Origin: Isoetes taiwanensis
Taxonomy: Eukaryota; Streptophyta; Lycopodiopsida; Isoetales; Isoetaceae
DNA: 64,000 nt
Reading direction: 5' to 3'
Assembly (NCBI GenBank): GCA_021234155.1
Contig: JAJEKV010000038.1
Location: forward strand, 5,257,625 to 5,321,624
The position numbers and the translations under genes were made by a program. Below the pieces are notes generated by a model. The model did not search any database. It was not told the DNA's origin and saw nothing but the letters and a program-made list of their open reading frames with translations. This document shows, piece after piece, positions 1 to 64,000 of this stretch (position 1 is its first letter; each line of letters starts with the position of its first letter).

Positions 1-1124
1 TCAATTGGCCTAGGATGTGGATCACGGGATCTTGTCGTGGAGGCGTGAGTGTTTCTTTCTTTTGCAAAACCGACCTTGTAACTTGCTCCCTTGGGTAATT
101 TAGCCATTAGGACGATTTGGCGGTCGATTTGCCATTCGAGGAGCCTCCCCGGTGCCCGAGCGACAAAACAACTGCGGTTTCTATAAAGGCGGAGCCTCGG
201 GGCGCCCAGCGTTTGACAAGTTCTCGGGACGATCTGGAATCTTTGGGCCTTCGAAGGGGCCCCTGAGCGGAGGATCAGCGGTGGGATAGGGGAACCGGGC
301 TCCGGGAGGGGTGGTCATTGGCATGCAGCCCCAGGGGGCGCTGCGGGGAAGGGCTGCCCGGGAGCGTTTTTGGATCCCGCCTCTTGGGGTGGGACTCTCC
401 CCCTCTTGTGAGGGATCCTGCAAGGTCTGGCCTCGTTTGACTTGGGGGAAGGGTGCGGCTTGGTTTGCCACCAGCGGGCTTCCAAGACCGTTCTAATGCT
501 AACTCTTTGACCCGGACCTTCTCAGAAAATTTGAAAATTGGGCCGTGTCTTTGGAGATGAATTAGGAATCAGGTGGCAAAAAAATCAGAAATTTATTTTA
601 GTACAATGCATTAATTGCGAATTTATGAATGTCTTGCCCTTTGCCAAAAGCCCCGACTTCTACTTGCCACATCGGGGAGGAGGGCAGGCCTAAACTCCGT
701 TCCGTCAGTTCCCCTTGCTCCTTATTCACCGGCTGCGGCTTCTCGGCCGGGTCCCAAGTGCAACAGACCAAGTCTCGGCCCCAAAGCGCAAACCCTTCTA
801 GAACACGGCAGCCCACGGGGTTTCACGTTTTGGAGGCCCTCTCCTTGTCGGTCGGCGGGGACCTTGCGCCGTGACTTGGCGATGGAGTGGGGGTGTTGGG
901 GCGCGAAACACGGACCCTAAAATCCCAGGAAGGTTGCTTGCCCCAAATTTCCTCTCCCAAGGCCACAGGGGCCGGCCAGGCGACCTCCCCTCTGGAATCG
1001 TGATTTGGCTCGCCCAATGGACTCGAAACGTCGACATTGCCACGAGGAGCAAGTTCCGTGTGGCGAAGACCACCACCGACCTCAAGAAGCGCCAAAGTAG
1101 CTCACTTCCATCACACTTTCGTAG
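1..1124. repeat. GC-rich ~1.1 kb repeat, copy 1 (left edge cut by window)
   Basis: The sequence from base 1 reappears from 1125 with many small indels. Shared landmarks are the stretch starting TCAATTGGC, the 'TTTCTTTCTTTTGCAAAACC' block, the 'AACAACTGCGGTTTCTA' block and the 'AATCAGAATTTATTTTAG' block. All reading frames are short and none resembles a known protein. The unit length is about 1,124 bp. Nothing recognisable as an LTR edge, tRNA promoter or transposase was seen. Confidence 0.85.
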
Positions 1125-2184
1125 TCAATTGGCTTTGGATGTGGATGCGGGGATCTTTGTCGTGTGGGCGTGAGTGTTTCTTTCTTTTGCAAAACCGACC
1201 TTGTAACTTGCTCACTAGGGTAATTTAGCCATTCGGGACGATTTGGCGGTCGATATGCCATTAGGAGCTTCCCGGTGCGACGACAAAACAACTGCGGTTT
1301 CTACAAAAGGAGCCTCAGCCGCCCTTGGTTTGACAAGTTCTCGGCCGTCACGGAATCTTTTGGGCCTTCCCAAAGAGGGCCCCCTGAGCGGAGGATCAGC
1401 GGTCGGATAGGAGGCAGGGCTCAGGGGAGGGTGGTCATTAGCGTCTGACCAGGAGGCGCTACCCGGGGAAGGGCTGCCTCGGGAACTTTTGGATCCGCCT
1501 CTTGGGGTGGGACTCTCCCCTCTTGTGAGGGATCCTGCAAGGTCTGGCCTCGTTTGACTTGGGGAAGGGTGCCGGCTCGGTTACCACCATGCGGACTGCC
1601 CCAACCCGTTCTAATGCTAACCCTTTGACCTAGACCTTCTCGAAAATTTGAAAAAGTGGGCTGTGTCTTTGGAGATGAATTAGGAATCCAGCTGGCAAAA
1701 AAATCAGAATTTATTTTAGGTACAATGCATTATTGCGAATTTATGAATGTCTTGCCCTTTGCCAAAGCCCCCAGACTTCTACTTGCCACATCGGGAGGAG
1801 GGCGGGCCCAAACTCCGCTCCGTCAGTTCCCCTTGCTCCGTATTCTCAGGCTGCGGCTTCGGCCAGGTCCCAAGTGCAGCAGACCAAGTCGGCCCCAAAG
1901 CGCAAACCCTTCTAGAACACGGCAACCCAGCCCGGGGTTTACGTTTGAGCCCTCTCCTTATCCGATTGGTAGGGACCTTGCGTGTCGTGTCTTGGCGTGG
2001 AGTGGGGGTGTTGGCCTTGAGGCGGAGACCCTAAAATCCCGGAAGCTGCTTGCCCCGAATTTCCTCTCCCCAAGGCCACAGGGGCCGGTTGGCGATCTCC
2101 CTCCCGGAACCACGATTCGTCTCTGCCAATGGACTCCGGGACATCGACATTGCCACGGGGACCAATTTCCGTGGCGGAAGACCA
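1125..2184. repeat. GC-rich ~1.1 kb repeat, copy 2
   Basis: Second unit in direct orientation, abutting copy 1. It follows copy 1 to about the 'GGCGGAAGACCA' stretch near 2175 and then diverges. Many 1-5 bp indels separate the copies, which argues against a conserved coding role. Confidence 0.85.
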
Positions 2185-2279
2185 CTCATGTTCACCCAAC
2201 TAAGAAATGAGTTTTTGAAGTATTTTGTATCACGTCATGCGGCGTCAATACGTCTGCGGCGTATTTTTATTATAATGAC

Positions 2280-2416
2280 GTCATTTAAATATTTTTTATT
2301 TTAGTTGTGACATGTTTGATCTTTGGGGCATGTTTGAGCCTAGAGGCAATGCTTGAGCCTAAGGGCTTGTTTGAACCTAGGTGGCATGTTAGACCCTAAA
2401 GGGAAATGCAGCGCCT
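2280..2416. repeat. Short AT-rich repeat family B, copy 1
   Basis: Starts 'GTCATTTAAAT', runs through several 'GCATGTTTGAGCCTA'-like segments and ends near 'GGGAAATGCAGCGCCT'. It is repeated at 3673-3812, with a weaker third copy around 4040-4115. Internally it is an imperfect ~20-bp repeat built on 'GCATGTTTGA.CCTAG.TGG'. Non-coding. Confidence 0.75.
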
Positions 2417-3060
2417 ACTCGTTCAGCGTCTGTAGGCTCCTCATGCTTCACTCTATGTATTTGGAGTTGTTCACCACGCAAAATACCATTATTATTATCT
2501 GTTTGAAAGGTAAGCGGTGATCCACAGCGAGAAAGCTAGTGGATAGCATCAAATTAAACAACGATCGGGGTTAACTTGGTGGTGGCGGTTTTAAGATTAA
2601 AAATCGGAAGTAACTAAGATACCATTGAAGACTCTTTGGGCGAGTTGAAATCAAATCCTTACCAAAGATTTGAGTGCTTGTGCAAGCTGTTTGCTGGCCT
2701 CCATTAAAAGATTTTTATGCATGAGCCTTTATTGGATTGATTTCTCCCATGGATGTACTCTCTGTGACCAAATTTTTCGGCTACTCATTGTATCTCCACA
2801 AGGGGGCTCGTATCGTGCCATTATTTGCTCTATGGCGGCGGTTTTGCTCAAAAACTTGTTTCGAAACATCAATAGGCCGAAAATTCTCTTTATGTTCCAT
2901 GGAATCACCATTGAAATCTGTTTGTCTGTCATCTGTACTGCTAACCTGTATTTTTAGATTGGCTTTTGGATGCAAATGTGTTGCGAAATCTTGGGTGCAT
3001 CAGCATCATCATTGTAATCCTGGCCATAATAGGGAAGATCAACAACATCGAAAGGCCAAA
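2417..3060. other. Stretch with no recognisable gene
   Basis: Overlapping ORFs of 64-115 codons exist on both strands, but none resembles a known domain and none has a supporting splice pattern. It separates two copies of the composite A/B repeat. Confidence 0.5.
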
Positions 3061-3672
3061 ACTGTTCTAATGCTAACCCTTTGACCTAGACCTTCTTCGA
3101 AAATTTCGAAAATTGGGTTGTGTGCTGGAGATGAATTAGGAATCCTACTGGCAAAAAATCAGAATTTATTTTCGTACAATGCATTAATTGCGAATTTATG
3201 AATGTCTTGCCACTGCAAAAGCGCCCCCCGACTTCTACTTGCCACATCGGGAGGAGGACATGCCCAAACTCCGCTCCGTTAGTTCCCCTTGCTCGCGTTC
3301 ACCGGCCGCGGCTTCTCGGCCAGGTCCCAAGTGCAACGAGACCAAGACTTCGGCCCCCAAAGCGCAAACTCTTCTAGAACACGGCAGCCCCGGGGTTTTC
3401 GTTTGGAGGCCCCTCTCCTTGTCGATTCGGCCGGGGACCATCTTGTAGAGTGACTTCACATGGAGTGTGGGTGTTGGCCTTGAGAAACACGGACACTAAA
3501 ATCCTCAGGAAGCTGCTTGCCCGAATTTCCTCTTCCCAAGGCCACGAGGGGCCGGATGGGCGACCTCCCTCTCGAATCGTGATTTGGCTCGCGCCAATGT
3601 ACTTTCGGAAACGTCGACATTGCCACGGGGACCAAGTTACGTGGCGAAGACCACCCGCCCTCAAGAAGCGCC
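3061..3672. repeat. GC-rich repeat, copy 3 (right half only)
   Basis: Corresponds to the right-hand part of copies 1 and 2, starting at the 'GTTCTAATGCTAACCCTTTG' block (compare 1608 and 491) and ending with 'CTCAAGAAGCGCC', which also ends copy 1. It is followed directly by the second repeat family at 3673. Confidence 0.8.
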
Positions 3673-3812
3673 GTCATTTAAATTATTTTTTATTTTAGTT
3701 GTGACATGTTTGATACTGGGGCATGTTTGAGCCTAGTGGCAATGCTTGAGCCTAAGAGGCTTCTTTGAACCTAGGTGGCATGTTAGGCCTTAAGGGGAAA
3801 TGCAAGCGCCTC
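3673..3812. repeat. Short AT-rich repeat family B, copy 2
   Basis: Direct copy of 2280-2416, joined without spacer to GC-rich copy 3. The same A-then-B order at both places suggests that A and B form one composite non-coding repeat. Confidence 0.75.
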
Positions 3813-4825
3813 TCTGGCGTGGTATTTTGTTATTGCGACGTCATATCGGTATATTTTATTTTAGTATGTGACTGTTTGATCCAGTGCATGTTTGAGTCAC
3901 ATGTCATGTTTGAACCTAGTTGACATGTTTGATGTAAGTGGCATATTAGCCCGTGTAATGTGAAACCTAGGTGGCAACATGTCATTGTGGCGTCATGTGT
4001 TGTATTTTTTTTCTCTACTTTATGTGGCATATATTTGATCTTCTATTGGAGCCTAGGTGGCATGTTCTAGTCTAGGGGCAATGCTTGAGCCTATGTGGCT
4101 TCTTTGAGCCCATGTTCCACCGTTCTTTATTCCTCAGATATAATGTATACCAAAGGGGGGGAGGGAGAAAAAAAAGAATTGAATTGAATGGGTTTTATTG
4201 CACCACGAAGACCAATAGACATAGCCTGCTCGGAAGGATTGCGAGGATGTGCATAATATTTGACATATAAATTTAATGATCATCTCCTCTAGGTCTTGAC
4301 TAGGAGTCGTCATTGTTAGCATTGCCAACATTTGTATTAAAATGCACGAAGTACATCGTATTTAGTGGAATTGCTCACGGTGTAAGATGCATGCATGAGC
4401 TGGTGGTCCAACCTCTTGATGCTCGTTTTAGGTGAGTTTGAATGCCTTGATGCGCGAGGAGGGCTCTTGGGGCGTTATTGACTCCTCTAGCACAACACCT
4501 TGGAATATTAGGCGTCCCCTCGGTGTAGTTTGTATGATAAACCACCATGTTGGATCTTGTCGATCGGTAAAGAAACAAATCGGTCAAAAAATTTTGGACG
4601 TGAGATTGATATTGATGGTCTACATTTTTGAAGTGGATATGTATATGTGTGTACACTGTCCGCGGTTATGCGGAAGGACAAGCGTCTCACTACCGAGGGT
4701 ACATCTTGCTAGAGTTGGCGGTGAAAAAGCCACTTGTTCTATCATACTTTCTTGTAGGCTGGCCCCTTAATTGAAGGTCAAACCAATCGACATCGAATAT
4801 GAAGGTCTTAAAATTGCCACCAACA
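3813..4825. other. Degenerate family-B motifs and unassigned sequence
   Basis: 3840-4110 carries decayed 'GCATGTTTGA' repeats. 4120-4825 has no convincing gene. It is the left flank of the LINE insertion; joined to the right flank at 12711 it would restore the pre-insertion locus, so it may belong to the same host element as the CACTA remnant to the right. Confidence 0.4.
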
Positions 4826-4839
4826 TCAACCTCCATTAT
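4826..4839. repeat. LINE target-site duplication, left copy
   Basis: TCAACCTCCATTAT, 14 bp, identical to 12697-12710. It sits directly beside the oligo(T) that is the 3' end of a minus-strand LINE. Confidence 0.92.
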
Positions 4840-4869
4840 TTTTTTTTTTTTTTGAAGGAAAAAGCTTTT

Positions 4870-7800
4870 TTAATCATTAATTATAGAAAACAATTACATA
4901 AACCATAGGCATATCCAAGAATGATAAGCCTTTAGAGTTAAGCTATATAGAGTTAAGTAGCTTAAAATTGCAGTACAAAATGAAATTGATCAAGTTATTT
5001 CGGATCAACTTACGGTGCACTTAGATCGATGAAGAAGATGCACGCTATCCTTGCCAAGTGAGATCTTAAGCAGTTGAAGATAGTTCTGGTAAAACAAAAC
5101 TTCGAAGTTATATGAAGTTAGGAAATGAAAGTGGTCCGCAGTTTGAGCTTGATAAATTGGGATTTGGTTGCTTCCCGGTCCACTAGTTCGATGTCGGCGC
5201 GAATTGCATGTGGCCATTAGATGAATCATTGTTCCAAAGCAATCAGCCCTTCCTCTATGATAGTAATAGCTTTCCCTATAGGATTCAAACTGAGATTCTG
5301 TCATGTCTCTGCCAAACCTGTTAATAAACCAAAATAGTGCATGCATGAGATGAGTTCGCTGCGGAACTCCTCATTGCTTGTACTTCAACCTTGGAATTTC
5401 GATCACGGAATCCATAAGTTTTTCCTTTAAGCGTCTTTGTCCAAAAGCGTAGTCATGATTATTAGAAAAACATCGCCCCTTTTGTTTCCAAGCCTTGACA
5501 TTATTGCCTCTTACGCCACATCATATTGAAGGTCAAGCTTGTACTTGCAGTTCAGGAGGTAATCTATCAACAAAAAAATTGGCATTAGAAGAGATATCAT
5601 GACAATTAAGCTTAAAACTATTGAAAGGTCACCAAAACTTCCAAGGTTATTCCATCTCTTGTCATAATTATCGGCATATCTGTTTTTTTGGTGTTACCAT
5701 CAGCTCAATGTCATAAATATCGGCCCGAATCCAAAAATTGAATTTTTATGACCACCATAGAGACATTTGTTTCTATTTTTCCAAATGTTCCAAAAATAAT
5801 ATAGCAAAGAGAGTTTTCATGGGATCATTATTAGAAATGAATTCAATGATATTCCTTGGTTTTACAATACCAAAGTTATTTAGAATCAATTCCATAAGCC
5901 ATTAATTTTTGGACATGTGAAGATATCTTTGGACATTTTCAATAGAATTGCGATTGAAGAGGACATAGTTGAGATAGTTTGAGCAGGAGGAGGAATAAAT
6001 CTTATGAATAAGTTCCAAGCGAGGGAATGCTTTTGTTTGCTAGTAACCAAATGAAAAAGGCAACTTTGGGAGGACGAGAAAGATTTCCAAATATTCTTAA
6101 AAAGGATTGACTCAACATCAGAATTTATGTGCGATATTTCCCTGCTTTAGGTACATTTGAGAATCCTGGTAAGATAAGCATAAATATTGGAAACTTTGTA
6201 AGTTTTACGTCTCTACAAGACCAATGAGTGTCACAATTAATGTTAGGATTAAGATTTATTGCCACATTTGTGTTCATTATGTGATCAAAAGGGTCTGTCG
6301 GTAGTGCCTCTTATATTAGCTTTAAGCCTAGTCCAAGATGTCCCATCATTTATCAATCCATAAATCTCTAAGATTGAGAATGTTCTTCTCCATCCATTTT
6401 AAAGTAAATGCAGGATGTTTTAGAGCTAAAGGCTTGTCATCTCTAACACCCAGGGTTTGGATTCCAAAAGATCTTTGGTGTTGTGACTAGAAATTGAGAT
6501 TTGATCATGAGGTAAGCTTTGGAAACTTTATTCCATGCCAATATCAAATTCCTCATTAGAGGGAAGTATTAGCACCGGGTTTGGACTCGAGAGAAGGCGA
6601 GAATGAGGCAAATGATGTTTAGCGAAGGATGCCTTGAACTTGCTATTTTGAAGCCAATAAATAATAAAAAAGTAGTAAGCGGGACTACCATGATTAAGCG
6701 GAGATTTCCAAACATATTTGCTGCCAAAGCATATCCTGTAAGAGCAAGTTTTTACAGCCAAGACCCCCTTTACCTCTTTTTTGAGTAACATAATTCCAAT
6801 TTACCATATGATTTTTACCCCAAATAAAATTTCTAACAATCCTCTCTATCTGTGATATATACATTTAGGAGCTAGGAGGCAGAAGAGAAATAAATGTGGG
6901 GAACTAGCAAGTCTGAGTTGGCAATGATTGTTCTTCTGCCAAGGAGAGACAACTACCATAATTACTCAACTTTTTCCTGATTTTAGAAACAATTGGAGGT
7001 CAAGGTTTTTGACACTGCTCGTGTCAAGAGAGAGAGCATCCCAAAGAGAGTGGTTGGTGACTGAAATCATAGCATTTAATGCCGGGATGTCATTTTGATT
7101 AGATTCTCCTAGGATGATGCACTTGTTGATTTAGATAAATCCCAGGAGGCGCACTAAAACCTTTGATAATGTTTAAAAAGGATTCAATGTTGTTCGCTCA
7201 TTTTCAAAAATTTGAAGGAGTCATCAGCATATTGCATTATGGTAAGATGGGAGGCAGTTATCGGGAAGCTTAAGACCCTCAATGTTACCAACTTGTTGAT
7301 GATGGAGAATTACTCTTGTTAACATTTCAGCCACAATTATGAGCAGGATAAAGGGGCTAAGGGGCAGCCTTGCCTTACTCCATTATTCAAAGTGAAAAAG
7401 GTAGAGGGAGAGCCATTTATTATGATTGCAGATTGAGATCTAAGATTAAGGCCCATAATCAAGTCAATTAATTTGTTTGGGATCCCAATTTTTTGAAGGG
7501 CCAGAATAAAAAAATCCCACCTAACTGTATCAAAGGCTTTGGAAAAATCAAGTTTCAAGAGGACACATTTTTGATTTGAAATTCTTGCCCAATGCATACC
7601 CTCCATAGCTGCAATATAATTATCAAGGATGTATGCATGCATGAAAGGAAGGCTGATTGATGCAAGCCCGATATTTTTACGAAGAAAACCTTTGATCTGT
7701 TTGCAATGATTTTGGCACAAAGTTTGTAGGTCGTGTTGGTCAAAGATATAGGTCTCCATTCATTGAAAGTCTCAGGATTGTCACTTTTAGGAATGAGGGT

Positions 7801-9345
7801 GATGAATCCAGAGGATAATGCAGGGTGTAAATGGTTGGAATGCCAGAAACCCTTAATCATGGCAATAAGATCATTCTTAAGAACATCGAACTTAATAAAA
7901 AATTACGGTGGAAACCCATCGGGCCGGGGCTTTTACCTTTGGCCATGGCATTTAAATTTGCTTAATCTCCTCTTGAAGGCATATTTAGGATCTGGTCACT
8001 CAAAGGATCGGTAATATTGATAGGCAAGGAATTAAGAGTGTTCGAGGGAAACCATTGGCCTCGGGATTATCCGGCTAGCATTATCTTTGATTAGAAAAAT
8101 TTTGGAGTATTTGGAGAAGAAATATTGAGTAATTTCCTTTGGATCATCTATGGTATGGCCAATATCATTTTTGATGCTGGAGATTTCCTTTTTTAGGAGC
8201 CTATTTTTGGCTATTCTGAAAAAGAATTTGGTATTGCAATTGTCCATACTATTATGGAATTTGATCTTACTCTTCATGGCGGCACCTTTAGCCTCATACT
8301 CTTCAATATTTTTAATGGCATGTTCAAGATCATCTTCAATTTGATGAAGAGAGGTATTCAAAGGATCAGTTTGCAATTTAGATCTAACATCCCTCATAGC
8401 AGTCAGAAGTTTACATTTGTTTTCTTTTCTCTGCTCATGGAGGTTTTTGGACCATAGCTTGATCCATGCTTTGGAAGCCTTTAGATTAGAATAAAAGGCT
8501 CTCATAGAATCATTGGTCTGAACTCTCGGAAGATTACCATAAAAATTGGAGAAATCAACACAAAATTTCTCACTATTTAAAATGGAACAATTTAGCTTGA
8601 AAGGGATGTTACCTTGTCTCTTGATATTATTGAGGTGTTTGGTCTGGAGAAATTGTGGCTGATGGTCAGAAATAGTTGTGCATTCATCACTCAAGACAAC
8701 ACAGTTATCCCAGAAGTCTAGATCAGACATTTTGATATAAAATCTATCCAGGGCACAGAATACTCTAGAGTTACCTTTTTGCTTATTGGACCAGGAGTAC
8801 TTAGCAGTAGAGGAAGGAATATGATTAAACAAATTAGAGTCCAATAAATTTTCCCAATTGTCCCTCTCCTTAACAGACATGCTGAAATTATTATTGGACT
8901 TGAAGTCAAGGCAGGGAGTATTGTTAAAGTCACCTGCTAAAATCCAGGTAATATTGTTATGGTTCTGAAGCCAATTATTTATTTTCGACCATAAGTCTTC
9001 TCTCTCCTTAGAGTTGGTAGGGGCATAGATGTTGATAACACCAAAGGGAGAGTTTAGATGATTGAAAATTACTGCCTGCCATCTTTTGCAAGGGCTGTTG
9101 TAGAAAAGAGCATGACTCAGATTTTTCCAGATCATGCATAGGCCCCCAGAGGTGTTTGTAGCTTCAATCCAAATTGAAGACTGGCCAGGACCAATCCAGT
9201 CAGCAAGATTTGAACACTCAAAGTTAGGTAGTCTCAATTCTTGCAGCAGAATTATGTCTGCCTTATAATCTCTTATCTGACAAATAGCTCTTCTCCTTTT
9301 CAAAGGACCTTTAATCCCCCTTAAATTCCAGGAAAGGATCTTCAT
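4870..9345 (-). pseudogene. LINE ORF2: AP endonuclease / reverse transcriptase, broken
   Basis: The frame opens at 9345 with MKILSWNLRGIKGP, the canonical start of an L1 endonuclease. LLQELRL (catalytic Glu) and ISDHQP (SDH motif) follow. It stays open for 437 codons to a stop at 8032. Reverse-transcriptase blocks continue in shifted frames: a GKSPGP-like segment near 7915-7940, FITLIPK and WRPISL in 7555-7860, LKLDFSKAFDTVRW and NGVRQGCPLAPL in 7337-7759, and the YADD catalytic box read from about 7225-7240. A degenerate C-terminal zf-RVT-like tail lies in 5005-5346. Several frameshifts and stops separate these blocks. Only 41 bp separate it from ORF1, typical of a bicistronic L1 RNA. Confidence 0.92.
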
Positions 9346-9386
9346 GAATAAGGCTAAGGAATAAAAATGGCAGAAAAGAGTAAAGA

Positions 9387-12014
9387 TTAATGCTTGGTAC
9401 TTTCCTTGACCTTTCTCCTTGTATTATTAGCAGGGGTTCCCAGGATGTTGAGAATTCTATTGGAATGCTTAACTTTAGCATTACATTTTTTCTTCCCTTT
9501 TTTAGCCTTAGGTTTAGAAGATAAGAAGCATTTTGAAGGGCCTAAAAGATAAGAATCATCTTCCCAAGAACCATTAACTTCAAAACTTTGGACAGAATTT
9601 TGAACATATTCTAGCGAATCATTTTCCTTATCAGAGTTGTCAGTGTCAGAGATTACCTGGTCTTCATGGTGAGAGCAGCTCCAGAATTTGGATTCACAGC
9701 AGGGATTTGTTTTTAAACTCGTGACACAATTTATATCAGAGGATGCAATTAAACTATTATGAGCAGGGATTAGATCTTGCCTGTTATTAGCCTCCTCATT
9801 TGTGACTGCTTGAGGTACCTCCTTATGTTTGAAGTTGCCTTGTGCATCTTGATTTTTTGCCAAATGATTTTGCTGTTCCAACTGACACTCAATTCCATGA
9901 TTGTTCAACCCCTGAGACTGATTTTCTTTTTGAGTATTCCTGTTGTCCTGCCTTGAGCCATCAATACCATCTATTACTATTTGATCACCTACAGGCGTGC
10001 CTTGTATACCATGCCCATCAATTTCCACATGCAATTCTGCCAGTTGCTGAGCTATATGACTGGAAATGTAACCTATATGGCATGAATTTGGAGGATCAAG
10101 GGACTTATGATTATCAGATAGGTCTATTAATGGATATGAAAGTGGAGAATCAAGAATGGGTGAAGGTGTGGATGTGTGCAATGAGGGGGCCTGAGTTTCC
10201 AATGGAACCATTGTATCAATGTCACCTGCATCACAATCATTGTTCACCTTTGCAAGAATATCAAATCTGTTTGAACATGGCAACTTATTTTGACATTCTG
10301 CATTGTCTGCAATTTTAGGTTCAGTTTGTATGCTTTCCATAATTAATGACTCATCTTTTCCCTCTGAGTCATTTGCAACCTTAGGAATTGGAGCACTGCT
10401 GTGAATCTTCAAGGTTGGCTGGCAATTTCCTTTGGGATTATCTGAGATTTTAATCCCTTTGTGTCTTTCTGATGCTGCCTTTTTAGAGTCAAGCATAATA
10501 CCCTTCAAAGTTTTGTGCAGGTCAAGTTGCTGCTGCTGCATGGGAGCCTTACCCTTGAACATTGTTTTATTGTGCTCAATGTTTGTCAAATCACTTTTTT
10601 TATTTTGACCATCAATGACTCTTTTGTTATCAACTGAGTCATTTTTGTTTGTATTCATGAAGAATAAACATTTGTTCAAAATCTTGATTGTTGAAGGAGC
10701 AAGGTTATAAGCTGTCTGACCATATGACATATTTGATAAGTCATTTTTTTCCATTTTTTCCTCCAGTTGCTTCTGCTTGAATTCTTTTTTCTTAAGAATT
10801 CTTTTTCTGCTGCCATTAACTTTTTCATATGGCCTCCATTCTTGAGCATTATCCTGAGTGATAATATCTTTAAGCACATATTTATGCATGGACATGGGAT
10901 CTCGAAGATCTGGGTTAGAAATCTCAGAATTACCAGTGCTGCCAGTATTTTTGTTGTGAGATATATTCTGAGGATACTCCAGAGTCTCTGAATTCCCTTT
11001 GTCCCCTTTGATATTGCAAACAGAATGATTGAAATGCCTAGTTTTGCAATTCTGGCAAAAATTTGGTAATCCCACCCATCTCAAATGAATGTTCGAAGGC
11101 TTACCAAAGAAGTCAATGAAAGGAATGGATGTAGGGATTGGTTTGGTAATATCAAGCTGAATGTAGCATTTAGGAGGCTTGAATGGGGAGAACTCAGAAG
11201 AGATGTAAGAGCCAATAGTGTTAAAGATTTTTGAGAAACAATCCTCATTCCAGTAAATAGGGGACAGATCATTCATGGTCACAGAGGCTATAACAAATTT
11301 GCCAAAATCATTAATAGGCAGAGAGGGGTTCCACTTTTTGAAATAAATTTGAAAGGTGTTGAAGGTCGAGTGTCCCAATTTTAACATAAAATTTGCAGTT
11401 CTGCTATTTCCACATTCCATCAAAAGGTAAGGAAAATTAAGCCAGTAGATGGAGTTAATGACAATTCCTTTGTGAAGTCTAAGCAGATGGTCCCAAAGGT
11501 GCTGTATGTTAACACCAATTTTATCAACAGAAATGACAACAGCAGTAGAAGATAAAGATTCAATCTTTGCAGCTATAGAAGAACTGTTCAGATGAATACC
11601 TTTAAAAAGTTGAAGATTTGGCCGGGTGTGGTACTGAAGGTTGTAGAATTCTTGAGTGAGATCTCGATCTGAAAGGATTTGCTGATTTGGCCTTGGATCC
11701 CCATAAGGTATAGGAACACCATTTGCATCCAGGACAGGTATGAAATTGTCAAAGCTTGGATCCTTAGAGAGGTTATCCCAGTGTGGCACATCTGAGGAGA
11801 AGTGTTGCATTTCTTTTGAAAGAAAATTCAAATCAGAAAAATCCCCAAATTTAAGCACATTGGAAGGATTAGAGTGGAAAGAGCTTAACTGACTGAGCAG
11901 ATCGCCTCTCTGTTTTGCAGGAAGGAGCATAAACTTGTGTAATAGAATGAGAGAGTTGGCATTTAGGTCTTTTGGCAAATTTGAATTTTTTTGATTTTCG
12001 GGAAAATTAGCCAT
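9387..12014 (-). CDS. LINE ORF1 nucleic-acid-binding protein (intact, 875 aa)
   Basis: One open frame from ATG at 12014. Residues ~155-300 resemble the DUF4283 RNA-binding fold of plant L1 ORF1 proteins. A zinc knuckle follows at residues 320-333 (CQNCKTRHFNHSVC), with His shifted from the usual CX2CX4HX4C spacing. The C-terminal ~500 residues are polar, Asn/Ser/Lys-rich and low in predicted structure, ending in a Lys-rich tail. The likely role is binding LINE RNA and acting as chaperone in the ribonucleoprotein. It is longer than many plant ORF1 proteins because of the polar tail. No internal stop is present, in contrast to ORF2. Confidence 0.9.
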   Translation of the reverse strand: MANFPENQKNSNLPKDLNANSLILLHKFMLLPAKQRGDLLSQLSSFHSNPSNVLKFGDFSDLNFLSKEMQHFSSDVPHWDNLSKDPSFDNFIPVLDANGVPIPYGDPRPNQQILSDRDLTQEFYNLQYHTRPNLQLFKGIHLNSSSIAAKIESLSSTAVVISVDKIGVNIQHLWDHLLRLHKGIVINSIYWLNFPYLLMECGNSRTANFMLKLGHSTFNTFQIYFKKWNPSLPINDFGKFVIASVTMNDLSPIYWNEDCFSKIFNTIGSYISSEFSPFKPPKCYIQLDITKPIPTSIPFIDFFGKPSNIHLRWVGLPNFCQNCKTRHFNHSVCNIKGDKGNSETLEYPQNISHNKNTGSTGNSEISNPDLRDPMSMHKYVLKDIITQDNAQEWRPYEKVNGSRKRILKKKEFKQKQLEEKMEKNDLSNMSYGQTAYNLAPSTIKILNKCLFFMNTNKNDSVDNKRVIDGQNKKSDLTNIEHNKTMFKGKAPMQQQQLDLHKTLKGIMLDSKKAASERHKGIKISDNPKGNCQPTLKIHSSAPIPKVANDSEGKDESLIMESIQTEPKIADNAECQNKLPCSNRFDILAKVNNDCDAGDIDTMVPLETQAPSLHTSTPSPILDSPLSYPLIDLSDNHKSLDPPNSCHIGYISSHIAQQLAELHVEIDGHGIQGTPVGDQIVIDGIDGSRQDNRNTQKENQSQGLNNHGIECQLEQQNHLAKNQDAQGNFKHKEVPQAVTNEEANNRQDLIPAHNSLIASSDINCVTSLKTNPCCESKFWSCSHHEDQVISDTDNSDKENDSLEYVQNSVQSFEVNGSWEDDSYLLGPSKCFLSSKPKAKKGKKKCNAKVKHSNRILNILGTPANNTRRKVKESTKH

Positions 12015-12191
12015 TGAAAAAGAAGGGGGAAAACAGAGGTCTAAGAAAATAAGAAGGTTAAGGTCGAGAAAGGGAATTAGCTAGAAGGACAGATAAAAGA
12101 TGAGAGCAAAGGAGGGAAATCCAAACAAGATCAAGAAGGAGAACCAAATTAATGCCAGAAAGTACATAAACCATAGCATTTAGATGCAAAA

Positions 12192-12581
12192 TTATTCGGA
12201 GAATATTTTTACCACAATCTTTTTGTCGGACCATTCACAGAAAACTTGAAAGATTGCAGTAGGAGAGATGTTCTTCTTTCCAGTGAATTCGAGGAGCCAA
12301 GAATCTATGATTTCACCTTCAAATTCTTCTGAGCAAGGAGTGAATGTGTATTCTGCAGTGAACAGGTGATCCGGGAAAAATTGTTTGAAAATTAGGAATT
12401 CCCAGAGTTTATTGAATGTGCCTTGAAGGAAACCACAAGTAATTCGCTGCTCCTGTTTCAGAATGACAAAAAATTTCCCATCCATGTGAAGCTTACAGCA
12501 AGGAGAATCTGAAAATTGCTTGGCCTCTACAAAGCCAGAAATGAATTCTCTTGTAAATCCTTCTCAAATGCTTAGATCCAT
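12192..12581 (-). pseudogene. Small ORF upstream of LINE ORF1 (candidate third LINE ORF)
   Basis: A 97-codon open frame runs from ATG at 12485 to 12192. The same frame extends back to an ATG at 12581 and is interrupted only by TGA at 12566-12564 (codon 6), so the intact ancestral form would have been about 129 codons. The protein is rich in Phe and aromatic residues and I recognise no domain. It lies 177 bp before ORF1 inside the element boundaries. It could be an element-specific accessory ORF or a chance frame in the 5' leader. Confidence 0.45.
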
Positions 12582-12696
12582 GTATAATTTCATCAAGAAA
12601 AGGTTTGAATCGAATGGGACAAAGAATTCAAGAAAAATGGCGCTCCTCTGCTGACGTGGCATCCTCCCCTCCCTTCCATTACTACAAATTCATAAT

Positions 12697-12710
12697 TCAA
12701 CCTCCATTAT
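12697..12710. repeat. LINE target-site duplication, right copy
   Basis: TCAACCTCCATTAT, identical to 4826-4839; marks the 5' end of the minus-strand LINE. Confidence 0.92.
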
Positions 12711-12829
12711 AGTCTTTAACCTCCCGACCCAATCACAGGTGGCTTCCTGACGATTACGATCGGCAACACTTGATTGAAACTCCATCGTGAATGATGCCAT
12801 GACTCCGCAGTCACAAGTCTTCCTGTGTA

Positions 12830-13644
12830 TGTCAAGAGAACTCACACGATAGTGGGTCCCATGCCACCATATCGAGGAGTAAGATATATACTGTCAAAAA
12901 CACCATTAATGTCAATAGATACAATAACATCAAAAGAAAATACTCGATTTCGACATCAACATAATTTGTTGCAACTACCTTTTTCATGACACCTTGTCGT
13001 ATGCCCATTCCGTAGGCTGTAATATACTCCCCTTGTAATATGCATCGGTCAAAGCCCGTAGTACCCATTCTCTTTCCATCTTGTCGACAAGGGTTCATAT
13101 CCATCGAGTGCGGGGCTCGTCTATTATGTCGTCTCCATTCATGCCTCTTCTCTTCCATTTCTTCCTTTGCATTCTCATAACGAGCAATCCATTTTGCCAT
13201 TGGTGCGAATTGTAAAGAATAAATTGATTAACCTTAATGATCATATCGGTGAAATGACTTACGCATACCATTGCCTTCGCCACTACCCCCACAATCTTCT
13301 CGTCCCTTCATCACTCCATAAGCGAGGTGCATCTAGATGCGGAAATATATTAATCATATAGAAAAGTGACTCTTTACAGCAAGCCATCCCTGCCATACTA
13401 CCTTGGGGCGTGCTCTTTGGCGCACCATATCCTTCAATACCTTTTTCCAAGAAAAACATCCATCTCGCATGTACAGTTCCTTGAGCTCCACTTCCTCAAT
13501 AAGATGTACCAAAAGATGGGTTTTTTTGTCAAGAAAGCTCGTAGGAAACTCCTTCTCCAACAAGCAACATGCCTCGCCATTTTCACTTTCATCTCTTCAA
13601 TTTAGATCTTTCGATATAGTTTTTTACACATCCACCTATGAGGT

Positions 13645-13678
<34 letters not shown>

Positions 13679-15912
13679 TAGCCACAAATAAAATAGGCGG
13701 GGGACCACTAAATCAACATGGGTAACAACCTTATGACCTTTGATAGGGCACTTATTGCCTCAATGGTCCCTTGTCTAAAACTCCCCTAAAGGTCGGGGGC
13801 ATGAAGAGCTGCATGATCAAACACCAAATATAAGTATGGGTTACATTTAATAGTAGTGCATATATGTGGACTTCAATTGCTTACATCACAAGAACTTATG
13901 CGAGTCATGGGACTTTAAACCCGATCGGCTCCCGGTACTTGTGAATGCGGTTCATAATGATTGCATATAACCGGTTGGTGTTCTAAGGGCCCTTAAATCA
14001 TCATAAATAGCTTCGATGGTCAGCCCTAGCAATAACCCATTTTTTGCGGAGGAAGTGGTTGCCCTTCACCTCGGATCCATGCCTCTTTCTTTGTATTACT
14101 TACCTTAAGGTCCATCACGGCATTTGTTGTGTCTTTTTGACCAAATACATGCTTCCATAAAGAGTTTCCCACGTTCTTGAAGATATGCATCGGGTCTAAA
14201 GGTGTTGAATCAATAGGTGGGTCCAATATGGTAGTCTATAAAAAGCAGACTTCCTTTTCATATTGGCAATAAAGACTTTCCTCCTCGCGGCTTCCTCGCC
14301 ACCCTTGTATAATTCCTCATCCTCCTTTGTCTAGGTCGGCTCACGACATCCTCATTCGAGGTGCCCCCTGCGGATTTCCCCTTCTTGGATTTTCCCCTCT
14401 TCCTTCTTATCCCAGCGCTCACCCCATTCTCGTATGGTAATTACGCGGTGGTTCTCAGCGTATAGTCTGGTGCCATCGAATTGTGCCATTTGCTTTCTCA
14501 AGGGGTGCGTGGTGGCAAATACTTCCTAAAACCCTCGTATACTACTTTCTTGGATGCTTAGAGTGTGGCGGTGCTGCAACTTTTCCCCACATATCATGCG
14601 AGGGAAGTGCCCAGATGTCTTAAACCAGAACTTTCGGCAAGCCCGGGGAAAGTCAAGCATAGTCCATAATAGTATACCTCACGAGATTAAAAGCGTCATT
14701 TTTATGTGCATCCTAGACCTGAATACTGTGTTCCACAAAGGCGTAACTCATCCACAATTATTCTTAGGTACACATCTAAATTACTTGGTTTTTCTTCCGG
14801 TATCAATAAAGTCATAATAATGTGCCCCTCTTCATCAACAACCATGGGGGTATGTTGTAGTTCACTATCATCATCGGCCATGTAGACCATGCGGTCGATT
14901 GTGTACCATATGGGTTTACGCCATCGGTGGCCAGGCCCAAACGCACGTTACGTGGTTCTTTTCCAAGGTCAGGCCATGTCGCATCGACATGCCAGCCAAT
15001 GTCTTGCAAAGGAACATCAACTTTAACCTATAGAATAAATTATAGGCAACATATAAGTACCGAAAATAAGTGAATTTACAACTATTTGTAAGAAATGGTG
15101 ATGCATATACCTTGGGATTATTGGAAAGTGTCGAATAACCTTCTGAGGTACCGTTTTTCCCTTTAGGTCATTCCTGTATCTCGGTTCATTACATACGAGA
15201 CAATGAGTGGACTTCTCATGCTCGGCAGGGGGATAGAAGATCATACAATCATTTGGACATGCATGTATGACTTTATAACCAAGGCCGGTCGCTTGAATCA
15301 TTTTCTTAACTTGAGATCTGTCGGTAGGCATATTGTTCTTCTCTGGAAGGATCTTCTCGTGCAATAACCTGCGCATGTAAGAGTGGTAAGATAAAAGATG
15401 GAGATGGTGGTAAGATAGAAAGACTTGATAAGTATGTCACCTCAATAGAGCAGAGACACTTGCATTGCTCCACTTGAACTTGGTTTGGAGATTGAGAATT
15501 AGCAGGCACGCCGACAAACGAGAGGTTCGAGACGCAGGAAATAACTGCGTTTCTGCTTCGATAACAATAGGGTCATCGTCAGTACGACCAATCCTCGAAG
15601 GGTATCCCACATCTTCTACCATATCCTCTCCACCACCATCCTCGACATCATCTAAATCAATATCAGGTAATTCTTGAAGAGCATGCAACATATCGAGCAT
15701 CGGCTCGTCACGAAAGACTTCGTTCTCGGGTTCGTCAATAGTTTCATCCTCTTCATATTGATTGTATGCAATATCTTCATATTGGTGCGCTCTGGCTTGA
15801 AATTCACGACGATAGGTTTCCCTTTAGAACTAATGGATCGGGATGTCAAATAATGTAATAAGTATAAAATACATACAACCATTTGCATAGACTCACGAAT
15901 GACAAAAAACAT
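12830..15912 (-). pseudogene. CACTA / En-Spm transposase (Transposase_21, tnp2-like), decayed
   Basis: Reading right to left, blocks of a tnp2-type transposase appear in the correct order but in different frames. 15437-15700 has the 'AETQLFP...KWSNAS' N-terminal block. 15023-15376 has the zinc-binding block with IHACPNDCMIFY, CLVCNEPRY and FPIIPR. 14812-15009 has EPRNVRLGLATDG and NIPPWL. 14702-14890 has LDVYLRIIVDEL. 14026-14226 has DPMHIFKNVGNSLWKHVFG. 13354-13563 has the C-terminal 'FPTSFLDKKTHLLVHLIEEV...RARP' block, and 12832-13292 the 'QFILYNSHQW' end region. Stops and frameshifts break every joint. No CACTA termini were located. Confidence 0.85.
13646..13676 (+). repeat. A31 homopolymer
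   Basis: Uninterrupted run of 31 A within the CACTA remnant. It could be the tail of a small retroinserted sequence or simple slippage; no flanking duplication was identified. Confidence 0.9.
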
Positions 15913-17089
15913 ATTTAAAAAACAAAAAATCCTCTTTATTCCTTTTTTTTAGTACAACAATACTATTGTTCCATCTCAAATGGGAGAGGTCTATCATAGC
16001 GATAGTTGATGAATAACTCATCTCCAATGTTTATGCTTTTAATAGCACACACCATGATATATCTGCCTTTTACATATCTTGTAAAAAAATCTTCCTTCCC
16101 TCCTTGACACTCCTAAAAATTCACAATTGCATCGCTCACGGTTGTCAATAGAACTGTTGATGAACCCTGCAATATTGCCATGAACCCCTGGCCGACCATC
16201 AATAAACTTCAACTCCTCATCACATGCCCCCCACTATCGATCAAAGCATTGGAATTCATTCCATAAATCCTCATCGCCAAGCATATTAAGTCAAAGTTTG
16301 CCAAGTTTTCCAATCGTACTTTCGGGACACTGCATATGGCATTAATGGAATGTGGGTTCCTCGCTCCACTTCTATAGCGTCTGGGAGATAAGGGCGAATC
16401 GACTACGGACAAATGCGGCTCATAATAATGATGTATCTTCTTCCCCAATAAGCAAATTCTTGATCCATAGGGATAGGTAAGTCTCGGCCACAAGCCAAAT
16501 GTCTTCGCGGTGTCTAACAAAGGGTCGGACTAATCTTTGCAATTCTTGAAATTTCACGCTTTCGGGCGGTGAGGCCAAAGCGTTCTTGGGAAATGTGCGA
16601 CACATGCAATGTTCTCATGATTGTAGCCCCGCCGTGTTCTTTCCGCGCGGGGAACACTTTTCGGCGTTGGCGGCACCCATCCACATTATTGATGAATCAG
16701 GGTTTTGCCGGTTTCATATGCCTCTATGGACAACATTAAACCAAAATCCACATCTAGTTTGGAGGAGACATCGGCATCATCTACCTACATATTTAGATAT
16801 CATAAACATCTTGAATATATACTTGAACTGGGAGAGATACTCTTAAAAAAAAAAAAAACAAATAATAATTGTATACCAAACGATATCCATGACGAGCATC
16901 GGATCGGTGGGTTGTTCAAATGTACCAAATCTTATCGGATGGTCTTCAACAACCGTTCTAAAGTCGTCTCTTACCCCATACATCTTTTACAATCGCAAAC
17001 TATTTTGTCCCCTCGCCAATTACAAAAGGTAAGTACTATATCTTTGCACAATAGTTTGAGCGGTACATGATAGATACAATATGGTAGTA
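15913..17089. other. Unassigned sequence upstream of the CACTA remnant
   Basis: Minus-strand ORFs at 16209-16520 and 16420-16605 overlap in different frames and could be a decayed 5' exon of the neighbouring transposon or another element. I could not match them to a family. A13 lies near 16846. No other features seen. Confidence 0.3.
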
Positions 17090-17136
17090 TAAACCCTAAA
17101 CCCTAAACCCTAAACTCTAAACCCTAAATCCTAAAT
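17090..17136. repeat. Interstitial plant-type telomere-like repeat
   Basis: About six to seven units of CCCTAAA with a few variants (CTCTAAA, TCCTAAA). This is the canonical plant telomere repeat, short and internal here. Similar tracts arise by break repair or as internal telobox sequence. Confidence 0.85.
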
Positions 17137-17919
17137 ATGTAATTGGGCCCCGGACCGTAGTCCTCTCCACTCAAGGTGAAGCGACCATGCCCTTTCGTCT
17201 GACCCATATATAAGTTTCAATTGCAATAAAGATCTTTTGAGACGGCAGCTAGCCCCGATACATAGAGTCCCCTCCACTCAAGGTGAAGTCGACATATGAC
17301 CTTGACTCTGTGACACCTCAATTTTGTAATCTACATTGTACTCGATAAGGTATGAAGGTGAGTTTGGGCCCGACACTGGTCCTCTCCACTCAAGGTGGGG
17401 GCGGCAGGTGTCCTTGACCAAAATACTGCGTTTTTTTTTACTACTTTCGCGATTACCGTCCTCTCCTAGTTTATATATGTCTAGGCTACTAAATACAAGA
17501 ATCGGTCCACTTACATGTGGCCGGTTCGCATATCCGACCTCCACGGTGGTAAGACATCATCAATCGTCTCGGCCATCTCCAAAGGCCGATCATGCCGATG
17601 ACCATGGCGATCCATATAGGCGACAACAAGTACAAGATATGGTTAAAAAAAGAAGAACACCAAAGGCTAGGGCCGGAAGAGGAAGCGAAAAGAAAATAAC
17701 AATGAAGGCCGAAATAGTTGCTTATATAGAAATCTTTAACGTCGCGATGCGGCGTCACGTCGCGATGCGCGACGGCGTCCGCGATCGCGACGTATTGTCA
17801 ACGGTCACCGCCGGGGTCACCTCGACTTGGCGGACACGTGGCAAATACGCGTCGCGGCGTGTCATACGTTACGTAATGTCGCGTGTGGCCAGCGGCGCCG
17901 CGTATAAACAACCACCACG
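17137..17919. other. Intergenic sequence with a thrice-repeated 'CCTCTCCACTCAAGGTG' motif
   Basis: The motif occurs near 17161, 17270 and 17381, each followed by 'GCGACC' or similar, giving an imperfect ~110-bp repetition. Overlapping ORFs (17336-18001 plus, 17489-17758 minus) have no recognisable domain. From about 17740 the sequence becomes CpG-rich and leads into the palindrome array. Confidence 0.4.
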
Positions 17920-18330
17920 GCGTGACACACTGCCGTCCATTGGCGCCCAAGTCCACTGGCGTGACAGATGGGCCAAGTATTGTACGTCGCATGCGACGTG
18001 ACCTCGCAAGCATCCACCTGGCATGACACCTGCCGTTTACCTTGGCGCCCAAGTCCACGGCATGACCGGATGGGCCAAGTACTTTACGTCGCATGCGACG
18101 TGACGTCGCAAGCATCCACCTGGCGTGACACCTGTCGTCCACCTGGCGCCCAAGTCCACCTGGCGTGACAGATGGGCCAAGTCACTGTACGTCGCATGCG
18201 ATGTGACGTCGCAAGCATCCGCCTGGCGTGACACCTGTCGTCACCTGGCGTGACAGATCTGCCAGGTCACGATGTCAGACGTCGCATTACACGTCGCATG
18301 CGACGTGCCTGCGACGTGACGTCGCATTGA
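17920..18330. repeat. 102-103 bp tandem array, 16-bp palindrome ACGTCGCATGCGACGT in each unit
   Basis: The palindrome occurs at 17984-17999, 18086-18101, 18189-18204 (one mismatch) and 18291-18306, giving periods of 102, 103 and 102 bp. Each unit also has 'GGCGTGACA', 'GCGCCCAAGTCCAC' and 'GCAAGCATCC' blocks, though the last interval is less regular. More ACGTCGCA words follow to 18395. It is very CpG- and ACGT-rich and lies directly upstream of the gypsy integrase. Confidence 0.85.
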
Positions 18331-18410
18331 CGTCGCATGGTCACGTCAATTGCGACGTCACGTGATTCAGACGTCGCAAGCCCACGTCGCTAAATGTCCA
18401 TTCTCTTGTT

Positions 18411-19292
18411 GTGGAAACCTTCCGCCATTATAAGAAGGAAGCTGAACTCCTTTACTATAAGGACAAGTTATGTGTTCCCGAGACGTCTGGGGTTCGGAAA
18501 CTCATTCTCCATGACACACATAATAGTCCAATAGCAGGGCATGCGGGATTTATGAAAACCTATTTCAAAATCCGCTCCAGCTATTTCTGGCCAGGCATGA
18601 AGAAGCATATTGCCAGGTACATTAAGCAGTGCCAGACTTGTCAACAAACAAAGGCAGAACAGTTGCGTATTCCTGGTGAATTGCAACCTCTCGACATACC
18701 CAATGCGAAGTGGGAAGTTATTACCATGGATTTTATCGTGGGGCTTCCGCGTACCTTAAGGGGGTTTGATGCCTTAATGGTAGTCGTCGACAAACTCTCT
18801 AAAATGGCACATTTCTTGCCATGTCGCACCACAGACACTGCATTGGATACTGCTTTACTATTCACCAAGGAGGTGTTCCGTCTGCATGGCATGCCCCGTA
18901 CCATTATATCGGATCGGGACCCTAAGTTTGTTAGTGCATTCTGGAAGGATTTTTTTAGCACTATTCAAACTAAGCTTGCCATGAGCACAGCCTATCACCT
19001 GCAGACAGATGGTCAAACCGAGTGTACCAATCGCATTATTGAAGATATGCTGTGTAACTATGTCTGGAACAAACAGTCTCAATGGGCAGACTACATTTAT
19101 TTGGTTGAGTTTGCCTACAATAGTACTAAGCAGGAGTCCTCACGGATGTCTCCTTTTATGATTAACTATGGCTACCAATGCCTTACACCAAACACGTGGC
19201 ATAATCCAGTCTCTAGGGTGGAGGTATCCCAGCAAATGCTAGGAAAAGGGGTCCTACCCCATTTTCTCTCCCAAATTCGAATTTGGGACTAA
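18411..19292 (+). pseudogene. Ty3/gypsy integrase fragment
   Basis: One 293-codon frame covers the H2C2 zinc finger (HDTHNSPIAGH with CQTCQQTK) and the rve core with the three catalytic acids in context: ITMDFIVGLP, IISDRDPKFVS and TDGQTECTNR. LLYYKDKLCVP just upstream is the usual pol linker after RNase H. The RT and RNase H regions are missing on the left. On the right the frame leaves the family consensus after about SRVEVSQQML and stops, so the integrase C-terminus and any chromodomain are deleted. The original element would have inserted via integrase; this remnant cannot. Confidence 0.93.
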
Positions 19293-20057
19293 GGAGGAGC
19301 AGTAGCCAGCAGCCCAGGCTTGATTTACCAAACATCACCTACCACTTCCGAGAAATGGACTCTTATCGTGACCATGGTTCTAGCCAGGACACTGGTTAGT
19401 ACGTAGATAGCTTGGATTCCTAGATAGTCATAGGATTAACCCTTGTATGGATAGATGTATGGTTAATCTCTATTCTATGTTCTATTCAAAGTTATGGATG
19501 GATGGATGTATAAGAATAGCTTCCTTTCAGTTCCTATTGTGTTGTATGGGTAAAAGGGTGGGTAGAGAACAAAAAGGCCATCTAAAAGTAGGGATGTTCC
19601 TAGATAGAACCCCTAAAACCCTGTATATGCGGCCTATGCACAAGAGCCTACCTGGCTGTAGATGCTATGATGTGGTTTAGCACCATACAACAGGTATGAA
19701 GGTGAATCGGGGGTGGAGTCCTGCCTAGCGCGGCTACGGGACTCCTACAGTGTGCTAGACTTATAGCCAGTCACTGTGTGTGGGCTGGGTATGGGTCTGA
19801 CACTCTCTGGGCCGGAGGGTGGGAGCCTGTATGGCCGCCCTGGGCTCGAACGGGTTGGTGAGCTGACCTTTAGATTTAGGGGAGTAAGTCGGGTACGGAT
19901 GCGGGGGTCGCTGATGCGGCACATGTTACCCAGGGATCCGTCATACCCGGGGAGGAGACGCCTCTCTGACCTGCCTCATCGGACCGGGGAGATGTAACCC
20001 GGAGTAGTCCCGAAGGGTGATTCCTTGGGATTGCGTCTCCAGAGGGCTACAAGCACG
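19293..20057. other. LTR-like non-coding sequence right of the gypsy fragment
   Basis: Begins with a purine-rich stretch 'GGGACTAAGGAGGAGCAG' that resembles the polypurine tract before a 3' LTR. No ORF of interest. Likely the remainder of the gypsy element, with an internal deletion joining integrase to this region. LTR edges could not be fixed. Confidence 0.4.
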
Positions 20058-20330
20058 TCATAGCATGATTTAGCCTATCTGCAAAGTGTGCACAGGAGGG
20101 GCGGATGGAGTGGACAACCCTAGCCATTGTCTTATGTCAGCCAACGCCATATTATACTTCCGTCTGTTGATATCTTGAGACCCTGGCCGTCAGTTGACCC
20201 CTTGGAGTCTGAGCCCGGGGTAGAGCCTTGTTATTATGTTATCTTATGTTGTTACGAATGGATTGTATTTGCCATGATGATTGGGATGGACCACCCCTCG
20301 TGGTGGTATGTTATCCTATATTATAAAATT
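20058..20330. repeat. LTR-like direct repeat, copy 1 (second copy 24827-25080)
   Basis: From 'CATAGCATGATTTAGCC' through 'GGAGGGGCGGATGGAGTGGA' and 'TTCCGTCTGTTGATATCTTG' to 'GTGGTGGTATGTTATCC'. The same order and spacing recur at 24827-25080 in direct orientation with a few indels. No coding capacity. Confidence 0.8.
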
Positions 20331-20441
20331 ATAATGAATGTCTGTTGTGAATGTCGCCCTAAATCGGACGGCTGAGATCATTCGTGGCTTAGATCAGACG
20401 GTTTCTGTGATTTCTAACCCTAAAAATCCTTTTTCCCTATC

Positions 20442-20574
20442 GTGTTTTCCAAGACCATGGCAACCATCGAGCTTCCTCCCATCAATTCCGGTTTTCCAAG
20501 AATCGTGTTTTCCAAGACCATGCCTTGCCGTAGATATGGCAACCATCGAGCTTCCTCCCATCGATTCCGGCTAG
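20442..20574. repeat. 63-bp imperfect tandem duplication
   Basis: 'GTGTTTTCCAAGACCATG' at 20442 and 20505, each followed by 'GGCAACCATCGAGCTTCC' and 'CCCATC.ATTCCGG'. The second copy has a ~15-bp insertion. Confidence 0.85.
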
Positions 20575-20879
20575 GTAGAGGCACCGAAACCAGAGTTACA
20601 CCTTCACAAGGTGACAGAGCTTTGCCATTGTCACTGGAACTCCAACAGAAACTGCTCTTTCCTAATCCAGGTGCACATTTTCTTGCTTAGATTAGACATA
20701 GCTTCTTAAAACACAAAAAGCATTTGCGTATGCTCTGTTGTGCCGGAGCTCCTTAGGGCAAAGCAAAATCACCAGTTTGCCGGAGCTGTTTGGATGGCCT
20801 CTTCTCATTCGAAGTTCATGACGATTATTGCTCATAGCCTTTCTGTTTTTGAGGTTTGATATCTTCATGGTGGATCCTT

Positions 20880-21440
20880 GCTCTTTGTGACATACTTAAG
20901 TCTTTTATTAAAACCTCACATATCATTCGTGGTTTTCAGGCTTCAGGTGCTTCTTGACATCGGTGACATCAAGCTGATCAAGTTTTGGGACCGTTTTTCT
21001 TTACTTTGGAATGTCACCTGCGTTCTGCTTCTAAACAAAGGCTACTCATAGGTATTATCAGATGATCTTACTCTGCCGTAATTTCTGTTAATGTTTTGTG
21101 TACCATGTATTTCTTGATTATATACTGGATTTTGGCGTGGAAGCCGGATATTGCGTTTAGAGATCCAGCAAAGCTAAGAAAATGGGCTTTTAAAGCATAT
21201 GAGCTATTATGAGAGGTCAAAGAGCAGGATATGCTGAAAGATGATTCTCTATTTTCCAGGTTTTGCCATATCAAATGGGTAGATCTTCGCTGCAAAGCCG
21301 CAGCCGTAAGTGAGTCGCATGAATCAGTTACAGAATCGTTTTTTAAAATGTCGAAACAAAATTGGCTGATTCATAAAGTTGCAACTGTGTTTAGGTTCAG
21401 TGATGGCACCAGGGTTGCCCTTAAGGCCAAATTTGTCTAA
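20880..21440 (+). other. Exon-like fragment of an unrecognised plant gene
   Basis: The stretch 21140-21215 reads KPDIAFRDPAKLRKWAFKAY before a stop. A second piece starts after a CAG near 21260 and ends at a GTAAGT-type donor near 21307. This is the composition of genuine exons, but no family was recognised and the parts are not joined by a clean frame. Probably a gene fragment. Confidence 0.3.
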
Positions 21441-22319
21441 GCATAATTTAGAAGGACGGGCGAATAATAGAGTTGCAAGATTAGTTATGATGGCGAATGT
21501 TTTCTAGACATGAATGTTTTTTATAGAAATCTAGGTGAATTATGGCCAATATTATTTTGCCAAGATTTAAGTGTCTTTATTTTCCAAGTGCAATTTCTGT
21601 GGCGAAATTTCATTCGCCGGCATCCATATTTAATCAAGGATACAAACACATTATAACTAGAGTTGCATGATGCAATACCACAACTTAACCTTTGCAAATG
21701 AGAACGTGGCTTATCCTTGTAGATAAAACAATTAAAAGGGAGGTCTATAAAAAAATGCTCTCCAGTGCATTCTTAGAAGTATTTGAAACACAATAGCTAC
21801 AAAAATAACTCTTAAAATTATCATATGTACCTGGATGGATATGGAGAATAGATTAGGTTATGAAGAAAGCCTAGAATATTAGGCGATTCCTTAAGAAATC
21901 TTCGAGAAGGAGGGTAGAGGATAAGGCGAATCCATAGTTATGACGCTTAGTGGATGTGGCGAATTTTCAAGTGGAGTGAGATTTGTTCGTAGAAAAGTTG
22001 GCTAATTTTATTTTTTTCATCTATAACGGGCCCTACTAAGCCATAGCATCAAAATTTCTCGATACCCTTAAGAAATAGCCTTTTGGCGAACTTTCGTCCT
22101 TAAGGGCTACCCTGGATGGCACCCCATTTGATGCCCGCTTTATGAAGAGCATCAGCGTGGATGCATAGGATGGATTTAAAATAGAGCAAGTTGTCAGATT
22201 TATGATTATCTAGATTTTGTATTTCTGAGCTTAGCTAATCTTGCAACGTGAGATGAAGGCCAGAGATCATTATTGATTACCTGAATTTCGTGTTCTGAGC
22301 TTACCCAATCTTGCAACCT

Positions 22320-23460
22320 GCCATGGAGGCCAGAGATCAGTATTGATGCTGCTTCAACAGTTCAATCATGCTTTTCTAGGAGCCTTCCTTGAACGTTCAC
22401 CTCTGCCAAGGACACAGGTATTTGATGACTTAAAAATGCATGCATTAGACTTTGAAAAGTGGCTTCTTAAAAGTGAACAGCGCAATATTCAAGCTATCAA
22501 CGTTTTTTATTGGAATAGCGGTGGGCTCTGTGTTAATTTTTTGTAATGCCTTAGTATAGAAAGCATGGTGACTGTAGCTGGTTCATCGTCATAAATAAAA
22601 CAGTGTAATTGCTTCAGCTACTGGAGCAGACATTCCAAAGTTGGGCCATTGGGATAAGACTGAGATTTTGTCCATTAAAATTTGCAGCCACTAACTTTCG
22701 AAAAACAAGCCTTTGCTTCTTTCTATCCTTTAGAGCCTGAACCAGAATATGTCCTACTTTAACATTAACCAACTGTTGCAACATTCGCTTGCTTTAATCA
22801 GGACGTGCACACATTGTGTTATGGATATGCTTTATGCATGCAACCAGTGAAAATCACCTAAACCAGTGAAAATCACCTATGTAGAAGCATAGGACAAAGC
22901 CTCCAAAACATCTCATTGAAGAAAACTCTACTTTTAAGAAGCCTATGTATGTAGGAGATGCTTTTCCAGGTTGACAAGGATAATAACCTCTTTGCAAAAT
23001 TTCCTGCTGGTGAGCCAGTTTGGGAGCACTCCAATCCAGCCCATTTCAGAATGACAATTGTATTGGAACCTACAGTTAATGACGGAACAAAAGGCAAAGA
23101 TAAAAAGAGCAACAAAGAGAATTTTCTCTGCTGTCATGGTATGCCCCTAAATTAGAATCCCCCATAATCTCTTTCTATTCCCTTAATTTCTGTCTTTCTT
23201 AAACAAATATTCCTTGAGGTTGTGTTTCTTTTATTTCCTTCATGTTTTACAGGTGCTCAATGATATGCATGCAGTGTCTTTGATCTTACTGGGATTCCAT
23301 AGGAGCATACAAGTTGCAAGATGTTGCAAGATGAAAATGCATGGATGGAATGACAAATATGTGCCAGAACTTTACTGTGGTTTTGGCTATACATCACATA
23401 CAATTTTGCTTGTTTGCGCTTCTTATGAATGTAATCTTGGCCTAGAAATGTGAGCATTTA
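22320..23460 (+). other. Exon-like fragments of an unrecognised plant gene
   Basis: 22343-22546 and 22958-23140 read as plausible exons; the second includes LFAKFPAGEPVWEHSNPAHF and a Lys-rich stretch, then a likely donor near 23139. AG acceptors precede them. No known family could be assigned. 22857-22878 repeats an 18-bp block (CCAGTGAAAATCACCTA) in tandem. Probably the same broken gene as 20.9-21.4 kb, which is an inference from proximity only. Confidence 0.3.
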
Positions 23461-23463
23461 ACT

Positions 23464-23727
23464 ACTGCTGCGTACATGAACATTGAATAGTTGTCCAATC
23501 GTTCATGTCTTGCTGCACTTGCCAATGCCAACTACATTTAAATGGTGTTGGCTTTTATTCTGGCCACCGAATAAGCTCCTATCTATATTGATGACACTGC
23601 TGCGTACATGAACATTGAATAGTTGTCCAATCGTTTATGTCTTGCTGCACTTGCCAATGCCAACTACATTTAAATGGTGTTGGCTTTTATTCTGGCCACC
23701 GAATAAGCTCCCATCTATATTGATGAC
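23464..23727. repeat. 132-bp tandem duplication
   Basis: Starts 'ACTGCTGCGTACATGAACAT' at 23464 and again at 23596. The two copies are nearly identical (few substitutions), so the duplication is recent. Confidence 0.93.
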
Positions 23728-24130
23728 ACAACTTTTTTGCTCCGGTATTGATAACACAACTTTTTTGCTCTGGTAATAGCTATGTTAGAAAAGAAGCTGA
23801 AGCAAGAAACAAATGTGTTTGTTGCGAAAAAACTATTCTACATCAGCTTGCACTCAAGTATGGTAATTCTGCGAAGACCTAAGTTATACATCAACTGTGA
23901 TTGAAAAATATGGTGATATCCATTTCTACATCAGCTTGCAATAATTGCAGAGGAAGGGTGCATTTTAGAAATGTGCAAGATTTGGGACTAGATCCAATAG
24001 TATTAAATTTCTTCATCCACTTATGGCAAGCTAATGAAATAATGTAACTTTTTGAAATAGAATGTGCACAATCTATTCAATGTTGTGATCAAGATCAATA
24101 ACAAATCATTCTCTTTTATAGTCAAAGATT

Positions 24131-24254
24131 CAATTTAACTCAACACGTAAGGAATTAGACAATTTGATGCTTTGAACGTAATACAAGCTCTTCAATTTAA
24201 CTCAACACGTAAGGAATTAGACAATTTGATGCTTTGAACATATATACAAGCTCT
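24131..24254. repeat. 62-bp tandem duplication
   Basis: 'CAATTTAACTCAACACGTAA' at 24131 and 24193; the copies differ only near 'GAACGTAATACAAG' versus 'GAACATATATACAAG'. Confidence 0.93.
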
Positions 24255-24604
24255 GGCCAAGCACTCCTTTAGAAATTAAAGATAAAACGAACTCCTCAAT
24301 TGCAACCTACTACAAGACGTACTTGCAAGTGAAGTATAAGAAATTAGAGAGAGTGGCTAAGAAGCTATTGCATATGTCAAAGACAAAGCTATGCCTTTGC
24401 AACTACACCCTCTCAACATGTATTGCATGAGTAATAATCTATTAACATAAATCGTCTATACAATCCTAAATCTTTATCATTCAAAGTATAATAACAAGAG
24501 CAATGAAGCACTTGGTTTGTTAAATATCACGTGGTTTGAATATTGGTGTTCATTGACAACCTTTCAACATTAGCCCAGCAACGCTGGGCACCGTAACTAG
24601 TTTG

Positions 24605-25320
24605 CATTATGATCGTATGCTAACAGATATGTATGCTTCCGCTGTATAGGATTCCCCATAGAGGACGTGGGGCGAATGACACCTCTGTGATCCTCGCCCG
24701 GATGCTTGGCCATCCCAAGTAGTCCGAGTACGACGGAGGGCCTTGCCATGGTGATGTAGTCGCCATGGGAGGGGAAGTCCGGTATTGATACGATGGGAGC
24801 ATCGTATGGATTCTGGGAGCGTCACAATAGCATGATTCAGCCTATCTGTAAAGTGTGCACAGGAGGGGCGGATGGAGTGGACAACCCTAGCCATTGTCTT
24901 CTTCCAGCCAACGCCATGTTATACTTCCGTCTGTTGATATCTTGAGACCCTGACCCTGGCCATCAGTTGATCCCTTGGAGTCTGAGCCTGGGGTAGTGCC
25001 CTGTTATTGTGTTATTTCATGTTGTTATGAATGGATTGTCTTTTCCATGATGATGATGGATGGGCCGTGGTGGTATATTATTTTTGCATTATGATTGTAT
25101 GCTAACATATATGTATGCTTCCGCTGTATAGGATTTCCCATAGAGGACGTGGGACGAATGACACCTCCGTGTTCCTCGCCCGGACACTTGGCCATCCTAA
25201 GTAGTCCGAGTATGATGGAGGGCATTGCCATGGAAATCTAGTCGCCATGGGAGGGGAAGTCCCGTGTCTATATGATGGGAGCATCGTATGGATTCTGGGA
25301 GCGTCACACAGTCTGAGTAG
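24605..25320. repeat. LTR-like block in B-A-B order (two 230-bp B copies around the 20.06-kb repeat)
   Basis: 24605-24827 and 25084-25310 are direct repeats sharing 'ATGTATGCTTCCGCTGTATA', 'CATAGAGGACGTGGG', 'CCTCGCCCGGA' and 'GATGGGAGCATCGTATGG'. The ~255 bp between them repeats 20058-20330. This is the pattern expected from unequal exchange between LTRs or a tandem LTR remnant. No gene inside. Confidence 0.8.
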
Positions 25321-25394
25321 AGGCACCTTCGAATCGCGAGTCGAGAATAGGCAGTCTCAGCTACCCAAGTCGAGATTGCTAGAGGGGTTAGTGT

Positions 25395-25520
25395 GTTCAT
25401 CAACAACGTATTCTGAATTGGTCGATGATTTCGATAACGACATGCTTGAAGAAATGATTAAACATATTCCTTCGCTAGCAAAATACTTTCCTGCAGAACA
25501 GACTATTGTGCAAAACTATG
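25395..25520 (+). other. Possible exon of an unrecognised gene
   Basis: An acidic reading frame (VDDFDNDMLEEMIKHIPSLA region) ends at a good donor (TATG|GTAAGTT) near 25521. No family recognised. Flanked left by the LTR-like block. Confidence 0.3.
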
Positions 25521-25529
25521 GTAAGTTCT

Positions 25530-26090
25530 CTCATCATTGTTAGTTCTTTTGTGCGATGGCAAGGACGAACGTGATGGAGCGATGATGATTGTTGGGGCTT
25601 TTTATTTTTTTCAAACTGCTATTTTTTTCCTCACCACTGAAACACACGAAATATTCAAAAAATAGACATGTCACTACTAAATTAAAATAGCATCTTGCCT
25701 ACAGCAATTATATGAGTTTGTTATAAGTACAATCAATCCTATATATTTCTTAGGGCATTCTCAATGAGGAATAAATGTTGTATTGGGTTCCATTATCTTC
25801 TTTCGAACGTGACGAACATAAAAGGAGGTAATGTGTTTAGAAACAATAAATAAAAAGAATATGTAACTTTCATAAATTTTGTCCTTACCAGTAAGATTAG
25901 AAGGATATGGTCTAGGTTCACTAATAAGTATACCAATACTGGCGGCTTTCCTGTACTCGCCATTATCTTCATCTCTGGCCATTAGCCTTGCTAATATAGA
26001 GCTTATATTTGGTAGGCTCTTTGGATCATGTAAGGCATTTGGTAGAAACTTCAGGTACTTTAAGTATTGACTCAAACATGAATACATCTT
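25530..26090. other. No recognisable gene
   Basis: AT-rich. Opposite-strand ORFs at 25761-26087 and 25879-26070 overlap without homology that I can see. Confidence 0.5.
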
Positions 26091-26093
26091 TAG

Positions 26094-26153
26094 AAATAAC
26101 CATCATTTATTTATTTTGGGATTATGTCTATTCCAAAATCGCGCCAAATAAGC
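26094..26153. repeat. 60-bp direct repeat, left copy
   Basis: Matches 31763-31822 without indels, about 54 of 60 positions identical, including 'GGGATTATGTCTATTCC' followed by AAAATCGCGCC. Similarity does not continue into either flank. The pair brackets the Ty1/copia internal region at a distance. Confidence 0.85.
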
Positions 26154-26740
26154 ATTATTTTTAGCAAATCTAGTGCTTTTCAGTTCTTTTTTTTTCATTT
26201 ATAAAACTGTAGTGTATGTTGCATACTTGGCTTTTCTTTTGCATTTAACTTAAATAAGGCAAGAAATTGACTTGTTTTCTTGAAATTAACATCAAGAGAT
26301 TATATAGCATTACATCAGTAAATATACTTCAAACAACAAATTCTTTATTGACATCACAAGGAAAATAACTACTTCCTTAACGAAATCAAGCAAATATTAG
26401 AATAAATAAAACATAAAGTATTCCAATTGGCAGTCTTTTCACCACGTCTTTTAACCTTCTTCAATCTAGAACCGTCCTCTAAAACACTATAAAAGAGACA
26501 ATTGTTAAAAGTGTAGACAGTGTTAAATCGCGCTTGGCACGGTTTTACAAGCACAACAAACCCAATGCTTGCTAAAACTGCTTGTTTTCCTTACCTTCAC
26601 AAGCTATAATTCAACTATAATTCAATAAACACTCATGTTGTACATCACTTTAAAGTTGTTGTAGATTTGACATTATGCAAATGGAACAACAAAAAATGGC
26701 TGCGATTGATGCTATGCAACCAAAAATTGGAAAAGGATGC

Positions 26741-27060
26741 TTTAAGATCGATTGGAATACTTTGTGCTATTTCTGTAAACTCCCATTGAGCAGATCCAGC
26801 GGCAAATTAGCTTACAATGCAAAATCCCCTGCATTCAAAGGGGAGTTTTTACACCGATTGGAATACCCTGTGATCTTTTTGCAAAGCCTTAACAAACAGA
26901 TCCAGTAGCAAATTGAAGCTTGCAATGCAAATAATCCCCTGCATGCAAAGGAGAGCTTTTAAGATGGATTGGAGTACTTTGTGCTCTTTCTGCAAATCCG
27001 AAATGTGTAGATATGCCGGCAAAGCGAATCTTACAATGCAAATAATCCTTTACATGCAAC
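26741..27060. repeat. Three imperfect ~107-bp tandem units
   Basis: Units begin near 26741, 26847 and 26957 with 'TTTAAGATCGATTGGAATAC'-like sequence and contain 'GCAAATTAGCTTACAATGCA' and 'CCCCTGCATGCAAAGGAGAG'-like blocks. Non-coding. Confidence 0.8.
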
Positions 27061-27728
27061 CATAACCTGCAAAGCAATGAGAGCCTGCAAAAATCGGACG
27101 GAAGTAGTGTAAAAACCTGCACAACTGCACCTTTAGAGCTTCTTCTCAAGTTTAGAATGCCCTCAAGTTTTCTAAAATCCAGAAATGAAACAAAATTGTA
27201 CCCTGTGTCGAAAGAACACTTTACCTGTGTCGAATGCATATGCTCCAGCTCCATCTCTGCATTGCATTTATCTAATAGTAATACATTGAAGCTCGAAGCT
27301 TGGAGCTATGGCGGAACAGGGGCGCAGAGCAGTGGGCCGGATGCAGGAAATGTTAGGATTGCTAAAATGAGCAGCATCTATCATGCAAGTGATTTCCTTG
27401 ATTTATGTTATTTCTTTAAGTTATGTTAAGTTATGTTCCTAAGTTTAAGGACTTATATTATGGAAGAAATCAAGGCACAAAGTTAGGTGCTATGTTGTAT
27501 TTAAAATCTAGCCCGAGAGGCTATTTTTCACCAGTTCAATACGAGATCACTTGGAGTTCTTCTGATTCATTTCCATTTGATTCATTTTCAATCTGTTTGA
27601 ATATCTTCTTTCTCACAGGTTATGGGCCCACTGTGACTTCAATCTTGATTTAAACGCGTCAGCCGTACTTTGTCCTGCCATTAAATCATTCTTTATCTTG
27701 CCATTAATATTTGTTCTTTGTTGTCTAA
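27061..27728. other. Likely leader of the copia element or unrelated flank; no gene seen
   Basis: A primer-binding site complementary to initiator tRNA (TGGTATCAGAGC-like) was looked for just before the gag ATG and not found, so the 5' LTR edge remains undefined. Confidence 0.4.
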
Positions 27729-28940
27729 ATGGATAACTCCACCGGAACTCTGAGCTCCTATGAGTGGAGGTTGATTCATCGTTTCAATGGAAAGAACTTC
27801 CAAATCTAGAAGTGGTGAATTCAAATGATATTAGAAGACAAGGATTTGTGGGCAATCGTCCAAACTCCTAACCTTGCTGCAAACATGTCTGTTGTATCAC
27901 TTACTGTGGCAGATGCCGATGATAATGAAGACGATGATGCAGCCACTGATCCTTCAGCCCGAGATCTCCTTGAGAAAGATCGAAAGGCAAGGTTGATTAT
28001 CTGCTCAAGCCTGGATGATGTTCCAGCACGGCTCGTGAAAGAAGCCACCACTGCATGTGCGATCTGGGGCATTTTGCTGAATCATTATGCTTCAAATCTC
28101 GCAGGGAATCGTCTTGCTTTGCGCAAACGATTGTATGGTCTTCAGTTACCGGAAGGCGGTGACATCATGGATCACGTGTGTCAAATGAAAGATCTTCTCG
28201 CTGAGTTATAGTCCACAGGGGTGGATGTCACCGAAGATGAGAAGGTATGTATGCTTTTGAATAGTTTACCACAATCGTTTGAAGGGATTGTGATAAATAT
28301 GGAGGGAAGACTTTCCGACTATACTTTTGAGAAGGCATTGGACCGCCTCAAAGCAGAGGTTATTCGAAAGCAAGGGCTTCGACCCTCAACCACAGATAGC
28401 TTGATGTTTATGAATGGGAAGGCAAAGCAGTCTTCTCGAAATGTGCCCAAGAAAGGGAAGTTTGATCGAAGCAAAGTGACTTGTTTTCGATGCCAAAAGG
28501 ATGGGCATCTGGCAAAAGACTGTCGAGCTCCTGCTCCAGTTCCTCCAAAATCTGAGACACCACCACAAGCCAATGTTGCTGAAGAAAATAGTGCATCTGA
28601 TGAAGATCTTCCAGAAGAAGAAAACAGCTTTATGGTGGTTGAAGAGTTATATGCAGTACTGGAGCATGCACACAATGGATATGATCCAAATTGGTACTTG
28701 GATTCTGGGGCAACCAGTCACATGACTCCAAGGTATGATCATTTTGTCACTTATGAAATTCTTGAAAATCCTAGAGTCATAAAAATGGGGGATCATCACA
28801 CTCAAAAGGCTGTGGGAATGGGCACTGTGCAAATCTCCTATGCTAATTCTGTGGTGTATGTACATGATGTTCTTCATGTACCTTGTTTATTCAAAATCCT
28901 TCTTGCTATTAGCAAGCTTGTAGATGAGGCTATGAGCTAA
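27729..28940 (+). pseudogene. Copia gag and protease
   Basis: ATG at 27729 opens the gag frame, which is closed by TAG at 27807 and TGA at 27816, then reopens from 27825 (IQMILEDKDLWAIV). Another TAG lies at about 28209. All these pieces share one frame. A CCHC knuckle (CFRCQKDGHLAKDC) lies at about 28482-28523. The aspartic protease active site WYLDSGATSHMT is at about 28693-28728, with a typical HDVLHVP downstream. The role would be particle formation and polyprotein cleavage. Confidence 0.9.
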
Positions 28941-29040
28941 AATTTACAGCTAATGGCTGTGAAATTCTTGACTCTTACAGCAGAGTTCTTGTGGCAGCAT
29001 TCAGACTTGGGAATTTGTACCAATCGAAGGCATTTCTGCC

Positions 29041-29640
29041 AATATTGAGTATGCACATCTTGTGGCAGATCCTCCTACTGATAAATCATTGTGGCATCAC
29101 CGTCTTGAACATAATATTGCATGTAAAAAGGTCAAGTTGCTGAAGAAAAAGGGGCTTGTTCGAGGATCTACCTTATTGAAGGCACCATGTAATGCATGCA
29201 TGCAAGCCAAGGTCACTAGAGTTCACTTTCCTCCATCGAGCTCTCATGAATCAAAGAAGCTGGCTTTGATCCATACAGATTTGTGTGGCCCCATTAGTCC
29301 TCCAACACATGCTGGTTCGAGGTATTTTTTGGTTTTCTTAGATGATTACTCAAGGTATATCTCTGTCTTCTTGCTGAAAACCAAAGATCAATGTTTTGCA
29401 CATTTCAAGATGTTTAAACATGCTGTTGAGAAACAAACAGGAGGACAGGTTCTAGCTATCAGATCAGACAATGGGGGTTCTATTCTAAGATATTTGAAGA
29501 GTTCCTACTCTCTAATGCTATTGAGCATCAATTAACAGCACCTTACAGTCCAGAACAGAATGGCCGTGTAGAACGAGCCAATAGAAGCATCATTGAAATG
29601 GCACGAGCTCTTTTGATTGCCATGAATGTGTCTGCATCCT
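29041..29640 (+). pseudogene. Copia integrase
   Basis: The GAG-pre-integrase zinc finger (LWHHRLEH with CNACMQAK) is followed by the catalytic core (IHTDLCGPI for the first Asp, RSDNGG for the second). A frameshift just after RSDNGG, near 29485, moves the rest (YSPEQNGRVERANR with the catalytic Glu) to another frame that leads into the next ORF. Confidence 0.9.
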
Positions 29641-31187
29641 TTTGGGGAGAAGCCATTTCAACTGCAGCATTCATCATGAACCGAGTACCTCATGCAAGCA
29701 TGGATTTTCAGATTCCTCTGATGTTATGGTCAGGTAAGATGCCTTCTTTAAAACATTTGAAAGTTTTTGGCTGTAGACCCATTGCTGCTCACAAGATGGA
29801 GGCTAAGACACGACCCTGCATATTCATTGGTTACTGCTCTAACAGAAAGGCTTTTCGTTTCATAGATCTTGAAACCAATAAACTTGTTATCAGCTGTCAT
29901 GCTCAGTTCAATGAGTTTGAACCATGTTTTCCACAACCAACTCATTCCACTGATACCTTCATCTTCATTCCAGAAGATATACCATCCTTGCCTCCACCTT
30001 TACATTCATCTGCTTCTCCTGATATGCCTCCACCTTTACATACCCCTGCTTCTTCTGATATAAACCCTGATTCCTCATCAGAACCCCTCTTCCCTTTTGA
30101 AGATCCCTCTGAATACCTCATTGATTCTTATGATCCTCTTCTGCCAGCACCTCGTCCCTCTCGTGCTAAGAAGTTACCTCATTGGCTTAAAGATTATGTA
30201 CTTAACATAGAAGATATCATTCTTGAACCAACCCATTATCAAGATGCCATCCAGAGCTCTCAGCACACTCAGTGGTATGAGGCCATGACTGCAGAAATGA
30301 CAGCAATTGATCAAGCAGGCACATGGAGTTTAGTTCCCCGACCAACAGGCAGAACCATTGTTGGATCTAGATGGGTCTATAAGATCAAATACAGGGCTGA
30401 TGGTACCATTGATCGATTCAAGGCTCGATTAGTAGCCAGAGGTTTTACACAAGTACCTGGCATAGACTTCGACAAGACTTTTGCACCAGTAGTCAGAATG
30501 ACTACAATTCGAACACTTCTTGCTCAAGCATGTCTTCATCATCACTTTGTTCACCAACTTGATGTTACTAACGCCTTTCTGCATGGAGCGTTACAAGAAG
30601 ATGTTTTTATGGAACAACCAGAAGGATTCGAGCAGGGCAACAATCTAGTCTGCAAACTTCATAAGGCTCTATATGGATTAAAGCAAGCTTCAACGACCTG
30701 GTACTTCAAACTCACCACTGTCCTACTCGATCTTAGTTTTACAGTAAGCACCTCTGATCCTAGTCTATACTTCCGTTTATCTCCTTATCCTATTTACATC
30801 TTATGCTATGTAGATGACCTTCTAATCATAGCTGCCTATGAACCCGATCTCATTTCTCTTAAAACTCAGCTTCAAGAAGTTTTTCATATGAAAGATCTCA
30901 GTCCTATCCATCACTTTCTTGGTCTCCAAATTACCTATGATCAAAACCTTGGCACCATGTTTATCCATCAGGAAAAATATCTTTCTGACTTGATCACTTA
31001 CCTTTGTCTGCAAAACTGTCATTCCATTTCCACTCCCCTTGAATTTGGTGTCAAACTTCACCCGCAGATCCTCCTTGTTCTTCTCAATATTCCTATTTTT
31101 GTGATCACTACCGTCATATCCTTGGTACCATTAATTTTGCTGCTATTTCTACATGACCTGATCTTTCTCTTCCCTTATCCAAACTAA
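29598..31187 (+). pseudogene. Copia integrase C-terminus and reverse transcriptase
   Basis: A 529-codon frame holding the end of integrase (FWGEAISTAAFIMNRVP), a Pro/Ser-rich linker, and the RVT_2 reverse transcriptase: RWVYKIKYRADGTIDRFKAR, DVTNAFLHGALQEDVFMEQP, LYGLKQA and the YVDD catalytic box at about 30807-30818. The frame is lost near 31060. The end of the RT-RNase H connection reads in another frame, with a TGA near 31160. Confidence 0.92.
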
Positions 31188-31189
31188 GC

Positions 31190-31764
31190 CAATTTTCTGC
31201 AAACCCTAAACAGTCTCACTGTGTCTCACTTAAACGCTGCCTCCGTTACATAGCTGGGTCTTTGAAGCTTGGAATCCATTATAGTGCCAGTGGGGGAAAA
31301 CAAGTACTTGGTTATTCAGACTCAGATTGGGGCCAAGATTCAGACAGGAAATCAATTTCTGGATACACCTTTATGTTAGCAGGAGGGGCAATAAGTTGGA
31401 GCAGTCACAAACAACGCTGTGTGGCACAATCAACCACAGAGGCTGAATATTATGCCATTGCACATGCCATCAATGAAGGTTTGTGGCTTCAAAGGTTAAC
31501 CATTGAGCTTCAAATTCATACAGATCCAAGGATGACATGGTGGATAATCAGGGAGCAATACAAATCTCAAATGATCCCCGAGATCACAAACGGATGAAAC
31601 ATGTGGATATAAAATTTCACTTCATCAGGGACATTATGGCAAAGAAGCTAACCACCCTGGAATACTGTCACACATCTGAGATGATTGCAGATATCATGAC
31701 AAAAGCATTAGGAAGACCAAAGTTCACTGAATTTCTGCAGAAGTTGGGGATGCTTGAAACTTAA
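31190..31764 (+). pseudogene. Copia RNase H
   Basis: GYSDSDWGQD (first catalytic Asp), AISWSSHKQ, STTEAEYYA (Glu) and, after a frameshift near 31530, DNQGAIQISNDP and KHVDIKFHFIRD up to a stop at 31764. This order is diagnostic of copia RNase H and places the element 3' end just beyond. Confidence 0.92.
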
Positions 31765-31822
31765 ATAACCATCATTCAATTAAATTGGGATTATGTCTAT
31801 TCCAAAATCGCGCCGTATAAGC
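31763..31822. repeat. 60-bp direct repeat, right copy
   Basis: Overlaps the last codon of copia RNase H and continues to 31822. See 26094-26153. Confidence 0.85.
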
Positions 31823-33362
31823 CTTTTATTGACCATTATATTGAATTAACCACACTTTTGCACTGAGTTCATTTTCGGGCTAGGAAGATACATTTTATGT
31901 TGAAATGCAAAGGCATTCAAATATTCGATGCAAATGACCCATATTATGACAGAATGTTGGCAATATAAAAAGTAGGAAATCCCTTATTAATTCGTACATT
32001 CACGGACGACAACGAAATCTAAACATTGAAACTGTAGTGCTTTACGAATAAATAACAGCAAGCAAGTTGCTACAAAACATAGATTTTCGTGGTTCAAATC
32101 GTAGCGTGGTAGCGATTTTCTTAACATAAATAACGCATTATAATAGAACATAAACTTAAAAACTAATCCGATTCATCGCCGACGGTATTTGCGAGGCGGT
32201 CACGAGATCTGTCGATCATGAACAAACCATGCTCACGGATTCCATATAAGATGGATTACAACATCAAATGGATCGGGATAGAAGCGGGGCGAGATTCATA
32301 GCAAGCGACATCAAACCCGGTCCACGAAGTTCTATTTCTAGCTCGCGGCACTGCGAGAGGTCCGCATGGTTCATCTTGGAGGTAATAGAATGTGCCATAA
32401 TAACAAAGCGGGAGGCGGAGACCGGCCGATGGTTTGTCAATTTCATGCATACCTATTTATACACACCTAAATTATTGTGGTATATACATACAAATTATTG
32501 CAAGTATAGCAAACCATACACATAATATAAAAAACAATACGTTACACGGAACCAATAATGCGATATAAGAACACAATATATATTGAATGAGGTTGGTGTA
32601 AAGTATATTTCATATTCAAAACTTTTTGGAAAGTGTATTTCCTGTGTACATATATATCAAAAAAGTTCCCTTTCTAGAACGATTTTTCTCAAGGTCTGTC
32701 AATTTCCCTGTCCAGATCAAGATGGGTATAGTGTTTGTATCTCTTCAACCGTTTTTCCACGAAGCTATTTTCGTGCAAGACACTAACAAAGCGGAAGGAA
32801 GTCATCTTTGTCAAAATCTTGAGGATGATAGGATGGCGGATTCAATGGCTTGTGACTGATTGAAGCAACACTTTAAGCGTCATCATCCACCATGATCATG
32901 CCTTCCTTATCCTCAACACCTAGGGCATCCATCATGTTGCACAAGCATTTCACAAATATCTTTTTTACATGGGTTCCTTAGGGTTTGTGAATGAAGCACA
33001 TTTGCTTTGATCCCGGATGGGCCCAATCTCTATTTAGCTTCGGGCACTACTTTCAAAACATCACGTATATTTCTATGCTCCATAGATGCCCAAATTGCAC
33101 TGTAAGCGTGGTGAAGGCCTGGTCCAACATCTCCTTCGGATAAGGAACGGCGGGTAAACATATTTGGTGCGTGTCTCAAATGGTTGTTCGCATACCATGA
33201 CTTTTCAAACGTTGCTTTAGGTAACGTTCTACATAGCACACCATTCAAATCAAAGACCGTACTTTTGGGGAAGCCAAATCATTTACGTAAGGAGAACAAT
33301 AGCATTATGAGATAAAAGAAATGGAAAACAAAAGCAGCCAGCGATTTCATGAATGATGCATG
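31823..33362. other. No recognisable gene
   Basis: AT-rich with short overlapping ORFs (32268-32525 plus, 32256-32450 minus, 33030-33248 minus). None has homology I can name. Confidence 0.5.
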
Positions 33363-35227
33363 TCAACATAATTTAAAAATATGATCTCTAGGAAACTCTA
33401 AATCGCGCCAGACGCGATTTCTATATGCTTGTAGTTTGTAAAATGCATGAATATCAAAAAAAGGAACATTGTTACGATACCTTTCTTCTTCTTCATTCCC
33501 CGTGGTGTCTTCTTCCGTTGCATCCTTATTTTGAGTTGTCTCCGGTCTGATAGAAGCACCAACCACATCGGGATTGAGATGCATGCGATTGTGAACTATG
33601 CTTGATAGTTCATTACTTTACGCTTGGCTAGTGTTTTTGATTTGGAGTCCGCTTCATCATCATTATTGTTATTATCATCATCCTTGTTATCTTCATCCTG
33701 TTCTATATTTTCAGGGCCAAGGATGTTCATAGGGATGTCGATAGGTACTTGGTGATCTGGCTGCTCTTCGGTTTCATCCATGATGTTGTGGCCAACGAAT
33801 AGCTTTCTCATATTCTCCCGTTCCTTAAGCAAATCTGCAGGTATTTCGGCCTTAGAGCTAGAAGCTTTGTTTTTTGCACTGCCGATTGGTCCCCTAGGTG
33901 CTTCCTCTAGTACTTTCTCAAAGAAGAGGTCCAGGAAATTTTTGGCGAGATCATCGGAGACGACGCTCTGACATTTCCTTGCTAACTTCAAAGCTTCTCT
34001 ACCGATGTAACCTCCAACGTGAAGTTCCCAGCAAGTTGTTCCCAATGGACAAAATGCTTCAATGAGATACTGGGAAAGGTCCATAGAGAACCCGTTCTTG
34101 TTTAGCTTACCCTTATGTGAAGTTAGGAGCTCATACTTAATGTGGCCCACAAGAATTGGGTCGTCCTCGTTTTCATCCTCTTCTTCCTCTTCTTCCTCTA
34201 ACTCTTCAACGACCTTGACACCCTTCCCCTTGTCTTCTTGCTCCAGATAGAAGACGTTTCGCATTATGCGTTCATCTAACTGATAGCACTGCCATGCTAG
34301 CTAGTTGTCTCCATCTGGTTTTCCCTTGAGCCCATCCATCATGGCTATCATAATTATAAGCACATGAGAAATTTTACTTGCTGTGCTGAAGTCACTGTCC
34401 CTGTTTTCATCTATGAGGATCGCCTGTCGGATGACTTTCACGCATTCAAGGTCATTTGCAGCACTTAGAGCATATGCATAGGACATGTCGAAGGGACATA
34501 TAGTGACAATTGTGTAGTTCATCTCCGTGATGAAACCATTGCATATGTTGAAGAACGTATTATAGTCATCAGCGGCCGATGCGGTGTCTCGGCTATCAAG
34601 GGGCGAAGAGTCGCGATATCATGGGGACCTGCACCCCTTACGGGAAGGCACACTTGAAACCGGTGGACACTTGATAAAAAAGTGGATTAGTCTCGAGTCA
34701 CGCTTCACCATCAGCGACTTTTCGTTTCAAGTCGGATGCAACTTTAGTGTGAAGCCCCGATCTTTGCAACGTTCTTCAACCTGGCGCTTGACAAAGTCCT
34801 TGGACCAAAATACATACTTCTTTAGGTCGCCGTTGGAGGCGTTATACTTTTGCATGAGTCCTAACTCCGACAACGGCCACTCTCCGTAAGCCTTTGTAAT
34901 TCCTCACCAAGCGCCTTCTTGAGCACTCTAATATTCTTCACTCACCGCATGCATCTTCAAATGATTCCATAGCCTTTGTTGCCGGGGTTTTCTTGTAAAG
35001 AATTTCCTTTTCGATTAACTTTGTCCGGCGAGAATCAGCTCTTGATCGTCCAATCCACGAGCCTTCCTCATCTCTGTTATATGTATATCAAAATTGATGT
35101 GTGTCAGCGGAGGAAATCTTCCTTGTGAATCTGGCAACTTCTTCTCGACGTAGGCATCCCAGAATTCATTCCATTTCTCCCATACTGGATCTAAAGCAAA
35201 TACTATCTTGCAGGCATCTTTGGGCAC
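33363..35227 (-). CDS. Unrecognised minus-strand gene, several exons or broken frames
   Basis: Reading right to left: 35227-35015 (DPVWEKWNEFWDAYVEKKLP region), a shifted frame around 34889-34740 (KAYGEWPLSELGLMQKY then VFWSKDFVKRQVEERC), 34522-34301, then a 222-codon frame at 34264-33596 with a Glu/Asp run near its start and an Asp/Asn run near its end, and finally 33584-33363. Coding-like composition continues across all pieces on one strand, so they probably belong to one gene or one mobile element. No domain was recognised. The acidic low-complexity segments suggest a nuclear protein. Exon joints are not resolved, so treat the coordinates as an envelope. Confidence 0.4.
33400..33420. repeat. 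Copy of the AATCGCGCCWGGCGCGATT palindrome
   Basis: One substitution from a perfect palindrome. Other good copies are at 35494-35514, 35528-35548, 35606-35626, about 37100-37119, about 39330-39350 and about 39380-39400, with half-sites at 26135, 26525 and 31805. Confidence 0.8.
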
Positions 35228-35490
35228 AGTTGGTTCCTCGGAAGCATCACCCTTTTCATCTCCTTTTTTTTCTTTGGTCTGGTGCTCTTGGTTTTGTCTT
35301 GTATTATCGTCTGACTAAGTGTCCTCTCCAGCAACTTGAATTCAGCGCTTTTGGACTGGCCCTGTCTAGTTGGCATTGGCTTCCCATATTCAATCCACTG
35401 GTTCCGAGCATGCCGAAGTTGCTCTATATAGGGACTGCAAGGAGTAACCTTGTTAGCTTCATAATCGTGAATTAAATAAATCCTTCTAGT

Positions 35491-35880
35491 TTAAAATCGC
35501 GCCTGGCGCGATTTCATATTAGAAAGCAAATCGCGCCAGGCGTGATTTGCCTACTCTAAAGAGAAAACGCTTCCTCGATTGGTAGCTGTTTCTCGTCAAA
35601 CAAGTAAATCGCGCCTGGCGCGATTTCATATTAGAATGCAAATCGCGTCACGCGAGAATTGCCTAGCCTGATGAGACTTGGCTATTAGACGGATAGCCTT
35701 TTTCTCACGAGTAGGCAAATCCGGCGCGTTTAACATTCTAATATGAAACTCCAGGCTGATTTGCTTGTTTGAGGAGAAACGGCTACCATTCAGAAGCCTT
35801 TGTTCTTTAGAGTAGGCAAATCGGCGCTGGCTTTATTGCTTTATAATATGAAATCGCGCTGGCCTTTGCTAAACACAAAA
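35491..35880. repeat. ~390-bp imperfect inverted repeat built from the CGCGCC palindrome
   Basis: The left arm 35491-35685 contains four copies of the AATCGCGCCWGGCGCGATT palindrome separated by 'CATATTAGAA.GCAAAT' and a 'GTTTCTCGTCAAACAAG' block. The right arm from about 35690 contains the same blocks reversed and complemented, with more mutations (for example CTTGTTTGAGGAGAAAC and TAATATGAAATCGCGC). The loop at 35685-35692 is very short. Transcribed, it would form a long hairpin. No ORF. Confidence 0.8.
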
Positions 35881-36650
35881 CGAAACCTAAGGGAAGAGAA
35901 TTACCTTTTGTATAAGAATGTTTTTCCCATGTCATTCAGAGTGCTTTATTTCGCTAGCTCGGTGTTGTTGAGCCGCCGGGAACCGGCGGTTCGACGGTAA
36001 TACGGCTTATAGAACAAGCGATGCCCAAGGTATCTTTGTGCCTTCTTGATCGAGAACCTACGGGCCTCTATTGAATCTTTGGCCATCTATTATCATAAAA
36101 TGTATGTCGGGATTCTCGATGAAGTCCTCCGGCTTGCTCCACATGATTACCTTCCTCGTTCGGTATCGACGGCACTACATCTGCGGGCATTGGCACTTGC
36201 CCCGGATTTTCGATCATCTTTGTTCACTATCTCCAAGGTCTTTGCTTGTCATACCTTCTCGCTGATATAAATGGCTTTAGTGGACTGAAAAGCCTATCCA
36301 TGAATTTGGATGGGTGAAGTTCAGGGCCAGTGGATACTTGTCGGCATATTTTTTGAGCTTGCTCATCGCCTCCTAAGCGCACGGCCTTGTCATCGCGTCA
36401 CTTGTAAGGCTCTTTGTTAAACTACGTGGTTTCCCGCCTTTAGAGCTTTCTTCTTCCTTATCCTTCCTTTTGTAAGTAGACCAGCGCACGAGGGCCTCGT
36501 GCTAATGGCTCGTCGAGCGGTATGTAAGCCCCTCACATATTCTTTTAGGAGTCAATGGCTCGCTTAATGGCTTGTCGACCAAATTTGAAGAGGTTATCGG
36601 CCATAATAATGCGCTCTTAATGCGGTCTCTTTAAAAGAGCTAGCACTGCA

Positions 36651-37753
36651 TCAATTGATCTTCTTTAGGCTCTTCTTATGTTTTTGGCCCACTTCAACTA
36701 GCACAGAACAGAAAGAATCGTCTTGTACTTCACATGTAATAAGAATTCCCTGCTTCTTCATTTGATCAGTCTCTCTTACCCTTGACATGAATATGTGGTC
36801 TGTCTTCCCACCAGTTTTGAATATCTCCACATACCATTCTGACCCCTCTATAAGATCTTCTTCTAGACATGGAGGTTCTACCTGAGCCTTTATTATTCCA
36901 GATGTATCTTCTAACGTCAATACATGCTGCAGGTCTGTAACAGTAACATCTTCATCTGTCCTTTGCTTTTTCTGGGCTGTAGAGGTCTCGCCTTGCTTGG
37001 TCCTCCCTCTTTTGCTTGTCTTTTGTGATCCTGTGAAATTACAGCACATGGGTTAATCTTTTAATGCTAAAATATATGCTGTCGAAACATATGCAACAAA
37101 AACGCGCTTGGCGTGATTTGAAAACGAATACACAACAAGTTCATTTAGTTTATTGGGGCCAGGCGCCAGGCGCGTTTTGTCCCAGTCAAAATGCAACAAA
37201 TACGCGCTTGGCGCACTTTAGAAGTGACCTCAAAGATAAAGAAACTAATGTAATGACTAATTAAACTGCGCCAGGGGCGTTTTGTCCGAATCAAAATGCT
37301 CAGGACACAACTAACTATAAAAAATACAACTTAAAGAGTTGAATCTTCATCAGAGGACACAACTAACTATAAAAAACACAACTAGCTACTGAATACTGTT
37401 CAGCTAAGTATACAAGCTTGAAACAGCACATACAGCATTAAAAGAAAAAACAACATGCACACATTAAGCATTTATTTCCATACATTTTTGGGACATATGA
37501 ACTCAAATATTAGAGGACATATGCTTCTTATCGGATAATAACTCTATTATTACAGAAAAAATCCTAAAAACCTAACAAAAAGAGGGACACAGAAATCAAT
37601 TACAGAACAAAAACACTGATTCATACCTGAGGCGCTTGTTGGATTTGTGCTTTCCGCTTGTTCAGCAAACTCCAGGCTTTAGATTTGTGCTTTGGCCTGT
37701 CGCCCACCTCTACCTGCGCCTCGGCCGCGGCTGCCAGATCCTCTAGACGCCAT
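36651..37753 (-). CDS. Unrecognised two-exon gene with RG-rich N-terminus
   Basis: Exon 1 would start at ATG 37753 (MASRGSGSRGRGAGRGG, an RGG-like nucleic-acid-binding stretch) and end at a CAG|GTATGA donor near 37628. Exon 2 starts after TTTCACAG at about 37033 and runs to a stop at 36651; it has a basic segment (TSKRGRTKQ) and then an acidic/hydrophobic part without a known domain. Exon 1 contains an in-frame TAA after 'KAQI' beside a short duplicated block, so this copy may be broken. The intron carries several CGCGCC palindromes. A TATATATA box lies about 50 bp upstream. Confidence 0.4.
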
Positions 37754-37797
37754 AGAACTGCAAGTGCGGATAATATGAGACTGGGGTTTTGGTTTAA

Positions 37798-37812
37798 ACT
37801 TATATATATGCG
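37798..37812 (-). promoter_or_regulatory. Possible TATA box for the 37.75-kb gene
   Basis: TTATATATATG read on the plus strand (CATATATATAA on the minus), about 50 bp before the minus-strand ATG at 37753. Position and sequence fit a plant TATA box; there is no other support. Confidence 0.35.
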
Positions 37813-38013
37813 TTCATAATCTAGGCCGTCAGATTTACAACCGTAAATTCAAATTCACGTCCTTTTCAATTTATACCGCCTTAATTAACCGTCCGTCCCG
37901 CTCATTTGCAAATTTAACTTGTGTTTTTCTTTTTAGTGCAATTTCAAGATAACAATTAATTATTATTTTCAAGAAACGCATATGTGGCAATCTACTACCA
38001 CCTAATCGGCCAC

Positions 38014-38095
38014 CTACTATCAGAGCGCCCAAGATCATTCCTACTATCAGAGCGCCCAAGATCAATCGACTATCAGAGCGCCCAAGATCCGTCTA
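38014..38095. repeat. Three ~27-bp tandem units
   Basis: 'CTACTATCAGAGCGCCCAAG' starts at about 38014 and 38041, then a shorter unit near 38066 ('CTATCAGAGCGCCCAAGATC'). A diverged fourth piece follows near 38125. Confidence 0.85.
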
Positions 38096-38574
38096 CAACG
38101 CTTAGGATCGATCGAGCCGCCTTCAATCCCAAGATCAATCGATGTCTGCTGAACTATGGTGAGTGTGATTCCATTCCGAATGCATTCTCTATGTTTCCCA
38201 ATGCATTCTTGTTCTCTATTTTTCGTCCTCTATTTTTCCCAATGCATTCTGGTTCTTTATCAGTGTCGGAGAAGAATGCTATCTTTTAACAGCAAACTTG
38301 AAGCGCCGAGTAGGCTTATGTAAAATCGAAGATCTGAATCCAAGTTCTATGTGTCATGGTGTTCCTCTTGGAAACAGTTTCTGTAAGATTTCCATTATAA
38401 ACTGCAATTATGAAGATGAGGCTCTTCCACGAAGACACCCCGGTGGCGATACAGTTGGTGAAAGCGTGGGCACATTTGTAGCATGGCCAAAAGAACGTCT
38501 GAAAAAGGTATGTTTATTTGGATATTCAAAAAAAAAAAAATGAATATATCATAACATCTGCGTGATGTTGTGAA

Positions 38575-38695
38575 TTTTGAATTCTTTGATGTTCTTTAGC
38601 CAGTCATATCAACCCCATGAAACTACACATTAATGAGAATGTGTAGTTTCTTGGGGTTGGTCATACTGGCTGGAGGGCATCAAAGGATTCAATGT
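38575..38695. repeat. Strong hairpin: ~56-bp arms, ~6-nt loop
   Basis: Left arm from 'TTGAATTCTTTGATG' through 'TAGCCAGTCATATCAACCCC' to 'AAACTACACATT' (ends ~38631); loop about AATGAG; right arm 'AATGTGTAGTTT' through 'GGGGTTGGTCATACTGGCTG' to 'CATCAAAGGATTCAA'. The arms pair almost throughout, with a few mismatches. This size and shape fit a plant microRNA-type precursor or a MITE foldback. No ORF. Confidence 0.85.
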
Positions 38696-38871
38696 TTTCG
38701 ACATTGCATATAATAAAAAAGCATAATAAAATAAGCGTCACATAAAAGTTTAAGCTGCAAAATTGCGCCAGGCGCGAGATTGTGTTTATATTCAAAAGAT
38801 ATATATGTACATTGTGAAAATGCGTCAGGCGGGAGTTCTTTCTGAACTAACATAGCTTGCTCTACATATCT

Positions 38872-39243
38872 CTACAAAATGTCGCAAAGGCCCACTTCAT
38901 TGGTCCAATACCGAGTAAAGTGCCACCTGGACCACTGTGATATGACATCATCCTCTTCTTCCCTGCGAATGTCGAGTCTCCAAATCAGAGTGTTGTATCG
39001 ATCCTTGATACTCCTAATCAAATCCTCGTATTTATTTGTGGGCATGAGCCTTACTAAGAGCATGAGGAGCCGAATATGTCCAGTGATGCGATGATAGCAT
39101 TCCCATGGCCCCTGATACAGACTGTCAACTGGCTTGTCCAACTCTCTGTGAATGTTTTGAACAGCACAATTAAGTAGTATCTTGTACAGGGTCCAGCGTT
39201 GATGGTCGTCCAGAGGAAGTATATTTGAACTAGAAGCAGCCAT
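38872..39243 (-). CDS. Hypothetical 123-aa protein
   Basis: A clean ATG-to-stop frame beginning MAASSSNILPLDDHQRW, rich in Leu, Arg and Trp and probably alpha-helical (KYEDLIRSIKDRYNTLIWRL). No domain recognised. CGCGCC palindromes lie on both sides. It is on the same strand as the two unrecognised genes to the left and may belong to the same unit. Confidence 0.45.
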   Translation of the reverse strand: MAASSSNILPLDDHQRWTLYKILLNCAVQNIHRELDKPVDSLYQGPWECYHRITGHIRLLMLLVRLMPTNKYEDLIRSIKDRYNTLIWRLDIRREEEDDVISQWSRWHFTRYWTNEVGLCDIL

Positions 39244-39469
39244 GTGTAATGCACTAGAACGAGAGAAATTAACTAATTAGCAAATGATATTCCTATCCCC
39301 AGAAAACAATTCTACGTATGCAAAATTCAAAACGCGCCAGGCGCGTTTACTATAGTGTTTTTTTTACAGATCTACTGCACACGCGCCTGGCGCGATTTAT
39401 ATAAAGCCGAACTAGAAATGCACCAAGCGCGATTTCGCCAATTCTAACATATCATTCTATAGAGCCATG

Positions 39470-40680
39470 GGAATAGATAGAGCAAATCTAAGAGCAAATA
39501 GAGCAGAATAAGAACTCATAGAGCATTATTTAGTTTAGTTCATTATTTAGTTCATTATTTACTTCATTGTTTTAGTTAGAACTCCTTGTTTAGTTCATTA
39601 TTTAGTTCATTGTTTAGAACTCCTTATTTAGTTCATTATTTAGAGCAGATAGAAGAAGAGCTAGTGGAATAGAATAAGAGCAGATACAACAAAATCATAT
39701 AAGCAAGGTCGTAGAGCAGATAGATCATAGAGCACGATCATATAGGCAAGATCATAGAGCAGATAGATCATAGATCATAGAGCATAGAGCAGATAGATCA
39801 TAGAGCAAGATCATATAGGCAAGATCATAGAGCAAGAGCAGAGAGCAAGATCATATAAGCAATAGAACATGTTTATTAGCAATAGATCTATATATGAAGG
39901 TGCTAGGGCAGTATAGGACTGATGCATCTAAAAGTCTAAGCCAGTAAGCACTCCCCTTCATTAAGCCTGAAGCTCATATAATAGATAAAGAACAGATAAA
40001 GCAGATAGAACAGAACATTCAAATACTAGAATAAAAACAAGAATAAGATAACAAACTTTAAGTAAAGAACAGGAAATACTAACCTAGTTGATTTGAGCCG
40101 AGAAGAAGCCAATAGCAGATGATTTGAGCCTTAAGAAGCCGAGAAGAAGCCAATAGCAGTTGATTTGAGCCTTAAGAAGCCGAGAAGAAGCAATAGCAGA
40201 TAATTTGGAAACCGAGAAGCCGAGAACCTTTAACACAAAACCAAAAAACCAGAAAACTTTGTTATTCCAAGCCGAAGCCAAAAAACCAGAGAGATTGTAG
40301 AGAGCCGAAACCTTTAGCCGAATGCTTTGTAGAAACCTTCGAGCATAAAAGCCTTTGAGCCGAAAACCCAAAAGCAGAAAGCTCGAAAAGCTCGAAAGCG
40401 CAGATAAAAACAGATTGAAGCAGATTGAAGCAGATAGAAGCCGAGAAGCAGATTGAAGCCGAGAAAGATAGAAGATAAGATAATATTATCTCCTCCTTAG
40501 GTCATGCAGCAGATAGATTGAAGATAGAAAGATAGATGCCGAGAAAGATAGATTGTAGCCGGAAGAGATAGAAGCGAGAAATTGAAAATTGGAAGCCGAA
40601 ATTGGAAGCAGAAGCGCCTGGAATGCCTGGAATTGGAAGCAGAAGCGCCTGGAATTAGAAAAGTTCAAAAGTGTGAGAGA
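39470..40680. repeat. Low-complexity and short tandem repeats (AGATAGATCATAGAGC and GAAGCCGAGAAG types)
   Basis: 39480-39880 repeats 'AGATCATAGAGC' and 'TTAGTTCATTATTTAG' words. 40090-40200 has a ~57-bp unit (TTGATTTGAGCC...GCCGAGAAGAAGCCAATAGC) about 2.5 times. 40380-40640 is made of 'GCAGATTGAAGCCGAGAA'-like words. ORFs here are artefacts of the repeats. Confidence 0.85.
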
Positions 40681-40779
40681 AAAGTTTGAAAAGGAATGCT
40701 AACTTGAAATAATAACTGCTTTTAAAATTTCGTACCGCGCCATTATAACTTCCGCGAAAATTTTATATTACAAGGGTTA

Positions 40780-41110
40780 ATTGTTTTAAGGACAATTGTT
40801 TTAAGGGTTAATTGTTTTAAGGGTTATTAAGTTTAAAAGTTTAAAAGTTATGAGTTATAAGTTTATATGCTAGTTTTAAGTTAATAGTTAAATTATAAGT
40901 TTAAAAGTTCATGAATTAGAACTTCTAACCTTAAAACATTTAACCTACAATAACTTTCCAACCTTAAAATTTCGAGAAATAATAAACTTCTTAACCTTAA
41001 AACTGCTAACCTATAATAACCTTAAAAGTTGTTTCTAAGGTTATTATAGGATACAAGTTAGAAGGTTATAAGTAGAGGGTTTTATTTATATATAATGTTG
41101 AGGAAAATAA
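40780..41110. other. AT-rich low-complexity, no gene
   Basis: Recurring 'AAGGGTTAATTGTTTTAAGG' and 'CCTTAAAAC' / 'GTTTTAAGG' words; the opposed 'AACCTTAAAAGTTG...CTAAGGTTATTATAGG' segments could pair weakly. Confidence 0.5.
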
Positions 41111-41125
41111 CTTGGGGAATCCCAT

Positions 41126-41148
41126 TATCTATCTATCTATCTATCTAT
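41126..41148. repeat. (ATCT)n microsatellite
   Basis: About five to six tandem ATCT units. Confidence 0.9.
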
Positions 41149-41429
41149 ATCCATATATAATAATAATGGCGTTTTATGATAGTTTGTGCGCGATCTTGAC
41201 CTTTCATTTTGTTTTTTTCATAACTTTCATTCTGGGCCGTTTAATAGTTAGTTATTATTTTACCCGAAATGACCGTGAACAATTTTGCCCAAAACTAAGA
41301 AAATCATGAGCTATTTTTTGCTCTTACGTTTCTTACAAACGGTGGAGTGCCGGTGCTTGGATGCTCCAATGCTTGAATTTTAAGGGAAAACTAGGAAAAA
41401 AATCCAGAAGATTGTGATGAAGAATGTCG

Positions 41430-41600
41430 TTTTTTTTTGGCTCCAATCTCAAATTGTTGGCTCGGATGTTCAACTTCATACTCCTTTTTGTTCTCGAATT
41501 CTTACCTATGCAGATTATACTGCTTCCGGCCGTTGTGTTCAGCAGATTGAAGATTTTATTGCCGATCATGTCCTGCATACTATGATAAAGCCTCTGTTTT
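41430..41600 (+). pseudogene. Fragment of a PLP-dependent (class V aminotransferase-like) gene
   Basis: The frame reads LTYADYTASGR followed by an IEDFIADHVL helix. This matches the N-terminal signature 'YADYTASGR..-hydrophobic-IE-.-I' of plant class V aminotransferase / cysteine-desulfurase-like proteins. Only this block is present; the PLP-lysine region was not found downstream. The assignment rests on this one motif. Confidence 0.5.
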
Positions 41601-41844
41601 TGTCTAAATGTTAAACCCAGATAAAATTTTCAATTGGGTATTGTCGATTTTGTAGAACCCGTCGGCAGATTTTTGCCTAAAAATGTTCCAGTGTTGAGGA
41701 TTGGGAAAAATTTCCAATTGGGTAACTCGCTGATTTCTCACCTTCGAAGTATTTGCTTTTATCCAGGTTCAGAAGAACTTTCATTACATTTCCTTCGGTA
41801 TAATTTCATTGCATTCCTTTGCGTAATAGTAGTTTGCAGATGGA

Positions 41845-43418
41845 GTTTCAACAGGCATCTGGAAGAACAGGCATCACCACATTTGGCACGGGAAAAGCAG
41901 TTAATAACGAAACTAAACCCGATTTGGAAGATAATTCGATGCCTGAAACATGCAAAAACGTTTTCCTTGGCAACTCTCTTCAACGGATTTGAGCTCCAGA
42001 AGATCGACTTTTTTAAAAATGGCACAAAACTTCCGGATCTTTTCCGGATAGTTGGCCACGCTCTTCTAGACAGGTAATTTTTATGCCCGGGATGAAGCCT
42101 CGATTTAAAATTCCAGTAAAAATTATTGCCTTATTATTGCATTATGATGAATCTTTAAATTTTATTGTAGGTTGGTCGTGGCACATAAAAGGATGAAGAT
42201 GTCTAAAGCTTGCATTTTAGCACCGGCTTGAGGGGTAGGTTTTTTCGATGTCGTTTCATGGCACAATGTGCAATGGACATAATTATTCTTATGATCAGAT
42301 TCGGGCTCTGCCGGAGTTTTTGCAAAGCATCTAGGAAGCTTCATTGAAGTCCTTTTCTAGCACTCGCACAAGTATGAGATGATGTTGTCGAGGAGAAATT
42401 TGCAATGAATTGGCCAAAGCTCATTGTAGAACTACTTGAGATCAACTTCCAGGTCACTTTTCTTGCCATTTTATTAACAGATATATAGACTATTCTAACA
42501 AGCATCATTTTAGATTTGAATATTAAAGTCTTTTAAAATTATTCTTATGTTTGTGCTACGTGATTATATTTTCAGGGTATGGATAACCGCACTTCAAATT
42601 TGAGCATTCAAAGTAGGCTGTTTAGTGTAGTTTCAACAGGCATCTGGAAGAACAGGCATCACCACATTTGGCACGGGAAAAGCAGTTAATAACGAAACTA
42701 AACCCGATTTGGAAGATAATTCGATGCCTGAAACATGCAAAAACGTTTTCCTTGGCAACTCTCTTCAACGGATTTGAGCTCCAGAAGATCGACTTTTTTT
42801 AAAGATGGCACAAAACTTCTGGATCTTTTCCTGGATAGTTGGCCACGCTCTTCTAGACAGGTAATTTTTATGCCACGGGATGAAGCCTCGATTTAAAATT
42901 CCAAGTAAAAATTATTGCCTTATTATTGCATTATGATGAATCTTTAAATTTTATTGTAGGTTGGTCGTGGCACATAAAAGGATGAAGATGTCCTAAAGCT
43001 TGCATTTTAGCAATCGGGCTTGAGGGGTAGGTTCTTCGATGTCGTTTCATGGCACAATGTGCAATGGACATAATTATTCTTATGATCCAGATTCAGGCTC
43101 TGCCGAGTTTTTTGCAGCATCTAGGAAGCTTCATTGAAGTCCTTTTCTAGCACTCGCACAAGTATGAGATGATGTTGTCGAGGAGAAATTTGCAATGAAT
43201 TGGCCAAAGCTCATTGTAGAACTACTTGAGATCAACTTCCAGGTCACTTTTCTTGCCATTTTATTAACAGATATATAGACTATTCTAACAAGCATCATTT
43301 TAGATTTGAATATTAAAGTCTTTTAAAATTATTCTTATGTTTGTGCTACGTGATTATATTTTCAGGGTATGGATAACCGCACTTCAAATTTGAGCATTCA
43401 AAGTAGGCTGTTTAGTGT
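41845..43418. repeat. ~785-bp tandem duplication with exon-like content
   Basis: 'GTTTCAACAGGCATCTGGAA' at 41845 and 42630; both copies end at 'AAGTAGGCTGTTTAGTGT' (42629 and ~43418). The second copy differs by a few single-base indels. Each copy has an exon-like stretch ending CTAGACAG|GTAATTTT and an intron-like AT-rich part. In copy 1 the frame from 41634 stays open for 147 codons to this donor; in copy 2 it is frameshifted. The protein was not recognised. Confidence 0.92.
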
Positions 43419-44230
43419 GCTTTTGAACATTATTTATAATGGCTATTTCAATGTATGTTTTAGAGCCTACGGTTTTGCCTTTTCATGCCATCTTCATGTG
43501 ATAGACATAACCTCAACCCGTTCTAATTTCGCTTATACCTCCTTTTTGCATGCACGACCAGCCAAAAAGTGGCAAGTTATTTCCTGAAAGTAGGCTCCTA
43601 TGAAGATCTTCATCATAGAAATAAGAGCATCTATGAAGCTGGAAATTCTACTGAAAATAGCTTCAACATTGCTTCCATTCTGGCCCCTGCTGTAAATAAA
43701 TAGTTACTTTCCTTTAGTTTTGGTATTGCTCTTTTCTACAAGCCAACAACAGCTTGCCTCTGTTTGCAGTGAGGTTATCCCTCTCTTCCTTCCATACATA
43801 TGATTAATCTATGCATTTAATGAGGAAATCTTAAGGCATGACCAACAGGAAAGGGTGAAGATTGGGTTCAGGCTTTTGGAAAACATCAGAGAAAATGCAA
43901 ACTATTAAATCTGGCAGCCTGAATCTCCTTCTGCCTGTGACTATATACAGAGTTGGAGACTGCAATACCCAGTTTTCAAGTCTTCAATGGCTGCACGTAT
44001 GTCAAGTTTAAGTTCATTCGGGAACAGAATTAATGAGACAAATTGTAAATTTGTTTCCATTTGGTCTCTTGTTAGATATGCGGCACTTTCTTCTGCTTCC
44101 ATGCTTCTGCAGATTTAGACAAACCCAGTCAGACAGACTTGTCGATCTATAAGATATGTGGAGGCACTACTTGTAAACAAGACCCAAAACATAGCACCCT
44201 TGAAGTGCATGAAGACGTCGCGGGATCCAC
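43419..44230. other. Unassigned sequence with possible exon pieces
   Basis: Short open stretches near 43600-43690 and 43850-43990 have plausible splice contexts, but no family was recognised. They could be 5' parts of the TFIIIC90-like gene to the right. Confidence 0.3.
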
Positions 44231-44429
44231 CCTTGACGTTTATTGACATTTTTGGGAGGTCCGGGTTGCTCTTTATCTAACGCTCATAGCTATGACAGTG
44301 TGAAGTTATGGTCGAAAGTGCAGTCCTTGATGGAAGTTTCGAAACCAAAATGTCTTTACCCCGACATTGCTTATGAAGGCAAGTATCGCTTGTTTCTTGT
44401 TGTTTGCTTTGTTGTGTCCAACTCGGATG

Positions 44430-45448
44430 CTTATCAACTATTATCGACATGTGGCCGATCCCATTTATATAGTCAGAAGTTCTCTAGCTCTGAATGTGCC
44501 ATTTGGAAATACGCATGCCGTTCTTGCTATTGGCAAGGTTTCAGGATGTGTAGTAGTATGGGAAGGTAATGGTCTTCGCATCTCTGGACAAATGGCTTCT
44601 CAGCCACGGGCACATAAGCAAGTGGTAAGTTAGCTTATGAAATCCCATGAATTCTGCTGTATTCACTTGGTCATAGTTTACTTTTGGAAATAGGTTACTG
44701 GGCTTGCATGGACCTTCGATGGGAAATATTTGTATAGTTGTGCACAGGTTTGTATAACCTCCGTTATTCATTTTGCTTTCTGCATGAACCAAAGCTTACT
44801 CTCATTGTTCCAGGATGATAAATTGCAAGGATGGGGCTTTGATGACAAGTCACTCTGGCCACTGGAGCACCCAGATTGTTTGCAGTTGCTAGGTGGTGAA
44901 GTCAACATTGATGTAGGAAGTTTATATGTTTCATTGCGTTTCTTTGGTATCATCTAGCCAACTATTGGGTGTATCAATCTTCTGCAGGTGCCTTCTTTAG
45001 CCTTAGAGTTCTTCTATGGTGTTGCCTTATCATCTGGAAGCTTAGCTCTGTCAATGGTATGAAGCTTGCCTAAAACATCTGCTAAATTTTCCGTTATGAG
45101 CAAGATCTATGGTTCACACTTTCAGTTAAAGGATGAAATTGGAATTTTTCTATAAATGCTTGACTTCTCACCATTCTTTACAACTATAATGGTCATTCTT
45201 TATTTAAAATATTAGCAACATTCTCTCCAGTTTCAAATTATAATGGCACTATTATCTTTTCCTAGGTCCGGAGTATAGCAAGTGGGGTCGTTGATCCAAG
45301 TACCAATCAAGTCAAGCAATCATATAGGTGTGTGAGTTGATGTTTGTGTCATCACGAGAATTTTAATGCTTATGCAACATCCTTGTTTGAATGTAGGACA
45401 CAAAAGGGTATGGTCCAAATAATATGGATTGGCGGACAAAACAAATAG
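44430..45448 (+). pseudogene. TFIIIC90-like WD40 gene (plant GTF3C4 relative), six-exon fragment
   Basis: Exons with clean GT-AG joints and compatible phases: ...-44624 (HAVLAIGKVSGCVVVWEG, a WD blade), 44694-44747 (VTGLAWTFDGKYLYSCAQ), 44814-44912 (DDKLQGWGFDD), 44988-45056 (FYGVALSSGSLALSM), 45266-45327 (VRSIASGVVDP) and 45397-45448 (TQKGMVQIIWIGGQ). The order matches the N-terminal beta-propeller of the plant WD40 protein related to the 90-kDa subunit of RNA polymerase III factor TFIIIC. A TAG follows directly after IWIGGQNK and no later exons (such as the zinc-ribbon end) were seen, so this is truncated. Assignment is by remembered motif similarity. Confidence 0.65.
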
Positions 45449-46422
45449 GCCAAAGATGTGTCCTCAACTGGTGGAAGCTGATTGGTATGATTCCCTCCTG
45501 CAATGGCATTTTCAGTTATCCTTCCTGCATTCTGTTGTGATTTAATGTTTGGTTGCCATTCTTCACTCAAGATTCTTCGTCCGCAGACATTATGTGCGAT
45601 GTCATTAATGTTATCGGGATCATGTATGGGAATGAGCCGCCGCCAATTGTATTGGTTGGACACAGGTTGTCTCTCATTTGTTGCAAAGAGCAATGATGGC
45701 ACTTTCCTATTACATTGTAGAGCTTGGGAATTTACGTGTGGCATGGTACTTATTAATGCTTGTTGGATTGATGCATTATATTACGTTGATGCAAATGTGT
45801 TATAGATATGAATTATTTGTGATATTGTTGTAGTGTATTTTTAAGAACCTTTGTCCATTTTTTTCGCAAAGATAGAAGATGGGTAAATAGTGTACATTGA
45901 ATTGATTGCAGATTTTTCGCAGATCCTAAAACTCATTCATGCACATGTAAATATGTTTTCTTGATAAAAAGGCAAAGTTTGAAAAAAATACACCAGTTCA
46001 TTGGTCTTTGTTATATGGGGAGGGCCCTGTGATGGCTTATTCTTTGAACAAAAGTTTAAAAGTATCAAGCATCTTTGCTCATATTTTTATTTTTGATGAA
46101 TATAATTGCAACGTATCTTATTTGTTATAACTTATAATAGTTTTCTTACTTATGCCCCACCACCTTCAACATCTTTAATAAGTATCGAAACAACATACAC
46201 AATGAATCACAAAGCATCATATTAAAGCATTAACTTCTACAGATCCCATTAATACTGTAACAACTAATAGATGATGCACCCATATAGGTCCTCGAATATT
46301 AACTGTCATGAACCTCGTCACATTAACCTCTAGGGACTAAGGATGGCAATCTACAAGAAATTATCGACAAATATCGTCATTCATTAATGGAAATATACAT
46401 TATGCATGCAATGAGAACTTTC
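45449..46422. other. No recognisable gene
   Basis: ORFs on both strands at 45370-45805 overlap each other; no known domain. The rest is AT-rich. Confidence 0.4.
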
Positions 46423-46600
46423 TATGATAGCCACTAAACTCCAAGCGAACATTCTATGATAGCCTCTAAACTCCAAGCGAGGAAGTCACTTTGAAAGAGT
46501 GCCAATGAGAGCTAATGGGTATGATAGCCTCTAAACTCCAAGCGAGGAAGTCACTTTGAAGGAGTGCCAATGAGAGCTAATGGGTATGATAGCCTTGCAA
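46423..46600. repeat. 65-bp tandem repeat
   Basis: 'TATGATAGCCTCTAAACTCC' at 46455 and 46520, with partial units at 46423 and 46585. It abuts the psbC-like block. Confidence 0.9.
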
Positions 46601-46664
46601 GACAACATGCCAAGTTGGGACAAAAATTCACCCATATGATGAATGGAAGACGATTGCTTCTCTA

Positions 46665-47035
46665 GACCGTACGAAAAGGTTTGGTTAGAATGTGCCAGAT
46701 TCCACTGAAAATACAAACGGAACCTAACCAAGTTAACATGTCCTCCAATTATATCTACCAAATTCTCTACACTAACAATCCAACCTTCTCCACTGAAAGG
46801 TGATTTGAGTAAATAACCAAATATAACATTTGGAGTAAGGGTAAGATTTGTTATTTCCCTTACATCTCCACCAGGGGGAGCCCAAGTATCATATATGCCC
46901 CCAAAATACAAGGCTTTGAATGCTAGAAGGAGAGCATCAACACCTAGCAAGATTAGGTGAATGCCTAAAATAGTGGCCATTTTGTTCTCATACATAACCG
47001 AAAAATGGAAAGGATTCTTCTAAAGTTTCAGGTCC
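46665..47035 (-). pseudogene. psbC: Nuclear plastid-DNA fragment with psbC (photosystem II CP43)
   Basis: Read on the minus strand, CP43 hallmarks appear in order: [15 protein letters not shown] (near 47030-46985), then after one frameshift [59 protein letters not shown] and IIGGHV. A second frameshift leads to [10 protein letters not shown] near 46670-46700. It is a fragment from the middle of psbC with substitutions at normally invariant positions and no start or end. It lies among nuclear repeats, so it is a decayed nuclear plastid insertion (NUPT), not a working gene. Confidence 0.92.
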
Positions 47036-47950
47036 CAGCATCTTAAAAGGACCATTTCAAACTCCAATTTACAATGGACGACCATATATACCAACTAGAC
47101 GTTCCCAACCATATCTTGACTAATTTTTGAATTTAATCCCAATGAAAAGCCCAGCAACATACATGGGGCTTCTTATAGTGAGGTCAAATGGTGGTCAGGC
47201 AAAAAATCTTACAAAGAAGGCAGATAGCATCTTCTAGATAGCATCTTCTGAAATTCACCAATGATGTTGAAATTTGTGAAAATGGCCATCATCTACTTCA
47301 CAGACCCCAGTACCAAGTATAAGAAGGTAACACCCTAACTAACGTCTATATTCTCCAGTATGATTTAAATACAGAAGAAACAATTATGCTCCTCGGGGAT
47401 CCCATTTAGCTGAAAGTCTTATTCTCTTCTATTCCTTTTGTGAATGTCTGGTGGAAGCATTCAACAAGTTATACAACCAAGTATGTCTACATGGAGTGCA
47501 ATTTTTGCATCTCCTCATCCTTGCGATTCTTATATTATTGTACCAAATGTGAAGGAATGTTTGGTAACTGACTGATGAAAGCATCAATAATTCTCATTGG
47601 TATTCAAAAACTGAGGATCTATTTGATAGTTGCATCTTGAGGTAAGAAGATTGTTTGTTTTTTCAGCAGTTTTGTGAAAAGGAATGCCGCAATGCCCCTC
47701 TGGCACATATTTGTTGTAGGTGTTTCTTGCCAAACAATATAGAAGTTGGGTCTTAATTTTGCTCAACGGTGCATTTTGGCAACGCCACGTGGCGACGCCA
47801 ATATCGCGGAATGCCATTCGGGTCCCCTGATTCCGCGTTACCTGCTCTGCCGGTTTTCTTCAGTGTTTTATTTTAGGGTTTTGACCGGCTGGCTTGTGTT
47901 AGGGTTTCGACCGCCGCAAGAGGAAACGGCTTGTTTGCCGCAAGAGGAAG
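47036..47950. other. No recognisable gene
   Basis: Low information. Possible extension of plastid-derived DNA could not be recognised by eye. Confidence 0.4.
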
Positions 47951-48095
47951 CCTAAGATCCGAGCAAACAGAGAATGCATGCCAGTTCGAGCAGCATAGGA
48001 AGCCGAGCAGATCCGAGCAGCATAAGAAGCCGAGCAGATCCGAGCAAATCCGAGCAGATCCGGGCAAATCCGAGCAGATCCTGGCAAATGCAAAT
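47950..48095. repeat. Short tandem repeat 'CCGAGCAGAT' type
   Basis: Repeated 'GCAGATCCGAGCA' and 'AAGCCGAGCAGATCC' words of 10-25 bp. Translations of this array on either strand are artefacts. Confidence 0.85.
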
Positions 48096-48239
48096 CGGGC
48101 AGTGCTTCAAAGTACAGGTAAATGCAACCAGCTTAACAAATGCGCAATCTTAACCCTTAAAGTTTTTACTTTAATTTCATCCCTTCGATTTACAGTTTCC
48201 TTTTCCTGTTCCACAGCCCGTCCTTCCTATTTCTCGCAG

Positions 48240-48860
48240 ACGATTGCATAGGCACAATGGATCTCTATATGCAGACGCTTGCATAAACGTAGCTTATTCT
48301 ACCGTAGTCTTCTCAGGTAGTGCTCCTCGTATCATCCTTACATTTGGCCTTAATCTGGCAACCTTTTTCCGCAAAAAAGGAATGACTAAGACATCGCTTT
48401 CCATTTTTACAGGCATTTATCAAGCCTCATGTTCATCAGATTTTTTGCATTGGCAATCGATGGTTGGGCCTAGAGCTTGGGATCGACAAACTGTGTAAGT
48501 AGAGGTGTTGGATGAGGCACTCAGACACAAGCCCTTCCGATGCCAAAATGGTAAGCTTTGGAAACCTTTGCATTTTGCTTCTCCCAAGTAAAGGGTGATA
48601 TTTCAACTAAACGGTGGTTTTCACGCAGACAGCTTGGAGAGACAAATTTGAAAAATGGTCATCCCATTTGACGGAGCTGCCATTTATGACAATATGTGTG
48701 AGACGCCTCATCTACCAGGTAAATGAAAGAATATCTCTTTGTGGCTCTCTCTTCTGCTGCTTCCTTCCTCTGTAATTTGCTCCTTTTCAAAATGCCAAAT
48801 GTGGGTCTTTAGGGCATCCCTTCATCCTGGACTTTTTAGTGCATCAGGGATACCAAGTAT
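48240..48860 (+). other. Exon-like pieces of an unrecognised gene
   Basis: A segment near 48490-48550 ends at AAATG|GTAAGC, and the segment 48629-48720 between TTCACGCAG and a CCAG|GTAAAT donor reads AWRDKFEKWSSHLTELP. These look like true exons but no family was recognised. They may be 5' exons of another captured gene fragment. Confidence 0.3.
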
Positions 48861-49489
48861 AATAGCAATTGCGGCTACCAGGCCTACAATCCCAACCAAA
48901 GCTGCTCCATGTATTCCTTGGCACTGCCTGCCTCCACCTGTGGGCTTATGCATTAAACAAAGAAAGTGGCAGGCATTAATAGAACAAGACTGTATCTGAG
49001 TAAAGCTTACCATGTAGTGGTGTTTTGTTAATAGCTCTCAAGATATATGGACCAAACTTCCCTAAAATAATTCCATGGTGTCTTATCATATTAGTAATCT
49101 GGTCAAACTCATTATCAGTTAATGAATCCTCCGTTGTATTTGGAAACAAATATACTGTTGCTATTATCCTTGAATTTAATGATACTCTTCCATCATGCAC
49201 CCATACTTGGCCATTATAGTAAGTGTAAGCGCTTCTTGCAGCACATTTGTAAGATTTTTCATTCTCTCCTCATTGAGGTCAGCATAAAGAGGATGGTTTG
49301 TCGGTTATTTTGCAACGAGCTTTTTCGCAGATAATTTTCATTCAAGTTTGGTTGTATTTTGTGTACTTTAATTGACAGTGAAGATTACATCGGTTGTATT
49401 TTGTGTGTCTTACTTGATTCTACTTTGTGCTGTGCATGCGCATAAGTTTTGGGAGGTTCAATAATGCACTTTGATGTCTGTTAAAATTC
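48861..49489. other. No recognisable gene
   Basis: Minus ORFs 48822-49013 and 48976-49200 include one hydrophobic, membrane-like stretch (ALVGIVGLVAAIAIILGI) but no known protein. Confidence 0.35.
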
Positions 49490-49906
49490 GTGGGTGCTCA
49501 GAACATTGCGCATATTGTCCTCAGTTTTCCAAATATAACACAGATGTAAAAGGTCAAAAGCTTCTGCAACAAGAGGAAGAAGTATTGATTAAAGTATGTG
49601 GATAATCAATTGCAGAAATGTCTAGATGTGTCAATACAGGCTAAAGAGGCAGGAAGTACAGCAGGGAGAAAGACTAATTTCAATCAAATCCTAAATCATG
49701 TAAAAGAAATTAGGTAACTAAACTTGCTAGACAATTTAAAGGTGCTGGTGATAATGTGTAGATAAGTGAGAGCAAGCTTTTCTTGATTTTGATTTTTCTC
49801 AACTTCTTGCAGGGGCATGGGCATGGAGGTTTGTTGTACTCTTGGAATGCTAGAGAAACGACCAGAAGAGCAGTTGAAAGAGACTGGTTTGACAGCAAGG
49901 GAAATG
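49490..49906 (+). pseudogene. BIO2: Biotin synthase (BIO2/BioB) fragment, three exons
   Basis: Exon a (~49490-49593) carries the radical-SAM cluster motif CSEHCAYC (CX3CX2C) followed by [16 protein letters not shown]. Exon b (49640-49713) reads AKEAGSTAGRKTNFNQ and lacks the ~12 residues that normally lie between AKEAGST and GRKTNF. Exon c (49813-49906) reads GMGMEVCCTLGMLEK and then LKETGLTA, after which the conserved YNHNLDT is missing. All joints are GT-AG. Plant BIO2 makes biotin from dethiobiotin in mitochondria; this copy has no start, no C-terminal half and an internal deletion, so it is a pseudogene fragment. Confidence 0.8.
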
Positions 49907-52315
49907 GTATGGGATGTTCAGCGAGCTGTTTCCGTGACTGATGTCAAGATATAATTGTTTTTTTGAGATGCAGCAACTTGGAGATTGCATCCGGGATACT
50001 AGGAATGTATATCGCAAAGTAGCATACTGCATCTGACGCTGGTAATTAGGGCAAGCGGTTCAGACATTGCATCTCCTGTCAGGCATTGCAGTTGGAGAAA
50101 TGCTACTGAGATAGGTAAACCAATGACATACAACTCTTCATCTTGATTTAATTCGCATTTGTCACAAGTCGTCTTCTTTATTTAACTTGCATACTCCGTT
50201 GTCTGCTTTGTTGACGCAATTTGAAAGCAGCACATGTTCCTGATGAATAAGAATCTTAGGTTAATCTTAGATTTTCCAAAATGATTGAATCCAATCCCAA
50301 CTGTGTTAGCTAGATGGATATCGTATCTTTAAAAAATTTGTCATACCATTCATCATTCATGACTTATTATATGACAAATAAATGGGAAGAAACACGCAGA
50401 TCCATGCATGTTAATTCTGGTGCTGAGCTAGCGATGGCGATGCACAGGCGAGCTGCAGATTGGTCGCCATGGCTCTCTGCACCCCTTCTTTTATACATAT
50501 TTGTCAGAACAAATTGAAGAAGCAACAATAGAGACCTGTTTTCATGCCATATCTTTTTCTCCAAATATTATTGATGTGCATGTCTCTAGAATTTACAATC
50601 TCAATATGCAGATAGATTGCACCTGGTAATGGGTTCAGAGTCTATTCATTGTGAAGAAAAAATGATGTCTTATGTTAGTCTGCAGGAGGTCAGACCTCAG
50701 CTTGACATGTGTATCACTGTCAAAAGATCTCAAATTCACATGAAGAGAGGCATAGACTGGAGAGTTCTTATATTCCAGGTATTGATCTTTTTTCATTGTT
50801 GCATAACACTACATAATATCTACTGAGTTCTTATCTCTGCTCCTTCTTAATCCCGTTTTAATTTACATTACTTGAAAATGGTCTGATATAATTGCAAAAT
50901 AGTCTTCTACGACCATTTGTTATTTCCCTTGTCCACAAATTTTCATATACCTGGATGCTATTTGCAAAGCAGGACATCATCCCCTGTGAATTGCATTCTT
51001 AATTTCATTTTAGTTCACATTACTTAAAAAATGCCTGATACAATTGCAAGGTCGCCTGCGCTATTTCGGCTCTGTTGCGAAGTGTATTCTTGAGGCAGAT
51101 AAAGATGATGCTGGACCATTTATTCTATTATCTAAAATGTACTGTGCAATCGATACATTGATGTGGGTGGCCGTTGTTATGATAGTGAAATCACAATCAG
51201 AGTTCATATAATCTGCAGTTCAGTCCCAGGCATGTCCAAGAGATTTTTACGCCCATCTTTCAAATTTGTTTCAATCTAAAAAAGGTCAAGTTCCTAGAAT
51301 GACAGAATAATCTACATCTTTATGATTTTCAAGAAAGTATATTGTTGATTTGTTCAATGTATGTTTTCACATGCTTCCTTCTAGATTATCGATCTCTCCC
51401 TTCATGTTTCCTATTTAGCTCCAATTTTAACAGGCACCTTTTGTCAAGGACATATGGATATTACTTGTCAACAAAACACAAGAATAGTTACAATGCTCAT
51501 GTATCTAGATCAACCCATGTCCTTTGTGCCCTTTTCAAATGAGTGAAGACACAGAGAAGAATGACACTGAGAGCTTGAAGTGCTAACTGAATTTCAAAAA
51601 CAAAACCCAGTATACGTATGTTCAAATGAGCCAGAGTTTTGGTCTTGGCTTTTCTCTGCTAGAGCTGAAGATGTGCCAGTTTTATATTCAATAGTTATTG
51701 CTCTTGCCACAACTTCCACTATTGCAACAAATTCTTATAGAGCATAGAACAATACTTGCAGCGAATGACAACATTTCTTTCTAGCAGGTGAGCACACTAC
51801 AGCAAAAGTGGAAGACCCAACTTACAGAATGAACATAGGCAATGCGTTGTTGAGAAGAAGTGGTCTCCTTCAAATAAGTCTCCTTACAGGTTGTGAACAG
51901 ACCTTTCCATCTTGCTTGCACAAATAAAAGCCTGCAGCAGCTCAAACAAGATTGCGTATTAAACGGGAGCAAATCATCGAAACGAGAGCGAAAGGAATAT
52001 TCCTCAAAGATTCCCTTTTTTTTTACAAAAAGGGGGTAAAACGAGGTTAAAAAAAAAGGATGCATGAAAATCTATTTTGACCCCCAAAGTGACTAATTTT
52101 TTTGTGCAACGAAAGAATTGACTTTTTTAAAGTGTCACTTTTCTTAGCAAATAGAATGTCCTTGAAGTATATTTTACGAGAGAAACTCTAATTTCAGAGG
52201 ATAAAATATTCAACAAAACATTGAAGTAAGTCTGTAACTGAAACTGTAGTATTCTCAAAATTTGAAGATAGAATCTTCATATTCACATACAAAATTTACA
52301 GTCTTTTTCTAAGAC
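49907..52315. other. No convincing gene
   Basis: Only short ORFs (under 100 codons) and AT-rich sequence. An exon-like stretch near 50630-50780 (ending at ATTCCAG|GTATTG) and another near 51060-51110 lack recognisable homology. Confidence 0.4.
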
Positions 52316-55300
52316 TCAGTTATGTACAAAAGTGTGAGGAGTGATGAGAGAGGGATCCATGACGTCATCATATTCATTTATGCCATCCTCATCACCTTCA
52401 CTTTTTTCACTGTCACTAGAGGAAGTGCTTGAGTTATCTTCCTCATCACTATCAACAGATGGTGAAGCATTGCCACCACCTTCTTCATCCTCTTCTTCGT
52501 AATTACAAGCTTTTTTAAGCAAATTGATAGTCCTCGGGTGAGAGACGCATTGTCGATTTCAATTTAAAATCATAGCACAATATAGTCACGTCATTAAGGA
52601 TCAGCTCATCCCTACAACCCACCTTCTTGGACTTTCTCCCTTTTCCTTGGCTTCTCATTTCTAACTCATATCTACCTTCAAAAGCATTTTCTGAGCGTGT
52701 TGCAAGCCAATGAATCTTGAGTTTAGTGACTAAGCCTTCCTCCTTGACCGTGGTCAAGCACTTTTGCTATCCGTAAAGGTCGACCTTTGTCATCCTCCTC
52801 GTTGGAAGAGCAATAAGCATACCCTTGGTAATTTCGCGGATATTACCTTGAGGCTCATTCCCGCCTTGGTCCGAGGTACATGACTCGATCCTCGTCTTCT
52901 TCTCATCGCAGTGCTAATGTAGCATTGCTTGGACCTGCTTGGTGCTGGGGTTGATAGAAGGTGTTAGGCCATTGAAATGGTTCTTGCAACTGTCTTAGAG
53001 CTATATTTTTCACAACAATTTTCTGTTCGAGAAAGAAATTACTCCACCACATCCGATCTTCTTCTAAGAAGTACTTAAAGCCTGAGGAAATTCCATTTTC
53101 AATGGCTTTTAAGGATGACTCTGGGGTACTTTTCTTCTGCTTTGGACTCCTTAGGATTTTTGAGAGGAAGTTGCTCAGCACGTTCTATGAAGGAAGTGTC
53201 TGGAATATATTTAAGGAAGCGTAGTCCCTCTGGTGGACTCCAGTCCTTAGTTGTGGTATACTTCTTTCCTGTAAGAAACTTTGGCCATCCTTCAAGTAGA
53301 ACTTGATGTGATGTTGAAAGGTGAGATCATTCAATTTGTTCACAACTTGTTCTCTGTCTGAACGTTGAGAGAAAATAAACTCTCCGAAATCGTGAGCTCT
53401 TTAAGGAGATCGATCAATCGGAGTGGGAGTGTAAGAATCTTCAATAATTAGAACTAAAGTAGAGAGAGAAAGCCTTCTTCCTCTCGAGGCGCATGTAAAA
53501 ATCTCTTAACATTTGGTCAATTTGATCATGAGTGTGGCCTACAAGTAAGAAACCCAGCTTCACTTTTCTAAAGATCCCTAGCTCCACTAACATGGCACAG
53601 TACGCAAAGAGTGTTTGGTTCTTGTTCTCCCTTGTAGTATTGGCAAGTTGCAGGTAAAGCACTGGTGGTAATTTCTCTTGCTCGCACAGGACCTTGTTAA
53701 GAATTGTAATTGTGAGGTTCGGGTCACCATGCAAGTTTGGATACGTCAAAAATACTTTGCACTTTAGACTTCCTTTGAAGACCATAGCTCCTACAAGGTG
53801 GACCTTAACAAAACATTCCTCTCGCACATCTTTAGGAATGTTGAAGAAATGCGGTAGAGTAGTTTTTTTCTGGTCCATTCCATCAATCACAACAGACATA
53901 TATTGCAGTGGACGTTCAAGAGCTTTTTCTGTGTTTGGCAAGCTTTCTTCTCTCACGCTGCTTGTTGTTCACGATGTCTGGCAAGGTTCTGTTGCACAAT
54001 ATCTGTAGAAGAAATCAGGTCAAAGCATTTTCTTTAAAACAAGTAAGAGATTAGAGAACATGAGCTTACTTCTTTCGACCTCTGTCTTTGCGGTTTCGTT
54101 GACTCTTTAATTTCGCAGACACCTTGAGCAAACAGACATTCTATGTCTCCGGGAATTTTCACTAAACCGAATTCACTTTTTCCACAGCCTTGTGAAGTGT
54201 GAGTAAGAGATGTCTCAAGCCGGGTGCAAGTCTCTTTGTACTCATTAAAAACATCTTTTTTTGGTGATGTTATCGGTTAAATGATACATGTTCAAGTAGG
54301 CGACTTCTCACAGTTTCTCTAAAATATTTCTCCATCCATGACACAAAGAAAGAAGGGCATGCATGGTTACAACTCTTCTTGGTCCACAATGATCATCAAT
54401 TGCTGGATTTTTGTCCGCCTTTTGTGTATTCTAGACATTCCGGTGGACCCTAAACGGTGGACAACCATAAAGCATTTCGCAAACTTCTTGGACGGTTAAT
54501 ATAGTGCAAGAAGGTGTTATGTCCGGTCTTACATGATAGGCCAAGTAGGCATTTCGGGTCAGCCAATGTCATTGAATCAGAAGTTGTCTCTAATTGCTCG
54601 TAATTTAGCCATGTTAAATTTGTTGATGCAACCCAATGAGCAGCATTTACTTCTTAAAAGTCTTCTCATTTTATGCTTTCCATAAGGTTTCTTCTTCTTA
54701 GAGAGGAGCATGCTCAAACCATAATCCACCTTGAATTTCTTGGTGGACCGGCTAGAGAATGTGTAATCTCGCGTTGCACTCGCTGGTGTCTTCATCTTCA
54801 AGAGAGTTCTCACCTGGGGTGACCTCCTCTCGCCCTTAGTGGTGTGCTTGTAGAGGAGAACAAACCACGGAAGCTGCACCCTTGATAAGGCGGAGGTACG
54901 TTGTTGAATAAAGGAGATGGGCCACCATATGAAGGAGATGGACCAGCAAATGTTGTTGCAGCCTTCTTCACAAGGAGTTCGCTCAAACATGTCTCTTAGA
55001 GCAGACCGAAAATTGCAAACCCATGTGTCACCACGCTTGTGTGAAGAGGAGTGGATGTCGCAGGTCGTCTTCATTTGTAGTGAAGTCTTGGTGGGGAGAA
55101 GTCGTGGAGAATCTCGCAGATCTTGAACGCGGTTGTATTCCTTTGTTTGTGGAAGTGAAGATGGAGAAACTACAAATGGTCGAGGTAGTCTGTTCAAAAA
55201 ATTTTCGAGGTCGAAAGCATTTGTAGTGCCTGGGGGGATGGTACAAATGGTGGTGGAAGATTGCTACGCAACAGCAGGTGAGGGTTGGAAAAGCTGGTGG

Positions 55301-55580
55301 CGTACCGGTTTCCCACCGGACTTGGAAAGGGTTGGAAAGGTGGTGGGCTACTACTAGTTACCGGACTCCTGAGTGTCTTGAGAAGCAACAAAGACCTTGT
55401 CGAGGTAGGTGTTGAAGAAGTGTCTCCGCCTTGTGTTCCATCCGAGGTAGAGGTACTTGGGCAAACAAATGGTGGTGGAAGTTTGTTCATGAACAGGTTA
55501 ACCATGTAAACAACCGCAAAACATTGTGGACGTGTTAGTAACTCACAAGTCGATTGGAGTAATGATATTCGAGAATACAA
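52316..55580 (-). pseudogene. DUF7869-like (transposase-related) gene, multi-exon or broken
   Basis: Reading right to left: a Pro/Ser/Thr-rich N-terminal part with three LPPPFV-like repeats (55580-55040), a segment ending CCSLGCINKFNMAKLRAIRD (54660-54577), a broken middle part, then 53956-53441 with VVIDGMDQKKTTLPHF, KCKVFLTYPNLHGDPNLTI and LVGHTHDQIDQMLRDF. The 'DGMDQ...PHF' and 'GHTHDQIDQ' signatures are those of the DUF7869 family, which I associate with RNase-H-fold transposase-like proteins in plants, algae and animals. C-terminal pieces at 53181-52903, 52757-52515 and 52522-52316 end in an acidic Ser-rich tail. Frame changes between pieces may be introns or damage. Divergently arranged with the ParB-like/methyltransferase gene. 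Confidence 0.6.
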
Positions 55581-55902
55581 ATGCTATTAGGAATACTAAT
55601 TTGTGTGCGCAAAAGATTTGTCAGATGTGCACAGATGCTATTCCGAATACACTTTGCCCAGTATTTGGACAAGACGATTCCGCATCACATAGAAAACACA
55701 ACCGACAAGTGGCCTACCTTTAAAAGGAAAATTGAGCCTCGGGCCATGTATTCGCCCCGAGAGATTTAGTCGCCCGTCCCGAAAGGCCTTTCGATCTACA
55801 TCGATTTGTCAGTATTCGATTTACATAGCGAAAATAATGGATGGGTAAGCAATTAAAGTACATAGTACGTCTTTCGTGTGTTTCCTGATTTGCTTTCGTA
55901 AG

Positions 55903-56234
55903 CCAAAGTGTATTCCAGAATACACTTTGAGCTTCTGGCTAAGTGCAAAGTGTATTCCGGAATACACTTTGCCCTTCAGTCGAAGAGCAAAGTGTATTCC
56001 GGAATACACTTTGCCCCTCATGTGAAGTGTAAAGTGTTGCAAAGTGTATTCCGGAATACACTTTGCCCTTCATGCGAAATGCAATGTGTATTCCGGAATA
56101 CACTTGGTCCTTCAGTCGAAGAGCAAAGTGTATTCCAGAATACACTTTACACTTTATATTAGGGGCGAAGTGTATTCCGGAATACACTTTGCTCTTCGAC
56201 TGAAGGGCAAAGTGTATTCCGGAATACACTTGGC
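55903..56234. repeat. Palindrome array 1: eight copies of GTGTATTCCGGAATACAC, 42-bp period
   Basis: 18-bp cores start at 55908, 55950, 55992, 56044, 56086, 56128, 56170 and 56212. All intervals are 42 bp except one of 52. Most copies extend to a 28-bp perfect palindrome (core plus GCAAA...TTTGC), leaving 14-bp spacers. Spacers 55973-55986 and 56109-56122 are both CCTTCAGTCGAAGA; spacer 56193-56206 is its exact reverse complement. The array lies between the divergent DUF7869-like gene and the first recognised exon of the ParB-like gene. Half-sites lie outside it near 55650 and 56430. Confidence 0.97.
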
Positions 56235-56487
56235 TTATTTTCTTAAAAACACATCTTCATATTTTGCACCTAAACACACCACTTTTTAGCGGAAACAGAC
56301 TCGTTTTATGTTAAATCTACCACTTTTTAGTCCAATTAAGGCATAAAAAATTGTGTTGTAGCGACATTATTTAGGCTTGTTTTTCTGTTTTTTGGTGGCG
56401 TTTAGGGCACAAGATTAGTAAATCTTATTCTGGAATACAGCTTTCGTCCCATTTCCTGTCTTAACATTGTTGTTTTAAACGTTTCAG

Positions 56488-59400
56488 TGGAAGGGAGGAA
56501 GGAAGCAAGAAAGCACCAAAGAAAACTCTGAAGGTGAAGCGCCCACACCCCCAGAAAAAAACAGCTGACACGGACGAGCCTGCAATATACGAAAACTTTC
56601 AAACGCAGTGGTACATAACCAAGGGTGCGGACGGAAAATACAGCACACTGACGTTTCTGTACATCTGTAAAAGTGCTGGGAACAAAAGGTACGCCGACAC
56701 CGAGTTCGTTAACCTCGGGACAATAAAAGAGGTCTCAGGTGTTGCCGGACAAGGAGGTCAGTCGGGGAGGCTATCCTTCAAAACCTCCCAAGGCTTCATT
56801 GTTGTAGATATCGCATTCTTTCGAATTGTCAGTGTGCAACCACAGGCACTGTACAAATTCTTTTCTCACTACCGGACCAAACATAGCCTGTGTTCACTAA
56901 TCAGACAGGTTTGTTCGAGTACAAGCGAGGACTTTCCTGTCAGTGAGTCCGAGTGTTCAGATGCAGGCAGATCAGGATCATCACCTTCTGCTAGTACTTC
57001 CGGGGAATCATCAGATGGAGGGTCGCAAGAACAAGAAGAGGAAGTTCCCCCAGTGCCGCCAAAGAAACCTAGCAGGCCAAGAGCCACCATAGCCGCTAAG
57101 GAACCAAAAAAGCGGAAGGTACAACAGCTTGAAGTGGCAGAAAATCCCGAGGAACAACCAAAAACGAAGAAGGGAAAGGGCAAGGCACCTGGGGTTGCCA
57201 TTAAAGAAAAAAAGGTGGACAAGACCTCAGAGAGGATGGAAGAAATTAATCAGAACAAGTATGTGCAAGGTGTAATATACTTGCCAGTAACTTCCATGAG
57301 GTTGCCACCGAAGAATGCAAATGGTGAGCGCCCCCTTCAGGTTCGCAAAATTTATGCTGACCACTTAAGAAATCTGAAGGACAGAATAAGGAGCAATCCC
57401 AATGCCCATGTTGCTCCAATTGTTGTTTTTGTTGATAGATCCCAGTGCATGGACCCCAAGGACTACGACAGAGAAAAAGCAGACACCTACATGCACTATG
57501 TCCTTGGGGGAAACCACAGTTTCAAAGCAAGGAGGCAGTTGTACAAGGAGAAACACAATCCAAGGTATCTCTCTGTGCTCTGCGCTGTTTACTATGGCCT
57601 GACAGACGAAGAAGCCAAAATCGTTGCCAACACGCACAATGCTGACAACGAATATAAGCTTAAAATGAGTTTCGTGGACAAAATCAGGTTCATGCACAGG
57701 GAATATGTAATATTTAAAGAAAAATATAGAGATGATTTGAAGAAACCACAATACTCTCTGGAACTGAAGGAAGCGTGTGCTGTGGAGTGCTGCCTTAAAT
57801 ACGACGAGGCTAACAAACGGCAGTCTCTAATACGACATGACAACTGGTTCCAACTAGCCTTTAGAGACGGCAGAGTAAGTTCTGTATTCTGGAATACACC
57901 TGCAACTTTCCCACTGACATCGCTTTTGTTTCTGCAGATTTGGGACCTTCAAAACGAAATCTTCACCATGTTCGAGCGTGGTGATTTGAAAAGCAAAGGA
58001 AAGGTCTCAGAAAAGAAAAAAGGATCCGACGTCCCCAAAAAGGAAATGACTATAACTGTTTGGCGAGAAATGCAGGGCTTCACAGATATGGATATACTAG
58101 AAAGGCTACTGCAAAAGGTTGTTGACAAGGAGTTCACACTAGAAGAAATGTCCAAAGAACTCCACAAGTAAGAATGCCACTTTGGGTTTTTTGTTTGTTA
58201 GGAAGAAGTGTTTTCTGAAATACACTGTGGGTCACACACGAAAGACAATGTGTATTCCGGAATACACTTTGGCCCTCACGTAAGAGACAAAGTGTATTCC
58301 AGAATACACTTTGCCCTACACTGTGAGGGTCGAAGTGTATTCCGGAATACACATTGTCTTACACTGTGAGGGCCGAAGTGTATTCCGGAATACACATGGC
58401 CTTGCAGTGTGAGGGCCGAAGTGTATTCCGGAATACACTTTGCCTTACAGTGTGAGGGCCGAAGTGTATTCCGGAATACACTTTGCCTTACAGTGTGAGG
58501 GCCGAAGTGTATTCTGGAATACACTTTATGTTACTGTTTTTCAAATGATTCATTCTTGTTGCTGTTTTTTAGTTTTCTCCTTCTAACGTTCGTACAATAA
58601 TACAGCCAGAAAAATGTTATCACATGTCAAACATGCTTAATGGAGCAGTTAAATGTCGACAGCTGGGAAAGGTGCAAAGAGCTTTACCCTGTAGCAACCT
58701 CGGACGAAAGGATTGTCCAATATGCGCCAAATTTTGAAGGCTGGGTATGATGAATTGTTTTTCAAATTGTTGTTCCTCGTGTTACTAAGACGTTTCTTCT
58801 TGCAGAGCAAAAAGAAAAACAAGGACCTGCTGGAGGGCTTTATGCATCTAGTCAGGACAGCGCGCGAAGAGAGGACGCTGGCGGACAGGCGTGTTTTGGA
58901 CACTGAGCCCTCCGATTACGAATGGTTTACAATGTACGACCAAAACAACCTGTTCTGTATAGTACACGGTGACTGCACCAAACTAGCCGAATCAATAAAG
59001 CCCCAGGATTTATCCCAAAGAAAAAATGATCTTAGAGAATATGCACACACCAATGGCAAAGAGAAGAAGGGCAAAAATATCTATGATGAAATAAGGTTGG
59101 AAGATACAAAGCCCAAGGTAAAACAACTTTTCTGCTTACTTCGTTACACCAAAGTAACCATGTATAAACACCCAACAAATATAACGTTCGAGCCACAACA
59201 TCGTAAAGTAACAATCACCATCCAGTACGGTTAAAACAGACTCCGTAAAACACTTGAAATATGATGCGCTCCATCCATTAGTTCACCCAAATTAATTTAA
59301 CTAAGCATTCAGAAAACACTATGCTTACGAATCAAATGAGCATTAGAAGACACCATGCTTTAAAATAAAACCATATTCACATGAAACCATGTGCTCCAAT

Positions 59401-61047
59401 GTGTTCAATGGAAAGCAATATATAAAATTATTATTATGATTGTATGAATAAAGCTGAAAAGGGTAACAAGTAAACATAAGTGCATTGTTGGAGATAAGCA
59501 GATTAAAGACACAAAAAAGGAAAACACATGAATGAAGAAAAGCGCAGAGCTGAAAAGACGATTCCTAGGTCTTGCAAGGTCTGGCATGTTTCCCGTTTGG
59601 CTCCAGGGTTCGAAGTCCGCAAATCCGAAAACAGAGCTCTCATGCAGGTTAAATGAGAACAGGCCGGAAAAACAGACGAAACATGGTAAAAGGGGTTTTT
59701 CATTATCACAGGTCTTTGGGTATGGCTGCCCTCTCTGCCAACAATTTTGGGTCATCAAACCGCCCGCAGTTAAGGTAGCCGAGTACATAACCTGGAAATT
59801 AAGCGAAACAAGTGCACAAGAGCAGCCAAGGTAGACACGAGCATTGGCAGAACAAAAATTGATAAAGAAACAAACTCTGAGAAATCCAACCAGAAACCCA
59901 ACCATTTTGCAACCTACTTCTTGAAACTTTGTCTCTTATTCAGAATAAAACAAACAATTTCACTTCTCAACCAACAAACAACTGAGCAGCAAAAAGCAGA
60001 ACGACTGAACCACAAGAAACCCACCAAATAATTAGAACAGGTTTATAAATTAGCAAAACATCCTGAGCCTTAAGACAGGGTAACCACAGATCCATCTAGC
60101 CCTATCTTTGGGCCGTTTTTCAAATCGCAAAGGGTTAAATCCCCCATCTCATAGAAGTCTGCAACTCTTGGCCCCTCCCTATCCCTGATGCAAATTATGT
60201 CTTTCCTGTTAGAAATCAAAAACTTACCTCTAGCAATGATGTCTTCGGCTGTTGCGTCCAGGGATTTGAGCGACCGTAAGTGGCTCTCTAACTCTAGAAA
60301 ACAGCCCTCCAACTGAATCCAGACATCATACTGTTTCATATTTTCATAATATTTTAAGAGAGGGGCTCTTGCTCTCTTGCTCCTCTGTTGGATCTCTTCC
60401 TGCAGAGAGGAAACCTTGGCCTCCAGAGCCGTAATAATTTCTGCCCTTGAGCTACTCAGATCATCAAACTTAGCCTGCAACCTGCTCTCCATAAGGCCGC
60501 TCAGATTATCAAACTTCGCTTCCAATCTGCCCTCCATGGCTTGAAGCCATGCCGAAACATGCCCAGAGGAATCAGATGCACGTCTCTTCCCGAACTTTAT
60601 AGCACTAGACTTTGGGGCCATAGCAAGCAGGCCGGATGTACCGGCAGCAACTACCAAGACAAGAAAGAAGAACCGTGAGGCAGGGGATGGGCCAAAACGC
60701 AGGAAAAGGAAACGGAGATGCTATGAAGGCTAATGAAGGAAGAAAGGGCCGATAAAGATGCTAAATAGAGCTAGGAAGAAGACAAAATAACTACCTGCTA
60801 ACCGAATCGTAGTTCTGGAATCTAGTTTTCCTTCTATTCGGTGAAACGAAGGAAAACCTTATATCTTCTGGATATGTTTTCACGTCCAGGAGATTGGGTG
60901 CTCGACGCATTTTCTGGCTCTGGTACAACTATTGCTTGTGCACTTAAGAAGGGCCGAAACTGTGTAGCTGTTGACATCGATAAGGAGGCTGTACAGTTCA
61001 TCAAGATGAGACTTTCTGCCTTACCAACTCTACCAGACGAGAATTAA
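56488..61047 (+). CDS. ParB-like domain / beta-class DNA methyltransferase gene (multi-exon, interrupted)
   Basis: Exon starting at 56488 (after TTTCAG) to 57874 or, with a readable 63-nt intron, on to 58167; then 58606-58744, 58806-59117 and a last exon 60826-61047. Phases agree at each assigned joint. The start is in an upstream exon not found. Order of parts: basic stretch (KKAPKKTLKVKRP, NLS-like); an unassigned ~100-residue globular part; Ser/Glu-rich linker with PPKKP and a second basic stretch; ParB/sulfiredoxin-like domain (VRKIYADHLRNLKDRI, APIVVF, then GGNHSFKARRQL at about 57505-57540, then YGLTDEEAKIVANTHN); FCIVHGDCTKL near 58955-58985, like the start of an N6/N4 methylase fold; and motif I in the last exon (PGDWVLDAFSGSGTTIACAL, AVDID). 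Motif IV then motif I is beta-class order, but no (D/N/S)PP(Y/F/W) was found. Confidence 0.72.
57875..57937 (+). other. 63-nt in-frame intron (or retained coding segment) with one palindrome copy
   Basis: Bounded by AGA|GTAAGT and TTTCTGCAG|ATT. It is 63 nt without stop, so splicing or retention both keep the frame. It contains CTGTATTCTGGAATACAC (57882-57899), a variant of the array palindrome. Confidence 0.65.
58208..58524. repeat. Palindrome array 2 (intronic): eight copies, 42-43 bp period
   Basis: Cores start at 58208 (degenerate), 58250, 58292, 58335, 58378, 58421, 58464 and 58507, with intervals 42, 42, 43, 43, 43, 43, 43. Five are perfect GTGTATTCCGGAATACAC. Spacers are again similar to one another (CAGTGTGAGGGCCGA type) but differ from those of array 1. 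The array lies entirely within the intron 58168-58605 of the ParB-like gene. Confidence 0.97.
59118..60825. other. 1.7-kb interval splitting the methyltransferase exons
   Basis: Starts with a GT donor (AAG|GTAAAA) and ends with an AG acceptor at 60824-60825, both in phase 0. It holds an antisense 195-codon ORF (60070-60657) and a second antisense frame (59405-59905). No catalytic methylase motif was seen in any plus frame. Either a large intron with an inserted element, or an insertion that replaced the exon carrying motif IV. Confidence 0.55.
60070..60657 (-). CDS. Hypothetical coiled-coil protein inside the methyltransferase interval
   Basis: Intact 195-codon frame. Residues ~35-95 contain repeated heptad-like segments (MEGRLEAKFDNLSGLMESRL then QAKFDDLSS and ITALEAKVSSLQEEI), predicting a coiled coil, preceded by a basic segment (KFGKRRAS). 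The C-terminal ~80 residues are unassigned. It is antisense to the host gene, which suggests that it came in with an inserted element. No family recognised. Coiled-coil ORFs of this size occur in several retroelements, but that link is only a guess. Confidence 0.5.
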   Translation of the reverse strand: MVVAAGTSGLLAMAPKSSAIKFGKRRASDSSGHVSAWLQAMEGRLEAKFDNLSGLMESRLQAKFDDLSSSRAEIITALEAKVSSLQEEIQQRSKRARAPLLKYYENMKQYDVWIQLEGCFLELESHLRSLKSLDATAEDIIARGKFLISNRKDIICIRDREGPRVADFYEMGDLTLCDLKNGPKIGLDGSVVTLS

Positions 61048-61050
61048 GAG

Positions 61051-61293
61051 TTGGGGGCAAAGTCTAATTCTGATTTTGCTAAGATGACATCTTCGGAGAT
61101 ACAGCCTCCTTTCACAAGCTCTTTGGAAGACGAAGCTACATTTGCAGAGCTTAAGGAAGTTGCTCTAGCTACAATACCTGAAGCAGCCACCAACACAGAA
61201 AAGCCTAAGTCACCAGAGAAAGGTGAAACGAAAGAGACTGATCAAGCTGAGAGCAGCAAGAAGAATGAAGAAGACTTTAATTTAGATCTCTGA
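61051..61293 (+). other. Acidic/basic tail in frame after the methyltransferase stop
   Basis: Directly follows the TAA at 61045-61047 in the same frame and stays open for 80 more codons, rich in Glu, Lys, Ser and Thr (KPKSPEKGETKETDQAES). The composition resembles a nuclear-protein tail. It may be the true C-terminus behind a nonsense mutation, or 3' UTR. Confidence 0.4.
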
Positions 61294-61652
61294 CGGATTT
61301 TTGTTGTGGCTACTGATTGACATTTACTATTTATTGCCATTATTGGCCATTATTGATATAACACAAAAACAGTAATGAAATTATTATTGTTATGTTTACT
61401 AAATTTGTGTTTTTTGTACATCCACCTCTATAAAATTACGTGCTCATGTCTCAATTCTGCTATTTTCACGTGCTTAACTCCAAAACACCAAAGTCGTGTC
61501 CAAAGAATAGCCCAAAAATAGGCCCAAAAAAAAATTGATAATCCTGAAACTTTAAACCTCTCTTAAAAAAGCCTAATTTTTGAAGTGAAGTGTTTTTTCT
61601 AAAGGAATCTTTGAAACGGGAGTGCTGCAACACTCCCGTTTAATTTGCAACA
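61294..61652. other. No gene; AT-rich
   Basis: A perfect 'GGGAGTGCTGCAACACTCCC' hairpin-like palindrome lies near 61618-61637. Nothing else seen. Confidence 0.5.
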
Positions 61653-61925
61653 GTGTTCTCAACAAAGCTGCATGTTGGGACAAGAGTGAAGCTGCATAAT
61701 GGGACAAGGGTTAATGTTGCTGCTATTATTATGAAATATGATGATATTATTATGGCTTTGCAGTTATTTTTACAAATGCAAGACAAAGGTTTTCTACCAA
61801 ATGCTCGAACTTATGTTGTTGCTCTAAAATCATGTGGTAATTCCACTTGTCAAACATATCTACTTGCTAATGTTGTCTATCATATTGCTCTTTCGACAGC
61901 TATGTTGCTACAAAGGATGCTATGA
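61653..61925 (+). pseudogene. PPR-repeat fragment
   Basis: DIIMALQLFLQMQDKGFLPN followed by ARTYVVALKSCGN is one pentatricopeptide repeat and the start of the next (A-LF-M---G-.PN--T---.L--C). Flanking sequence has lost the frame. Probably a truncated relative of the PPR pseudogene to the right. Confidence 0.7.
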
Positions 61926-62616
61926 TATGACTGGCCGCCACCTTGTGAAAAGTGATGTCTACATGTACTTCATAAGTATTGATTACCAATCTACATTACT
62001 GTCGTTTATTCTGAGACATCGAGAATGTGAGAAATGAAATTTTGATGTTGCCTCGCAGTGCGCATCATAACAAACAAAACTTGTATTCACATATTCTACA
62101 TAGTTTCTAATAATGCAATTTTGTTTAATAACTCCGTCAAATACTTGCTATGACTTCACTTATATCTAAGTTAAAATACATCCTATATTATATACAATAT
62201 CTAGCATTATAACAGAGGTTTTTTTTTCTGTTTTTGTACTGTTTTCTCTAAGGTTTTCATATGATTTGGTGGCCGTATTCATCCAGGTGTACTAAATAGT
62301 ATTTCTAGAGTGCACCCTTTTGTTAGCCGTTGATTTTAGAAAAGGGGGCAAATCCTGTGGTGGATATCCTCCCATTATTTTTAGGGTTTTTTTAGGGTTC
62401 AAGTTGATTTCTTCATTTGCCTAGTAGACCACTTGCATCCATTTCTTTTATATCCTCTAATCAAGCCTCTGGATCTGTTCATTTTTAGACTCTGTGGCAA
62501 CCGTAGTTCTAATGCATTAAGGCTGAAGATTCGCCTACCTACAGAGATGTTTGAGATGTCTGTGAAGGATCTCTTCTTCAAGAGGAAAAGCCCCTATCCA
62601 TGTTATGTTTTTCTAA
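61926..62616. other. No recognisable gene
   Basis: Mostly AT-rich. 62530-62590 (PTEMFEMSVKDLFFKRK) resembles the sequence near 63645-63680 and may be repeat or PPR-flank material. Confidence 0.4.
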
Positions 62617-63670
62617 ATGCCCAAAGGCAGATTTGCCAAAAATAATGATGCATCTGTTACTCCTGATATTGCCACCTGCCTCCGGCGGTTTGGTAATGAG
62701 GGGCAGCATGCTGCTGGCAAGCGCCTCCATGCCGTTATGGTCAAAAGTGGATGTGGGAGAAATTTGTTTCTGGGAAATCTTCTGGTGCAGATGTATGGCA
62801 AATGCGGGGCAACAGGTGATTCTAGAGCTGTGTTTGACAGGATTGAGGGGAAAGAATGTATATTCTTGGACCATCATGGTTGCCATGTACGCTCAAAATG
62901 GTTTGTTAAAAGAAGCGTTGCAACTTTTTCAGCAGATAGAGGAGAGGAACGTGGTATCATGGAATTCAGTGATTGCTATATATGCTCAGCATGGGCATTG
63001 CAAAGAGGCTATAGATTTTTTTTGAAAATGCAGGTCGGAGATGTATTGCCAAACAAAGTGACGGGTCTTAGATGTTTGTATGAATGTTGGAGGTTATGCA
63101 GATGGAAAGATAATGCATTCCTGTATTGTATAAAGGCTTTGAGTCAGGTGTTCAAGTGGCAACTGTACTGGTCAACATGTATGGAAATTGTGGGGGTATA
63201 TTAGTTGCAGAGGAGACATTTGATCGCATCACAAAGCTAGATAACATCTGCTGAAATGCATTGATTGGGTTATATGCAGCAAGATTTGTTTTTTTAATCA
63301 TGCTATTATCTGCCTAAACGAGATGCAATCCCAAGGTATGGTCCCAGACGGTGGTACTTTTGTTAATGTTCTTGATGCACTTTCCAGCCCCGGCAGACTT
63401 TTGTCGATGGTAAACGAAAGTGCACACATATATCTTAGCTAGTAGGTTTGACTCGATGTTGTCGTAGGGCACGGCTCTCATTAATATGTATGGGTAGTGT
63501 GGCGGCACCGGAGGATGCATGTGAAACATTTGATAGAGTATTTGTTCGTAATGTTGTCTCATGGAACACTATGCTTGTAATATATGCTAAGGTGGGTTGG
63601 TCAATGAGGCTATACAAGTGTTCAAGTCTATGCCACGAAAAGAGTTTGCCTACCTACGAGAGATGTCCGT
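62617..63670 (+). pseudogene. Plant PPR (PLS-type) gene, frameshifted
   Basis: Opens with MPKGRFAKNNDASVTPDIAT, then GKRLHAVMVKSGCGRNLFLG, LLVQMYGKCGATGDSRAVFD (PLS-type repeats). A frameshift near 62845 moves the next repeats (YSWTIMVAMYAQNGLLKEAL, ERNVVSWNSVIAIYAQHGHC) to the frame of 62600-63025. Later repeats (GGYADGKIMHSC; VLVNMYGNCGGI; RNVVSWNTMLVIYAKVG; NEAIQVFKSMP) run on to about 63660 across more frameshifts and stops. Intact relatives bind organelle RNA and guide editing or processing. No E/DYW end is present. The style of repeats resembles fern PPR families. Confidence 0.9.
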
Positions 63671-64000
63671 GAAGGATATACAGGCCATTTGAAGTAGTTA
63701 GAGTTCTTTATGAGACTCTTTTTGGATGTCTTTGGGCTCGCCATGATCCAACTACACTAAATCGTCGGGTCGAGATCATTCCGCCTCTGTTTCTTCTTTT
63801 CTCGCGGTGTAAATGATGGAGTTTTGCTTTCAAAAGGTATGAAGGTTGGGATCTGGACAAATAAAAAGTAAGCTTAAGGTAAGATTGGCATATTATGGCA
63901 TCAGAGTTTTTTTTCGCCTAAATCACGGTTCTTAGGGTTAGATGGGCATCATCTTGGATTTCCAAAAGATGGGCATACTATGGATTATTTTTGAATCTAC
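63671..64000. other. No recognisable gene
   Basis: Flank of the PPR pseudogene; no ORF of note. Confidence 0.5.

Follow-up and report, generated by a model that had tools for sequence, protein, structure and literature searches.

Our data suggest that the palindromes arrayed within a ParB-like/methyltransferase gene of Isoetes taiwanensis are cis-acting recognition sites of a DNA transposon, and that they are bound by the ParB-like protein which this transposon encodes, a reading that we hold with moderate confidence. The palindrome is probably the tag by which the protein recognises its own transposon. The sites lie in a stretch of 64,000 nucleotides (the window), where the earlier note had taken them for operators or partition-type sites. 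Our data are best explained by operator-type sites at which the neighbouring ParB-like protein would bind, while partition in the bacterial style is not supported, since the palindrome-bearing element, judging by its ends, is a eukaryotic DNA transposon with many copies in this plant genome. A bacterial partition locus was rejected given that the window is plant DNA containing introns and retroelements and that the element has transposon ends.

The element occupies positions 51945-61657 of the window (9.7 kb) and has imperfect inverted ends of 26 bp, the left one, AACAAGATTGCGTATTAAACGGGAGC, at 51945..51970 on the forward strand and the right one at 61632..61657 on the reverse strand, with AACA...ATTAAACGGGAG present at both. 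It is flanked by identical 4-bp target duplications, CTCA, at 51941..51944 and 61658..61661. The homology of several copies begins at the left repeat, the right repeat was placed by comparing ends among copies and, among the alignments listed, the limits at 51944/51945 and 61657/61658 are common to many of the regions fetched from the genome. All six copies for which both ends were available (the window copy and those in L006, L010, L016, L018, and L022) have 4-bp duplications and agreeing ends. From its common ends together with the 4-bp duplications, the element is a DNA transposon. Two divergent genes lie inside these ends: the ParB-like/methyltransferase gene on the forward strand and, on the reverse strand, a gene with a DUF7869 domain (53441..53956; PF25273, 8.9e-38) whose homology among copies extends both ways. 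We infer that the DUF7869 protein is the element's probable transposase; no paper on DUF7869 was found in the literature searched. Superfamilies other than Sola also make 4-bp target duplications. The duplication of the window element agrees with the length given for Sola2 in the passages of PMC3627910 that describe it. Near another copy, on the reverse strand at 8526-9539 of L018, lies a member of a further, distantly related DUF7869 family (E 1.5e-35; motif GHTHEDVD). Outside the element, the window contains a broken PPR-like gene to its right (62617-63204; PPR_2 match weak and below the cut-off) and, at 17919-18307, a GC-rich tandem repeat with 3.3 copies of an approximately 102-bp unit.

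Array 1 (55904..56231) consists of eight palindrome copies starting at 55908, 55950, 55992, 56044, 56086, 56128, 56170, and 56212, with start-to-start steps of 42, 42, 52, 42, 42, 42, and 42 bp, which confirms the eight-copy array with a 42-bp period and a single 52-bp interval that was described earlier. The description of the palindrome as perfect holds over 18 bp for six of the eight copies and fails at 55908 and 56128, which have CCAG instead of CCGG. A decayed palindrome with its TATTCTGGAATA centre intact is found at 56423..56440 and a single palindrome with two mismatches at 57882..57899. Array 2 (58206..58526) contains another eight copies, spanning 58208-58524 and spaced 42-43 bp apart, of which five are exact, one has three mismatches (58208), and two have one each (58292 and 58507). 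Since the spacing of array 2 is mostly 43 bp, the earlier claim that all sites face the same side of the helix is valid only loosely and not as strict phasing. In the 64-kb window, TATTCYRGAATA occurs 17 times, with every start within 55911-58510, and the 24-bp AAAGTGTATTCCGGAATACACTTT exactly three times (55947, 55989, and 56041); the 18-mer was absent from 100 shuffles of the window with up to three mismatches allowed. Within arrays, cores differ by 0.02-0.03 per site and spacers by 0.13 (array 2) or 0.26-0.33 (array 1). Two spacers of array 1, 55968-55991 and 56188-56211, are exact reverse complements of each other, indicating that a piece of array 1 was inverted between palindromes.

Array 1 had been located between two divergent genes; our gene model instead puts it in intron 1, with an exon 1 of 8 nt upstream. 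When the long frame 56534-58171 is traced backwards from exon 2, a stop at 56462 is reached without an ATG being encountered. The first exon, ATGGATGG (ATG GAT GG; 55837..55844), has a GT donor at 55845 and joins 56488 in frame. Its ATG and a GTRAG donor are retained in nine of nine aligned sequences (the window and eight places within seven of the 20 fetched regions), and exon 1 is 8 nt long in all but L020, where it has 7 nt. The model continues on the forward strand with intron 1 (55845..56487; array 1 and the decayed palindrome), exon 2 (56488..57874; the N-terminal region and the ParB-like domain), intron 2 (57875-57937; the single palindrome), exon 3 (57938..58167; the end of the helical region), intron 3 (58168-58605; array 2), exon 4 (58606..58744; present in copies), and exon 5 (58806..59011; the start of the methyltransferase). 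By this model, which rests on the sequence and on the agreement of copies, exons 2-5 are delimited by GT-AG introns, introns 2 and 3 among them. Foreign sequence interrupts exon 5 at 59012, and the segment 59012..60862 is without a match in the compared copies, as the alignments listed end no later than 59011 and start again no earlier than 60863; the region of catalytic motif IV is missing here. This 1.85-kb segment holds a 195-residue frame on the minus strand. An exon with N4/N6 methyltransferase motif I (DAFSGSGTT; 60863..61049, forward strand; PF01555, 3.4e-13) follows and has a stop codon at its end. Given the break of exon 5 at 59011, the missing motif IV region, and the stop that ends the motif I exon, the methyltransferase of the window copy is probably dead. 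The ParB part of the same copy is open, and copies free of these methyltransferase breaks exist.

The joined product comprises 692 residues with no stop, its final residues extending past 59011 into the foreign sequence, and contains, in order, the N-terminal region, the ParB-like domain and the helical region, followed by the beginning of the methyltransferase. We found no Pfam match above the cut-off for this product, a PHROGs match to a ParB-like partition protein that is weak by sequence (E 0.0011), and an NCBIfam match to the ParB family that is below the cut-off (E 0.012). The ParB-like domain is also supported by the family alignment and by the modelled fold of a relative, P0053; it is in the model of this relative, not in that of the window protein, that the fold of a ParB domain with a parS-binding region is predicted (pLDDT 66.6; best Foldseek E 0.075, a weak fold match). 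The model of the window's own exon 2 has a pLDDT of 38.7. Motif IV, in the form DLPYGF, is present in eight fetched regions and was not found in the window copy. The first search for relatives gave P0001 from Adiantum nelumboides, a wider search with E up to 1 gave 30 relatives, every one from Adiantum, and a third gave 56, comprising 48 from Adiantum, one, Gb_10123, which we take from its naming style to be from Ginkgo, and seven from jgi, lgn, or ena sources. The Adiantum copies are often fragments, as expected for a mobile family. Six relatives (P0048, P0049, P0050, P0052, P0053, and P0055), on contigs of 2-4 kb, have the ParB-like and helical parts and stop short of the methyltransferase. 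A viral origin was rejected; the viral contigs searched contained neither the 18-mer nor a relative of P0010, and P0010 had no match in the phages searched.

We searched the whole genome for the core and for its association with ParB-like/methyltransferase genes, a check that the earlier note had proposed, and the result was positive from both directions. We counted 2,585 occurrences of the 18-mer in the 1.66-Gb host genome (1,658,258,908 bases searched in 1,110 contigs) and none of its reversed control. Among 20 regions fetched from listed 18-mer places (L007 and L008 overlap; contigs C61, C62, and C64 were left out), 14 have pieces of ParB exon 2 or 3 beside the palindromes and four (L006, L010, L013, and L018) have an exon-4 piece alone; L012 has the gene approximately 4.5 kb from its palindromes and L016 has no piece of the gene. 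From the other direction, the ParB domain (212 residues) gave 150 scored matches in the genome among 3,439 first-look candidates, and we chose 20 gene copies across this match list by protein similarity alone, before their DNA was viewed. All 20 carry the palindrome within three mismatches, 19 of them exactly. The palindrome lies before exon 2 in all 20 and additionally in intron 2 or 3 in 18, with L036, L037, L038, and L044 having two or three palindromes in intron 2 and zero in intron 3. None of the 167 palindrome copies across these loci is exonic, after correction of L027, whose exon-2 start was unmapped in the exon assignment and whose four palindromes were reassigned from a separate run. 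In a test free of the core, the commonest perfect 12-bp palindrome was TATTCCGGAATA in 19 of the 20 copies (including L030, where it was tied at one each) and TATTCTAGAATA in L031. A satellite unlinked to this gene family, the contrary outcome named in the earlier note, is thus not what we found, and chance or an unlinked satellite was rejected. The palindrome was also absent from 100 simulated sequences. Spread as a retrogene is not supported, since the copies keep introns.

Coding comparisons show that the ParB-like protein is under purifying selection. Of 18 copies compared with the window, the 13 more distant ones are identical to it at 0.43-0.59 of third positions and at 0.82-0.94 of first and second positions, and fourfold sites between copies have a median identity of 0.39, which is near saturation. 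The median dN/dS is 0.05 over pairs with an estimable synonymous distance (L041 and L044, being out of register, were excluded from the dN/dS and position-identity comparisons). The dN/dS with the window is 0.28-0.29 for the two nearest copies, which suggests weaker constraint on recent copies. In the motif I block, for which four copies were compared of nine regions matching, third positions are 0.52-0.82 identical and first and second positions 0.90-0.98.

The window and 15 of 18 copies share one majority palindrome; the centre is CA in L031, and L040 and L042 differ at the edges and have one exact copy each. The conserved stretch measures approximately 24 bp, from -3 to +20, with weaker edges (101 members, 19 regions), and 60 of 74 neighbour spacings of up to 130 bp are 41-43 bp. 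Members were picked by likeness to the core, which favours the core, with mismatches allowed up to seven for the stretch, three for the spacings, six for the majority palindrome, and five for mutation and pairing; the core-free 12-bp palindrome test repeats the conservation question without selecting on the core. L001-L004 (within L005-L007) and L008 (overlapping L007) were dropped from the conserved-stretch, spacing, and mutation and pairing counts. Among 98 members with a single change, 59 have a transition in the central CpG, 24 a change at one of two edge positions, and 15 a change elsewhere, and the genome contains 882 copies with a CA centre and 816 with a TG centre versus 2,585 intact ones. 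These centre counts and single-change members suggest host 5-methylcytosine on many palindrome copies. Since CpG loss is as expected under host methylation, the palindromes do not visibly ward it off.

Four short derivatives of the element (L006, L010, L016, and L018; 3.2-4.3 kb), all from places chosen by the palindrome, have both ends and keep palindromes while lacking the ParB and DUF7869 coding regions; three of them have an exon-4 piece. There is no obvious reason for such derivatives to keep a site whose sole use was to regulate its own gene. A 301-bp segment of L016, with 40 scored matches in the genome among 482 candidates, is common to L006 and L018, and the window element matches its palindrome end only. 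Given that fourfold sites are near saturation yet the palindrome is kept, the protein is constrained, and the derivatives retain palindromes, we reasoned that the palindrome is a selected cis site.

We propose that each 24-bp palindrome would take one ParB-like dimer, with one DNA-binding domain per half site, and that arrays spaced at approximately 42 bp would lead to high local occupancy. Since the ParB-like protein carries a DNA methyltransferase, of the N4-cytosine or N6-adenine type, the bound protein would mark the DNA of its own transposon. Intact copies may act in trans on related copies and on non-coding derivatives, and the mark might help the element through protection from silencing or through licensing of transposition, two roles between which sequence cannot choose. 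A more detailed version, which we consider less likely than not, is that the protein loads at the parS-like intronic arrays, spreads in the way of ParB clamps, and covers both the element and its derivatives with N4-methylcytosine or N6-methyladenine as a heritable self-mark separate from host 5-methylcytosine silencing.

The same protein might bind the same sites mainly as a transposition cofactor that, similar to TNPA, holds the ends together or helps excision, with methylation being secondary; we regard this as possible though doubtful. TNPA binds repeated sites required for excision and acts in trans on deletion derivatives, according to the parts of PMC2613891 that treat it, and in L006, L010, and L018 the palindromes are near both ends after deletion, at distances of 367-402 bp (left) and 465-709 bp (right). 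However, the window arrays are 4 kb (array 1, left) and 3.1 kb (array 2, right, including the 1.85-kb foreign segment) from the ends, L016 has palindromes in its left part only, with the last one 2.4 kb from the right end, and the methyltransferase part is constrained too. Binding by a host factor, with the arrays serving as stress enhancers of the transposon in the manner of heat-shock elements, seems very unlikely to us. The core of heat-shock elements is TTCnnGAA, the palindrome contains TTC-CG-GAA, and heat-driven plant transposons exist; nevertheless, heat-shock factor prefers three GAA units while each site here has just two, the approximately 24 conserved bp far exceed an 8-bp core, and palindromes are kept in derivatives lacking both coding regions.

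We give still less credence to a function of the arrays as RNA, that is, as hairpins formed by the introns or as double-stranded RNA, with a role in small RNAs, splicing, or circular RNA. The arrays are intronic by our model and the copies in introns 1 and 3 are mutually complementary, but it is the sequence rather than the pairing that is conserved: in 424 members there is little covariation, with 669 changes on one side of a pair, 41 on both sides with pairing kept, and 76 on both sides with pairing lost. The derivatives without the gene, moreover, retain palindromes. Least credible of all is a neutral intronic minisatellite homogenised by slippage and gene conversion, despite the tandem layout, the variable copy number, and the internal inversion, because cores stay alike while spacers diverge, the motif is found in three different introns, and the adjacent fourfold sites are close to saturation, an argument against whole stretches having been converted recently.

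Recognition of the palindromes by the element's own ParB-like protein can be compared with several known systems. The likeness to bacterial ParB/Spo0J lies in the ParB domain and parS-binding fold, as predicted in the model of a relative, and in the palindromic site; the differences are that a partition role is not expected here, that the site sequence is another (bacterial parS is 16 bp), and that a methyltransferase is fused. At the place judged by eye to correspond to GERR, the CTP motif of bacterial ParB, the aligned sequences have GG(N/T/C)HS in 13 of 17 rows, GDTHS in two, and AGTHS in one, with the region absent from one.

ParB-methyltransferase genes in algal transposons are already in print. 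Sola1-1_Ec32, a giant transposon of Ectocarpus, carries an accessory gene for a ParB-like/DNA methyltransferase protein, and its authors, citing green and red algae, propose that proteins of this kind might bind the transposon that encodes them and modify it (PMC12477816). In the passages describing it, this element resembles the window element in that its gene for a ParB-like protein with an N4/N6 methyltransferase lies on the other strand from the transposase, and differs in its size (21.5 versus 9.7 kb) and host (a brown alga versus a land plant); these passages mention no target motif, in contrast to the palindrome here. Eukaryotic transposon ParB-methyltransferases have thus been known by sequence, with self-binding and self-marking as a guess and with the target unnamed in the passages searched, and the literature searched, in the parts covered, contained no conserved intronic target arrays for them. 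The likely target is now visible as a palindrome with 2,585 exact copies, retained in introns of the protein's own gene while nearly all of that gene's silent sites have changed, and the guess about self-binding is now testable. If true, there are mobile elements in plants that possess a bacterial-type methylation system of their own.

VANC of the Arabidopsis VANDAL transposons is likewise encoded by the element, and its short tandem-repeat motifs occupy non-coding parts that include introns of two genes of the same element, VANC21 and VANB21 (PMC5735166). In the sections concerned, the VANC motif has 9 bases and is not called a palindrome, the effect of VANC is a loss of DNA methylation, and neither ParB-like features nor a methyltransferase are ascribed to VANC. 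TNPA of maize Spm/En is, similar to the ParB-like protein, a second protein beside the transposase that binds many short repeats and acts in trans on deletion derivatives; its repeats are 12 bp and near the ends, and the text on TNPA mentions no methyltransferase (PMC2613891). By analogy, VANC and TNPA show both roads that may be open to the ParB-like protein, anti-silencing and transposition.
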